DNA of 64,000 nt from Utricularia gibba (lineage: Eukaryota > Streptophyta > Magnoliopsida > Lamiales > Lentibulariaceae): contig NEEC01000007.1 in assembly GCA_002189035.1 (NCBI GenBank), positions 1,922,001-1,986,000 on the forward strand, given 5' to 3'. The notes beneath the pieces are model-generated. The model worked only from the letters and a program-made list of their open reading frames with translations, had not been told where the DNA came from and did not search any database. The position numbers were made by a program, and so were the translations under genes. Shown piece by piece: positions 1-64,000 of the stretch (position 1 is the first letter of the stretch; every line of letters begins with the position of its first letter).

Positions 1-515
1 AGCCCAGTCCATGAAAGAAGTCCTAGTAAATTCTGGCTGCTACACAGTAGATGAACAAGAGGACTAATCTACAGACTAAAGGCAACGGTCATATTTTAGG
101 CCTGATATGATCCAACGGGCAACTCTCCTCATCTATATAAATCCCTGTTTGCTTTATGAAAAAAAGGAAAGTTCTTTTCGATCCAAAAACAATAGTCAAT
201 ATCCACAAACTTCAACATTCTCTCAACGTTCAACCAAGTCTCCAACAAAATCAAGCAGCCAAAAATACTTTTAGGGCATTGTCCAAATTGAAAAGCAAAA
301 ATAATTGAGGGGTCATTCTGAAATATAGGCATTTATATGGGAGTAAAAACATATTTTCCTCAGGATAATATATATTTCTTTTTTTTTTTTGTGAAGATAA
401 CCCCTTGCATAAACCCTTTCTTTGACGCCAGCATCGACCCAACGGCCCCTTTTTCAACGGCAGCAACTGCTTGCTCTCCTTTCTAATTCGGGGGAATTGG
501 GGAGGGAAGAATACA
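1..515. other. 5' flank of the ankyrin-TPR gene
   Basis: No supported gene. The sequence has A/T runs (a T-run near 378-390) and becomes more GC-rich from about 420, as expected for a promoter and 5' leader of the gene starting at 516. Minus-strand open frames here are short, have no recognisable motif and were not called. Confidence 0.4.
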
Positions 516-3500
516 ATGTCTCATGATGCCTCAGATGCCCTTGCCGGTGTGCTTTTCAGTTCGATTATTAGAGCAGAAAGGACGGGAAAGGAATGATTTT
601 TTTCTCCTCTAATCATTCGTTTGCTTGCAGAGCGGGAGAAAGTTCACGTCTTGTTGAACGCGGCGCGTACTGGAAACTTGGATGTCCTCAAAAGTATGTT
701 ACTTTTTTGGTTTCTAATGCTTCTGTTTATTCACTCAGTTGTTGCGATGTTTAGCCATTTTCTGTCCATTTTGTCTGGTGACAGTTTTTTCTTGTTATCT
801 GAAAATTTGGTAGAGCTAGGCCGGGAACTTGATAGCGGAAAAGGCTTGGGACAAACAGTTGCAGATGTCAAGGATGCTAACAAGAGAGGGGCTCTGCATT
901 TTGCAGCGAGGGAGGGTCAAACTGAAGTCTGCAAGTATTTGGTGGAGGAGTTGACGATGAATGTTGATATTCAAGATGAAGATGGTAAACTATAATCAGG
1001 CCTTCATGAAATAAATCTAAGGCAAAATATGTTATTTTAGCATACTGAGTAAAGCATTGTAAATTTCTAGGGGATACTCCTCTGATTCATGCTGCGCGTC
1101 AAGGGCATACCAGTCTTGCTATGTACCTGATTGATAGTGGCGCTAATCCTTCTATCCCAAGTGAATTGGGTGCAACTGCTCTCCATCATGCTGCTGGAAG
1201 GGGTAAATTCCCGTCCTTTTTGACTGTCACATCCTTGTACTATTTTTTGGGTGCTATTCACTTCCAAATGTTCGAATTGTTATTTATAACTTTATGTAGA
1301 AGATGCAACTGCACTCGAGCGGTATGCCTTCATTATGTTCCCTGAGAATTTGTGAGTGTATCTTTCTTGCAGGAGATATTGATTTGTTACAATTTTTGCT
1401 AAAAAGAGGCGTAAATGTTGATTTACAAAGTGATGCTGGCACCCCCCTTATTTGGGCAGCTGGTCATGCACAGTCAGATTCAGTAAAAAAGTTACTACAA
1501 AATAAAGCTGATGTAAGCTATTAGCATTTGTAATATCTTACCGTCAGTATATTTGACTTTATTTTAATAATTAAAGAGAAGGTGCTATGCACCAACGATG
1601 CACAGATATGTGCCCCTTGAAATTTTTATATTCATTTCTATCACCTTATGGCAGCCAAATGCTAAAACTGAAGATGATATCACTCCCTTAATATCATCTG
1701 TTGCAGCAGGTTCATTGCCTTGCCTAGAATATTTAATAGAGGTACGTGGTTTCCACAAGGTCTAATGTTACAACAGCATAGATGTTTCGATGGTCACAGC
1801 TTTGCATATTTTGCTGGTTTGATCTTTCTTGGCTATCATAAACCAATGTGCAAAAACCGGCTGCTGTAGCAATCTGTCCATCACACTGCTCTCCTCACGC
1901 ACATTTAACAAAGAGCATTTCTTTCAAGAATTCCATCAACTAAACGTTATTTGTCCTCATGACTAGTGACTGAATTTTTGTTGGTGTGACATGTATACCG
2001 TTAAGATGTATTTGCAGTTGAAAAGTTTTCAACTAGTAGTTTATACCTAGTGATTGCTGTCCCACATAATTACGAATTCTTTTTATGACAGGCAGGTGCA
2101 GCGGTAAATGTCACTGCTGGTGGAGCAACACCATTTCATATTGCCGCAGATATTGGTAGTGTTGAAATAATCAATCGTTTATTGCAAGCTGGAGCCAATC
2201 CTGACATGCAGGATGAGGTATAGGGAAAATTCTGAATGAGGGTGGTTATATTATATGCCATTTCAGTTTGAAAAAGGATCACAAATATTCAGTCTGTCAT
2301 TTCGCAATCCAGTCTTCTAGATATGAGTGAAAGGTGAAATTTTTGGCAATCAGAGTGGGATTTATCGATCTAGAAACCAGGACGTTAGTGCATTTATTTT
2401 ATTGGTGCTGGCTTTTACTGTTACATTCTTTGTGGTTGGAAGAAACTGAATTCTCTGATAATTCAGTATGGGTCGATGTTCTTGTTTCGGTGGCTGCATT
2501 AGTAAATTTTGCATGTGATTTTAACTTACGAATTTCAAGATTTATCACAGAGAAGCACTTTATTTCAAAAATTGCGTTGCAGGAGGGCATAAAGTCAATA
2601 CAAGTTGCAGCTGCAAGAGGAAATAGACAGGCTGTTGAATTGCTTTTCCCTGCGACTTCACCTGTCTCAGGTGTCCCAGAATGGAGTGTGAACGGAATAA
2701 TTGAATTCATGCAACACAAGATAGAAAAGGAAGTGGTACATATTATTTTATCTCAATTGAATATACAGTTAGATAGGAAATTATTTGTTAAATCTTGAAA
2801 TGAAAACAAGGAAATATATTATAAAAACCAGATTTTTTTTGGACATTGAATGATTGTTTTTAGCCGATGTAATTCTTAGAAATGTAAAAGATAAGCCAGT
2901 TTAAAGTGACCTTGAGAAAGGTTTTACTGCATTACCCTGTAATTTGAATAGCTATAAGTTGTTGAAGAGGTTCATGGTGCCGTTGAATCTTTCTTTAGTC
3001 AATGTAAATTCTACTTTAAAAATTTTGATTTTATGCACTTCTTTTCTTGTTTCTTATCCACCTTTATCAAAATTCCTAGTTTGATGTGAAGGCTTAGTTA
3101 TTTGGACTAGTTGTTGTACGTATAATTTTTCCCCCTCTTTCAATTTCCCTGGACTTAAATGACTTTTATCTTGATAAATGCAGGAAGGGAATCTTGCGCA
3201 AGAGCAATCCTCACGGAAGGAAACTTCTCCTGCAGATGTAGTCGTCCCTAAAGTACTTCTCTGTTTCATCATTCCATGGTTTTCGCCTATCTATAGTTGA
3301 GTGTCTGCAGTCTTTCATTATAAAGTATCTAGCTCCATACTTATCTTTAAATGCGGTTACAAGCTTTTGTAGCATTTTCTTGAGCTTTAATCCTTCATGT
3401 ATTTGAAAAACTGCCAATCCCATTACTTACATTTTTCTAAATCCCATGATTTCCTCTGATTTGTCTTGTTTGCTTTATTGCCATGCTAACAGAAGATATA

Positions 3501-4304
3501 TTTTCGTTACAAGCCATTGCAATCACAGCGGGTAACCGTTTGCAAACACTTCTCTTTGACTTCTCATGTTTGCCGGTGATTGCAACAATCAGGTGACAGC
3601 TGAAGCCAAGAGCAAGGCTGCTGAAGCTAAATCCAGGGGTGATGATGCTTTCAGGAAGAACGATTTCATGGCTGCCATTGACGCCTATACACAGGTTCAC
3701 CTTCTTCTTTTGTTCATCATTTATTCATAATCTTGGAGCTTTTTGTCTTTCCATTGAACTTGGTGTAAAATCTGTTCAAACTCCTCATCTTCAGGCAATT
3801 GATTTTGACCCAAGCGATGCTATTTTGCTGTCCAATAGAAGCCTCTGCTGGATTCGAATGGGACAAGCTGATCATGCACTAGCTGATGCCAGAGCATGCA
3901 AAGCTCTAAGACCTGATTGGCCAAAAGCTTTCTACCGTGAGGGTGCTGCACTGCGTCTCTTACAGGTGCAGGCAAATCATCCCAAAACCAAATGCTTCCA
4001 CACACCAGTCAACTCCAATTTCGAAAACCGTTTCGCGCATCTTTCTTCTCCCCCGGCAAGCAGCTTATTACAACTGTTGCTCTCCTACTTTCTGCAGAGG
4101 TTTGAAGATGCAGCCAATGCCTTCTACGAGGGAGTGCAGCTTAACCCCGAGAACATGGAACTTGTGACTGCTTTCAGGTCCTCCAGAGCGTCTTCTTCTC
4201 TGTTGGGTTTTACCTTTTTTGTATGAATGAAGATGCATTCTGTTTGTTTTTTGGAATCCAGGGAGGCTGTTGATGCAGGAAGACGGTTTCATGGAACCAA
4301 GTAA
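516..4304 (+). CDS. TPR10: Ankyrin-repeat plus TPR cochaperone-like protein (TPR10 type)
   Basis: Thirteen exons: 516-546, 631-693, 814-984, 1071-1202, 1373-1512, 1655-1741, 2092-2217, 2583-2735, 3184-3252, 3593-3694, 3795-3965, 4098-4177, 4262-4304. They join without a frame break to 455 residues. The N-terminal two thirds is a run of ankyrin repeats with motifs such as KRGALHFAAREGQTEV, GDTPLIHAARQGH, GATALHHAAG and GATPFHIAADIG. The C-terminal third, from about residue 325, is a three-repeat TPR module (AEAKSRGDDAFRKND; LSNRSLCWIRMGQADHALAD; WPKAFYREGAALRLLQRFED). Order, length and wording match Arabidopsis At3g04710 (TPR10). TPR domains of this kind often bind the C-terminal tails of HSP70/HSP90, so a chaperone-adaptor role is an inference from the family. 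The start is the ATG at 516; exon 1 codes for only ten residues and is joined by an 84-nt intron. The upstream DNA holds no better start. Confidence 0.92.
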
Positions 4305-5021
4305 CCGGAATCTACAGCCACAGATGCCTTCCTCAGTTTCTTCATCTTTTGTCTCCGTGCACTGCACAACATTCTGCTCATTTGAATGGAGTTGGTTGAT
4401 AGTTTATTTAAAATTTTAATTATATAATTTAACGTATAATATCAAAATTATATTTTTTCCTTTTATTTTTAATAATAGATTTAAATTTATTCTAAATTAA
4501 ATTATTAATTTAATTTCTTCTATTAAATATTTAATATACATTAAAATCAACCAAAAAAATTATTTGAAATCTCATGCAAATTATTTAGTTTTATTTTCAT
4601 ATATTAAAAAATGTTTTTGATATTTTATTACATATGTGGGACGGTTGTCATGAGAACAGTTCCCAAACCCGCCGATTTCCGTTAGATCAAAAACTCCAGC
4701 CCCAGTTCCATTACGGATCTGATTATCAACCAAAAAAATTATTTGAAATCTCATGCAAATTATTTAGTTTTATTTTCATATATTAAAAAATGTTTTTGAT
4801 ATTTTATTACATATGTGGGACGGTTGTCATGAGAACAGTTCCCAAACCCGCCGATTTCCGTTAGATCAAAAACTCCAGCCCCAGTTCCATTACGGATCTG
4901 ATTTTCTTCTTCGTGGAACGATTTCGTGGGCTGCAAACTTTCAGGGATCGCTTTCTTTTTAAGTAAGATTTTCGGGTGTCTTCTTTTGAGAAGATTTGAC
5001 GGTGAATTGAGTTGGCCTTAA
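4305..5021. other. Intergenic region with the MED15 promoter and leader
   Basis: 3' flank of the ankyrin-TPR gene, then a very A/T-rich stretch (about 4400-4640), then both copies of a 179-bp tandem duplication (own entry), then about 120 nt of presumed 5' leader before the MED15 start codon. No open frame of substance. Confidence 0.6.
4546..4903. repeat. Exact tandem duplication, 2 x 179 bp
   Basis: Copy 1 is 4546-4724 and copy 2 is 4725-4903. Both start ATCAACCAAAAAAATT and end TTACGGATCTGATT. By eye the copies are identical base for base, including the A/T-rich first half and the GC-richer second half with GGGACGGTTGTCATGAG. The unit ends about 120 bp before the MED15 start, so it probably doubles part of that promoter or leader. 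Identity implies a very recent event or an assembly duplication. Confidence 0.95.
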
Positions 5022-8000
5022 ATGGATGGGAGTAATTGGCGGGCTTCGCATGGCCATGTTCAAATGCCTGGTCAGGCTATGGGTGCTGAGCCAGTGGCAA
5101 GCGCGGGCATGGAAGGGGGTGATTGGAGGAGTCAACTACAACAAGATTCCAGGCAGAGGATTGTGAATAAGATGTAAGGAATTAGGTTTTCAAGGTTTGG
5201 GAAATGGAGTGTCTTTTAAGTCTTCTAGGTAATATCAAATTATGATGCTTTCAATTGCAGAATGGAGACACTGAAGAGGCATCTTCCTTATTCTGGACAA
5301 GAGGGGCTGCAAGAACTCAAAAAAATAGCTGTCAGGTTTGAGGAGAAGATTTATCTTGCCGCAACTAGCCAGGTTCAAATGATTTCCCCCTGTTTCTTCC
5401 CGCATAACGCTTGGCGTTACATTTACCGTGTTGCGCTCAATAGAATTGATGTTTATTGTCCGGTTTTGTTCTCTTTTAATTGGTCATGCAGTCAGATTAT
5501 CTAAGGAAAATATCTATGAAGATGCTAACAATGGAGACAAAGTCTCAGAATCCGGATTCTATGCAGCCTGGTGCAGTAAGTAATTCTCAGGACCCAGGTA
5601 TCGAATATTGCTTAGTTATATGGAAATTGCTGCTATTAGGAAAGGGACTATCCTTACTTTTTAGTGCACTCCTGTTCTATATATTCTTACCTGTCCGCTT
5701 AAAATAAGCCTTTGCTTTTCATCGTTGATCAGTTTTTAAGGATCTATTGTACAATTTGTCACTATTTTATTACATTCCTTATAGTTTACTACATTCGTGA
5801 TCCTTACGTATTTTTAATTGTTTATTGACTAGAACTTTTTCCTATGACGTAGTTTCTCATCCTGTGTTCATCTCTGCATGCTTAATGCAGCTTCTCAAGG
5901 CATGCAGCCCCAAATACAAAATCAGGTTCCGCAACTTCAACTTCCGATGGTTTCCAATCAGTCTCAAGTGCGGCAGCAGATTTTGTCTCAGAATGTACAT
6001 AATAATATTGCTTTGAATGGCGTCCCGAATGCTGGTGGTTTGACATCTGCTCTACCCGCTATGAGTGGCACCATGCCTAATGTTCCTGGGCCAAATGCTA
6101 ACAATCAGAACATGCAGAGCCTTCCTAACATGGCTTCTAACGGAATTGGAAACTCAATGGGGCAAGGTGTGCCTGCTAGTACCTATGCTAGTACACAGAG
6201 GCAAATTCAGAATAGGCAGCAGCCTGTTGTTAACCAGGAGCAGGCACAGCAGTCCCAGGGCTCCCATCAGTATGTATACAATCAACAAGTATTTATGAAG
6301 TCAAAGTTCCAGCCGGGTGGTATTCCACAGCAGCAGCAACAACAGAACGTTATGCAATCTAATCAGCTTCCGTCATCTCAGCAAGCTGTCATGCAACCGT
6401 CATTGAGGCAAACCTCATCACCATCATCATCATCATCGTCCAATCTCCAAAATCCGCAGTCATCCCTACAACATTCGACTCAGTCTTTGCTTCAGCAGCC
6501 GTCACAGTCAGTTCTTCGACAGCAGCAGCCTCAGATCCCTGTCATGCAACAGCAGCAGAATTCAATGACTCAACATTCAATATTGCCCTCTCAGCAGCAG
6601 CACCAACAAAAGCAGCCGAATGCTGCAAACCTCCAGCCAAACCAGACAATTGGCCAACAAAACATGGCTGTTGATGCACAACAGCAGCAAAGGATGATGG
6701 TGCAACAGACTAGTATGACTAACATGCAACAGCAGCATACCGTCAGTAAGCAAAACAACCTTCCAAGCTCGCATCAGCAGCAATTAGGCTCACAAACGAA
6801 TCTGTCTGGATTCCAGCAGCAGCAAGTGGTTGGTATCATCTCAGTCATTTTATCTTGCTCACTTACCTTCAGCCTGCCTATTCTTTTACAGAAAGCAATG
6901 TTTTGATGCAGCAGCAGATGCAGGCAAGTATGCCAAATATGTTGCCTAGTCAACCTCACTCACAGCCAATGCAGCATAATTTGATGTCACAGATGCAGTC
7001 ACAGTCAGGGGTGATGCAGCAACAATTAGGATTGCAGCAACAGGCGAATACATTGCCAAGAGACATGCAACAAAGGATTCAAACATCTGGCTCTTTGAAT
7101 CAACAACAATCGACAGTTGATCAAAAGCAAATAATACAACCTCAAAGAGTAATTGGTGAATCGCAGCTAAGTAAGTAGTTGATGTTCCAGTAATAATTGT
7201 TCTTTCCTTGTCTGAGTTTTCCCATATGATGTTTCAATTTCTTTCTGTCATGAATCTCTTATGCTTATGCTAACACATTGTAAACTTAGCGTCTTCAGAT
7301 CTCCCGTCACAGATTGGGAGTTCAAGTGGTGCAGATTGGCAAGAAGAAGTTTATCAAAAGGTAGTAAATTTAAGACCCTTTACTTTCACTTTTTGAAACT
7401 TTTGGAACCATATCAGGAATGACATATAGAGGGTGTGCGTTTTCATTATGAAGTTTCATATTTAGTTTTTCTGACATTTAGCTTAATTGCAGATCAAATC
7501 CATGCATGACATGTATTATCCTGAATTAAATGAAGCATATCAAAGAATGGTTGCAAACTTGCAACAGGTGAGCTACTGCTCGATTTTCATTGGAGTCTAT
7601 TTGTTCTACCTCTTGATCGATGGATGATATTTGGAATTTTATTTGATATTGAATATCAATGTAACCTTTTTTTGTTTTCTACTGAGTTTACTTCTGTTTT
7701 TGCAGCATGATTCGATTCCTCAAGTACCAAAGAATGAAAAACTTGAGAAGCTCCACTTTTTCAAGGCAATGTTGGAACGTCTTCTAATATTTCTCAGAGT
7801 TTCCAAGAATGAAATTCAACCTGCGCACAAGGATAAGATTGTTATGTTTGAAAAGCAGATCATCAACATTCTGAATTTGAATAGGCCTCGAAAGCCTGTT
7901 TCTTCATTGCAGAAAGGGCAGCCTGGACAGCCTCACATGCTTGCTGTGCAGCAGCCTCAGCAGCAGCAACCTCGTCTTTCTCATATGCATATGAATGAAG

Positions 8001-10935
8001 GGCAAATGAATTCTCAGATGCAGTCTCTAAACGGACAAGGTTCAGTAGTGAGCAATTTGTCTAACTTGCAGCACGGTACATTATCTTCAGGCTCTATTGG
8101 AACAAATCCTCGTCAGAATATGATGGATGTTATGCAACCTGGTTCAAATTCTGATACTGGACAAGGAAATGCATTGAATCAGATGCAGCAAGTGGCTATG
8201 AGCACTCTGCAGCAGAATTCTGTGAGTGGGCCACAGCAGATGAATATCACTTCTGTGGCATCTCAAACTGGGATGACAGCATTACCATCTGCTGTTAATC
8301 CTTTACACGGAAATTCCAATATGATACAAGGACAGCAAATAAAGCAGGAACCACAAATGTTTTCAAATCAACAGCTGAAGCAACAGTATCAGCAGCGACA
8401 GATTCAGCAGCAATATATACAAAGACATCAGATCATGCAGCAGCAACAGCAGCTCCAATCACACCACCAAGCGGTTCAGATGCCTGGCCAGCAAATGACC
8501 CATCTCAATCAGATGACTGATGCAAATGATGTGAAACTGAGGCACCAGATGGCAGGAAAAACTGGAATTCTGCAATCACATTCCTCTAGCCAGCGGCCAC
8601 CATACCATCACCAATCATTCTCTATTTCCTCACAACAGACTCTTCAGGTGCCATCTCCGCAGATTCCCCATCATTCTTCTCCCCAAACAGAACAAAATCT
8701 GTTGGCATCCCATACAAAAGTTGGGACTCCTTTGCAATCTGCAAATTCACCTTTTGTCGTCCCATCACCTTCAACCTCGTTGGCTCCATCTCCCATGCCG
8801 AGTGATTCTGATAAGGTTATCTCTGGTGCTCCTTCTCAGTCAAATGCTGGAAATAGTGTAAATCCCCCGGAATCTGCACTACCTTTACAAAATCAATCAC
8901 TTGCCATTGGAACTCCTGGTATATCAGCCTCCCCATTACTGGCAGAATTTACCAACCCAGATGGCACAAATGGTGTGCTGTCAAATGTTGTTCCCGGGAC
9001 CTGTAATGTAGTGGAGAGGCCACTTGATCGCTTGATAAAGGCTGTAAGTGAGACATGAATTTCTCCCTTAGGTTCAGGCAATATTTTGTTTCCCTTGTAT
9101 ATTCTTGGTTGAGTGTTTCATTTTAACAGGTTAAATCATCGTATCCTGTGGCTTTGACTGCCTCAATTAATGACATAGGCTCAGTTATCAGCTTGACTGA
9201 CAGAATAGCTGGGTCTGCCCCCGGAAATGGATCACGGGCTGCAATGGGTGAAGACTTGGTTGCTATGACAAAGTGCCGTTTTCAGGCCAGAAACTTCTTC
9301 AGCAGGGATGGGTCTGGTTGCACAAAAAGGATGAAACGTTATACCTCTGCAATGACGTCTAATATTGATTCATGTACTGCGAGCATGAATGAGAGTTTCA
9401 GAAATGCTGGTAGTAATGAATCGTATGGGAAGTCCACTGAGTTGTCACGCTTGAAAAGGCCTACAGATGAGGTGCTTTGTCTTTCTGTTTTTATTTGTAT
9501 ATTTCATAATTTGTTTTTGAATTTTTGGCATAAACTGCTGCCTCTGTAGTGGAGATTATGAGTTTCTAAGTAGCAATATGAACCTTTCATAAAATTGTGC
9601 TTTTCTTTTCTTGTGAGGTGATTCCATTTATTTGTAAAATGCAAAGGTATCTATCTGTCTTTAAAAGAAATTGTAAGCTGATCCTTTTTCGCAGGCTAAC
9701 AATGTGCTCGAGGAAGAGTTACGTGAAATCAACATGGGACTTATTGATACTGTCGTGCACATTAGTGATGATGTTGATCCAACTGCTGTAGCTGCTGCTG
9801 AATGTGCAGAGGGAACTGTTGTGAAGTGCTCTTTCAGCGCAGTGGGGCTTGGCCCAAATCTGAAGTCACAGTTTGCTTCAGCTCAGATGGTGAACTTTCA
9901 GGCCTCTTGAGTCACGTTTATATTACTTGCTTATTTCCATCATCGTTCTCCCTTTCTTTCAATGCAGTCACCAATTCAACCTCTAAGATTGCTGATTCCG
10001 AAGGATTATCCTAGTTGCTCCCCTGTACTTCTGGACAAGTTTCCAATTGAAGTGAGGTTAGTGCACGCATGGTTTGCTGCCTGCTTTTTTATACCGTTCC
10101 AGATAGGATTCTTTTCGTGCAGCATTAATAGAGATGGAAAATAGGCAGGCCGAAATACTACAGGCCAACAAGCCAATAATGCGTAAATATTAAATAGTAT
10201 GCATATTCTCGCCAACAAAAAAACCAAAAAAAGTGAGCTCTCCGAGTGTAGGACTTTCATATTTTCATAAATCTGCACACTGTAGACACTCTATAAGGAG
10301 TAAATACTAAAGAGTATTGGAGACCTCCAATCCATCAAACCTTGCTTGTAATGCGTATGTTTAATGGTGCTTGCTCGGTAAAGAACGAGAAGACACAAGA
10401 GCTTGAAATGCTTCAAATCTACTGTGCAAACATCTTTATTTTTTTGATAATAAACTGTATTAAAAATCACTTTTAAGGTATTATCTGAATGCTTTGCAGC
10501 TTACGTTTCAGCTTGTGATTTCCATACAGGATGGTGTTTAGCTAGTATCTTACACTCCGATTATGACATTCATTAGTGGTTTTCAGTACGGAATTTACTA
10601 TATAGAATCTCTGCCTGTGCATCAATAGATACCCGACTAGTTGGAGGTTTTTGTTGTGAAACGTACGTGGTCCTTAGTCATATGCTTTATGCACAACTAT
10701 AGTGACGCGTTTGTCCCTTATCTTCAGCAAGGAATATGAGGATCTGTCCATGAAGACAAAATCCAGATTCAGCATCTCCCTCCGAACACTTGCTCAGCCG
10801 ATGTCTCTCAGGGACATCGCACGAACCTGGGATGAATGTGCCCGAGGCGTCATTTCGGAGTATGCACAGCTGAGTGGTGGTGGAACTTTCAGCTCCAAGT
10901 ATGGCAACTGGGAGAAGTGCCTCAGTGCCGCATGA
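5022..10935 (+). CDS. MED15: Mediator complex subunit 15 (MED15a type)
   Basis: Twelve exons: 5022-5173, 5261-5372, 5492-5597, 5891-6832, 6892-7170, 7290-7360, 7493-7567, 7706-9043, 9130-9471, 9695-9889, 9968-10056, 10728-10935, giving 1302 residues in frame. Residues about 35-125 form the KIX domain that binds activator proteins ([56 protein letters not shown]). A long Gln/Met/Ser-rich centre follows, with CAG/CAA tracts, typical of MED15 tail-module subunits. A short conserved island ([20 protein letters not shown]) and the C-terminal conserved block ([56 protein letters not shown]) complete the plant architecture. It acts in the nucleus, linking transcription factors to RNA polymerase II. 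The last intron is the longest, 671 nt. The exon 4/5 junction is the least certain; the choice taken keeps the frame. Confidence 0.95.
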
Positions 10936-11470
10936 CAGGAGGCTGGCTTCAACAACTTGCTTCTTTGCTGCTGCCCTGTTAGTCTATAGCCATAAGGGAC
11001 TTCACTCTGTCAGTGTGTTGTCCGTCATCAGGTATTCAGTTTGTAAGTATGATACCATACTGCTGGTTTTTTTCCTTATCGTGTATATGCGTTTTTAGAA
11101 TAACAGTTTGTTTTTCCAATGTTTGCCTATAAATAATAATATAATACCTTCTCGCATTAATAAAAGATACTCCAAATCCGTGACATGGCCTCAACTTTAG
11201 CCGCTGTTCTTGTCATGCAACACCACAACAAAGGTACAGATATGTAACATCTGTTCACCTTCGTCCACTCACGCGGCTCCTTTTTGTTTGTGAGGTGAAT
11301 GTGATCATGTGAAGATAATTTGGACTTTTCCCTACACACTTTTCTATGCTCTTTTGTTTGCAGCATTCTTTTTTCAGTTGAAAGACATGTGGGTTTCCAT
11401 GGGATTGACTCAGAAGCTTCATTCAGTATGTAAGCCTTTCTCCTCTCATCTGCACATTTGAGCACCACCA
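10936..11470. other. Intergenic region between MED15 and the LRR gene
   Basis: Contains the MED15 3' UTR, with an A/T-rich stretch near 11140-11165 suited to polyadenylation, and the promoter/leader of the LRR pseudokinase gene. The minus-strand open frame at 11157-11489 has no recognisable motif and overlaps the next start codon, so it is not called. Confidence 0.5.
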
Positions 11471-14391
11471 ATGGCTGCCAAAACAACACTCTTTACCCTT
11501 CTCTTCCCCTTGGCCTATCTTCTTCTTCTACTACCCCATTTCTCACAGCAACTGCAGGATTCCCAGTATGAAGCACTTGAGAGGATCAAGCAGCAACTCA
11601 ACTTCCCAGAGGATCTCACCACCTGGTCTGAGAATGTTGACTTTTGTAACTCCCAGCCCTCACAAATTCTCACCTTAGCTTGCTATGAAGATGACATCAC
11701 TCAGTTGCACTTATCTGGAAACCAAGTCTTCCCACGTTTGGATCAAGATTTTTCAGCTGCTGACTTGTTTTCTAACATTGCTGATCTCCCGAATCTCAAA
11801 GTGCTGTCTTTAGTGTCTCTAGGTCTCACAGGTCCATTGCCTTCCAAGATCGGAGATCTTCATTCACTTGAGATTCTGAACATCAGTTCAAACTACTTCA
11901 ATGGCTCCATTCCCAGAGAAATTTCATATCTGAAAAGCCTTCAAACGCTGATATTGGACCACAACAGCTTCACAGGACAGGTGCCTGAGTGGCTCTCATC
12001 TCTAACAGGGTTAACTGTTTTGAGTCTGAAGAACAATTCACTCAGTGGTTCAGTCCCGGATGCATTATCTACCTTGGTGAACCTCAGAGTTCTGGTGATG
12101 GCTGCTAATAATCTTTCAGGGCCAGTAAATGGAATTAGGAAGCTGGAAAATCTGCAAGTTCTTGACTTAGAAGACAACCAATTTGGCCCCCTATTTCCTG
12201 CTCTCCCCAAGCAACTGGTCACATTGATTCTAAGGAAAAACAAGTTCCACTCTTCAGCAGGATCGGATGAATTCAGTTCCTGCTACCAACTGCAGAAGCT
12301 GGATATCTCCATGAATGAGCTTGTTGGGCAATTCCCTTCATCACTTTTCTCACTTCTTTCACTCACTTATCTAGATATCGGAGGTAACAGGTTCACCGGA
12401 AAGCTTCAACAGAACATAACATGCGGTGCGCCGCTTGTGTTCGTGAATATGTCTGAGAATAGAATAACCGGCGACTTGCCCAAGTGTCTTCTACCGAGTT
12501 CCAAGAGGAGGGTCGTCCTTTATCATGGAAACTGTTTGTCCAGCAGATACCCCAGGCAGCACCCTCCTTCGTTCTGCCATAGCGAAGCTTTGGCTGTTAA
12601 AGTTTCGCCTCGGAATCAGGGGGGAAATGGTAAATTAGTTGTTGCTTCAACAATGGCAGGAGGGTTCGCCGGCGCAGTGGCGCTCGTCGGCCTCGCGTTC
12701 CTACTGGCGAGAAGAGAATTCGGGAAGCAGCGCAAGAATCTCACGACAACATTGGTGGAGAAAGTTTCCCCTGTTTACACCTCATTTCAGTTACTCAAGG
12801 ATGCAAGTGAGAGCTTTTGACATTTTCATTTTAGTGCCTGCACATCAGTCAAGGTTTTTAAACCGTCCGGTTTTCATCGGGTTCGATGGACCGCCGGGTT
12901 CCAACTTCCTAGTTTGAAGAGTAGAGTACAATACATATCTTTGTTGTGACATCATTTTCTTGTGGTTTGGAAACAGGGTACATTTCTGAAACCATGAAAA
13001 TGGGGATTCCAGCGTACAAAACATATGGCGTGGAAGAGCTGAGGGAGGCAACTGATAACTTCAGTCCTCAGAATCTCATTGGAGAAGGCTCTTCCGTGCG
13101 GGTATGAAGTTTTAGTGCAATGCAGAGCATTCATATACTGTAGCTCAACTCCTAAACTCATATGCTTTCCTTTGGCTTAAGGTGTACAAGGGGCAGTTAG
13201 ATGGAATGGCTGTTGCAATTCGGCACCTGAGGTTGAAGACAAACGGAACGAAAGGGCTCCATTTCTACACAAATCAGCTGGAGCTAGTTGCGAAACTTCG
13301 GTATCATTATCTTGTTATTTCATTAGGCCACTGTTTTGAGTGGTCTCACGATGGTTCAAGGGCAACTGGTATCTATGTGGTGTTTGAGTACGTTGGAAAC
13401 GGAAGCCTCCGCGATTTCATTATATCTGGTAAACCAAGTAAAATAACTTGCTGCTTTCTAATGTTCTAGTTTTCATTCATGCCTTGCGGGTTTGACAGAA
13501 GAGAAGAAGCTGAGCTGGGGACAAAGGTTATCAGCTGCCATGGGAGTGGCCAAAGGTATTCAGTTCCTGAACACGGGGATCGTACCCGGTGTATATGCAA
13601 ACGGTCTCAAGATCACAGATGTACTATTAGATCATGATCTCAATATCAAGATTAGCAGATACAATATACCTTTGCTGATGGACAAGAGCAGTGTAAGAGA
13701 ATCATTCATTTTTCTTGTTTGTAAATGGATGTTGGTTACCGAATCCGCTTCTTTCCATCTTCATTTTCAGGATGAAATGCTGAAGTTATCTCATGGATCC
13801 GACATGTGAGTTGCTCTTCTTCTGATCCATGCTCTGTATAGATCCCAATTGAGGTCATCGACATTGACACAGGCGCTGCAAGTGTTTGTTGAAAGCAATG
13901 TGGATGGTCTGCTTGCCTATTTTCAACTAAACATTTTTATGCTTTGGGTTACAGAGAGATGTTGGAAGGGAAGGATGATGTGTACGATTTGGGAGTGATT
14001 CTACTGGAAATTATCGTGGGGAGAATGCTAGTCTCTTCGGATGACATACAACACCATAAACAAACTGTGAGTTCAACTGCTCACTCATGTCATATCCATT
14101 TTTGGATCTTCAGTAGTTAGTGTGACTGTTGTGCAGATTGAGAGGAGCCTGAAGATGAATGACAGCAGCAGCATCAGAGGAGTTGTAGATGAATGCATTG
14201 TTCAAGAATGCTCAGATGATTCATTGAGGACTCTGTTGACACTGTGCATCAACTGTCTCTCAGAAGAGGCATCCAACAGGCCATCTGTTGAAGACGTCCT
14301 CTGGAATTTACAGTTTGCAACTCAAGTTCATGACTCCTGGAATCCCAACTCCAGCAGCACCAAAAGCTCTCCAAAACCAGAAGAAAAATGA
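11471..14391 (+). CDS. Probable inactive LRR receptor-like kinase (At3g03770 type)
   Basis: Seven exons: 11471-12806, 12977-13101, 13182-13428, 13499-13692, 13771-13805, 13955-14066, 14137-14391, giving 767 residues in frame. There is a signal peptide (LFTLLFPLAYLLLLLPH), an LRR ectodomain with about ten leucine-rich repeats (LPNLKVLSLVSLGLTGPLPS and following), a membrane segment near residues 395-415 (AGGFAGAVALVGLAFLLARR) and a cytoplasmic kinase-like domain. Catalytic residues are missing. The ATP-anchoring Lys of the VAIK motif is Arg (VAIRHLRL). The HRD loop is replaced by the stretch around GVYANGLKITDVLLD. The DFG triplet reads SRY (KISRYNIPLL). The C-lobe retains YDLGVILLEIIVGRML and RPSVEDVLWNLQFATQV. 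This matches the plasma-membrane pseudokinase subfamily of At3g03770, which is thought to signal by scaffolding. Ligand unknown. Confidence 0.93.
12852..12914. repeat. Short repeat-like insert in intron 1 of the LRR gene
   Basis: A GC-rich island rich in CCGG-type words (AAACCGTCCGGTTTTC, GGACCGCCGGGTTCC) inside an otherwise A/T-rich intron. Its style resembles short non-autonomous element remnants that are common in plant introns, but no second copy is present in the window and no target duplication was found, so this is a weak call. Confidence 0.3.
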
Positions 14392-14729
14392 TCAAATAGG
14401 AGGGAGAGCACTGAATGAACGAGCTTCTTCCAAGGATCTTTATTCGTCTTCTTTCTTCCACTGTGTTTGTAGGAGATGTTTTTGTCATGTACCCCCTACA
14501 TAGTAGCTTTAGAGAAGGTAGGCAAGAGGGGGGTTTGAGATCTCATTACCCCCTTGATGATTTTCCAACTTATTATCCTAAAATATGAGATATGATAATG
14601 AAGGACGGACTCCTCTAAACACAGATTTGAAATAGGTATGGTTCTTCCCTGAAAGCCAACTTCTTTGAGTTCCGATCGAGTTTATCTGTGCTGGCCGTGA
14701 TTTCTTGCATTGTTGTTCACCGTGGATGA
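14392..14729. other. Intergenic region before the PPR gene
   Basis: 3' UTR of the LRR gene and the short promoter of the PPR gene. An ATG at 14726 in another frame lies just before the chosen PPR start at 14730; it opens a frame that runs to a stop without PPR motifs. No other gene seen. Confidence 0.5.
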
Positions 14730-16169
14730 ATGACCACCGCGATACCTTCAAAAATTCACAAGCTTTCCATCTTGAAGCCGCATCTGAAACCCGTCTCGCT
14801 GCCGGAGAACGCAGCGGCGATCGCCAACCTAGTCCTAATTGCAGAAACCTCCGATGCCCTGAAAAGTACCCTGCACTCCCAAAGCGAGTGGAACCCTAAT
14901 TTGGTCCATACCGTCTTCAAGCATCTCTGGAACCACGGCCCTAAGGCTCTCGAATTCTTCGACGAACTCGATGCTCATCCTTCCTACCGCCACTCCGCCA
15001 TCGCGTTCGACTACGCGATCGATATCGCCACCCGAATGCGCGACTACAGGCGTGCCTGGAAGCTTCTGCGGAGGATGAGGGCAAGGAAACTGGGACCTTC
15101 CCCCAAAACCTTCTCCATCATCATGGAGCGGTACGTGTCCGCTGGGAAAACTGATAAGGCTGTAAAGATCTTCATGTCAATGCACACCAATGGATGCCGC
15201 CAAGATCTGAGCTCCTTCAATTCAATGCTGGATGTGCTGTGCAAGTCGAAAAGGGCGGATATGGCTTACCGGTTGTTCAAGATTCTCAGAGGGAGGTTCA
15301 AGGGTGATGTCATCACCTACAATATCATAGCCGGTGGTTACTGCTTGAAGAAGCAAACTGCTCGAGCTCTGGATGTGCTCAAGGAGATGGCGGAGAGAGG
15401 ATTGAAGCCCACTCTAACGACATACAACATAATGCTCAAGGGGTACCTCAGGGCTGGGCAGACGAACGAAGCTTGGCAGTTCTTTCTGCAGATGAAGAAG
15501 AGGAAAGTGGAGATCGACGTGGTGACCTACACGACGCTGGTTCATGGATTTGGTGTCAGAGGCGAGGTGCAGCGAGCAAGGAAGGTGTTCGCCGAGATGA
15601 CCGGAGCCGGGGTTGTTCCATCGGTCGTCACCTACAACGCCATGATTCAAGTTCTCTGCAAGAAGGACTGCGTCCAGAATGCACTCACGATGTTCGACGA
15701 AATGCTAAGGAAAGGATACACGCCGAATGCCACGACTTACAATGTGCTCATCAGAGGGCTCTGCCATGCCAAGAACTTTGATGCAGCGGTTGAGCTGATG
15801 GGAAAGATGCAGGGGGACTGCAGGCCAACGTTTCAGACATTCAACATCATGATCAGGTACTACTGCGAGGAAGGGGAGATAGACAAGGCAATGGAAGTGT
15901 TCAAGACAATGAGCTGCGAGACCTGTTTGCCCTATCTGGATACCTACAACATTTTGATAGGTGCAATGTTCGTGAGGAAGAAGCCTGATGACTTACTGAT
16001 TGCCGGGAAGCTTTTGATGGAGATGGTCGGACGAGGATTCCTTCCACGGAAGTTTACTGTCAACAGAGTCCTGAATGGGCTGCTGCTCACTTGCAACCAC
16101 AAGTTTGCTCAAGAGATTCTGAGGGAGCTGAGTGAATCCCGCCGGCTTCCTTATCATGTCAGGCTGTGA
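14730..16169 (+). CDS. OTP43: P-class pentatricopeptide repeat protein, OTP43-like
   Basis: Intronless frame of 479 residues. From about residue 90 onward it is a tandem array of roughly ten 35-residue PPR motifs, for example DVITYNIIAGGYCLKKQTAR, TLTTYNIMLKGYLRAGQTNE, DVVTYTTLVHGFGVRGEVQR and SVVTYNAMIQVLCKKDCVQN. There is no E or DYW extension, so it is P-class. The spacing, length and C-terminal block (GKLLMEMVGRGFLPRKFTVN then RVLNGLLL) closely match Arabidopsis OTP43 (At1g74900). OTP43 is a mitochondrial protein needed for trans-splicing of nad1 intron 1 and so for complex I assembly. Transfer of that function here is inference from similarity. The N-terminal 30 residues are basic and hydroxylated, compatible with organelle import. 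Confidence 0.92.
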   Translation: MTTAIPSKIHKLSILKPHLKPVSLPENAAAIANLVLIAETSDALKSTLHSQSEWNPNLVHTVFKHLWNHGPKALEFFDELDAHPSYRHSAIAFDYAIDIATRMRDYRRAWKLLRRMRARKLGPSPKTFSIIMERYVSAGKTDKAVKIFMSMHTNGCRQDLSSFNSMLDVLCKSKRADMAYRLFKILRGRFKGDVITYNIIAGGYCLKKQTARALDVLKEMAERGLKPTLTTYNIMLKGYLRAGQTNEAWQFFLQMKKRKVEIDVVTYTTLVHGFGVRGEVQRARKVFAEMTGAGVVPSVVTYNAMIQVLCKKDCVQNALTMFDEMLRKGYTPNATTYNVLIRGLCHAKNFDAAVELMGKMQGDCRPTFQTFNIMIRYYCEEGEIDKAMEVFKTMSCETCLPYLDTYNILIGAMFVRKKPDDLLIAGKLLMEMVGRGFLPRKFTVNRVLNGLLLTCNHKFAQEILRELSESRRLPYHVRL

Positions 16170-16573
16170 ATGCCATCAAGTTCAAGCGTGTGTATGCTTT
16201 TGCGCCAGATGATGAGAAGGAACACATCTACTTTGGCAGCGGCACGAATCAGGAGTCATTATAGAACAGGAACATGGATATTGCTTCTTCTCCGGTCCTC
16301 AGCCTCAGGAATACAATGCAATGGCTACGACATTCGGAATCTGGACTGTAGTCTTGTGTATGCATTGTGCTTTTGGACAGTACATTGCAGCCACACGGCA
16401 CTAGGGATCAGTGACTTATTTGTCATCTAGATCTACGAAAATGCATATTAGGGTGATCAAAAAATGCATTCATCAGTCATTTACCTGTTTACTAAGAGTA
16501 GCATCAAGTCTTCCTTCATCTATATAAACAACAAAGGTAACAACTGATATGATGAAAACAGGTTGTTCACCTG
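16170..16573. other. Convergent 3' region between the PPR and U-box genes
   Basis: Shared 3' flanks of two convergent genes. The plus-strand frame at 16170-16430 directly follows the PPR stop codon, has no motif and is regarded as 3' UTR. No other gene seen. Confidence 0.5.
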
Positions 16574-19357
16574 TCAGCCCCGAGCAGCATTGCCATTGCG
16601 TTGGTTTCTGAAGTAGTTGATCAACTGCAAAGCCTGCAAATGGGGAAAAAATGGATCTTCAGATATGAACCCGTGAGGGAAGAGTGACTGGAGTGTTGTC
16701 GAATTGACCTTTTCTTTCGCTCGAGGAGTGCCCGTACGCAAAAGCGCCACCAGGGGTGGAACAGCACCTTCCTCGAGAACCTTTTGGCAGAGTCTACCGC
16801 TATGCGTACATAACTGCAGTAGTGCAGCAGCTGCATTCTCCTTCCCTCTTGCTGACCCCAACTCAACAACCTCCACGAGGGGAGGAATCCCTCGTTCCAG
16901 GCCGATTGTATTCTTTCCCTCATGAATTGTTGCGAGGTTCGACAATACACCGACTGCCTTGTCAACCATTCCAAATGCAGGATCCATCAACTCTACCAGG
17001 TGCCTCACTGCACCGGCCTTAACAATAGGAGCCTTGTTGTCATGATAAATTGACAGGTTAAACAAAGCAGTGGCAGCATCCTTCTTCCCCCTGGGAGTTC
17101 CATTTGCAAGCAAGTCAACCAAGGGTTCAATTGCCCCAGACTTCCCTATCTTGATCTTGTTTTCTTCAGTCACTGACAGGCTGAACAGGGTAGCAGCGGC
17201 ATTCTCCTTTGCTTCTGGACTACCCGTCTGAAGTACATAAATAAGTGGTTCGATTGCACCAGCATTTGCAATGGCAACCTTATTGTTATCGTTGATGGAC
17301 AAGTTGAGGAGAGCAGTCACAGCATTTTCCTGTGTTTCCATATCCGATGAACGAAGCAGGTCAACCAGCAAGGGTATAGCTTCACAATTTGCAATAATTA
17401 TGCGGTTATCCGTGCTATGCCTTGCTAGCAATCTGATTTCACCTGTAGCCTTTCTCTTGTCATCAACAGAATCTATTTTCAAGTCCTCAACCAACTTTTT
17501 GACTTGCTTTTCAATAGCCAGGATCTCAGGCCTCATTTCCACATTAGGACAGTTTACAACACTTGGGACAAATCTATCAGATGCCCTACTACGCCAAAAT
17601 GGTTGGCTACCCCATGAATCCCTAGATGGGAAATTAGATTGTCTTGTGGGAGCACTTTGATTGGCAGAAGGCTGAGCTTCATGAGATAGATCCCCAGAGG
17701 TATCACTTGGATAAGCATCATGATGAGAAGAGCCTTCATCAATAGGTTTTCCCTGGGACACCACTGAATGCGTGCTAGAACCTGAATTCATTCGGTTATG
17801 GCCATGATGCATCTGATCATCATCAGTCGCACTAATATTAGATGATGGCACTGCAAACAAATGATCAGAATTGATTGCTGCTTCTCCAGAATGCTCCAGC
17901 AGTTCTCCAGGGCCTCTCAAAGACGGAGTTCCTGTATTCAAAACATGTCCATGCACATCATCTTCAGCAGAAGAACTCAGAGGCACTAACCGTGGATATT
18001 GGGATGCACCTGATGGTGTAGCAAGCTTATCTGGAGACAACGATAGGTCAGTTGCACTGGAACTATTAGCCCTCCAAATCCCTGAGGACTCAAAACTCAT
18101 AGCCGGGGAAGAAGGTTGGTTGAAACTGGTTGATTTCGATGGGTCAGGCAGTTTCACATTGTTAGACTCGCACCAATTAGAAATGAGGGCCTTCACCGTG
18201 TAATTGGGAATAAGAGTAGTGTGCGCTAGAGCTTGCCGTGTCTTTGGGCAAACTGTAAGTCCAAGATCAATCCATCCCCGGATAAAGGTCTTTTCATAGG
18301 TTTGGCCGGAGGCAACAATTACAGGGTCTGTCATGAGTTCAAGTGAAAGAGGACAACAAAAATCAGCAGGGATAGAAACATGGCTATAGGTTTCAGATTG
18401 TTTCTTCATGACAAGGAGGTCATGCATGTGCGTAACAAGACCAATCATTTGATCAATAAAATCCACTTCATCATTTTTCTCGGCCAATTCAGCATTTTCT
18501 TTAAGTTTCTCAAGAGCCACTGCTTCAATCAAAAGTTCCTGGTTAGATTTCAAGCCTAATGTATCAGCTATATTCCCCAAGCTCTCTGAGCTAGCTCCAG
18601 AGTTCTCCATGTGGCTTTTAATAGCTTCCATGATGTGTGATGATATGTTGGATCCAGTATGCTTAATTTTCTTTACACAGTGCTGCATACAGGAAGAACA
18701 ATAAAGCATTTTAAAGAAAAAACAAAGCAGAAATATCATTAAAGAACTATCTCAATGTCCCACAGTAAAAATGATCATCCATTCATCACCTCGAGTGAAG
18801 TGGAGCTTAGTTCCTCCGGTAGAGAGTGATCATAGGATTGAAGTAGTTCAAGAATTTGAAAAACATGACAGCGAACCTTTTCCATCAGTAACTCAACTTC
18901 TATAACCTACAAAGTGACATATCATTAACATGATATCACATGAAAGATAAAAATGTTCTGCGTAGAAGTTCCCATATTCAACCATCAACCTCCTTGCTGG
19001 TTTTCGCTTTTTTATTTTGAAATCACAGCAAAAAAATTATACTATCAGTCAAATATTTCATGTCCGAAGAGTAACAGAACTCACAAAGTGAAATTTACTC
19101 ATCAGAGGTTGGAAGTCCATGATTATATCTTGCACATCATCAATGCAGTGATACAGTCCAACAAACTCTGTTTGAAGGATCTCATTGGAAGAGATCTCAT
19201 CATCAACAATGGCCTCAAGGATTGGTTTCAGCAACTTAAGTATCTCCTCGAAATTGAAATAGAACTTCAGAGCTAGATCACATATGCTTTCACGAGATGA
19301 TAAATGGAACAGACGATTGATTCTGTTCAAAAGTAACTTTGTCGAAGATGTCTCCAT
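16574..19357 (-). CDS. PUB4: U-box/ARM-repeat E3 ubiquitin ligase, PUB4-like
   Basis: Four coding exons on the minus strand: 19085-19357, 18790-18906, 16709-18682, 16574-16633, giving 807 residues in frame. The N-terminal 230 residues form the plant U-box N-terminal (UND) region (FEEILKLLKPILEAIVDDEI; SNQELLIEAVALEKLKENAE). The U-box starts near residue 234 (IPADFCCPLSLELMTDPVIV, then ASGQTYEKTFIRGWIDLG) and recruits the E2. A Ser-rich linker follows, then about seven ARM repeats from about residue 510 (ENAVTALLNLSINDNNKVAI; GKKDAATALFNLSIYHDNKA) that bind substrate. Wording and order match PUB4 of Arabidopsis (At2g23140). A splice acceptor (CTTTTAG) lies three bases upstream of the ATG, so a 5' UTR intron is likely, with the leader exon near 19780-19900. 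The last intron (16634-16708) is 75 nt and stop-free; see findings. Confidence 0.94.
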
Positions 19358-20535
19358 CACCTAAAAGATTCAAAGTATTCAAAATGAAGCAAGAAAGTAA
19401 AGCATACAAATAACCTCAACAAATGAAACATCAGTGCTAGGACTCCAACTTCACTTTGATTAACATCTAGAATAGCTCTATAAATCCATTCAATTAGCTC
19501 AAAAAAAAGTCTTTCATGCAACTGGAAGTTAAACACAACACCAACTTCTTGCAATATAATTCACCCAGAGGAATCAAAATATACATTGAAAAGTTAACCT
19601 CATAAGTTCTACTGAAAAATTGCTCCCTACAAAAGTTGGGATCATCCTTGGCAGCATATACACCACCAACTCAAACATATATTTGACTTCTCATAAAGAA
19701 AAACTCACAAATTAGACAACACGAAAATAGATGAGCTAATACGGCTTCAGATTCAATAGACTCCGTGCGGAATAGACACCAGGAAGCTCTTCTTCAACTC
19801 CGGGTCTTCGGCGAGTGACCACAGACTTTTCTTCCTCTCCAGAGCGAAGACCGGTTCCAGAGAAGCGCGTGCTACAGAAAGCTGAGCTCTCCCTCTCTCC
19901 CTCCCTCGTCACTCAGGAATATCATCGGCGTTTCATTACAACCCAAGAAATTCGCATTGGGCTTGATGAACTGGGCCGGATAATTAATGAATAATGGGCC
20001 CACTTCCATTTTTGGTAAAAAAATTAAAAAAAAAAAGTTTTGCACACCATGAGGAAAGGCTTCTCAACTTCGTCAAGCGGTTTAGAACAATAAAACAAAG
20101 AAGCTCGGCTCTATCCATCCAGAACAAGCATCATGAGGAGAAGACTCGCCGGGTTGAGATGGACTTGCAACACAAAAGTTCCCCATTGTAAGAGCTCAAC
20201 TACGCTACCTTGCTTGTTAAGAACTTACAGGGGAGCTACTTGGCCATGGAAGAAGGCAGCCCTCCCCACTGTAACTGCACACATCATCATTTTCTCCCAC
20301 TACATGTGCACAACGAAGTTCAGCCCAGTTTATCAAAGCCTTCTTTCTATACAGCAAGGTGGATGGATCCATAATCAAACTGAAGAACTCATTGGAAAAA
20401 AAAAAGGGTATCTTTCAAACTAAAACGAGCAGGCTGTGGATCAAGGGACCTCTCTACTGACTATGCCCAGATTAAAGGACAAGAACAAAGACATTATTCA
20501 GACTGGAGAGAAGAAAAGTTGTTACCCGATGGAAT
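19358..20535. other. PUB4 leader/promoter and arogenate dehydrogenase 3' flank
   Basis: From 19361 to about 19780 the minus strand reads as a 5' UTR intron of the U-box gene, ending in an acceptor beside the start codon. The GC-richer block 19745-19910, with CTCCCTCTCTCCCTCCCTC, fits its leader exon and core promoter. The stretch 20000-20535 is the likely 3' UTR of the arogenate dehydrogenase. Plus-strand frames here show no known motif. Confidence 0.45.
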
Positions 20536-21674
20536 CTACTTCTCATTGCTGCTTCTCGGGGTGTCCCTAGGAGACAGCAAATATGGAGAACCATTCCTAG
20601 GGAGCTTACCTAAGGTTGGCCTTTGCAAACCTTCTTCAGATTTACCGAAGAGCTGCTTCCTCAACAGATCATGTAAACGGCCAAAAACCTCCTTCTTCAA
20701 TGATTCAAAGGCCAAGTCCAACCTCTCTAGCTGTTCCATTGCATTCTTGTTATAAATGAAGAGTCCATAGTAGAGATCAAAACTGTCACTGGATGTGTTA
20801 TCTACCAAATTCAACAGGGTCTCATAACCCTTGGTGTTAATAGGAGTACTCTCCAAGAGCAACTTTTCAAGAATCCTCCCAATAGTGTGGGTAATAAACT
20901 GAGATTCTGCAGCATAGCTATCATGCTCCGCGCAAGTCATCTCCACCATACAACACCCTTCTTTCCTGAAAATTTCCAGGAAGGTCTCCACCCTTGCAAT
21001 TCTAGAATCCTCATCTCCTATTCTCACTTTCTCATACACAAAATTTAGGCCCTGCCAACTGTGTTTCCCACTCTCAGGGCCAAACATAGGATGAGTGCAG
21101 AGAATATCAAAGTGCCCAGGGAGCTTTAAAAGCAAGTTTTTAGGAAACTCCTTCACTGAGAGAACATCAACAAACAGAGTGTTTCGACGCAGGCGCTGTA
21201 GAGGTATGCTATTTATAACCGCTTCAGTTGAAATAATCGAAGTGCTCAGCAAAACCACATCAGGATGATGCTCACACAAGTCAACGAGATCAGGGAAGAA
21301 CGTAGCCCCCAAAGATTTCGCTACAGCGTCGTAATCAGATCGCGAATGTGCGTAGACCGTATGCCATGGCGAATAAACGCCTTAGCAAGAAATTGACCGA
21401 AATTACCAAATCCAATAACGGCAATTTTGAGCTTACTCGACTGATTAAACTGATAAAGGAGACGAGCCTCGTAATCGTAGGGCTGTGCGGCGTCCAGCGC
21501 CTTAACACAAAAGCCATTAGGCCGCGGCGGCGAGCGTTTGGACCTCGACCGGCGTGAGCGTCGGTGAGGTAAGATAGACCCACTGGAATCGGCCGCTGCG
21601 GCGGCGATTGGCTGACGGACAACTCTTGGTACAACGGAAGAAGAAAATGGGAGTATCGCCGATCCAAGATTCAT
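20536..21674 (-). CDS. TYRAAT2: Arogenate dehydrogenase, plastid, with one frame break
   Basis: Single-exon TyrA-family gene that makes tyrosine from arogenate using NADP+ in the plastid. The minus-strand start at 21674-21672 opens a Ser/Arg-rich transit peptide (about 55 residues), then the Rossmann motif KIAVIGFGNFGQFLAKAF (GxGxxG, about residues 83-100). Right after residue 104 (IRHG) the frame runs to a stop at about 21321. The expected continuation (HTVYAHSRSDYDAVAKSLGA) is present in the neighbouring frame and runs to the natural stop at 20536-20538, with the family blocks TLFVDVLSVKEFP, DILCTHPMFGPESGKHSW, VEMTCAEHDSYAAESQFITH and KGYETLLNLVDNTSSDSFDL. The break is at about 21361-21370, and one extra base would give 379 residues, normal for TYRAAT2 proteins. 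Either an assembly error or a recent null allele; the rest of the gene is undecayed. Confidence 0.85.
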
Positions 21675-22734
21675 TGGTTGGAGAGGCGGCGAAATAAGGT
21701 TTTCAAAACTAACATAAAGCGAATGGTTCCCCGATTTAGCAAACACCCGACAAGTACAACAGACGCATATCGTATAATATGAATTAAAATAATGCAGTAA
21801 TAATTTTGACAATCTCCTTCGATGTCTCCGATGATGGATTATTTCATTATTTAAAATCTGAAAATACATTATATGAATTAATATTTTTATAAATGGTGGA
21901 GTTTGCTAACGTCATTCAAAGTTATATTTAAATTTCAAATTTACATTATAAGTCTATTAATTTATTTTTTTGTAAATAATTTGATCTCAAATTTATAAAA
22001 TTATATATTTAATTTTTTATATTATCAAAAATAACTATTTTTTATACTAACATTATTATATTAAGATATCATTTTAAGGGAGATATCATTTGATTTACTG
22101 AATTCTAGACATGAATATAAAAGGTTATCATATGAAATTTTGTTAGGTTTTAAATCAGAACCGGTTCACAATAAAATTTTGAAAACTATTTGGATTTTAG
22201 TTGCATGATTTTGACAAATTTATATATTTTTATTATAATTTTCTTTTTTTCAAATAAAAAGTAAGGTTGAAACTGGTATTGGGCCATGAACAATCTCCTA
22301 ATCCAATTACAAGGTGGCCCAACATCAGCCCACGTGCACAATCAAAAGTACTGTATGAAATACCTGTCGTGGGCCCAATGGGTTTCATTTTAATATTTCA
22401 GAATTATTTTTTTTATGTAAATTCACACTGTCATTATCGTACTTTTATTTTTAAATTAATGTGAAATTGTATTCTTTTGTGTTGGCGGCTGGAAATAAAG
22501 TTTAAAGAAGGGTTAATATTATTCTGGCTTTTTAAAGAAAGGTTGCTTTTTTTTAATTATTCTGAATATTATTTTAATTATTTAGTTATTAAGAAAAAAG
22601 GAAGATAATGGCGGTCTAAGTTTTCCTCCGAATTTTCCGAACCCCCAACCTCCATTTTTCTCTCAACTCGGGTGGAAGTTTTGATTTGCGCTGCACTTTT
22701 TTTTTTTTTTTTTTGGTGTGTGACTGGTGCTTCC
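21675..22734. other. Divergent promoter region, arogenate dehydrogenase and bHLH genes
   Basis: About 1.06 kb between two start codons pointing away from each other. The middle (21880-22620) is strongly A/T-rich. GGCCCA-type words occur near 22282, 22318 and 22373. A T-run of about 20 bases (22698-22715) lies 20 nt before the bHLH start. No gene seen. Confidence 0.5.
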
Positions 22735-24714
22735 ATGGGCCAATTCGACGACGGAGATAAGGAGTTTTCGGGGAACGATTCCATCAACAGTTTGCTCAAT
22801 CTCAACCAGTTCTCGTCGCCGGGGCAGGACTTCGATGCGGCAGCGGCCTCCCAAAATGATTTTCTCGACCAAATGTTTTCATCCCTCCCGCCCTCTACCA
22901 CCTTCCCCTGGGTCGACAGCTACCAGCCTCCGGTGCCTAATTTGGAGAACCAGCAACCGCCGCTGAGTCCCCTGGAGGCGAAAGCTCTGTTGCTTCAGCA
23001 GCAGTTTCAGCTGGGAGCCGGTAGTGCACCGATGTGCCATGCTGATCAGAACGACGTCGTTGATGGTGTGGTATCTTTTCCTTATCCTAATCTGGTTAGG
23101 CGGTTTCCCTTCTTCCCCTTTGAGCGAATTTGTGTGGTCGTATTATTGGATTGTTGATTAATCGTTGTTTGTATGTGTTGTTTACAGACGAATGATGTCT
23201 CTGTGAAAGGTGTATTCAATGGGTTTGAAGGATCTTTGCCCCAAAACACGATTCAGTCTCATCATTTCAGCCATCATCAGGTGCTCCCTCGTGAAGAAAA
23301 AAAAAAACCCAAATTCGTTGTCTCGATTCCCAGTGATTCTAAACGTTTTATTGCGCAGCCACAGAATTATGGAACCCCAGCCTCTTCTATGCCCGTCAGC
23401 CAGCCGGGTGCAATCGGTTCCAGCAGCGGGGCAACGGCGGCGCAGCCCCGGCAGAGGGTGAGGGCAAGAAGAGGACAAGCTACCGACCCACACAGCATCG
23501 CTGAAAGAGTTAGTACTGCTGCTTGAACGTTTCCTTTGTCTTGTTTCATCGCATCCTTCACCTGTCCCCAACTTTGACTTCTCCGACTTTGTTTTCTTCT
23601 GATGCTGAAATGGGAGCAGTTGAGGCGGGAGAGGATTGCGGAGAGAATGAAGGCATTGCAGGAGCTTGTACCTAACGCGAACAAGGTCCCACCTTTGAAC
23701 TCACTAGCTTTCCAAAACATGTTATTAGTTACAACTCTGTTACATGCAACTATATAGCCACACACTACACTCCTATAGTGGATCACATTTGCGCTAGACA
23801 TATCGGTTCCGTTTATCTATGCCCATTCCTGGTGCTCTTTCTAGTTCTTTCGAGTTCCATCATGAGCTCTAAGTGGCGAGAATTCATTTTCTTAATCGTT
23901 CTCTCTCCATTTTCTGGTAATAGAGATACACATAGACTACCAAGGACCGTAAATTGATTGATATATGTATGAGTCTCGAAGAGACATTTTTCTTGTGCAA
24001 TAACTTTGTAAATTTGATTCTGATGATAAATCTGGTTGGTTTTTTTTCACAAATAAGATGGATAAGGCATCAATGCTCGATGAAATCATCGACTACGTGA
24101 AGTTCCTCCAGCTGCAAGTCAAAGTACTTACTCCCTCTCCCTCTCCTCCAGCATCTATCTATGTAATGTATGTTTGTGGGGTTGAAAAATTGCTGTTTGG
24201 GTGTGAAGTAACGAGTGGGATTTGATTGAAGGATTGAGGAAAAGGTCTCTTCTTTATTCGTTCTGCAGGTAGATGTTTTTGTTATTGATGCTTTGGGTTT
24301 TGGTGTTAGGTTCTAAGTGTGAGCAGATTAGGAGGTGGTGCTGCGGCTGCTGTAGCTCCATCCGCAGCTGATTTCTCTCATGAGGTATCCTTTCCTCATC
24401 TTCATCTCACTCTCTGGATGGCACCCTTTTGAGTGGAATGATCTCAGGGAAGAGGAGACAATGGCGGCAGTCAAGCAACTTCAGCGCAGCATAACGAGGG
24501 GGTGACTGCGACGGAGCAGCAGGTGGCGAAGCTGATGGAGGAGGACATGGGCGCCGCGATGCAGTACCTGCAAGGCAAAGGCCTCTGCCTCATGCCCATC
24601 TCCCTCGCCACCGTCATCTCCTCGTCTCAACGGAGTTCGCTCTTCAATGGCAGAGCTGCCCACTCTTCATCGACAGTCGGAGAGGTATCCACCGTAGAGG
24701 ATCCAGCCGACTGA
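22735..24714 (+). CDS. LRL: bHLH transcription factor, LRL (bHLH66/69/82) group
   Basis: Six exons: 22735-23094, 23188-23508, 23620-23685, 24058-24123, 24310-24384, 24448-24714, giving 384 residues. The bHLH is split over exons 2-4: basic region [20 protein letters not shown], helix 1 [18 protein letters not shown], loop and helix 2 [20 protein letters not shown]. The basic region has the H-E-R residues that contact the E-box (HSIAERLRRER). The N-terminus is acidic and Gln-rich; the C-terminus ([36 protein letters not shown]) is the block typical of Lotus ROOTHAIRLESS-like proteins, which control root-hair and other tip growth. The exon 1 donor could instead lie near 23067; the one used has the better GT context and both keep the frame. 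Confidence 0.9.
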
Positions 24715-25130
24715 TCGGCACGGCGCGGTGGCTGCTAGCCTTCTCTTTTTCAACCTATTGTTTGCTTTGAAGTAGCTGTATGACTCAATATTTTTTCCTC
24801 GAGAAAGCATGGTACATAGCTGTTAATACCATAGCTGTATGTTTGCTTATGAAAGAGTGATGCGCGTTTCATGCAGAAGGGATCAGGTTCATGTCGTCGA
24901 CGGAGGTCCTGTTCTCCGACGGCGTTCTTCCGATCCCGATCTCGTAATCTCCGTCTCACTTCTGATCTTTCAGAAATTCTTAGAGGGTAGAACGAAGAAG
25001 CTTCTGAAAGGCTCCTCTCGGATGTGCCCCACAATAAAAGGCAAAAATTATAAAATTTGTAATTCATACCATCAATCTTATCTAACGCCGACGGCAAGCA
25101 ACACCGCTACCAGAAAAAACTGTAAGAGGA
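24715..25130. other. Intergenic region before MPH2
   Basis: 3' flank of the bHLH gene and promoter of the lumenal protein gene. The GC-rich piece 24880-25020 has overlapping open frames on both strands, but no motif or splice support, so nothing is called. Confidence 0.4.
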
Positions 25131-26258
25131 ATGGCGGTTCTCTCGCTCGCGAACGCCAAGCTGCTTCTCCCTTCTCCTGCCTCCCCGAATTGTTCTTCCT
25201 CTTCGAGTGCTTCCGGAGCCCCAACTCAGATTGCAGCGTGGAAGCCGACAAATCTCTCATCCGCTAGTACGGCGTTTGTAGGCCGGCGAAGCATTTTCTT
25301 GGGTCTAACGGCGTTGGTTTTGGGGAAGGAATTGCGCATCGACGCCGCGAACGCGGCGGTTCTTGAGGCGGAGGATGATCAAGATCTGTTGGATAAGGTT
25401 ATGAAGGACAGGAAGAAGAGGCTCGAAAGGCAAGGGATTCTCAGATCGTCAGCTCAAGAAACTGGTTAGTGACGAGTCTTCAATTACCATTTCCACATTG
25501 CGACTGAATACATTTTAGAACAAAAGCACATCCCAAGCTCATCGCCCCTAAGTTTTGCTGCTGCGATACCAAAAGCACAGCGTCGCTATCCACGAGAATA
25601 TAATTTTGCGGGTAGGAGAACCGTAGATTAGTGAAGAAGAACAAGGAGGCGCCATATGATCTCACTGTGCTCGTGCTTTTTCCAGTCCCTAAATTATCAT
25701 AATGATCGAGTGGTGATGATTTTTCAATACCTTAGGATACCTGCAAGATCTGGTTTACAGGCTCAGCAAAATCGGCCAAGCAATAGAGAACAACGATCTC
25801 GGTGCTGCAAGTTCGGTTCTTGGTTCAAGCAAGGACACGGAATGGCTCAAGAATGTGAATTCAGCACTCGGCAAGGTACCTCCTCTTCCGGTTTTTTTTC
25901 CCGCACACATGAATGAGAACGAATGCTACCTCTGCGTATTCGATCCGTTCCGTTACCGATGTTGCATCACTCTGAAGGTTCTCTGTTTTCGCTTGTTTTG
26001 CAGTTCACTTCCAGTGACGAACAGAAGACAGAAGTGGACGCCTTCAATTCCTCAGTCGCTGGCTTGATGTCATCAGGTAGTTTTCCTTAGTGATCAAACA
26101 AGGTTCAGTAGCGAGAGAATGAATGAGCTAACATGATGAATCTGGCAGTTTCTGTAAACGACATTGAAGCCTCAAAGATAGCTTTCGTGGCGTCCGCTAC
26201 TGCCTTCGAGAAATGGACTGCGCTCGCCGGTCTGGTGGATCAGCTCAAGGGCCTTTAA
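25131..26258 (+). CDS. MPH2: Thylakoid lumenal 16.5-kDa-like protein (MPH2 type)
   Basis: Four exons: 25131-25464, 25736-25875, 26004-26076, 26149-26258, giving 218 residues. The N-terminus is a Ser/Ala-rich chloroplast transit peptide followed by a twin-arginine-like lumenal signal (GRRSIFLGLTALVLGKELRI ending at an Ala-Asn-Ala site near residue 80). The mature part is helical and lysine/glutamate-rich: DLLDKVMKDRKKRLERQGIL, YLQDLVYRLSKIGQAIENND, AFEKWTALAGLVDQLKGL. These blocks match Arabidopsis At4g02530, MPH2, which protects or helps repair photosystem II under high light. It sits in the thylakoid lumen. The family resembles PsbQ-type four-helix proteins; the MPH2 assignment rests on remembered block similarity. 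Confidence 0.88.
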
Positions 26259-26430
26259 AAGTGTAAACCCAACGACGTAATTATTTCATCCCCTTTCCTG
26301 CATTCGTGTGTTGGATTCGAATTCCATGAACTGTGTGATGCGCTTCAAACACATCAAAGTACTGTAAACACAGATTAGGAGACAACCAACAACACACCAT
26401 CACTGAGTTCTTCTGCATGGGCACTGATAA

Positions 26431-29400
26431 TCAGGTGGTTAAGATCGGAGGCAGGAACTCCGCCAACGTCCCCAGGATCGGTGCTTTGGTGTCGGGGAAG
26501 AACTCCGTTCCTGGGAGATGGGTCACCGTTCCGTCTGGCCTGACTTCGATGGGATAGCTTAGTAGATGCCCTGGCAGATCGGCCTCAATTTCCTCACGAG
26601 CGAAGAGCTCCCAGTTTTGATTCCCGATCGCATTCATCTTCTGTATGCACTCCAAGCCCTCAGGCCGCAGGAAACAGTCATCTAAGGTGCCCGTATGCTC
26701 ATACCACAGGGACATTCTGAACCCGTGGACCACCCCTCGAGCCGGCTCATCGGTCGCGACGTGGTAAGGCTGGTACGCCCCCATGGTGATCTCGGTGTCC
26801 CTGCCACCATCCATGGAACGCTGGTTGATGTTTGCAGAGCCCACTATTATGTACTCGTCATCCACTGCAATAGTTTTAGAAACAAGGCTTTTTATCATTG
26901 ATTTCAGATGGATCATGCAGAATCGAATGAACGAACCCATCATGGTCTTGGCGTGAACGTAGATCATGGCTCTCCGGGCAGCCTGAGCTCGAGAATAGTC
27001 GGTGTTTGGCTCCGGCTTCTCTGGTGGCACGTACTCTCCAGCTTGCTTCACTTCCCTGTTACCTAGGCAAAAGAAGGCTAAATAGTCTTTCAGATTGGCC
27101 TGGATACCCTTAGCCTTGAGGGCAAGAGCCACGTCCGTATACATCATCTGCATCGTTCTTCTTTGCCAATCCAGTATCGCCTGAACTGAAGAAGATTCCG
27201 GGAAACCTTCCGGCCACATCGGTATGACTACATAGACACGGAACTCCTCACCAGCCTCGATCTTACTGGCTATTTTCAGTGACAGTTCTTTGGGAATCAA
27301 ATGCAGGGCGCGAATGTCTGCATCTTTGATGTCTTTCGAGTTCCAGGAGAATGAGCTCCCGAGGAAGTACTGATTCTCAATGTAGATGAATTTGTTGGCC
27401 CGACGGATTGCATGGATGTATGCATCCTGAATGCTCCGCTCGATGATGTTGTCTTTACCTGAAAAATTGCAGGATCAGAAGCCAAAGAAATGAAGATGTT
27501 TCTTGTATTGGATCAAAGGAAGTGTGTGCATATGAATTACATTACCACTAATCAGTCCTGATTTGGCAGCCTCTTCGGGAGAATCTGGGAAGCCGAATGC
27601 GGCACCTCCATCTATCGACCGGAAGACTTGCACGTTCCAAGTCTCTTGGTCGTCCAGAAGCATCACCGGAGATGGCGGCATTATAATCCTATGAAGCTCT
27701 TGCAATGGTAAAAGTAAATCCTTTCCACCCTGTTTGAGCCATCTCTGTTCAAAATTATGAAGAACATCCCAAGCTGCAGATCCTTCAATTCTGCAATGGA
27801 TATCATGCCATGGCTCCCTCGGCCCCCCTTTCTTGATTGTGGCCCCATTGAAATTAGCTTGATGGAAATCGTCTCTGTGAACGCCGTTCAGTGTTCTGAA
27901 AAGGGAATGCGACTGATTGTCGTATCTCCCATCGCAGAGATCAATACCCCCAACGAAACTGATGATATGGCGCTGTTCCTGGGATCCGGAGGGCATCTCG
28001 GCGTCGACGACGACCGTCTTCTGATGATGTGTGAACATCGTCCCTATCTCAATATCCTGCACTAAGGAGCTGCCGTTATCGGGATTCCGAGGGCAGAGAA
28101 CGCAGTGAACCTCAGTATTCATGAAGTAGAAAGATGTATCTGAATCGTGCGTCGCCATTAGTCCATCCTTGTTGAGCAGAGGAACTGAAGTTCTGTCATC
28201 CCAGACAAGAAGTAGAACTCTGACCCCTTGGTTTGCTTTCTTCTTCAGCAATTCGCCGAGAGTGATCGTTTCTCCTGTTCGAGATCTTCGAGGATCCCTC
28301 ATCAGGGAGATCTCAGCGAACACGGACCATCCAGCGACGTAGACGAAATGCTTAGCACCGTCAATGGCGTGGAAAATATCCTCCCAGCAGCGGTGCACCT
28401 CGTACATCCTTCCACCCGCGAGGCGTATCGGAGGAACGAAGCTATCGGCGGAATGCGCGTCCTGATAGAGAGTAACCCTGCAGCCATTCCTCTGCGGAAA
28501 GAAGGTGAAGGGGACTCCAGTGAAATTAGGGCTTTTCAGCCCCTGCGACCAGAACGGCAGCCGAGTGACATCAAAGAACTGAATCTTAACATGGATCTTA
28601 GAGTTTCCATGAATAGGATGATGATCGGAGTCAAGTATCGGTAGCCACTTCTCAATTTCGTCACCGGCAACAAGATCCGCCGCCGCGATGTAGGATCTCC
28701 GATCACCGCCGCACCGACCGGGTTGGTGGCCTTCACGGAGAACACAACCTCACTGGCCGTGTGAGCGCAGTAGACATAGAACTTCTCGAGCCACCGCGGG
28801 CTCGACTGCTCCTCCAGGAGACGCGTGCGACCCACACGCGCCCTCCCAACGTCAACAGTGGCATAGAGCTTATGCGTCCCTTTCCCGAAGCCCACCAGAC
28901 CCCCAACCCCTCAACTATCTGCAATTTTTAATTAAAAAAAAACATATAACTTATTTTAGAAAAAATCATTAAAACTAGAAAAAAATTATCTATTACATAA
29001 AATTAAAATAATCATTTTCGTAAATGCTCCCGGCATCCATCAGACTCTCGTAAAATAACTGGTTTGACTTAATCAACCTTTGAAAAAATCATTCTAAAAT
29101 TAATTTTAACATAATTGAAAATTGTGATAAAATGAGAATTGTTGTATGTGGCATGTGTGAAAGTATTTTTTAAAAATAATTATTATATGATTGATTATTT
29201 TTTAAAACAAAAAAAATAAGAATTGATTTTTAGAAGTAAATGATATATGCTATGAATTTATTTAAATGAAACATATTATATAATACCAATATTTATCAAA
29301 CTCAGAATCAATAATTCGAAATCAATGTTTTAAAAAATAGGAATCGATCTTTATAATATTTATTTATCAACATTTATCAAATAAGCATAATAGTAAATTT

Positions 29401-29813
29401 ATTTTGATGAAAAACTACACATTCATGTGTTATCATAGAATTAAATTTACTCAAAAAAATCAATTCTCATAGAAAAGAATCAAATCAATTATATGAAATT
29501 AGATTTGAAACATAGCTTTAGTGGATTGAAAATAATGACATGGGTTATCACAAGGTTAATTCACTCCTATGAAGCCCAGAGTGGCGAATGGGTAGACCGA
29601 TTACCACACACAAAAGATGGACGCACTGCAACATGACACAGGAACAGGATCAGGATCAGGATCAGGGGGGAGTTTTGTTTTTCTTCTTTGCGAGGGGAGG
29701 AGAAAGGGTAGATCGATTACCTCGTGGAAGACGTGGCGTAAACCTGCCATGCGCAGATGGTCGACCTCGTACACGGTGACGTGGAGCTCGCCGTGGAGCA
29801 GCGGAGGCGCCAT
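26431..29813 (-). CDS. PLDA: Phospholipase D alpha, with two frame breaks
   Basis: Minus-strand exons 29721-29813, 27546-28918, 26937-27458 and 26431-26864. The enzyme cleaves phosphatidylcholine and similar lipids to phosphatidic acid. The C2 domain starts at [20 protein letters not shown]. Both HKD half-sites are intact: [13 protein letters not shown], and HAKTMMVDDEY formed by splicing. Other family blocks are [40 protein letters not shown]-type [14 protein letters not shown], and the C-terminus [11 protein letters not shown]...PPILTT. Two breaks disturb the C2 region: near 28896-28905 (before [20 protein letters not shown]) and near 28695-28700 (before [16 protein letters not shown]). Exons total 2422 nt; adding one base at each gives 807 residues, close to the usual 810. 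Intron 1 is 802 nt; the intron 26865-26936 is 72 nt and stop-free. Chromosomally either an assembly-damaged active gene or a very young pseudogene. Confidence 0.87.
28919..29720. other. Intron 1 of the PLD alpha gene
   Basis: A/T-rich 802-nt intron between the C2 start exon and exon 2, bounded on the minus strand by GAG|GTAATC and TTGCAG. It contains a hexamer tract at about 29644-29667 and two similar GAT/CCGATTACC words at 29598 and 29712. No gene on either strand. Confidence 0.7.
29644..29668. repeat. Hexamer tandem repeat (AGGATC)n
   Basis: Four consecutive near-perfect units of AGGATC inside PLD alpha intron 1. Simple-sequence repeat; no function implied. Confidence 0.8.
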
Positions 29814-32416
29814 CGCCGTCGTCGTCTTCTTCTTCTTCTTCGCGTGTCTGAGCCCAGCCCAGCCGACGATCAGCAAGATTGTGCGTTTGGGGGCAAATTG
29901 ACTTTTTTAATCGATCCCGCGCGAATATTAAATGGGCAGCCACCCTGGAAAAATCTTTTCAGAGGGCAGGTGATTTGGCCCCACTCCTCCAACCCGCAAC
30001 TACAAAAATGAACACACACTAAATACCGAAAGACGGATTTGCCCTTCAACGGATAAGCGCTCGCCGGGCTGTCCGCCTGCCACCATTGAAAAAATAAAAT
30101 AATTATAATGATAATACATCAAATTAATAATGTATGGGCGTTTGTGGATGATAATCATAGCGTTATTGTAACAAATGAACAACTAGCATTTGAATTGTAT
30201 TCGATTTGATTAATATCATTTATTTTCGTTCAATATATCAATATAATTATTTATAAAATTAATTATTATCATTTCTTGGAGTTTGGTCATACCGTATAAA
30301 TCATGTCATCGCAATATACTATTTAAGGATAAGAAAAATCTACCAAAATTCAAGGGGCCCCACTCGGCCGATCTCATGAGTCTTTGCAAGGACTTTGGAC
30401 GCCTCTCAACCACCCACGAGTAGTTCCACATGGTACACATTCTATTTATCTATTCTGGGATCGAATTATTGACCGGTTCGTTATCGAGTCACAAACGATG
30501 ATGTCATGTCATTGAGCCCGGTTCATCTCGTGAAAAGCTAGACCCGTATCTCAAATCATATTTAGGTCTTCTAGTTGGACAAGTGGATGTTGCCCGAGGT
30601 GCACCATGCCAGCTGTCTGGTGTGGACTACTACGCCTTGTATTTTCAATCATCGCCTTTTTATATTATTTAATTTATTTGGATTCACATAAAAATAATGT
30701 ATACATTCATTAGCTTTTTACGATTACATAGGTTTAATTTTAAATAAATATTTTAACTTTATGTTTATTTAAACTTACGAAGTAAATTTGATATAATTTA
30801 TAGTTATTATGTTAAATCTCCATAATCTAGTTAATTAAATTTTGTTAAAGGATCTACGGATTTCAATATTATACTCAATTTTTCATATTGTATTTCAGAT
30901 ATTTTAACAAAATTTCATACCTTAATATTGTTTTATTAGAAATAAAAGATTTTTAATTTCTGAAATTTTCGATTAGAAAAAAAAAAAAAAAAAAAGTCAC
31001 CCCTCTGACTCGTAATTTTTTACTCATCTCAAGTTTCATGGAGTAGCGCATTTTGAACGACAATCGTTGTACTGTCCCTAGAAGCAGACAAGCAGTTACG
31101 AGGCTGATCTGGGTGTCGGAATCTTCAGACCAAGTAGCTCTAGCGATATTCAATATTGCAGGCTATCTTTTACGCAGCCTGTTGGAGTGCAAAACCCCTA
31201 CACCGAGTCTGCTGTTGTTTACAAAGGTAACGTAATCAATCGCATGAAAGTTGCGTTGTATTCAACTCTTTCAGTGTCATCGTTGTCGCGTAGTTCTGAT
31301 CCATTGTGCGTCGTATTTCTACATTGTCCACTTCAGTCCTCTTCAATCGCCAAAGGGTCTCATCCCAGTGATTTTCTGAATGGGAATTATACGATCAAGT
31401 TACTAATGTAAAGGGAAGAGAAGTTGTGAAGAATTGATTGAGTTAATGTGTGCAATTGTGTTTTACAATGTGAATTGTTTGTTGTCTATAATTCTTTATG
31501 CAAACAATCATTGGAATGTGGTTCTTCAAGCTTCGTTTTGTCTCTGAAACTGAATTTTTATTCATAACAAGTACCAGGTTGGGGAAGTGAGGAGTGGGTT
31601 CATTTTCATTTAATTCACTGCGGATCAAGTTATTCTTATTATATATATACCTAGAGTAGTTGCCAAAACATCTACCCACCTCAAAAGCTCCAGTCTTTTT
31701 CTTTTGCAAAGTGTCACAGACCTGCGAACACTGGAGCAAAAGGTGACGGAGAGGCCGTAGGCAAGTTCCTTTGTTGCTCTTCTTTGCTGATTTCCACGAA
31801 TCCTGGCGAGAACTGACTCGTGTCGAAGGTACATTGATTTTTTTTTGTGCAATTGGATTTTGTTCGTGCTTTTTTTCCAATCTTTCGCCGATCCGTGAAA
31901 ATTGAGGTTTTGGGTGTTTGATGGGTCTCGGGAATTTTGTATGCACTTTTCCTTTCGATGTGGTTGGTGTGCTTTGCTGTTTGGGTGATCAGATCTAAGC
32001 GTTTTGTTGTAGAAAAGGTTGTATCTTGTTTGCCGTTTCCGTTCTTGAGCTTGGTTTCCGTCAATTTTTGATGTAACTCGTTACCCAAGTTGTTGATTTC
32101 GTAGATACCGAGTTTCTTCAAGTATGAGTTTGTGGGCTTTTCGTGTGTAATTCATGTGCGTACGCCCTGTGAACTTTCTTTTTTCGCATTTCTGTGAACC
32201 AGAGACCATTTTTGTGTTCATATTATTCTGGTTCGTTAATGTCCCTCCCGTGTCTTTTCAGCAAGCAATCATTATGAAATTTCTTGTATCCAATAAATTT
32301 TGTCATTGTGAATGTCTTTGGTGCCATTCTGTGATGATCTCTTGGTTTTTTCCCTTTCAGGATCTCTTCAATTCACCTTACATTTGGCGCTTCTGCTGTC
32401 TACTGATCAGAAGAGC
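29814..32416. other. PLD alpha and FATB divergent intergenic region, with FATB leader
   Basis: From 29814 to about 30000 is the PLD alpha leader and promoter. The stretch 30060-31000 is A/T-rich, with a GC-richer island at 30350-30640 that has no open frame or similarity I recognise, and a 19-base A-run at about 30976-30994. From about 31670 the plus strand looks like the FATB 5' leader: a donor GAAG|GTACAT at 31828/31829 and an acceptor CTTTCAG at 32360 would remove a 532-nt 5' UTR intron. Overlapping open frames on both strands here have no motifs. Confidence 0.45.
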
Positions 32417-34137
32417 ATGGTGGCTACAGCTGCAGTTTCAGCGTTTCTGTCATCACCTTCTCCTCCATCTTCTGAGTTCTCCGGAAAAGGAGGTGGAAAC
32501 ACCACATCAAGAGTTGATGTTCGTGGAGCTAGAATTAAATCAAAATCAACCTCTTCAGGGAGATTACAGGTTAAAACAAATGCTCAGGCTCCTTCAAAAG
32601 TCAATGGGACTAGAGTTGGAGTCTTGGATGGTACAAAGTTTGATGATGAGGGGATTATCGCTCCCCCTCCAAGGACATTCATTAACCAATTGCCTGATTG
32701 GAGCATGCTTCTTGCTGCAATTACAACTATCTTTCTAGCTGCTGAAAAGCAATGGATGATGCTTGATTGGAAACCAAAGCGTGCTGATATGCTTGTGGAT
32801 CCATTTGGCTTTGGGAGGATTGTGCAGGATGGTTCCATATTCTGCCAGAACTTTAGTATTCGCTCATACGAAATTGGGGCAGATCGAACAGCTTCAATAG
32901 AGACACTAATGAATCATTTACAAGTACATGGCTATCTTTTTATTGTTTTTTTTGCCCTGCTCGTGAATTTTTAATGCTTCTCCTTCATTGCTGGTAGACC
33001 TGCTCTCCCCTCAGGAAACAGCTCTAAACCACGTAAAGAGTGCTGGACTACTCGCCAATGGCTTTGGTTCAACACCTGAGATGTGCAAGCGGAATTTGAT
33101 TTGGGTTGTCTCCAAGATGCAGATTCTTGTAGACCGTTACCCTCAATGGTAAAGCATAGCTAAATGACATGGTGCACAATTCCTTTGGATGGTAGTGCAA
33201 TTTGACATTGATCAATGGCTTGCATTGAAGGGGTGATGTTGTTCAGATACAAACTTGGGTTGCAGCAGCCGGTAAGAACGGTATGCGTCGAGACTGGCTG
33301 ATGCGGGACTGCAATAATGGTGATACATTGCTTAGAGCTACAAGGTTTGAAAATGTGCATTTGTTCAGTACTTTTTCTTAGCAAAAGATAGCAATTTTCT
33401 GATCACCCTATGTGCTATGATCAGCACTTGGGTGATGATGAATAAAGAAACAAGAAGGTTGTCTAAAATCCCTGATGAGGTTCGAGCAGAAATTTGTGAC
33501 TATTTCGTTGATACACCTCCTATTGTTGCTGAAGACGACCGGAAGCTTGTTAAACTTGATGCTAGCAGTGCAGATCACTCCCGCACCGGCTTAATGGTAA
33601 GCTGCAGGCTCTTTTCCTCCTCACCATGCCACATTGGCTTCCTGATGTGCATTTGTTTTTCACCTGTAGCCTCGATGGAATGATTTGGACCTCAACCAGC
33701 ATGTGAACAATGTCAAGTACGTTGGTTGGATTCTTGAGGCAAGCATCTTGTTTTCTGATTCTTGCATTCCATTTTATGTAGTTTCCTTGCTCTTTCGCAT
33801 CGGATTTACAGAGAAGTTTCGTTACAAAACCCGTAGAAATCATCACAACAAAGTTTTAGCTCTTTCAGCTCTTTCTGTGGCTGTGTTGTGTGTTCAGAGT
33901 ACTCCACCATCCATCCTGGAGAAGCATGAGTTGGCTGGCCTGACACTGGAGTACCGGAGGGAGTGCACAAGGAGCAGCACCGTGGAATCCCACACCTCTG
34001 TGATGAACAAGGACGACGAAAGCTCTCCCCTGGAATGCCAGCACCTGCTCTGCCTCGAAGGTGGTGGCGAAATCGTCAAGGGGCGGAGCCTCTGGCGCTC
34101 CAAGTTCGACAGGGCGATCACTGCACCCCCAGAGTGA
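32417..34137 (+). CDS. FATB: Palmitoyl-acyl carrier protein thioesterase, plastid (FATB)
   Basis: Six exons: 32417-32923, 33015-33148, 33231-33344, 33425-33596, 33670-33738, 33898-34137, giving 411 residues. FATB hydrolyses saturated acyl-ACP in the plastid stroma, ending fatty acid synthesis and releasing mainly palmitate. Seen here: Ser-rich transit peptide (VATAAVSAFLSSPSPPSSEF), the FATB-specific hydrophobic segment LPDWSMLLAAITTIFLAAEK, first hot-dog domain (YEIGADRTASIETLMNHLQE), and the second with catalytic Asn/His in DLDLNQHVNNVKYVGWILE. The catalytic Cys falls 35 residues after that His in LTLEYRREC, as in characterised FATB. Intron 5 starts with GC rather than GT (GAG|GCAAGC at 33739) and ends in TTCAG; removing it restores the conserved ILES junction. 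Strong match to FATB rather than FATA because of the hydrophobic segment and length. Confidence 0.95.
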
Positions 34138-34768
34138 TCCAGCAGAAACTGTGGCGCTCTAAGAAACATTCAGCCTCCAGAGTGATGGCTGGATATCGTC
34201 CTCCAAGTTAGTAAATGATGCTCTTCCATTTGTTCATTGCTTTGGGACGAAGAAGACTGACTATACAGTAAACTGTGCCTCTTACCTGCGTCCTGCTCTG
34301 TGAGTTTGAATGTGTATATTCGAATTCAAGTGAAATGACTGCTGTTGGAAAAGGCCGGAAGCCGTTGTCCCGAATGACACTCCGGCGAGTTCCGAATCAG
34401 TCGATCGATTCAACAGAACGGATGCCCATCCTGATCAGATTCCGTCATCAGCAGATTCCGGGGATCGCATTGATGGGACTGGGAGGATGATTTCCGGCGA
34501 CGGCGAGAGATGAAATGAAATAAATAAACAAATATATTAAAATGAAATAATATTAAAAATGATTATTTTATCACATATATCGCAGGATTGTGTTAATTAA
34601 AAATAGGAAAATTGCAATTAAGATTGTGGAACAATCCGTTTTTCTTTTTTTTTTTTAAAACTAGATTTTTTTATTTTCGAATTCATCAAGGTTTATTTTC
34701 GAGTTGATACCGTTGAAGTGTAGACTGGTAAAACTAGCGGCGCGAGAGAGAGACGTTTTAGCAGAGCT
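34138..34768. other. Intergenic region between FATB and CB5LP
   Basis: FATB 3' UTR, then an A/T-rich stretch (34510-34700) and the short CB5LP leader. A plus-strand frame within 34275-34490 has no motif or splice support and is left out. Confidence 0.45.
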
Positions 34769-35848
34769 ATGAGCCCAGAGGTGTTGGGGGTATTCCTTCT
34801 TTGTATTGGTTTAGGCTTGTTGATTATTCTTCCTCGCCGTCGGAGATCCGGTAAGTTTACCCTCGATTCACGCGTTGAGGACTGTAGGCCTCAATTGGTT
34901 CTGATTTCTTGAAATTTGATGAAATGCAGGGGATTACAAGGTGGCGAAGTCGAGTGTCACTTCTCAGGTGACTCGGGACACGGTTTTTTGTGTTTGATGA
35001 GATAGAACATGCATCATTGAATGAGAATTACTTCGTTCTTGACTCCGCTGATTTTATGATGTTTTGGACTACAAGAGGATATATTTCTTGTACTTCAGGA
35101 AACTGACATTACTTGCAGTCGGGTAATTTTAAGTCGTGAATGCTGGTTTTAGCATTCACAATGTTTGCTAGATTTCTCTAGAAACGGTTGGATCCAATTT
35201 CTGTTGAATCCATGTAGTGAATCTCAGAGCTGTGGCTTGTGGCACAATGACAGAATGTTCGACGGGCTTTTGCAATTGTCATGAGAGATCAATTCCATTG
35301 CTTTTCTTGTTTTTTTCAAGCGTTCTTTGTTTCCCATCTGCTGGTAGTTGCTGATTCATTCAATGTTGTGTGAAGCCATACAAAGCATACACTAAAGCTG
35401 AAGTTGCACCGCACAACAAAAGGACTGACTGTTGGATCATCATCAAAGAAAAGGTTTTCACAGAATCAGTCTTCATTAGCCCTGCTAAGTGTCTAGAATT
35501 CAGCAATTGCATTCAGTCTCTATGGTTATCATATTGACTCCTTGCATTCAGGTGTATGATGTTACATCTTATGTGGAAGAACACCCTGGAGGAGACGCTA
35601 TCCTTGCACATGCCGGTGATGATTCTACTGAAGGCTTTTTTGGGTAACATCTCCGCTTTTTATTGTTAAGTTGCTGTCATCTTGCCTGCATCACTGTACA
35701 CATTGTTGTCTGTAGTTTTTGCGTCGAGAACCCTCCTGATTGGCTCATGTTCTTCATATAATTCACTTCATATCATGACAGGCCACAACATGCAACTAGA
35801 GTTTTCGAAATGATTGAAGACTTCTGCATTGGAGAGCTCGTAAAATGA
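34769..35848 (+). CDS. CB5LP: Membrane-anchored cytochrome b5-like protein (CB5LP)
   Basis: Five short exons: 34769-34850, 34930-34967, 35376-35453, 35552-35643, 35782-35848, giving 118 residues. The first 25 residues are an N-terminal membrane anchor (VLGVFLLCIGLGLLIILPRR), unlike typical plant b5 proteins that have a C-terminal anchor. The haem domain follows: DCWIIIKEKVYDVTSYVEEH, PGGDAILAHAGDDSTEGFFG, PQHATRVFEMIEDFCIGELV. The two axial haem histidines are in EEHPGGD and PQHATR. Length, anchor position and wording match Arabidopsis CB5LP (At1g60660). An electron-carrier role follows from the fold; partner enzymes are not shown by the sequence. The acceptor of exon 3 (GTGTGAAG) is an unusual AAG site, chosen because it alone keeps the frame. 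Confidence 0.9.
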
Positions 35849-36300
35849 TTTGTTTGCTTTCAAGCGCTATTCTTTACCCTGTTTGAGATGATTTATTTGC
35901 TTAATCCTTCCATGAAATTGTATCTGTCCGGTTTTGAGAACCAATGAACCGTTTTCTATTTTGATTCAAATGCTTCATCTAATGCCACTATTTTACGCTT
36001 ATCAAGTGATTCAGCAGAACGCCTGCCTAAACGCTTTACGTTTACGCTTGTTCTATTACAACGGCCACTTACCATAAATAATCTATTCCTACGGTCACTT
36101 ACCATAAATAATCTATTCGTTATCTAATTTGAAGCATAAGCAGGCTCAATGACTGGTTTGATTTTATTATTTCCCTTCAAGTGTTTTCGGTTTTTATATT
36201 ATCACTTTTTTTTTTTTGACGAGGTAGTCATCACCAATCCTCGAGGAATGAATATACAAGTGAAGAAGCCGTGACCTGTGGCAGAGTAAGAGGAAGAGCA
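35849..36300. other. Intergenic region between CB5LP and the FAD oxidoreductase
   Basis: 3' flank of CB5LP, a two-unit 30-bp tandem repeat (36061-36120), a T-run near 36208 and the leader of the next gene. No gene seen. Confidence 0.5.
36061..36120. repeat. Tandem repeat, 2 x 30 bp
   Basis: Units 36061-36090 and 36091-36120 share ACGGYCACTTACCATAAA and the following bases with two or so mismatches. Located about 180 bp upstream of the next start codon. Confidence 0.9.
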
Positions 36301-39300
36301 ATGGCGGGTGTGCTTCTCAGCAACAATTTTTCATCCAATAAAGTTTGCTTCTTCAAGTTGAGACCCCATTCTCCGTTCCACCAACAGTTCTTCAGGTTTC
36401 CATCATCGCTTCGGATATACTGTGCGGATAAGGCTAGAAGGACAGGGAAATTGAGGTACCCATCTGAGAGGAGGAAGTTAAAACATCGCCAATTGCCTCA
36501 GTTTGACGTCGCGACGAAGCCAGAGGGGGTTTGGAGGCTTTCGATGTTAGGGGTTTCAGTCCATGAAGACCCTGGGAAAGACTTTTATGGCGTGTCGGAG
36601 GCGTTGATGAAAGAGATAGCTAAAGTTCTTGAATTTCCGGTTGAAATACCATATCGCTGATGTCGTTTCTGTGGTTTTGTTTTGTATTCTTGACACAAGT
36701 GCTTGCCATTTTTAAGCTGAAAGTTTCCCGTTTGTTAATCCCATACCGCTACTTGCGATTTGTTTCTCAGGTTGCGTCAATGCTGCCGCAAGAGGCATTC
36801 ACCGTTGTGAGAAAGTCCTTTGATGTGAGGAAGGTACGTACAAGTGGTGCATTTATGTTGTTTAGTTTTAATTCCTGGGAAGATCCACCGTTTCCCAGCC
36901 GTACCCTCTTCGCTTCTACAGACCTGAACCTGTAGAAAATTGCAGCCTGATGACTGATTCTTATCAGTTAGCTATTGTATATTGTATCATTAATAAAGAT
37001 AGACGACGTCTATTGATGGAACTAACGAAGTTAGTAAAGCTTCCCATGAATTTTGTGAAAAAAAGATAAGATTGTGATGGCTTTGCTGTTGATCTTGATG
37101 CTTCATTATGTGTGTTGCAGAAGGAACCGAAGTTTGTGTACACTGTGGATATGGATCTTAATAAGATGCTTACCCTTGAGCCTCGTACATGGGAATTTCT
37201 CTCTGAACTGAAACCAAAAGTTGGGCGTCTGGAGTTTTTACATCCTGGCAGATTATCTCGTGATCTGGTGAGTACAATACGGGGACTCCGAAATGAGGTG
37301 GATGAGTCTTCGTCTCCTGGAGAAGTTACCAAAGGCCACAACATTATAAGTCAGAAGCTGTCGACAAAGTTAAATCCCAAAGTAATGGTTGTTGGTAGCG
37401 GCCCTTCAGGACTGTTTGCTTCTCTCGTCCTTGCTGAACTTGGTGCAGATGTCACAATTGTAGAAAGAGGAAATGCAGTGGAACAAAGAGGGCGTGATAT
37501 AGGTGCATTGGTAGCCCGCCGGATGTTACAACCCGAAAGCAATTTTTGCTTTGGAGAGGTCATATATTTATCTAATTAGTGGCAAAGGCCACATATTACA
37601 TTTTTTTTAATCATTAATATCCTCATGAAGGTGAAATTTTTGTCTTCTGAGTCAAGCATGTTGGGATGGCTCAATGCTAATTGGATAGTATTGAGTTTCT
37701 TTTATACTGTAGATTTCTACGTTTCGTTATAATCTTTTGGCTTCACTTGGTGATAATAACTGTGCCTTATCATTGTTGATATGTTTTCCATGTGATTTGT
37801 CATCTGTTAAAAACTTATGTTTACAGGGTGGTGCAGGTACCTGGAGTGATGGGAAGCTTGTAACAAGAATTGGAAAAAACAACAATAGTGTTCTCACAGT
37901 AAGTATTTCTATGTATCTGTGACCTTCCTTAATCTATTATACTCTCTTCTATGCATTTTATGGGTTTCCCCTCTTGAAGCTTCTCTGGTATGGATCGAGG
38001 TTCAACAGAATGTTCCATAGACGTGCTTATGAATTTTGTGTATGTAGGTCCTGAAGACATTGGTTTATTTTGGTGCTCCTTACAGCATACTTGTGGATGG
38101 AAAGCCTCACCTTGGAACGGACAGGCTTATCCCACTACTCCGCAACTTTCGCCAATACCTGCAAGGAATGGGTGTGAGTACCTTATTCAGATAGTGTACA
38201 TTGTAAACACTCAGCTGCATGTGCACTCATACGCTTTGTTTCAATATGTTTCGCATTTGATTAGGTGACCATGAAGTTTGGAGCAAGGCTGGATGATCTT
38301 CTAGTGAAGGATGACAATGTGACTGGAATTAAAATTTCTGATTCAACTTGCAAATTTGAGTCGCATTCTCAGAACCTGGATTGCGATGCTGTAGTTCTTG
38401 CCATAGGCCATTCCGCCAGGGACACATATCAAATGCTTATGTCTCATAATGTGAACATGGTGCCTAAAGACTTTGCCGTTAAGTTTCCATCTCTGTCTAA
38501 TATCATCTCTCTGTGACATGCGGTATACTGATTTTTTTTTTTTTTTGATGAAATTATATTCCCTTAAATTTCAACACAAATTTTTGTTCACATTTTGCAG
38601 GTAGGCCTGCGTGTTGAACATCCCCAGCAACTGATAAATACTATACAGGTTAGTCTGTCAAAATATATTTGGTGATCTATGATGACTGTGCACGAAACAT
38701 AATAAGATCTACAATTTTCAGTACTCTGGACTAGCCAGTGAGGTTCGAAGTGGGCGTGGCAAGGTGCCTGTGGCAGATTACCACGTTGCTGAGTACATAG
38801 ATAAGAAGCACATGAGTGAACGTGTATCCACATCTTTGAATCCATCCAGCCGTAGTTGTTACTCCTTCTGCATGTGTCCTGGTGGCCAGGTATCCTTCTA
38901 ATAGCATGCTTACTGCTTTATCCTGGGCCAACCTTAATCTCCATAAATTACAGCCATATTTTTCTTGTGAGTTGTGTGTGTTTACTGGTAGCTCACACAG
39001 AGACACCTTTCTCCTACAAAATCTAAACCATTGCCTTCCAAAATGTAATGCAGGTTGTCCTCACAAGCACAGACCCTTCAGAAATTTGTATCAATGGCAT
39101 GTCGTTCTCTCGGCGCTCGTCCAGATGGGCAAATGCAGCACTTGCAGTGACTGTGTCATCAAAAGATTTTAATGCTTTAGATTTTTTTGGGCCTCTTGCC
39201 GGGGTTGAATTCCAGGTATTTCTTCCTTCAAGTATCTCCATTCACCAGTTTCTGAGATCTCCTTCAACTTTCAAATAGCTTCTGTCATGTCGAATGGGGT

Positions 39301-40114
39301 TTCTTAAGATTGCTAGATTACTCTGTAGCGAATGCATGAACGGAAAGCGGCTCTTATGGGTGGAGGCAATTTTGTGGTTCCCGCTCAAACCATCACTGAT
39401 TTTCTGAACGAGAAATTGTCAGGTTCGTCGCACTCGGGCTTCTCCTTTCGTTGCTCATACGATTAAACTCCCCCAAACCCTTCAGTCACCTGATCATTGT
39501 ATTCCCTTCTCCCCCCGGTTTGGCTCCCCGCCAATGAAGCAAGAGGCTGATCTCTGATCTGTTTTGTTTCACAGTATTATCTTTGCCGTCTTCAAGCTAT
39601 CGACTAGGTGTCAAGGCCGCGAATCTCCACGAGTTGTTTCCATCCGATATCACCGAAGCATTGCAGCATGCAATCGCCATGTTCGACAAGGAGGTAACTA
39701 ACTTCTCCCCTTTCCATTCACCCCAGAATGCCACGTTCGTAACCATCCATCCCTTCCTGCAGTTGCCTGGATTCATCTCAAGCAGCGGCCTTGTTCACGG
39801 GGTTGAGGTGCTTCCAACTCCTTGCTCGTTTTCCTTAGAATTTGGATATCTGTGTAAACATTTGCTGTTTGTGTGTGTAGACAAGGACGAGCTCCCCTAT
39901 CCAGATAACGCGTTCAAGCGACACATGGGAGAGCACCTCCCTGAGAGGGCTGTACCCCGTCGGTGAAGGTGCGGGGTATGCCGGCGGGATAGTGAGCGCC
40001 GCCGTCGATGGGATGTACGCCGGCTTTGCGGTTGCGAGGAATCTCGGCCTCGTAGATCGGACAATCGATTCAGTGTTCGGAAGCTCCCATATTGATGGGC
40101 GTGTAAAATACTGA
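36301..40114 (+). CDS. PDE327: FAD/NAD(P)-binding oxidoreductase, plastid (PDE327-like)
   Basis: Thirteen exons: 36301-36639, 36772-36834, 37121-37558, 37827-37898, 38048-38173, 38265-38477, 38601-38648, 38722-38889, 39054-39215, 39329-39422, 39575-39693, 39763-39807, 39881-40114, giving 706 residues in frame. A basic N-terminal transit region precedes a FAD Rossmann fold near residues 210-240 (PKVMVVGSGPSGLFASLVLA with GxGxxG, then ELGADVTIVERG). Further family blocks: NFCFGEGGAGTWSDGKLVTR, DAVVLAIGHSARDTYQML, and the C-terminal FAD-closing motif GLYPVGEGAGYAGGIVSAAV. Order and length match the plastid protein At4g30720 (PDE327), whose loss gives pigment-defective plants; bacterial relatives are annotated as NAD(FAD)-utilising dehydrogenases. 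The substrate is unknown, so no reaction is assigned. The ATG at 36301 is the first in frame. Confidence 0.9.
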
Positions 40115-40356
40115 CCGAGGGATCCATTAAGCGGAAGGGTATTTTGGTCAATACACAAATTGAAGGGTAGTTTGGTCCGGGCTCGGACTCTTCTGGGCGG
40201 GGCTCGGCATAGGGCTGGATTGTGTTTGCGTTGGGCGTATTGGGCAGGGCTAGATTGCGGCTGAGCTGGGACTACTCTGTGCTGGCCTGGAATAAGTTCT
40301 TTCGGCTTTGATTTGAGTTGCGGTGTGCCGGGAATTCTCGATTCGTCTCATTCACT

Positions 40357-41924
40357 ATGGCAACGGCAACCTACCCGCCGCCGCCACCTTTCTACAAGCT
40401 GTACAAGGATTACTCCGAGGATGCCGACTCCGCTCCGCCTCCACCGCCTCCTATCGAAGGATCTTATGTTCTCTATGGCACCAATTACACGGTATCTGTT
40501 TTCTCTTGGCTGCGATTAGGGTAGTCGGAATGATTTTTCTCCTTTCTGCAATATTTTTTTGCTGTTGCCTTTTAGGAAGACTGAGATCGAACTAGTTAGT
40601 AACTAGCAAAATTTTTGTCCATTCTGGGAAAATTTAGCCGTGACCAATTGCACTTCGAGAGGAGCAGAAATTAATATGGAGCAGTATGTCTAAGCTTGCT
40701 CTTGATTGTGCTTCTTCTTAGGAATTTATTCGATTCAAGAATTTAATAAACTTACGTGGGTAAAACTTCCGCTAACCAGGTTTTAGTTAGAATGCTACCA
40801 TCTTGCCGCGTAGTCAGTTTTTTCAGACATGAAACTTGTTGAGAATGTGCTGTGTTCATGGTTCTAAATTGAGGTCACATGTGCTTTGTAGACTGATGAT
40901 GTGGTGCCTGGCCTGGAAGAACAAGGAGTCACTCAACTATACCCAAAGGGACCTAATACTGGTAGCGTTTTTAGCTTTTTTCTGTTTTCCAAACATCTAA
41001 CTTTTGCCATCCTCACTGCTTTTGTCATCCTTTTGCCACATTGAAAACTTTCACTTAGCTTTCTTTTTATATTACCTGGTGACTATGAACTCATGTGTGG
41101 AGTCCCTATGGTTGCCTTACTCTTGGATACATTGTGCATGCATATATCTTGTATACTGTGCAATCACCTAAACAAAATACCCTTTTTATAAAAAGAATGC
41201 TACGTATCTTATATCTTGTTGGCCGCATCGGATTCACGACATATTAATGTGTATATCATCTTTATGAATCTTTTTGCTTAAGGTTCTATCAAATGCTTTT
41301 GTTCACTAGTTCTATTTTATGTTTCTCATCTATTTGAACTTGATTTGTTTCCCTTAAAGGTAGTGCTCCAATTTATGACCTACTTGTGTGGTTGCATTCT
41401 CACTATTTTTTTATAGACTTCAAGAAAGAGCTGAAGTCACTTAACAGAGAATTGCAACTGTATCTGCTGGAGATGGCTGATGTTCTTGTAGAACGCCCTT
41501 CTCAATATGCTCGCAGAGTTGAGGACATATCTCTCATATTCAAGAACTTGCATCACCTTCTGAATTCTCTCCGTCCTCATCAGGTTACACATCTCACGTT
41601 TTTCGTCAACTCCATTAGAAGAGCCAGAGGTTGCCATTGACGAATTTCTCGTTCGTCTTCTCTCTCAGGCTAGAGCAACACTAATCCATATCCTAGAACT
41701 CCAGATAACACGGAGAAAGCAAGCTGTGGAGGATATCAAGAGGTATGATCACTGACTTTACATGTGCTTTAGATCCCCAGCTTAAATGTCTTTTTCTCAA
41801 GTTCTCAAGGTTTCGGTTCCATTTCATTCCTTGGTATGCTACTTGAATCGCGTTGGTGAACAGGAGAAGACAAGAAGCACAACGACTTCTCAGGGAAGCA
41901 CTTGGAACACTTGAAGGGCAGTAG
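40357..41924 (+). CDS. MED7: Mediator complex subunit 7
   Basis: Five exons: 40357-40491, 40892-40961, 41417-41583, 41669-41742, 41864-41924, giving 168 residues, the same length I recall for Arabidopsis MED7. The N-terminus is the proline-rich signature (ATATYPPPPPFYKLYKDYSE, APPPPPPIEGSYVLYG) that binds MED31. The rest is helical coiled coil that pairs with MED21: KKELKSLNRELQLYLLEMAD, FKNLHHLLNSLRPHQARATL, RRKQAVEDIKRRRQEAQRLL. It belongs to the Mediator middle module and acts in the nucleus. It is the second Mediator subunit in the window. The upstream 240 nt to the convergently unrelated FAD gene serve as promoter and are unusually GC-rich for this region. Confidence 0.95.
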
Positions 41925-43098
41925 CCATTCTGCTTATAGCATTTGCAGTGTAGCCTTTATTTCCTCTTGATAGCGTTGCTGTCTGCTGTATCAGAATGAG
42001 GCTTTCTAGAGGCCTTGTGCTTTTTTGTAGATTGATTATCAAACGAATCACATTGTAAAGTTTTCATACATTTTGCAGAAAATTGTTCTATTCATGATGT
42101 CAAACCTATGATGTTATTTGTTTTGAATATTAAATTTTAATTTATAAAGTTAATATATGTATTTGTATTTTTAAAAGAGTTAATTAAATATTTAATTTTT
42201 ATAATTTAATGTTTTTTTATTTTTTTTCAATGATAATATTCATTTTTCTTCGTTCTCTTGATAATCTTACTAGTACTTCAATCTATTAATTCATTTCCTT
42301 GTAGTTATAAAATTTATTTACGTAAATTCCGAAAATAAAACGTGAAAACGTTAAAATTTTCTAAATTCATTTCATGTTTTTCGCATGTCACGTGTCCTGC
42401 ACGTGGCTAGCTCTTCTAGAGACAACAATTTTATCCAGTAACCGCGAGGAGATAGAATGAGGTTTGCGGGCATGGAGATGTGATAAGGATTTATAGCCCC
42501 AGCTTTCGTTCTCTGCCATTGGCGAAGTCCGACACAAGGACTGCACTTCACTCGACTTCAAACCCACAAGCCAACTTTCAAGGTTGATTGTTCTTTCCTT
42601 CTCTTGTTTCTTGTTTGTTGTTGCATAGACTCCATTTCGTTTTCCTGGTTTTTGTGTTTCATTCAGCCTATTTTTTGAATGCTCTTGTATTTGGGAGGCC
42701 GTTAGCTCATTGATTCTGATGCTGGGTATTTTCTTTTTTTTTTTAATCTTGTTTCGCCTTGTTCATGCTACTGGGGATGGCCGCATGATGGCATTGGTAC
42801 TTGCTCTTGGTTAACGATTGCTTGTCTGGAACACATAATATTAGAAGAATGTTCCCTTTATTTAATGAAGTTGGAAGAACACTTGATTAAGGGAATTTTT
42901 TGGTAGAGTATGCTAGGAGAATTTGATTGTGAAATACAGCTGAATATCATGGTCTTACCAATTTCTAGTCATTTCTTGTCGTTTTCTGTGTTGTTCTTTC
43001 TGGTGTTCTGTGTTTTTCTAGCTATCCCTCCTTTGATTATACCTGTTCTTCAGGTGGTCGGATGTATTGAGCACTTCAGTTGATGCACCGAACTTCAC
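41925..43098. other. Intergenic region and PETs 5' leader intron
   Basis: MED7 3' flank, A/T-rich spacer (42110-42380), then the PETs promoter and leader. A donor TCAAG|GTTGAT at 42582/42583 and acceptor TTCTTCAG at 43053 define a likely 471-nt 5' UTR intron, ending 45 nt before the start codon. No other gene. Confidence 0.5.
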
Positions 43099-46000
43099 AT
43101 GGCTCATACAATCCCAAATTCGACAGGGAACTTGTCTTCTCCTGGAGTTCCCTCTCTTACCAAGAACAACAACTTCCTATTGCGATACAACTTTACTTGC
43201 AAACTTCACAGGAAATTATTGCCTGCAGAAAGATTCAGACTGCCATTGTCTACTTCTCTTAAATTGTTTCCCCAGTTTCAGTCTGGATATATTTTACAGC
43301 CTAGGCGACAAATTTATAAGGAATTTGCTAGTGGGACTGATGTTGCTTTAGAGGAGGTAGAGGTCGAACAAGCCGATGTTGAAACTGAAAATGGTACAGA
43401 ATCAACGGGAGAAACATCTGAAAAACCAAAGGTTAACACGCCTAGTGTTAAACGTTCAAAAACTGTGAGGAAGAGCGATATGCCTCCGGTAAAGAATGAG
43501 GATCTTGTTCCTGGAGCTACTTTTAGTGGAAAAGTTAGATCCATCCAACCATTTGGTGCATTTGTAGACTTCGGAGCATTTACAGATGGGCTGGTACATG
43601 TTTCTCAGTTGAGCAACAGCTTTGTTAAAGATGTTGCTAATGTTGTTACTGTTGGACAAGAGGTGAAGGTAAGGCTATTAGAGGCTAACATGGATACTCG
43701 CCGAATTTCGTTAACCATGCGGGAGAATGATGATTCCAACAAACAGCAGCAACAAAGGAGTACTCCAGTGAATGGTGATAAATCCAGACCTCCCAGAAAG
43801 ACAGGTCCTAGAAGTACTCAGAAAAAAGAAGAAGTGAAGAAAGTCTCTAAGTTTGTTAAAGGGCAAGACCTTTTGGGAACTGTTAAGAATCTCACAAGGG
43901 CTGGTGCATTCATTTCTCTACCTGAAGGGGAGGAAGGTTTTCTGCCTACATCAGAGGAGGCAGATGAAGGATTCATGAGGATGACCATGGGTGGGTCTTC
44001 TCTTGAGATAGACCAAGAAGTTAATGTTCGTGTATTGCGTATCACAAGAGGGCAGATTACACTGACAATGAAAAAAGAGGAAGATGCTGCATATTTGGAT
44101 TCCAATCTCAATCAAGGTGTGGTGCATAAAGCAACTAATCCCTTTGCATTGGCATTCCGTAGTAACAAAGAAATCTCGTCATTCCTTGATGAAAGAAAAA
44201 AGAGTGATGAACCACATGAAGATGCCTCGAAGGAAGAAGAGTTAGCTTTGCAATCTGCAGACCTCCAAAGTGATAATGCCAACTTAAAAATTTCCGAAGG
44301 GGAGAGACAGCAGATGAAGTGGTGACTGGTGAGATAAGTTTAATAGATGGAACTTCTATAGCTGTAGATCCTAATCAAAATGATGAAACGGAAGTGGGGG
44401 AAACTGGCATTTCTATTGATGGATTCTTGTCACCAGAGACTGTCGTAGAGTCTACAGATGAGGTATCTTCTGATGCAACATCAACTGATAAAGAACAGGT
44501 AAATGAGGAACCTGCCCAATCAGAAGTAGAGGAAGAGGTAGGAGCCGATATATCAGCCCAAACCACCTTGACACCTGATATTTCTGGAGAGGGCATTGAA
44601 GTGGCTGCTCATGATTTATTATCTAAAATTGATGAAAACAATCAGGAGCTCGATTCAAAAGCTTCTTCAGAGAAGGAAGTTGCTTCTGACTCAGTCGAGG
44701 ATTCTTCCTTGGTCAATACTGAAAATGAAACTCTACCTGAGCCTCTAGTCTCTGAGACTGATGAGAAAGCTGTAGAGTTGAAGGTTGAAGATCAAAATGA
44801 GACTATTGAAAATTCATCTGATGCAATCCTTTCCACATCTTCTGATCTCAAGGAAGGTAATGCTGCAAACCCAACAATTGACCCCAGAATTTGTTTTTCA
44901 CATTTCTTCTTAGTAGTGTATGCCATCTATTCGAAATAAATGCAACTGGATTGTGTAAGTTTTTTTCAATTTCTGTGATCCCATGCATTGAAAACGACTG
45001 AAACTTTTGCAGAAAGTTCAGCTGATGGAGAAGTGACTGTTAGTGGTGTGTTAGAAAGCACAGAGCAGGCTGAAACAGTTACTGCCGATGTTCCTGAAGC
45101 AACACAAAAAGGTGTTTTTGTTTATATATTTCTATGCTTATTTGTTCGTGAAGTATGCCAGTATTTGTTTATAAAAATGAATGTGCAGTTTTCATCCTGA
45201 AACAGAATTGTTTTCTCTGTATTCTGTCTGAAGATTTCTAAATCATAGCATCCTTGCTTGCAGCTGCTGCTAGTTCTATATCACCAGCTCTTGTGAAACA
45301 GTTGCGCGAGGAAACTGGAGCAGGAATGATGGATTGTAAGAAAGCTCTATCAGAAACTGGAGGAGACATAGTTAAAGCTCAAGAGTACCTTCGTAAAAAG
45401 GGTTTAGCTAGTGCTGATAAGAAGGCCAGTAGGGCCACTGCTGAAGGAAGAATTGGCTCCTACATTCATGATAGCAGGATAGGTGTCCTTATCGAAGTTA
45501 ACTGTGAGACGGATTTTGTCTCTCGTGGTGATATCTTTAAGGAGCTTGCCGAAGACCTCGCCATGCAAGTTGCTGCATGCCCACAGGTTGAATATGTTAA
45601 CGTTGAAGATATTCCTGCAGAGATTGTTGAGAAAGAGAGGGAAATAGAAATGCAGAAGGAAGATCTTTTGTCAAAGCCCGAGCAGATACGATCAAAAATT
45701 GTTGATGGGCGTATCAGCAAGAGGCTGGGAGAGCTGGCTCTACTGGAACAGCCCTTCATTAAAGATGACAAGGTTTTGGTTAAAGACTGGGTAAAGCAGA
45801 CCATTTCGACCATTGGTGAGAACATGAAAGTCAAGAGATTCGTGCGGTACAACCTCGGTGAAGGTTTGGAGAAGAAGAAGGTTGATTTTGCAGCTGAGGT
45901 TGCTGCTCAAACTGCTGCTACAACAGTTCCCGCAGCACTTGTGAAACAAGACCCTGCACCTACAGAAACCACCGCAGCTATCGAAAGGTAACCCCACTGT

Positions 46001-46737
46001 AATTTTAAGCATAGAATAAGTGCAGAACTGATTCACCTCTTTTCTGTGTTGCTTGGTTGCTCTGTGTTGGCTTTCGCTCTCAATCATTCTAACATTGTTG
46101 TTGGCCCTTTTACAGCCCTGAAAAGGTTACAGTTTCCGCTGCTTTAGTTAAACAACTGCGAGAAGAAACCGGAGCAGGAATGATGGACTGCAAGAAAGCT
46201 CTTTCTGAAAGCGGAGGTGATTTCGAGAAGGCGCAGGAGTACCTCAGGAAAAAGGGTCTTTCCGCTGCTGACAAAAAGTCAAGCCGAATAGCTGCTGAAG
46301 GAAGAATCGGCTCCTACATTCATGACTCCCGGATTGGTGTTCTACTCGAAGTCAACTGTGAAACCGATTTTGTGGGTAGAAGTCAATCTTTCAAAGAACT
46401 TGTGGACGATCTCGCAATGCAAGCGGTGGCGTGCCCCCAAGTGCAGTATGTCTCCATTGAAGACATCCCTCAAAGCATTGTTGACAAAGAAAAGCAGCTG
46501 GAGATGCAGAGAGAAGATCTCCAGTCCAAGCCTGAGAACATACGAGAAAAGATTGTTGAAGGAAGAATAACCAAGAGGCTTGCAGAGCTTGCTCTCCTAG
46601 AGCAGCCTTTCATCAAGAATGATAGCCTTCTTGTGAAGGACTTGGTGAAGCAAACCGTTGCTGCTCTTGGAGAAAACATAAAAGTCCGGCGGTTCGCGCG
46701 GTTCACCCTCGGCGAGACGGCGAGAGCAGAAGCCTGA
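43099..46737 (+). CDS. PETs: Plastid S1-domain/EF-Ts polyprotein (PETs), with one frame break
   Basis: Exons 43099-44856, 45013-45111, 45264-45987, 46116-46737. Domain order: transit peptide; two S1 RNA-binding domains near residues 134-205 ([20 protein letters not shown]) and 251-320 ([20 protein letters not shown]); a long acidic linker; two EF-Ts units in tandem, each with the UBA-like start ([20 protein letters not shown]) and the EF-Tu contact TDFV ([20 protein letters not shown]). This is the layout of Arabidopsis At4g29060 and algal PETs, where EF-Ts and the ribosome protein PSRP-7 are both produced from one gene. EF-Ts recycles EF-Tu in plastid translation. At about 44302-44308 the frame shifts: the first frame stops at 44325, while the linker and both EF-Ts units lie in the adjacent frame. 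Adding one base there gives 1067 residues. A polyadenylation-type AATAAA lies at 46851. Confidence 0.88.
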
Positions 46738-47806
46738 GAAGCCATCGGGCAGTAGCAAATGGCGGCTCATGATGCAACAGGCAAGCGTTTAGAACTGAGT
46801 TGACACTGCACTGTATTCTTTTTGGAATGGTTCTAAATTTTCGAACGCGGAATAAAGTTGTCATCTTTACTTCACAAATGGAAGACGAGCGACTCCAATC
46901 TTCAACTGCTAACCTCACTCAGGTCGACCGGAGGACGACGTCGAGCTGAGCACGGCCTTTGCCTTCATCGATTTTCCGCTTTTCGAATCTGGTTTCAAGA
47001 TGGCGCCGTTAAATCTGGCGGACGTGAGGCGGGTAATTGTGTCCGGAATCCCCTGGTTTTGGGTCCAGAGCAATCTCTGGCCTGGGGAAGAACAGCAGCA
47101 CGCGTCTCTTTCCTTTCGATACCCTGGCGTCGGTAATTCCTTGTTTTTGCTGGCGTTTTTTGTCACGAGTTTTCTGGGATTCAATGGGGCGTTTCTTCCG
47201 AGGCTGAAGGGCTGCCGCCGAAGCAATATCGGCGGCGATGACGGAGATCCTTAACAAACCATCTCTGAAATTCTGGTACTCCTTGAGGCTGTTAATCAGC
47301 CCGTTTCATTCTTGGATCAATGGTTTTGTGGGTTTCATCTAGAACGCCATGTCTCGAGAATCAAACTTACCCAAATTCAAAACTGAAGTTTAAAACTTCT
47401 TCTCAGGTGAACGTCGTTCTTGCTTTCGATATTGGAATCATTCGCATGGAACGACGCTGGCTCAGTCGTTCTGAATTGCAGGAGCACCATCCTCCTCTAC
47501 TGCAACATGAAGTTCCAAGCTTTCAGGCCTCTAATGGTGTTCTGTGCTTTCTCTTCGATTTCGAAAACCGTTACAAAACTGTTCTTTGAAATCATGGGGG
47601 AAAAAAAAAAAAGATCAAATTCCGCGCGAGTAGCAGCCAGCGCGTTACGCCAACTTTTCTTTCCTTTTTCTGCCCTTGGATCACAGAAAGATTCTGGTTT
47701 TGGGCCTGTCCGAATACATGCGTGTGGGCGTACTCCTGGGCCCACGCTAATGCCAGGCCCATGGGCCGGATGTACTGGCATTGATTCCCACCACTCATTT
47801 TTTTGT
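46738..47806. other. Intergenic region with unresolved exon-like frames
   Basis: After the PETs 3' UTR, a GC-rich frame at 47000-47137 begins ATGGCGCCGTTAAATCTGGC and meets a possible donor (GTCG|GTAATT). A second frame after TTCTCAG|GTGAACG (47407-47589) could be a following exon. I recognise no domain in either, and joining them at those sites leads to an early stop, so they are not called as a gene. The interval also holds GGGCCC/TGGGCC words nearer 47700-47770 that belong to the next promoter. Confidence 0.35.
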
Positions 47807-47868
47807 TATATAAGCCTCTGTTTTGATTTTCTCATTTCTCATTTCTCTGGAATCGAGAACTAGGGTTT
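47701..47868 (+). promoter_or_regulatory. Promoter with site II motifs, TATA box and telo-box
   Basis: TGGGCC/GGCCCA-type site II words cluster at about 47701-47766, a TATA box (TATATAAG) lies at 47807-47814, and a telo-box word TAGGGTTT lies at 47861-47868, about 45 nt before the start codon. Site II plus telo-box is a known plant promoter combination for ribosomal-protein and mitochondrial respiratory genes. That the motifs act here is inference. Confidence 0.65.
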
Positions 47869-47913
47869 CCTACGGTCTTCGCCGATCGTTTCAGATCCCT
47901 CCCGGTTCGGAAA

Positions 47914-48774
47914 ATGGCTAGTGGCGGTAACTTTATTAACAGAGTGATCTCCTACCTTGCGAACGAGCTCATCGTGAATGGGCTTTCCAACAAGTAATTT
48001 ATTTCTCATTGCTTCTAGTTTTGACAATGTTTTTGCGGTGCCGACCTAATTTGATGTCGCTGGAGTATGTGTGCGTTATGGCCGATGATGACTACCGTAG
48101 GCTTGTAATGATAGCATGGATGATGACGCATTTTTTATCGGTCTGAGGCTTATTCGTGAGGGCGTCACGTGCTTGTTTTTTGGGTGTTAGTGTTACTATT
48201 TTGTATGGATTTATCTTGAGGTTTGTTTAGTGTATCATATGACCTGGTTTGTGGTGGATTTTGTCGATGGATAATAGCACCCCATATATAAACAGTTTTT
48301 TTGTCTTGTTCCTAGCCCAAGATTTCAGGTTTTTGCCGTGAGGACTGCAAAGAGGCTGGAGGAACTTTCTAATTTGGGTATCTAGAAGCGTTTCCCGTTT
48401 GTCTGTAGTGCTATGTTCTCTTGATTGAGTTCTTACCTCTTTTTTATGCAGCTGCTGAGAAGAAAAAAGCACTCGCTGAGCAATTGAAGGATGCTTCTAA
48501 GAACTTTGAGGTGAGTGTCCATTATATCCAATGCGAATAAGCCATGCAACGAAACACTCTATGATGGTGCTATATGAACTCTCCACAAGGCCTGTCTTTT
48601 ATAATTGAAACCAAAAGCCATCTCCGCCCAAAAAAGGGCCAGATATGCACTCCGTCTACTTTTCGTTCCAAGAAAATGCACCACCACATCACTCATGCTT
48701 GTGTCTTGATTTTATCATATATAGTGATTACCAAGTTTGCAATTTGAATTTTGCAGTCATTCAAGAACCAGTGA
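47914..48774 (+). CDS. Conserved-looking 72-residue protein of unknown function
   Basis: Built by hand from four small exons: 47914-47993, 48316-48377, 48452-48510, 48757-48774. They total 219 nt in frame. All three introns have good borders (CAACAA|GTAATT...CCTAG, TTGG|GTATCT...ATGCAG, GAG|GTGAGT...TTGCAG). The protein starts ASGGNFINRVISYLANELIV, continues through PRFQVFAVRTAKRLEELSNL and AAEKKKALAEQLKDASKNFE, and ends in SFKNQ. It has an amphipathic or weakly hydrophobic N-terminal helix and a charged C-terminal helix, with no signal peptide. I believe similar small proteins exist in other plants but cannot name a function. Its promoter carries site II, TATA and telo-box elements, which suggests a housekeeping mitochondrial or ribosomal role (inference). 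No single exon is long enough to be noticed as an open frame of 60 codons. Confidence 0.75.
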
Positions 48775-49928
48775 TGCTTGCCAGGCAGTCCTTCTCTTTG
48801 TTGTACAGTGGTTTGTATTTTGACTTAGATAAGGTGACAGGTTGAGCTCCATGATTGTACTCGTGTTTGTGAGCCTATATCATCCGCAGACAAACATACA
48901 CTCATGTCATCTTGTTTCCTTCTGAACAGTATAACCAAATAATTGTTCATCTTCCAGCAAGCAAATCATCTGTTGAGTTTTTTTTTCCTTGGAGCATGAT
49001 CATCATCTATCATGTATCACCGCGTCGTAGGCTAACACGATCATGACTGCACTTCAACTTACGGAAACAGCTGGACATGTTTACTGAATTCCCCTACGTA
49101 TGCTTCATCACTTCATTGTGCCATACTGTCCGTGTTCTGCTGGAGCAGGTTCATGCTCGATTATCCTGCTGGGTTCGCCACCTGATGCCCATGGAATCAA
49201 GCATCGTGAGCCATCCAAGTGTTTATTTTCTTTCTTTCAAGGAAGCGGCCACGTTGAGTATTTGGTGCCTGGCATCCGACTCTTGTTGCTGAAGTATTTT
49301 AGGTAGCTTACCAGTTATTTTGGCGATGAGAATTTAATATGCGATGCTTTATTCGGATAGGGGTGCTCGTTAGGAAGAAGGTTCCATATGATGCGTACTG
49401 CTACGCGCTTTCACAACCATGTTTTTAAAAAATGAATAGTTATTTAATTTTATTTCTAAAAAATATTTTTTTTATCAAAATTAATAATTAAATTATTATA
49501 ATTATGAAAATTAGCCATGAAAAATAAATGGCTTCGGGTAAACGCGCAATGGTCGTAATGCATTTATTTATGAAAATTTAATGTAATACAGAAATATAAA
49601 TTAAGGTTATGAATGATTATGTTTCTTAAAAAGTTATTTATTTTTAACATTTTTCAAAAATAATAAATGTTTTTAAATTATAATTTTTTAAGTTAATATC
49701 CGACGTGGATTAAAAAAGGAAGGGAATACATAAGCGAATGTTTTTGTTCTCCTGTGCTACGTCACTCTTATCCGTAGAATTAAATAAAAAGTGCCCTGCC
49801 CTCCCCCCCCCCCCCCCCCCCCCAGTCGCCATCCTAATCACCACTGGGGTTTATTGGCATCCGGCAGCCCATCTCCTGTCCTGCCCCTGCCGACGCAGAC
49901 GACGTTTCCCTCCCTACTCTCTCACGCC
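48775..49928. other. Intergenic region and AMP deaminase promoter
   Basis: 3' UTR of the small gene, then A/T-rich DNA (49420-49720), then a C-run of 21 bases at 49803-49823 and about 105 nt of GC-rich leader before the AMP deaminase start. Plus-strand frames around 49077-49306 show no motif. Confidence 0.5.
49803..49823. repeat. Poly-C tract of 21 bases
   Basis: Uninterrupted C-run on the plus strand in the AMP deaminase leader or core promoter, about 105 nt before the start codon. Such tracts can form G-quadruplex/i-motif structures and are prone to length error in sequencing. Confidence 0.9.
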
Positions 49929-52900
49929 ATGGATGCTTATCATCTTCATCTTGCGATGGCCACTTTGTTCGGAGCGTCTTTTGTCGCTGTATCGGCGTAT
50001 TATATGCACCGGAGAACCTTGAACCAGTTGCTACAGTTCGCCAAGGCGATCGAGAATGATAGAAATGGAGAAATCAACCCCTCTGATGATTCTGACGATA
50101 CGGGGGAACAGCTTAGGAAGTATATCTCTCGAAGGAAGAGTAAGGGGAGCCACGGCCATTATTGCCGCACCGCTGCTTCTTTGCCGGATGTGACTGGGAT
50201 TTCGGGAACTGGTGGAGGTGATGGATCGGATGAGGGAGAGGGGAAGAAGAATGTAACGTTGCATGTTGATGCTATTCCGGCTGGGTTACCCAGACTTCAT
50301 ACGCTTCCTGAAGGTATGATAATTAACCTGGGTTTAGGGAAAAAGGTCAGATTTTTTTATTTTAGCAATTCGTTGTTTTGAAAGTTCTGTTCTTTTTGTC
50401 TTTGACTTCCGTAACGGCAAATGGATTTTTTAGTCAGTTGTTGAGTTTCAGTATCTGTGATATGTGCTGATCAGAATATCCTCAAAGTTCAATTCTTTTC
50501 ATCGTTTTGCGGCAGGAAAATCGGGAAGCGTGAGTTCGGCAACCAGGGCCGGGCATCTCATCCGACCTACGTCTCCTAAATCCCCTGCTGGTAGCGCTAG
50601 CGCTTTTGAGAGTGTAGAAGAGTCGGATGATGAAGATAATGTGACAGATGATACTAAGCTAGAATCCACATATCTTCACAGTAACGGAAACTTGGTAGCA
50701 TATAGAAAAATTTTCTTTTTATTTTTAATTTGTTTGGCTTTCCTCCAAATGTGGTATTTTGAAATATATTATGTACCATTCTGCTTCTTCTGAATGTTTT
50801 CCTTATTTATATGGACTTGTAATTGAAATGTTGAGTTTAATTCACTCTTTCAGGAGACTGCCCCTGACCTTTTGAACGCAAATGGTGAAGGTGTGACTGC
50901 ATCTAGCATGATTCGCTCGCATAGTGTGTCTGGTGATCTGCATGGTGTTCAACCTGATCCTGTTGCGGCTGATATTCTAAGAAAGGAACCCGAGCAAGAA
51001 ACCTTTGTGCGAATGAGAATTTCCCCTATCGGTATTAACCTCTCAGTCAATATTTCCCAAGTTCTGTCAATTGTAGCTTTTATTAATCGCTGCTGAGGGC
51101 TCATCCTCTAGTCTTTCAAATCATGAAATTGGCTTGAACAGAGTCTCTCTATCGCCCTGTGATAGAGACTCCTAGTAAGAATTGTGACTATTATTTGAAA
51201 ATATGTGGTTTTGAATTTTATGACTGAAATTGGTGATCATGTGATTTGATTATGGTAACATTTTTCTTTGGTTACTTTTGTTTTATTAGAGATACCATCT
51301 CCTGATGAAGCGGAGGTTTACCGCATACTTCAAGATTGCCTTGAAATGAGAAAAGGCTACGTTTTTAGAGAAGATTTTGCTCCATGGGAAAAAGAAGTAA
51401 TAACTGATCCAAGTACACCAAAGCCAATTCAGAACCCATTTGATTATACCTCCGAGGGGAAATCGTCTGTATGTTTGATCATTGTGTCATTTCCTTCATA
51501 ATGCGTGATGTTTTATTTTCTCTGACTCTTATATAATTTCATATCCAATATCTGCAGCATTATTTTCGAATGGAAGATGGAGTTGTTCATGTGCATGCAA
51601 ATAAAGATGGTATGATGCTAAAGCAGCGTGATAATTCAAGTTTCATTTACTCTGAGTTATATTTTCCTTTCCTTCTGAAGACCCTTATTGTCTTTGGCAG
51701 CAAGTGAGAGACTTTTTCCAGTAGCAGATGCCACAACATTTTTCACTGACCTTCACCACATCCTGAAGATTATAGCAGCCGGTAATATCCGGACTCTATG
51801 CCATCACAGGCTGGTTCTTCTTGAGCAGGTTAAGGAATCCATCAAATTTCACGTTATGATTACATTTGTTTCTCAAAATGTAACGGCCTGCTGCTTAATA
51901 TGTAACAGAAATTCAACCTTCATTTGATGCTTAATGCGGAAAGGGAGTTTCTTGCACAGAAAACTGCTCCCCATCGAGATTTCTACAATGTTAGGAAGGT
52001 TGACACTCATGTTCATCATTCAGCTTGCATGAACCAGAAGCATCTTTTGAGGTTTATAAAATCGAAACTGAGGAAGGAACCAGATGAGGTGATGCTTAGC
52101 TATCACTATCATTTATCTGTTTTTCCACCTTAACGAATCTTACTCTCTATGTGCATCTGAGTGAGACTTGGCTTACAAGTCGTTAATGACACACGTCTTC
52201 AACCTCCCTCCCCATAACAGGTTGTTATTTTCAGAGATGGGACCTATCTGACTCTGAAAGAGGTTTTTGAGAGTTTGGATTTAACAGGGTAAACATCCTG
52301 CTTCAAGTGGTTTTGCATTTTGAGAGAATTCTGCATTACCCTTCTTGTTTCTGTATTTTTTTCTCTTTTCAAATTGATGCTGACGAATGAATTCCTCTAA
52401 AACATGACAGATATGATTTGAATGTTGATTTGTTAGACGTTCATGCGGACAAAAGCACCTTCCATCGGTTTGACAAATTTAACCTAAAGTACAATCCATG
52501 TGGCCAGAGTAGACTAAGAGAGATATTTCTAAAGCAGGATAATCTCATACAGGGTAGATACTGTTCTTTCAATTTCCTAGAACTATGCTTTTAGCTCGCA
52601 GTCCAGCTGAATTATCAGTTATGTTTGAAAAGTCAACTTACTGAAGTTATTATATTGTTGCATGTTCAGGTCGTTTTCTTGCTGAATTGACCAAGCAAGT
52701 ATTTGCAGATCTCTCTGCAAGTAAATATCAAGTGGGTTTCTGAAAAACTCTTAATGTTTTCTATATCTGATTGTGTGTCTCATAATGTTGAGCCTTATAT
52801 ATATATATATATATATTTGCAACGAAAACTCATGCCTTTGACCGAAATATGTAAATTTCGCATATTTTCCTATTTTACATGCTCGGTTGTTTGCATATGT

Positions 52901-54985
52901 ATTTTTTTCTCTCTTTACTCTGTTTGCTCTTTCTAATCTAACATTCCATAATTTTTATTTTCAAATTTTAGTTTAAGTGGAACTTTGGTGCAGATGGCGG
53001 AGTACCGCTTGTCAATCTATGGAAGAAAAATGAGTGAATGGGATCAATTGGCGAGTTGGATTGTCAATAACGACTTGTATAGTGAAAATGTTGTGTGGCT
53101 GATTCAGGTGAATAAATATTATACATCATGCATTTATATTTTCATTTAAACGCATGTATTTTTATTGAAATCCTGAGTTTTTGCTTTGCTATGCAGCTTC
53201 CTAGACTATATAATGTATACAAGGAGATGGGTATAGTGACATCATTTCAGAACATGCTTGATAACATCTTTCTACCTCTGTTTGAGGTTACTGTTGATCC
53301 AGACTCTCACCCGCAATTGCATCTTTTTTTGAAGCAGGTTTGTCACCTCCAAATTCAGCTTTATTCCAAGTTCCCTACCAAAGTTTTGGGGATGTGATAT
53401 AATTTTATGCAAAATTATTCATTATGGCATGCCTTTTCCATTTATATATCTATGTTCCCTTGGTATCATGATTTACTACAGAGTTCAAGGCCGTTGAAGT
53501 TAGATTCTTCCTTGTCCTGGTTGGGGTTGTACAGTAGCACTAATGTTCTTTGCTATACATTTTTGGCTAAAATAGCTCATAACATCGATAACAGGTTGTT
53601 GGACTGGATCTAGTGGATGATGAAAGCAAACCTGAACGGCGCCCTACAAAACACATGCCTACACCAGCCGAATGGACAAATATATTCAATCCTGCGTTTT
53701 CCTATTATGCATATTATTGCTATGCTAATCTCTACACATTAAACAAGGTAAACACTAAAGTATATCAGATATATCAACTTCTGCATAATGTTTTACCTAT
53801 TGTAAATTAGTTTTTTTGGCCTATTTTCAGCTTCGTGAATCAAAGGGTATGACAGTTATTAAGTTTCGGCCCCATGCTGGAGAGGTGGAAATTTGAATCA
53901 CGTATCTTGATTTCTTTTGTTTTCAAATTTTTACATTGATATCTTAATTCTCATAATGATATCACATGATCAGGCTGGTGACATTGATCATCTTGCTGCA
54001 ACCTTCCTCACGGCACATAATATTGCACATGGAATCAATCTAAGAAAATCGCCTGTCCTTCAGTATTTGTACTACCTGGCTCAGGCAAGTTAAAATTTTC
54101 TGGAATCAATATTATGCATAAAATGTCTAAGGTGGCTTTTGTGTTCAGATTGGTCTTGCTATGTCCCCGTTGAGTAACAACTCTCTTTTCCTGGACTACC
54201 ACCGGAATCCATTTCCCATGTTCTTTCTTCGTGGCCTCAACGTGTCTCTCTCAACTGATGATCCATTACAGATTCACCTAACGAAAGAACCCCTTGTTGA
54301 AGAATACAGTATTGCTGCTTCAGTAAGCATACATTGTTGCATCTTTCTCTTTTAATATGCACAAGATGGAAAACTATTTTCCTTTACAGGTGTGGAAGTT
54401 GAGTTCTTGTGATCTTTGTGAAATAGCGCGTAACTCCGTGCTGCAGTCAGGTTTCTCACATGCTTTTAAGGTAGCTCCATTTTTTGGTGTGAAGACTACT
54501 GATATTATGACTGGAATTACCCCTAGCTGATGGCAAGGGGGTTCTGGTTTTCATTAGAGTATGCTTCAGTATCGGGCACCTAGACAATCTAACTTGAACA
54601 GGGAAACTGCCTGCCTTTTGATGATAATAGTCTGTGTGAACCTGCTGACTAGATTTAGAAGACTGCCAACCTTTTTTTCTTAGTTATCATTTTCTTGGAC
54701 AATTATTTTAAATGTTTCCATCAACTTGCTTTACAGTCGCACTGGATTGGCAAGGAATATTTCAAGCGTGGACCAGATGGAAATGACATTCGACAGACTA
54801 ATGTTCCTCATATAAGAATTGAATTTCGTGACACGGTATATGGCTGAATTAACTGCTATTTTTCATTTCTTGCCTGTTCTAATTCCTTGTTCCATTTCAT
54901 AAACGCCACTGTTCAGATATGGAGAGAGGAGATCCAACAGGTTTACCTGGGCAAGGCAACGTTTCCACCACACATTGATCCATGA
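49929..54985 (+). CDS. FAC1: AMP deaminase (EMBRYONIC FACTOR1 type)
   Basis: Nineteen exons: 49929-50313, 50516-50694, 50854-51031, 51290-51468, 51558-51609, 51701-51828, 51909-52088, 52221-52288, 52411-52553, 52670-52731, 52994-53107, 53197-53337, 53595-53747, 53831-53884, 53974-54084, 54149-54322, 54390-54470, 54737-54835, 54917-54985; 849 residues in frame. The enzyme converts AMP to IMP plus ammonia. Seen: N-terminal membrane anchor ([20 protein letters not shown]), Ser-rich regulatory region, then the catalytic barrel with zinc ligands in [59 protein letters not shown], and the signature [20 protein letters not shown]. Length and layout match Arabidopsis FAC1, essential for early embryogenesis. 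Intron 15 begins with GC (CAG|GCAAGT at 54085). A TA microsatellite sits in intron 10. Confidence 0.96.
52796..52816. repeat. (TA)n microsatellite
   Basis: About ten TA units within intron 10 of the AMP deaminase gene. Confidence 0.9.
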
Positions 54986-55604
54986 TATGTTCTGTAAACA
55001 CAAGCATTACCTGGCCAGCGGTAAATACACACTTACATCTCTAAGCATAGTTTCCATAGCATTGTTTCGTGTTCATGCATGGAGGACCAGTGCTGGTTTT
55101 GCTAATTATATCTCATGCGTATATTTTAGAGCCTTAGGTTCATTCATGGAAGTTGTTCTATGAAGGCTTTTTTCATCACCATTTGACAGATTTCCTGGAA
55201 GTGTGTCTAGTAACCTGTATGAAAAATATATATAACCTGGTATTTTCAAAACAGAATGGTGATGCCTGGTAGTGATGGATCCCATATTGAAGTGAATCGG
55301 CTGCTGGTAAAATGAAACGAATCGCACAATTCCTATATACCGTGGCCGTGAGAAGGGGGCCTTTGTGCCTGTTCCTTGGCAGTGTCACACATGTAAAGTA
55401 ATGCTTCCAGGCACTGCTTTCTGAGATTACACTACAGACATGAACTTGTTTATGATGAAATGTGCTTCCTCTGCATTGAGCATGTTCCATCGTTCTTGAT
55501 TCCATGTTGTATACAATTTTGAGAGAACGTGGCAGCAGTAGTAGAAATAACTGATTCCAAACAGGAATCTTGATGAATACCTGACAAAGAATTGCTGCAG
55601 TCAC
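54986..55604. other. Convergent 3' region, AMP deaminase and AMT2 genes
   Basis: 3' UTRs of two convergent genes. The minus-strand frame 55176-55604 abuts the transporter stop codon and has no motif. Nothing else seen. Confidence 0.5.
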
Positions 55605-57594
55605 TTACAAATCTATTCCCCTGGTACCATTCGGGAGCTCTCTTTGATCCATTTCTTGGGCAGAGTGCCTTGTTGCATCAAATCTCTCGCCATCTCCCCA
55701 CAGCGCATACGCTTCTTCTCCATGCACCGCATCATCTCCGATCAACAGCTGCTCCTCCGGCATCCGCAGCGGAATGAAAACTCTGATGAGCAGCAGTATC
55801 AACGTCGTGGAGATGAAGTTCCAGGCGATAACAAACACCGCAGCAACCAACTGCTTCACGAACTGGAATCCATCGCCGTAGAACGCGCCTCTGGTACTGC
55901 TCACCGGCAAAATCATACGGCACAGGCTCGGATGCGCCAGCAGCCCCGTCAGCAACCCCCCCAGGAACCCCGCCTCTCCGTGCGTGTAAAACACCGCCAA
56001 AGTATCATCCACCTACAGCAGAAAACCCCGTTACCAATCACACTACAAGTTTTCAAGCTCGACCATGGTTGTTCTGGTTCACACCTTCTGCAACAGAGTA
56101 GATTTCTTGTGAAGGATCATCATGGAGTACCAAGGAATGCTCCCGGAAAGCACCCCATACACTATAGCCGCCCAGGACGGCACCACACCTGCCGATTACC
56201 ACAACATTACTAACGTTCCGGAAGCTACACAGAAGGAGAAGGAAGCAATACCCGCGCCGGGAGTGATGCAGGCGAGGCCGGTGATCATTCCTTGAATGGC
56301 TCCGATGACGGAGGGCTTCCCAAAGTAGAACACATCAAGGGAAGTCCACACCAGAAGGCTCGTTGCTGCAGATATATTTGTGTTCAGAATGGCCAAAGAG
56401 GAGATCACATTCGCTGCATAAGGAGCCCCGCCATTGAATCCGGACCACCCCATCCATAGCAGCCCCGATCCTGCCAGCATCAGCAGGATGTTGTTGGGGA
56501 CATATCTCTCCCTGTCGGATTTCAGCCTCGGCCCAACCTGTTCCGACAACAAAAATAGAAATGAAAAACTTCCATGAATAGATTGTAATATCGGAAATGC
56601 AGATAATTCTTGGTGAAAAAAATGGCCTCTATTTGGACCATTTAGGTAATTTTTTCCCAATTAGGTTCATAAAAGTAAAAATAGTTCAATTATGACCTTT
56701 ATGAGACTATCTCTGTCCAAATCTCTACATGAATGAATGCTCTTTCTGTCTTGAAATGTGAAATATATTGGTGATAAAAAAAATTGTAGTAAAATACTCA
56801 TAAGAGGAAAAATGATTATTTATTTTTATTTTAATTTAATTTGATTAATCTAGGTTGAAAAGTATTTTTAATTAGGGGAGTGATGAGTGGGTAAATGTGT
56901 TTATTTTTTATAATTCAACTGACCCAGTAGGCTGCCGTGAAGCCGGAGATCCCGGAAGAAAGATGGATGACGTAGCCGCCGGAGTAATCGATGACGCCCC
57001 AGTGGTAGAGAAAGCCGCCGCCCCAGAGGGAGTAGGCGCCGACGGTGTAGCAAAAAGTCAACCAAAGAGGCACGAACGCCATCCAGGCTCTAATATTCAT
57101 CCTGCCCAAAACCGACCCAGCTAATAGGATCGTCGTGATCGCCGCGAAGGTGAATTGGAAGTAGACAAGCGATGCCATCGGAAAAAAAGGCTCGTTCATT
57201 CTCGTCTCCGGCACGCCGGCGCGCCTGATCAAATACCTGCGGCAAAAAGGGTTAATCGTGAACTGAAATCGTGAGAAGGGGCTGATGGGTATGCGTACTG
57301 TTGGGAGAGGGAGACGGCGCCGCGGCCCCAGAAGGGGATGAGTTGATCGCCGAAGGCGAGGCGGTAGCATAGGAGAACCCAGCAGATCAAGACGGCGGCG
57401 AAGGAGTATAACGCCATGAAGGCGGAGTTAACAGCCCATTTCTTCTTCACGATGCTGCCGTAGAGGATCACCAGCCCCGGCATCGACTGCAGCCCCACCA
57501 AAGTCGCCGCCGTCATCTGCCACGCGTTGTCCCCCTTGTTAAGCCATGCCGGCACCGCCGGCAGGTGCGGCCCGTACGCCCCGCCGTCATCCAT
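55605..57594 (-). CDS. AMT2: AMT2-type ammonium transporter
   Basis: Five exons on the minus strand: 57299-57594, 56924-57236, 56252-56537, 56085-56188, 55605-56012, giving 468 residues. Start [20 protein letters not shown], then eleven predicted membrane spans. Family blocks: [20 protein letters not shown] (first span), [40 protein letters not shown] (with the conserved Asp-Tyr-Ser-Gly-Gly and the first pore His), [40 protein letters not shown] (second conserved His). The short N-terminus, the [17 protein letters not shown] block and the intron-containing gene are typical of AMT2/AMT3 (MEP-like) proteins rather than intronless AMT1. It moves ammonium or ammonia across the plasma membrane. 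The C-terminal tail ([20 protein letters not shown]) is the conserved regulatory end. Introns are 62, 386, 63 and 72 nt. Confidence 0.94.
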
Positions 57595-58940
57595 CTTCTC
57601 CCCTCCTAGATCCGATGAAAAGTCCGCCCTTAGTGCCTAGGAGACCGGTGGAGAAGCACTTTAATGGACAAAAAAGAAAGTGCGTCGTCGATGGTGGCCG
57701 GTGGGAGAAGGAGGCGACAAGGAAAAGTTTTCGTCACAAGGCCCGACCACTAACAAGATTTTTATTCTCTTCATCGCTAATTGTGTACGGACACCATACA
57801 TTTCATATTCATCCAATGTGTTAAAAAACGATTAAACTGGTTTTAATCCAATCATATATATTATAAAATTAAAAATTAAAAAATATATCGAAATTCAATC
57901 TTAATCCACTCTAATTTTAAGTAAAATTCATGATTTTAAAGTATTCAATAAAGCAGCAATACAAATCTAAAAAAATTAAAATATTGAATTAAAGAGTAAA
58001 AAATAGGGGGATAACCATACAATTGGAATTCAATTGAAGTTGTATTATAAATTTGAGCATACTCTTATCATTATGTGAAAAAAAATGGTCATTTATAATA
58101 TAAAATTTTTAATTTAACATGTGATAAATAGTGTATGGATAGAAAATCTTCTGAATGACCCGTACAATTGGCCCCCTTTAGTCTCCCCCTTCGATTTTCT
58201 GAAGAATTTGTATTAGAAAAAAATGCTTTTGACAAATAGATCGACATTAAACTAAGTTATTTTATTGTACTATTTTTTCTTTTTTTCTTTTTTATGTTAA
58301 TGTGGGTCCCGCTCCCCTGGAACGCGTTCCATGGTGGGCGACTTTGCGGTCAATGTTGCCGGCTCTCTATTTATTTATTAATTTATTTCTTTAATGTATA
58401 GGAAAGTATATTGAATATTATTATTCCTGAGGCCCACGGGAAGACTGATGGGCTATTGAAATTGGATCTCATGCTCATACCCAGTCTGGAGTTGGGCCAC
58501 AAAATTTGAAAATGGGCCTGAAATATGAAATTAGGCTCAAGAATCTACGTTGTTGCTTTGCTACTAATTGATAAAAAAAAATGAAATTTTAATCCAAGAT
58601 TTATCGTTTGCATATTGAAAATTAAATTGAATACATGATTGGGAGTGATTTAAAAATGAAAATAAAAAGGAAATTCCACTCTACAAATTGCTAAATAAAT
58701 TGATAAATATTCATTATCAATCAGATAAGGGGAGACCTGTGCCACAAGTAACGCTTTCATTGTGGAAAAAAACACAAACGCGCTGAGGTGAGTCGTTGAC
58801 GTTTTCTTGGAGATGAGGATAGGGAAAGCAACCCTTCTCCCACTCCGAGTAGCTAGCTACGTGCTTATGTATCTGATTCCGTTGGTGAATTTTCTAGGAA
58901 ACTTCGCCTCTGGTTAACACGGTTTTGGAGCTACAAATAG
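57595..58940. other. AMT2 promoter and A/T-rich intergenic DNA
   Basis: Transporter promoter and leader (57595-57780), then strongly A/T-rich DNA, with one copy of a dispersed repeat at 58454-58546 and a GC-richer piece at 58300-58345. No gene seen. Confidence 0.5.
58454..58546. repeat. Dispersed direct repeat, copy 1
   Basis: About 93 bp, with TATTGAAATTGGATCTCAT at one end, GGAGTTGGGCCAC in the middle and GGCTCAAGAATCT at the other end. A second copy of about 90 bp in the same orientation lies at 63911-64000. They agree at roughly 85 percent of positions by eye. Confidence 0.9.
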
Positions 58941-58985
58941 AGCCCCTTGGGGAGGGGTTCATTTCCTGGATTAACACGAATCACG

Positions 58986-59288
58986 ATGCGGTCTTCTCGT
59001 GTGGCCTGGCAATCCGGGAAGAAGCCCGGATGGGAGAAGGAGGAGGAGGAGAAGAAGAAGAAGAAGGAGGAGGAGAAGAAGAAGGAGGAGGAGGAGGAGG
59101 AGAAGAGGAAGAAGGAGGAGAAGAAGAAGAAGGCAAAGGGAGGTGATTATAGCGATGACGGTGGTTTCGATAGTGATGGATATGGTGACCATGGCGGTGC
59201 CGGTCATGGAGGTCATGACCGTGGTTATGATGAAGGTGATGACCGTGGTTATGATGGAGGCAATGGTGGGGATGGCGGCGGTGAATGA
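58986..59288 (+). CDS. Low-complexity K/E- and G/D-rich small protein (candidate)
   Basis: A 100-residue open frame. It opens MRSSRVAWQSGKKPGWEKEE, runs through about 35 residues of Lys/Glu encoded by a GAA/GAG/AAG tract (59035-59135), then changes to a Gly/Asp/Tyr/His-rich half with repeated DRGYD units (HDRGYDEGDDRGYDGGNGGD). A TATA-like word (CTACAAATAGAG) lies 50 nt upstream, which is close for a leader. The purine-rich tract leaves several frames open on both strands, so the frame may be chance. The unbiased start and the repeat-structured C-terminus give some support. No family recognised. Confidence 0.3.
   Translation: MRSSRVAWQSGKKPGWEKEEEEKKKKKEEEKKKEEEEEEKRKKEEKKKKAKGGDYSDDGGFDSDGYGDHGGAGHGGHDRGYDEGDDRGYDGGNGGDGGGE
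59030..59142. repeat. GA-rich (GAA/GGA/GAG) simple-sequence tract
   Basis: About 110 nt of almost pure purine on the plus strand, an interrupted trinucleotide microsatellite. It lies inside the candidate low-complexity frame. Confidence 0.9.
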
Positions 59289-59609
59289 TATCACCACCGT
59301 GTATGATGTCGTTTGATGGTAATGTATTACTATGTTTAATTATGATATGATTGAGTATACATATAATCAATTGTGTAATATTTGATATTCGAGAATAAAA
59401 TTTGATATATATATATATGTGTGTAAATTAATCAAATAATAGTATATAAGTAAATTTAAGTATAGATTCTATGTACTCTCTTATTAAATACCCTTTTAAT
59501 GTTTTATTAAGTCTTAATTGTAAGATTAATAACAAATCACACTGAAAATATATGCATCAAGTCAAAAGGGCACACTATTTAAAGGGGAACAAAAAACATT
59601 GTCATTTAC

Positions 59610-60130
59610 ACTCTTATGGGCACGTTTGGTTGTCGGGTTTAGCCTAAACCTAGATTTAGTTTATTTGGGTTTAGGAAATCCAGTTTTGTGGGTTTAGATT
59701 TAGGAATCGTGTTTGGTTAATGGGTTTACATTATTTGGATTTAAATGAACCCACGTTTGGGTATAAAATTGGGTTTATACATAATTTTTATGGGATTTAC
59801 CAATATAGCCTTTCACACTCGTCTACCGCCTTCCACACCGATTTTACCAATCAAACATATCCCTCTTTATTACCATAAGTTTTCCCAATGCATTCACCGA
59901 CCTTCACACTCGATTGTCGCGGTGCTGCCGGTCGACGAGATCTCTCGATTTAACAAGTAATTGAGAGTGAACAGTCATGGGTTATGTCCACTTTGTATAC
60001 TCCCTTCGTTGCACAGTGTTTGTCGTTCGAAATCCGTTGAATTTTGAGTGAATTTTACGGTTTACTTGTGGTAAGTGCTCGGTGTAGGTGCTTTTTTCTT
60101 GTTGTTTTCTTTACTCCAGCACAGATTGCA
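59610..60130. other. Possible left end of a PIF/Harbinger-like element
   Basis: The word GGGCACGTTTGGTTGTCG at 59619-59636 resembles the terminal style of many plant PIF/Harbinger elements. It is followed by imperfect internal repeats of a GGGTTTAG/TTTGGGTTTA type up to about 59775, then about 350 nt without a gene before the Myb/SANT-like frame. I found no matching inverted end to the right, so the boundary is tentative. Confidence 0.35.
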
Positions 60131-60149
60131 GGTATGCACATCCAATCGT

Positions 60150-61182
60150 GATGGAAGACTCTCACAAGAGAACAAAACGCGCCTGGAAGCAAGATGAGGA
60201 GAAAGACTTGTTGCATGCTTTGAAACAGATAATGAAAGAAGGTTGGAAAATTGAGAATGGATTTAGGGGTGGGTATCACCGAGCGTTATAGACAGAGTTC
60301 TTGAAACTCTGCCCTAGAACCAACATTCGCGCACACCCGCATATATCTAGCAAGGTGCATACCTGGAAAAAAGACTACTACCTTCTTGTAGATTTTTTAT
60401 CTAGGTCGGGCATCGGTTTCAGTGAGCTGACCTACACCGTAGACGCAGACGATGAGGTTTGGAAGGAGATTGATCAGGTACGTATGCCTTGTTGTCGCTG
60501 TGTTATATCTGGTGCTGACCGTTTATTATGTCAGCATGCACTCAGACTGCGCGCCCTAAGACACAAAGCCTAGCTGTATTACATGGAGTGGCAAGAAATC
60601 TTTGTAAAAGATCGGGCTATAGGAGAAAAAACGATAAGCTATGTTCATGCGACCAGGAAGAGGAAATTCATGGAAGATGTTGGGAAGAATCTGGAAGTAT
60701 CTTCGGATTGCTCTCTGGACCCAGATAACACTGGACACGATATGAACTTCTCGTATGCTGACACACCTTGTGACCCAATTGGTTGCGCTGCGGAGGGTGT
60801 GAACGTCACGCCTAGTAGGGACTCTGAGTCACACAACAGCACCGACTCGTCGCGGCGGACTGGGCGAAGTGACAGGGGACCGAGGGGAATCGACGATGAT
60901 GTGCAGTTCATCAAAGAAATGAAGGAGCTTAACGTGCGCACATGGGAAGAGCTACGTCACTTGGGATTAACAGTGGTGCAGCAAGCGCGGGAGTTGGTGG
61001 ATAATCAGCGTCAGGCAGGGGAGATCATTAGAGGTATGTCGGTACAATTAACTGCCATCGAACGTTTTACCATAGCAGAGACAATTAATTCCATCCCTGC
61101 GAGGTTGCGCTACTTCCTTGCCTCCAGTGACTGTGAAAGAGAGCTTATTGTGCGTGGTTTAACATCAGAACGTAGATATTAA
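60150..61182 (+). pseudogene. Decayed Myb/SANT-like gene of PIF/Harbinger ORF1 type
   Basis: Starts at the ATG at 60150. A Myb/SANT-like DNA-binding domain is seen: KRAWKQDEEKDLLHALKQIM, then GWKIENGFRGGYHRAL, then FLKLCPRTNIRAHPHISSKV, and WKKDYYLLVDFLSRSGIGFS up to DADDEVWKEIDQ. A TAG at 60289-60291 cuts the domain. An intron with borders CAG|GTACGT (60478) and GTCAG|CATGC fits the usual place in this family, and a second TAG at 60571-60573 stands where relatives have Trp before the YMEWQEIFVKDRAIGE block. The C-terminal part from about 60583 to 61182 remains open (DDDVQFIKEMKELNVRTWEE; SSDCERELIVRGLTSERRY). Such proteins accompany the PIF/Harbinger transposase; no transposase (DDE) frame is present in the window. 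Confidence 0.7.
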
Positions 61183-61520
61183 ATCTGTTGTGTGGTGCTC
61201 CGCCTTACGTTAGACTCATGGACTAAATGTATTTCATCTTCTATTTATCCTTTAAATTGGCATGAGCACTGCAAAGGGTAGACAGTGTTCTGACTTCGTA
61301 TGTGGAAGAACCGCGCATGAACAAGCGCGGTGTTTCGTTCTTGATCACTTTTCCGCAAACATTGTGCTGCAACTACCGCCACATTCACAGCAGTGCTATC
61401 GAGAAGTGATGGACTAGCACCGCGTTGGTGCTACATATTACGAAGCACCACGTCTAGACACAAAGAAGCATATCCAGTGAACGCACCGGATGTTTTAACA
61501 TCTGGTGCTTTCGAGATGTT
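61183..61520. repeat. Cluster of short inverted repeats beside the Harbinger relic
   Basis: Three hairpin-capable palindromes within 200 nt: 61310-61331 (ACCGCGC, 8-nt loop, GCGCGGT), 61415-61433 (TAGCACC, 5-nt loop, GGTGCTA), and 61483-61508 (GCACCGGATGTT / AACATCTGGTGC with one mismatch). GCACC/GGTGC words recur between them. The GC content is higher than the flanking DNA. Confidence 0.7.
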
Positions 61521-63910
61521 TAAACTACGTTGAACCATACTAATGTTATTTTGTACAAAAAAACCAATATTTTTTTATGCATTTTGATCTAATTGCTATT
61601 ATTGAACTTGGATACCATTATTAATTTCACATAACAAAAATATACACTACAAGCACAGGTTAATTTTGATCGATTCCAATTCTAGCATTATACACTTTGT
61701 GTTTGAAATGACCTTTATTGGATTGAGTTTATATGTATTTGATACGAGAATTAGCATTTTAGCAATAATACACAAAATTCTCATTTGTTGTGGGGTAGGT
61801 GATAATATAGAGTTTTCAGTATTTTAATATCAAAAAATGAGTAGTATTATGATATAAAATTATGATTTTATTAAAAAATTTGGGCATTTTTGTAATTGAG
61901 ATTACAAATTGAGATTAAATACTTGATTTAGACCAAATCTTTGATTTAATTATTTTCATTAAAGCAATGCATCACATTCTCATTAATCCAAATAACAAGA
62001 AGCCCAAAATTCACAATGAAGATGACATAAGAATGTTGACAAGGAAGTAGAGAGAATACATCAAATCCAAAGAAGATAGAATGAAAATATTTGGACTAAA
62101 GAATACAGGGAAGAAAGAGAAAAATATCCGAGAGTTCAAAAAACATGCAAAGTAGTCAAGAGAAAAGGATTCTGGAAGAAAAATTGTACATGAACTAATA
62201 AAAAGAAGATGGACGTAAGAATTCAGCTCATTCTCGATGATTTCTTTTATTCAAGAACACTACTCCTAATGAGGAATAAATTGCAATGTTTTAGCTTGAT
62301 AAACGTTTGAATGTGATACTAAATGTCGTGGTTTAATATATTTAATGTATTAAAAGAAATTTATAAATCATTTTAACAAACTAAATAGTTTTTACTCTAT
62401 TAAGACTTAAAAACATATTAGAGAAAAAATGAGAATTTTCGATTCAATTGTTATCGATTAAGGCTGTTTTCACAATAAACACATTTTAACAAATTAAATA
62501 TACAAAAAAAATTAGTACACTAAACAACATTTAACTCTATAAAACACAATTAATATATATATATATATACAATAAAAACAGTGTTATCAATTCTACATAG
62601 AATTATTTACATTTCTCAGTCAATGTTTATTTTTTCTTTATTACATTGCAACTTGAACATGTTATGTATAATGTTTTATATAATAATTTTATTTTTCTTC
62701 TACATGAGTAGTTAAGCATTAAGTGGTACATTAAGACTAAAAGGGACAAGCATATTCATTATTAATTAAGCTATATTAACAATATAATCACACTAGTTTC
62801 TTAATAAAGCAGAATAGATTTAGAAGTAAAAAATATTGGAATGATTATCATAAGTCAATCTTAATTAGATTTAGATTAAAGATTAGGGGAAGACAAGGCT
62901 TTAGGAAGATTTGAACTTTTGTTGATTAGATAAATAATTTTTTGTTGCAATAGAATAAATTATGAGTATGTTTTTTATTGAAGTCTCAAATTATTATATT
63001 ATTTTTTTAGGTAGAAATTTAATTTACTCGTTTATTACTTTACTGTTTTTTATCCTATAATTGTATTAGTCCTATTTTAAATTTCATTTTCATTGTGAGA
63101 AAAATAGAATACGTAACATCCACACAACAAGTACAATGCTTTTTTGTATTAGACCCTAGTTTCATTGTGCCCATATTTTATTAATGATTGATTGTCAATT
63201 AGACTTATAAGTTTATTTGGTAAGGGAATTGACATTTTATATAACGATGTGTGAATTTCTCATTTATCACTGAGGGTTTCTAAGATCCATGTTATGAAGT
63301 TACGGCACACATGAGTGGGATGGACGTATTTGGCTTTGAATGTTCGTATTCGCACATATTGGAAGAAATTAATCATTGATGGATGTCCATTATTAGGTGC
63401 ACTGAAATTAATGTATATACTTAGTTTTTCTAACCATTTGTCCCTCTAAAGTCCATGCATTTTTCAATATCCACCTAGTTTGATTGAGAACGAGCCAAAG
63501 CGCGTTACACCACCCTAAAGTTCCATGCCCCTGCCACATCTAATTATTTTAAAAAATAATTATTTATCGTTATTTTCACACATATTAAAATTAAAAAAAT
63601 TAATTATCATTTTATCCTTACATTCGTTTTAACATTTAATATTTATAGTTTTACTTTTTTTTCTTTGATGAAAAAAACATAATACAATATTATTAGAGTC
63701 TCTATATTTTTAATATATATCTTTTCTTATCCATAATAAATGTAGTATATCATCTAACCCCCTAGCCTTATCGACCTATATATCCATCCATACTGGACTA
63801 TTCGTTTCGGTTTTGTCTATGCAAAACTAGACACACTATTAACTATCCTACGAAAACCATATATTAAAAATAAACATTATCTTCGGTAAATATCATTTGA
63901 TATCCACAAA
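61521..63910. other. A/T-rich gene-free stretch
   Basis: About 2.4 kb with A/T runs and a TA microsatellite near 62553-62570. No open frame with codon structure, no tRNA-like fold and no terminal repeat was seen on either strand. Confidence 0.6.
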
Positions 63911-64000
63911 TATTGAAATTGGATCTCATAGTCCTAAGTCTGGAGTTGGGCCACGAAAATTTGAAATGGGCCTACAAAATGAAATTGGGCTCAAGAATCT
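63911..64000. repeat. Dispersed direct repeat, copy 2, cut by the window end
   Basis: Same-orientation copy of the 58454-58546 element, with small substitutions and gaps. The similarity reaches the last base of the window, so the full repeat may be longer. Confidence 0.9.

Follow-up and report, generated by a model that had tools for sequence, protein, structure and literature searches.

The combination of a telo-box and site II words in a promoter marks genes for ribosomal proteins, rRNA processing and small nucleolar RNAs (snoRNAs) in Arabidopsis and rice (PMC3022908, PMC4660826), and the association of the two words is conserved in the promoters of genes that carry snoRNAs in their introns (PMC3022908). 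Promoters of this class (TeloSII) contain a telo-box (AAACCCTA or its permutations) in the 5' flank or the 5' untranslated region (UTR) together with at least two site II words, and the published positions upstream of the ATG are 0 to 280 bp for the telo-box and 80 to 400 bp for site II (PMC3022908). In Arabidopsis, 17.9% of the genes that have a telo-box together with two or more site II words are ribosome-associated, against 2% of all genes (PMC3022908); with a share of only 17.9%, the function of a gene does not follow from its promoter class. Site II elements are also enriched in the promoters of mitochondrial oxidative phosphorylation (OXPHOS) genes (PMC5877523), and telo-boxes are found in 84% of class 1 mitoribosomal promoters (PMC3229498).

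The locus described here lies in a window of 64,000 nucleotides from Utricularia gibba (the whole stretch of DNA that was analysed), where a TeloSII-type promoter precedes a four-exon gene whose spliced product is a protein of 72 aa, MASGGNFINRVISYLANELIVNGLSNNPRFQVFAVRTAKRLEELSNLAAEKKKALAEQLKDASKNFESFKNQ (Table 1). We read it as a gene of the growth programme that encodes a small helical accessory protein and possibly carries a C/D-box snoRNA in its first intron, and assign a probability of about 0.5 to this reading as a whole. Its parts differ in strength. The locus is very probably a real protein gene, and an ordinary small plant gene with a 72-residue product. An earlier, sequence-only reading of this DNA had placed the gene with its promoter at 47701-48774, and these coordinates were borne out: the first site II word is at 47701, the ATG at 47914 and the end of the stop codon at 48774. 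The four exons also join cleanly into 72 aa, as it had stated; its description of them as tiny fails for the last exon, in which the 18 nt are the coding part only and a 3' UTR follows.

Table 1. Features of the locus, in positions of the window
Feature	Position	Strand	Details
Five site II words (TGGGCC or GGCCCA)	47701..47767	+	67 bp, -213 to -152 from ATG
TATA box	47807..47814	+	TATATAAG
Telo-box	47861..47868	+	TAGGGTTT; -53 from ATG, probably in 5' UTR; sole exact telo-box of the window
Exon 1, coding part	47914..47993	+	MASGGNFINRVISYLANELIVNGLSN plus two bases of the following codon
Intron 1	47994..48315	+	322 nt, GTAATT...TTCCTAG
Candidate C/D-box snoRNA	about 48079-48154	+	C ATGATGA 48085, C' ATGATGA 48120, D CTGA 48143-48146, terminal stem GGCC/GGCT
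Candidate guides			GACGCATTTTTTATCGGT before D; CTACCGTAGGCTTGTAATGATAGC before C'
Exon 2	48316..48377	+	(N)PRFQVFAVRTAKRLEELSNL
Exon 3	48452..48510	+	(A)AEKKKALAEQLKDASKNFE
Exon 4, coding part	48757..48774	+	SFKNQ then stop; exon runs on as 3' UTR

The coding parts of the exons measure 80, 62, 59 and 18 nt and the introns 322, 74 and 246 nt, all three of the latter with GT-AG borders. The same four-exon chain was the optimum, at 24.7 bits, of an independent exon chainer that applied dynamic programming to positions 47801-49300 with rough plant splice-site frequencies entered from general knowledge; none of 300 dinucleotide shuffles reached this score (mean 6.2, maximum 18.8 bits). The best antisense chain (47860-48852, minus strand) scored 19.9 bits, not far under the sense chain, and is probably a mirror of the coding frame. 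Thus, the chain score alone does not fix the strand, which is set as sense by the promoter, the start context (gaaaATGGC) and the sense frame. Under a codon model trained on the neighbouring genes, the frame of the gene scored +27.7 bits, against -28 and -35 in the two alternative forward frames; random codons free of stops averaged -15 bits (SD 6.8), and none of 20,000 such sets attained +27.7. Judged by a rough plant consensus, the acceptor of intron 1 (TTCCTAG/C, -1.1 bits) and the donor of intron 2 (GTATCT, -0.5 bits) are weak, and the other four of the six splice sites are good. An alternative acceptor for intron 1 at 48329, 13 nt downstream of 48316, scores better, and its use would leave only 30 aa. 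No second copy of the gene, whole or in part, was found in its own genome (100 Mb, 516 contigs) beyond its own exons.

The site II/telo-box promoter claimed by the sequence-only reading is genuine. Its telo-box TAGGGTTT falls within the 5' flank or 5' UTR, and five site II words stand where the class has at least two; a cluster of five such words in 75 bp occurs once in the window and in none of 60 window shuffles. Across the genome, the pattern TGGGCC-N70-100-TAGGGTTT occurs 75 times, against 17 for a reversed-pattern control (4.4-fold), so that about three quarters of the module sites exceed chance. For 16 of the 75 sites, a small sample, the top-scoring reading frames that follow were scanned with Pfam; the matched genes comprise 60S P0 (Ribosomal_L10), RPS13 (Ribosomal_S15 with its N-terminal domain), a PRP21-like/Surp splicing factor, a PPR protein, a squalene/phytoene synthase, a Myb and an A20/AN1 zinc-finger protein. 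Within this small sample, the flavour is one of growth and translation rather than mitochondrial. The gene therefore resembles plant TeloSII genes in having both words, repeated site II words, a telo-box closer to the ATG, a TATA box and positions within the published ranges, and it differs from them in that the encoded protein is no ribosomal protein or known rRNA-processing factor in the searches made. It probably belongs to the growth/translation regulon.

The predicted protein has a mass of 8.0 kDa and a pI of 9.8, and is basic and mostly helix-prone; its earlier description as a two-helix protein derives from helix propensity alone. Residues 1-18 have a net charge of 0 and a fair amphipathic moment (0.49), with an acidic residue at position 18, and neither a clear mitochondrial presequence nor a membrane span was seen in the 72 aa. 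Searches of Pfam and NCBIfam returned no match, in agreement with the earlier statement that no known domain is present. No relative was found among prokaryotic genomes, viral contigs and plasmids; as the collections include no plant genome besides its own, little follows from this lack of relatives. No solved chain in the PDB matches the protein by sequence better than E 0.39, and a literature text search for its peptide fragments returned nothing relevant.

The part of the locus most worth following up is a candidate C/D-box snoRNA in intron 1, which the sequence-only reading had not seen. A C box (RUGAUGA) at 48085 and a D box (CUGA) at 48143 are enclosed by a 4-bp terminal stem with one G-U pair in the layout GGCCG-ATGATGA-...-ATGATGA-...-CTGA-GGCT (48079-48154), and the guide before the D box is U-rich. 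Among 20,000 shuffled introns, C, D, a stem of at least 4 and a C' of at least 6 come together in 20; as the signature had been spotted before it was tested, this significance is inflated. The version of the signature that has a perfect C' box occurs once in the window and not at all in 229 kb of strands taken from elsewhere in the genome. In a focused Rfam search, eight of the 10 listed matches were to C/D snoRNA families, all at the same place and on the same strand, and every one of them scored below its gathering score (best, 19.3 bits versus 46). A new or orphan snoRNA need not pass a curated Rfam threshold. Scanning the window at the curated thresholds of Rfam found no RNA, and in a whole-window Rfam search the candidate drops off the list; only the focused search and the box pattern set it apart. 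Two control stretches of the same length as the focused one (1.4 kb) gave two snoRNA-type matches apiece, with no convergence on one strand and site. A second copy of the candidate was not found in the genome, and its guides paired with 18S rRNA no better than shuffled guides did over the 408 nt of 18S that are readable, the adjoining rDNA being half N. The candidate is like the intronic C/D-box snoRNAs of plants, for example those in introns of rice ribosomal-protein genes, in its C, C' and D boxes, its short terminal stem, its place in a sense-strand intron and its TeloSII host, whereas it exceeds no Rfam threshold and is present in single copy. These features suggest that it may be a real snoRNA, although we hold this to be somewhat less than probable.

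The sequence-only reading had proposed that the protein could be a minor subunit of a mitochondrial complex. A specifically mitochondrial role is unsupported, as the telo-box with site II marks ribosomal, rRNA-processing and snoRNA genes, the genes behind the module in this genome form no mitochondrial set, and no solved chain was matched. In its fullest form, the proposal would have a minor subunit or assembly factor that enters the organelle with no classical presequence and is anchored on the matrix side through an amphipathic N-terminal helix. Many small mitochondrial subunits lack a presequence, and the amphipathic moment over residues 1-18 would suit such a helix; the zero net charge of this segment, its acidic residue 18 and the missing membrane span argue against it. 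The promoter words point both ways. Besides the published occurrence of site II in OXPHOS promoters and of telo-boxes in mitoribosomal ones, the QCR9 gene of the same genome (exon on contig C412, 2273515-2273595, minus strand) is preceded by three site II words, at -169 to -128, a distance similar to that of the cluster studied here, but a telo-box is absent upstream of it. That gene also supplied a control for the structural search: a 41-aa exon of QCR9 found chains of plant complex III (4e-14) in entries 7jrg, 7jrp, 8e73, 8bel, 8bpx, 8bq5 and 8bq6. Several of these entries we take to be plant supercomplexes that also contain complex I or IV; with such entries searchable, any subunit modelled in those assemblies should have come up. 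Recognition of the control, with the 72-aa protein unmatched, makes a mitochondrial role less likely. Small plant respiratory subunits such as QCR9 (72 aa) and the unplaced complex I candidate P3 (At5g14105) are in a similar size range, and the site II promoter is alike in the case compared (QCR9), whereas the protein studied here matches no solved subunit and has no membrane span. On this balance, we consider placement in a mitochondrial complex unlikely.

Two further explanations bear on what is selected at the locus. If the locus served chiefly to host a snoRNA, selection would act on the C/D RNA of the intron, and the spliced mRNA, whether or not it also yields its small protein, would be a carrier; the C/D signature in intron 1 is consistent with this, as are the promoter words, which are typical of plant snoRNA loci, including intronic ones (PMC3022908, PMC4660826). 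We nevertheless find this account improbable, because the strong in-frame codon bias over all 72 aa points to present or recent selection on the protein, and because the candidate lies below the Rfam thresholds and its guides match the 408 nt of readable 18S no better than chance. A chain of exons that arose by chance in non-coding DNA, or a gene that is decaying or has recently emerged de novo, would agree with the absence of relatives in the searched collections, the weak splice sites at two of the three introns and the broken gene copy directly upstream. Against such an origin stand the chain score, which none of the 300 shuffles reached, and a promoter module in register with the ATG, and we regard it as highly improbable.

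The growth-programme reading is favoured because of the optimal exon chain, the codon score, the promoter positions, the genome-wide excess of the module, the genes behind that module and the C/D signature; the two weak splice sites, the better acceptor at 48329, the antisense chain of 19.9 bits, the sub-threshold snoRNA and the figure of 17.9% count against it. According to this growth-programme reading, a single-copy, four-exon nuclear gene would encode a basic, largely helical and soluble protein of 72 aa and 8.0 kDa. Its TATA-containing site II/telo-box promoter, with the site II words presumably read by TCP-type factors, would switch the gene on with the growth/translation programme, alongside ribosomal and rRNA-processing genes. 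The product would most likely be a small accessory protein whose amphipathic helices dock on a larger partner, and ribosome biogenesis or translation would be a likelier site of action than a respiratory complex; we assign the protein to ribosome biogenesis or translation tentatively, as a possibility short of probable. Intron 1 would possibly release a C/D-box snoRNA during splicing of the pre-mRNA. A more specific version, which we judge rather unlikely, is a two-product gene in which one ribosome-type promoter drives both a plant microprotein not described before and, from the first intron, an orphan C/D-box snoRNA, and where the choice between the productive acceptor at 48316 and the truncating one at 48329 might uncouple the yield of snoRNA from that of protein.

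Plant annotation easily misses small multi-exon genes as well as intronic snoRNAs. If the snoRNA is real, a single transcript would tie an uncharacterised microprotein to the ribosome-making programme, and the promoter words could be used to find more such loci in a compact genome, as has been done in Arabidopsis. If it is not, the locus is one more ordinary small housekeeping gene.

Upstream of the locus, at 43084-46737 (plus strand), two S1 and two EF-Ts domains in one gene region form an arrangement of the chloroplast type (plastid polyprotein). Between this region and the promoter, from 46915 to about 47530 (plus strand), lies a broken, 3'-truncated copy of a CCDC90-like gene (PF07798, mitochondrial coiled-coil); an intact relative is present on another contig (C244, about 2058219-2059673). 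Origin of the 72-aa gene from the broken copy was considered and rejected, as the two proteins are dissimilar and no relic of the 72-aa protein lies beside the intact CCDC90-like gene. Downstream, from about 49929, there is what we take to be an AMP-deaminase-like gene, recognised by eye from its translation and not by a profile, and beyond it an ammonium transporter on the minus strand. Other clusters of at least four site II words in the window, at 19958-19997, 22280-22372 and 58431-58513, are probably promoters of neighbouring genes.
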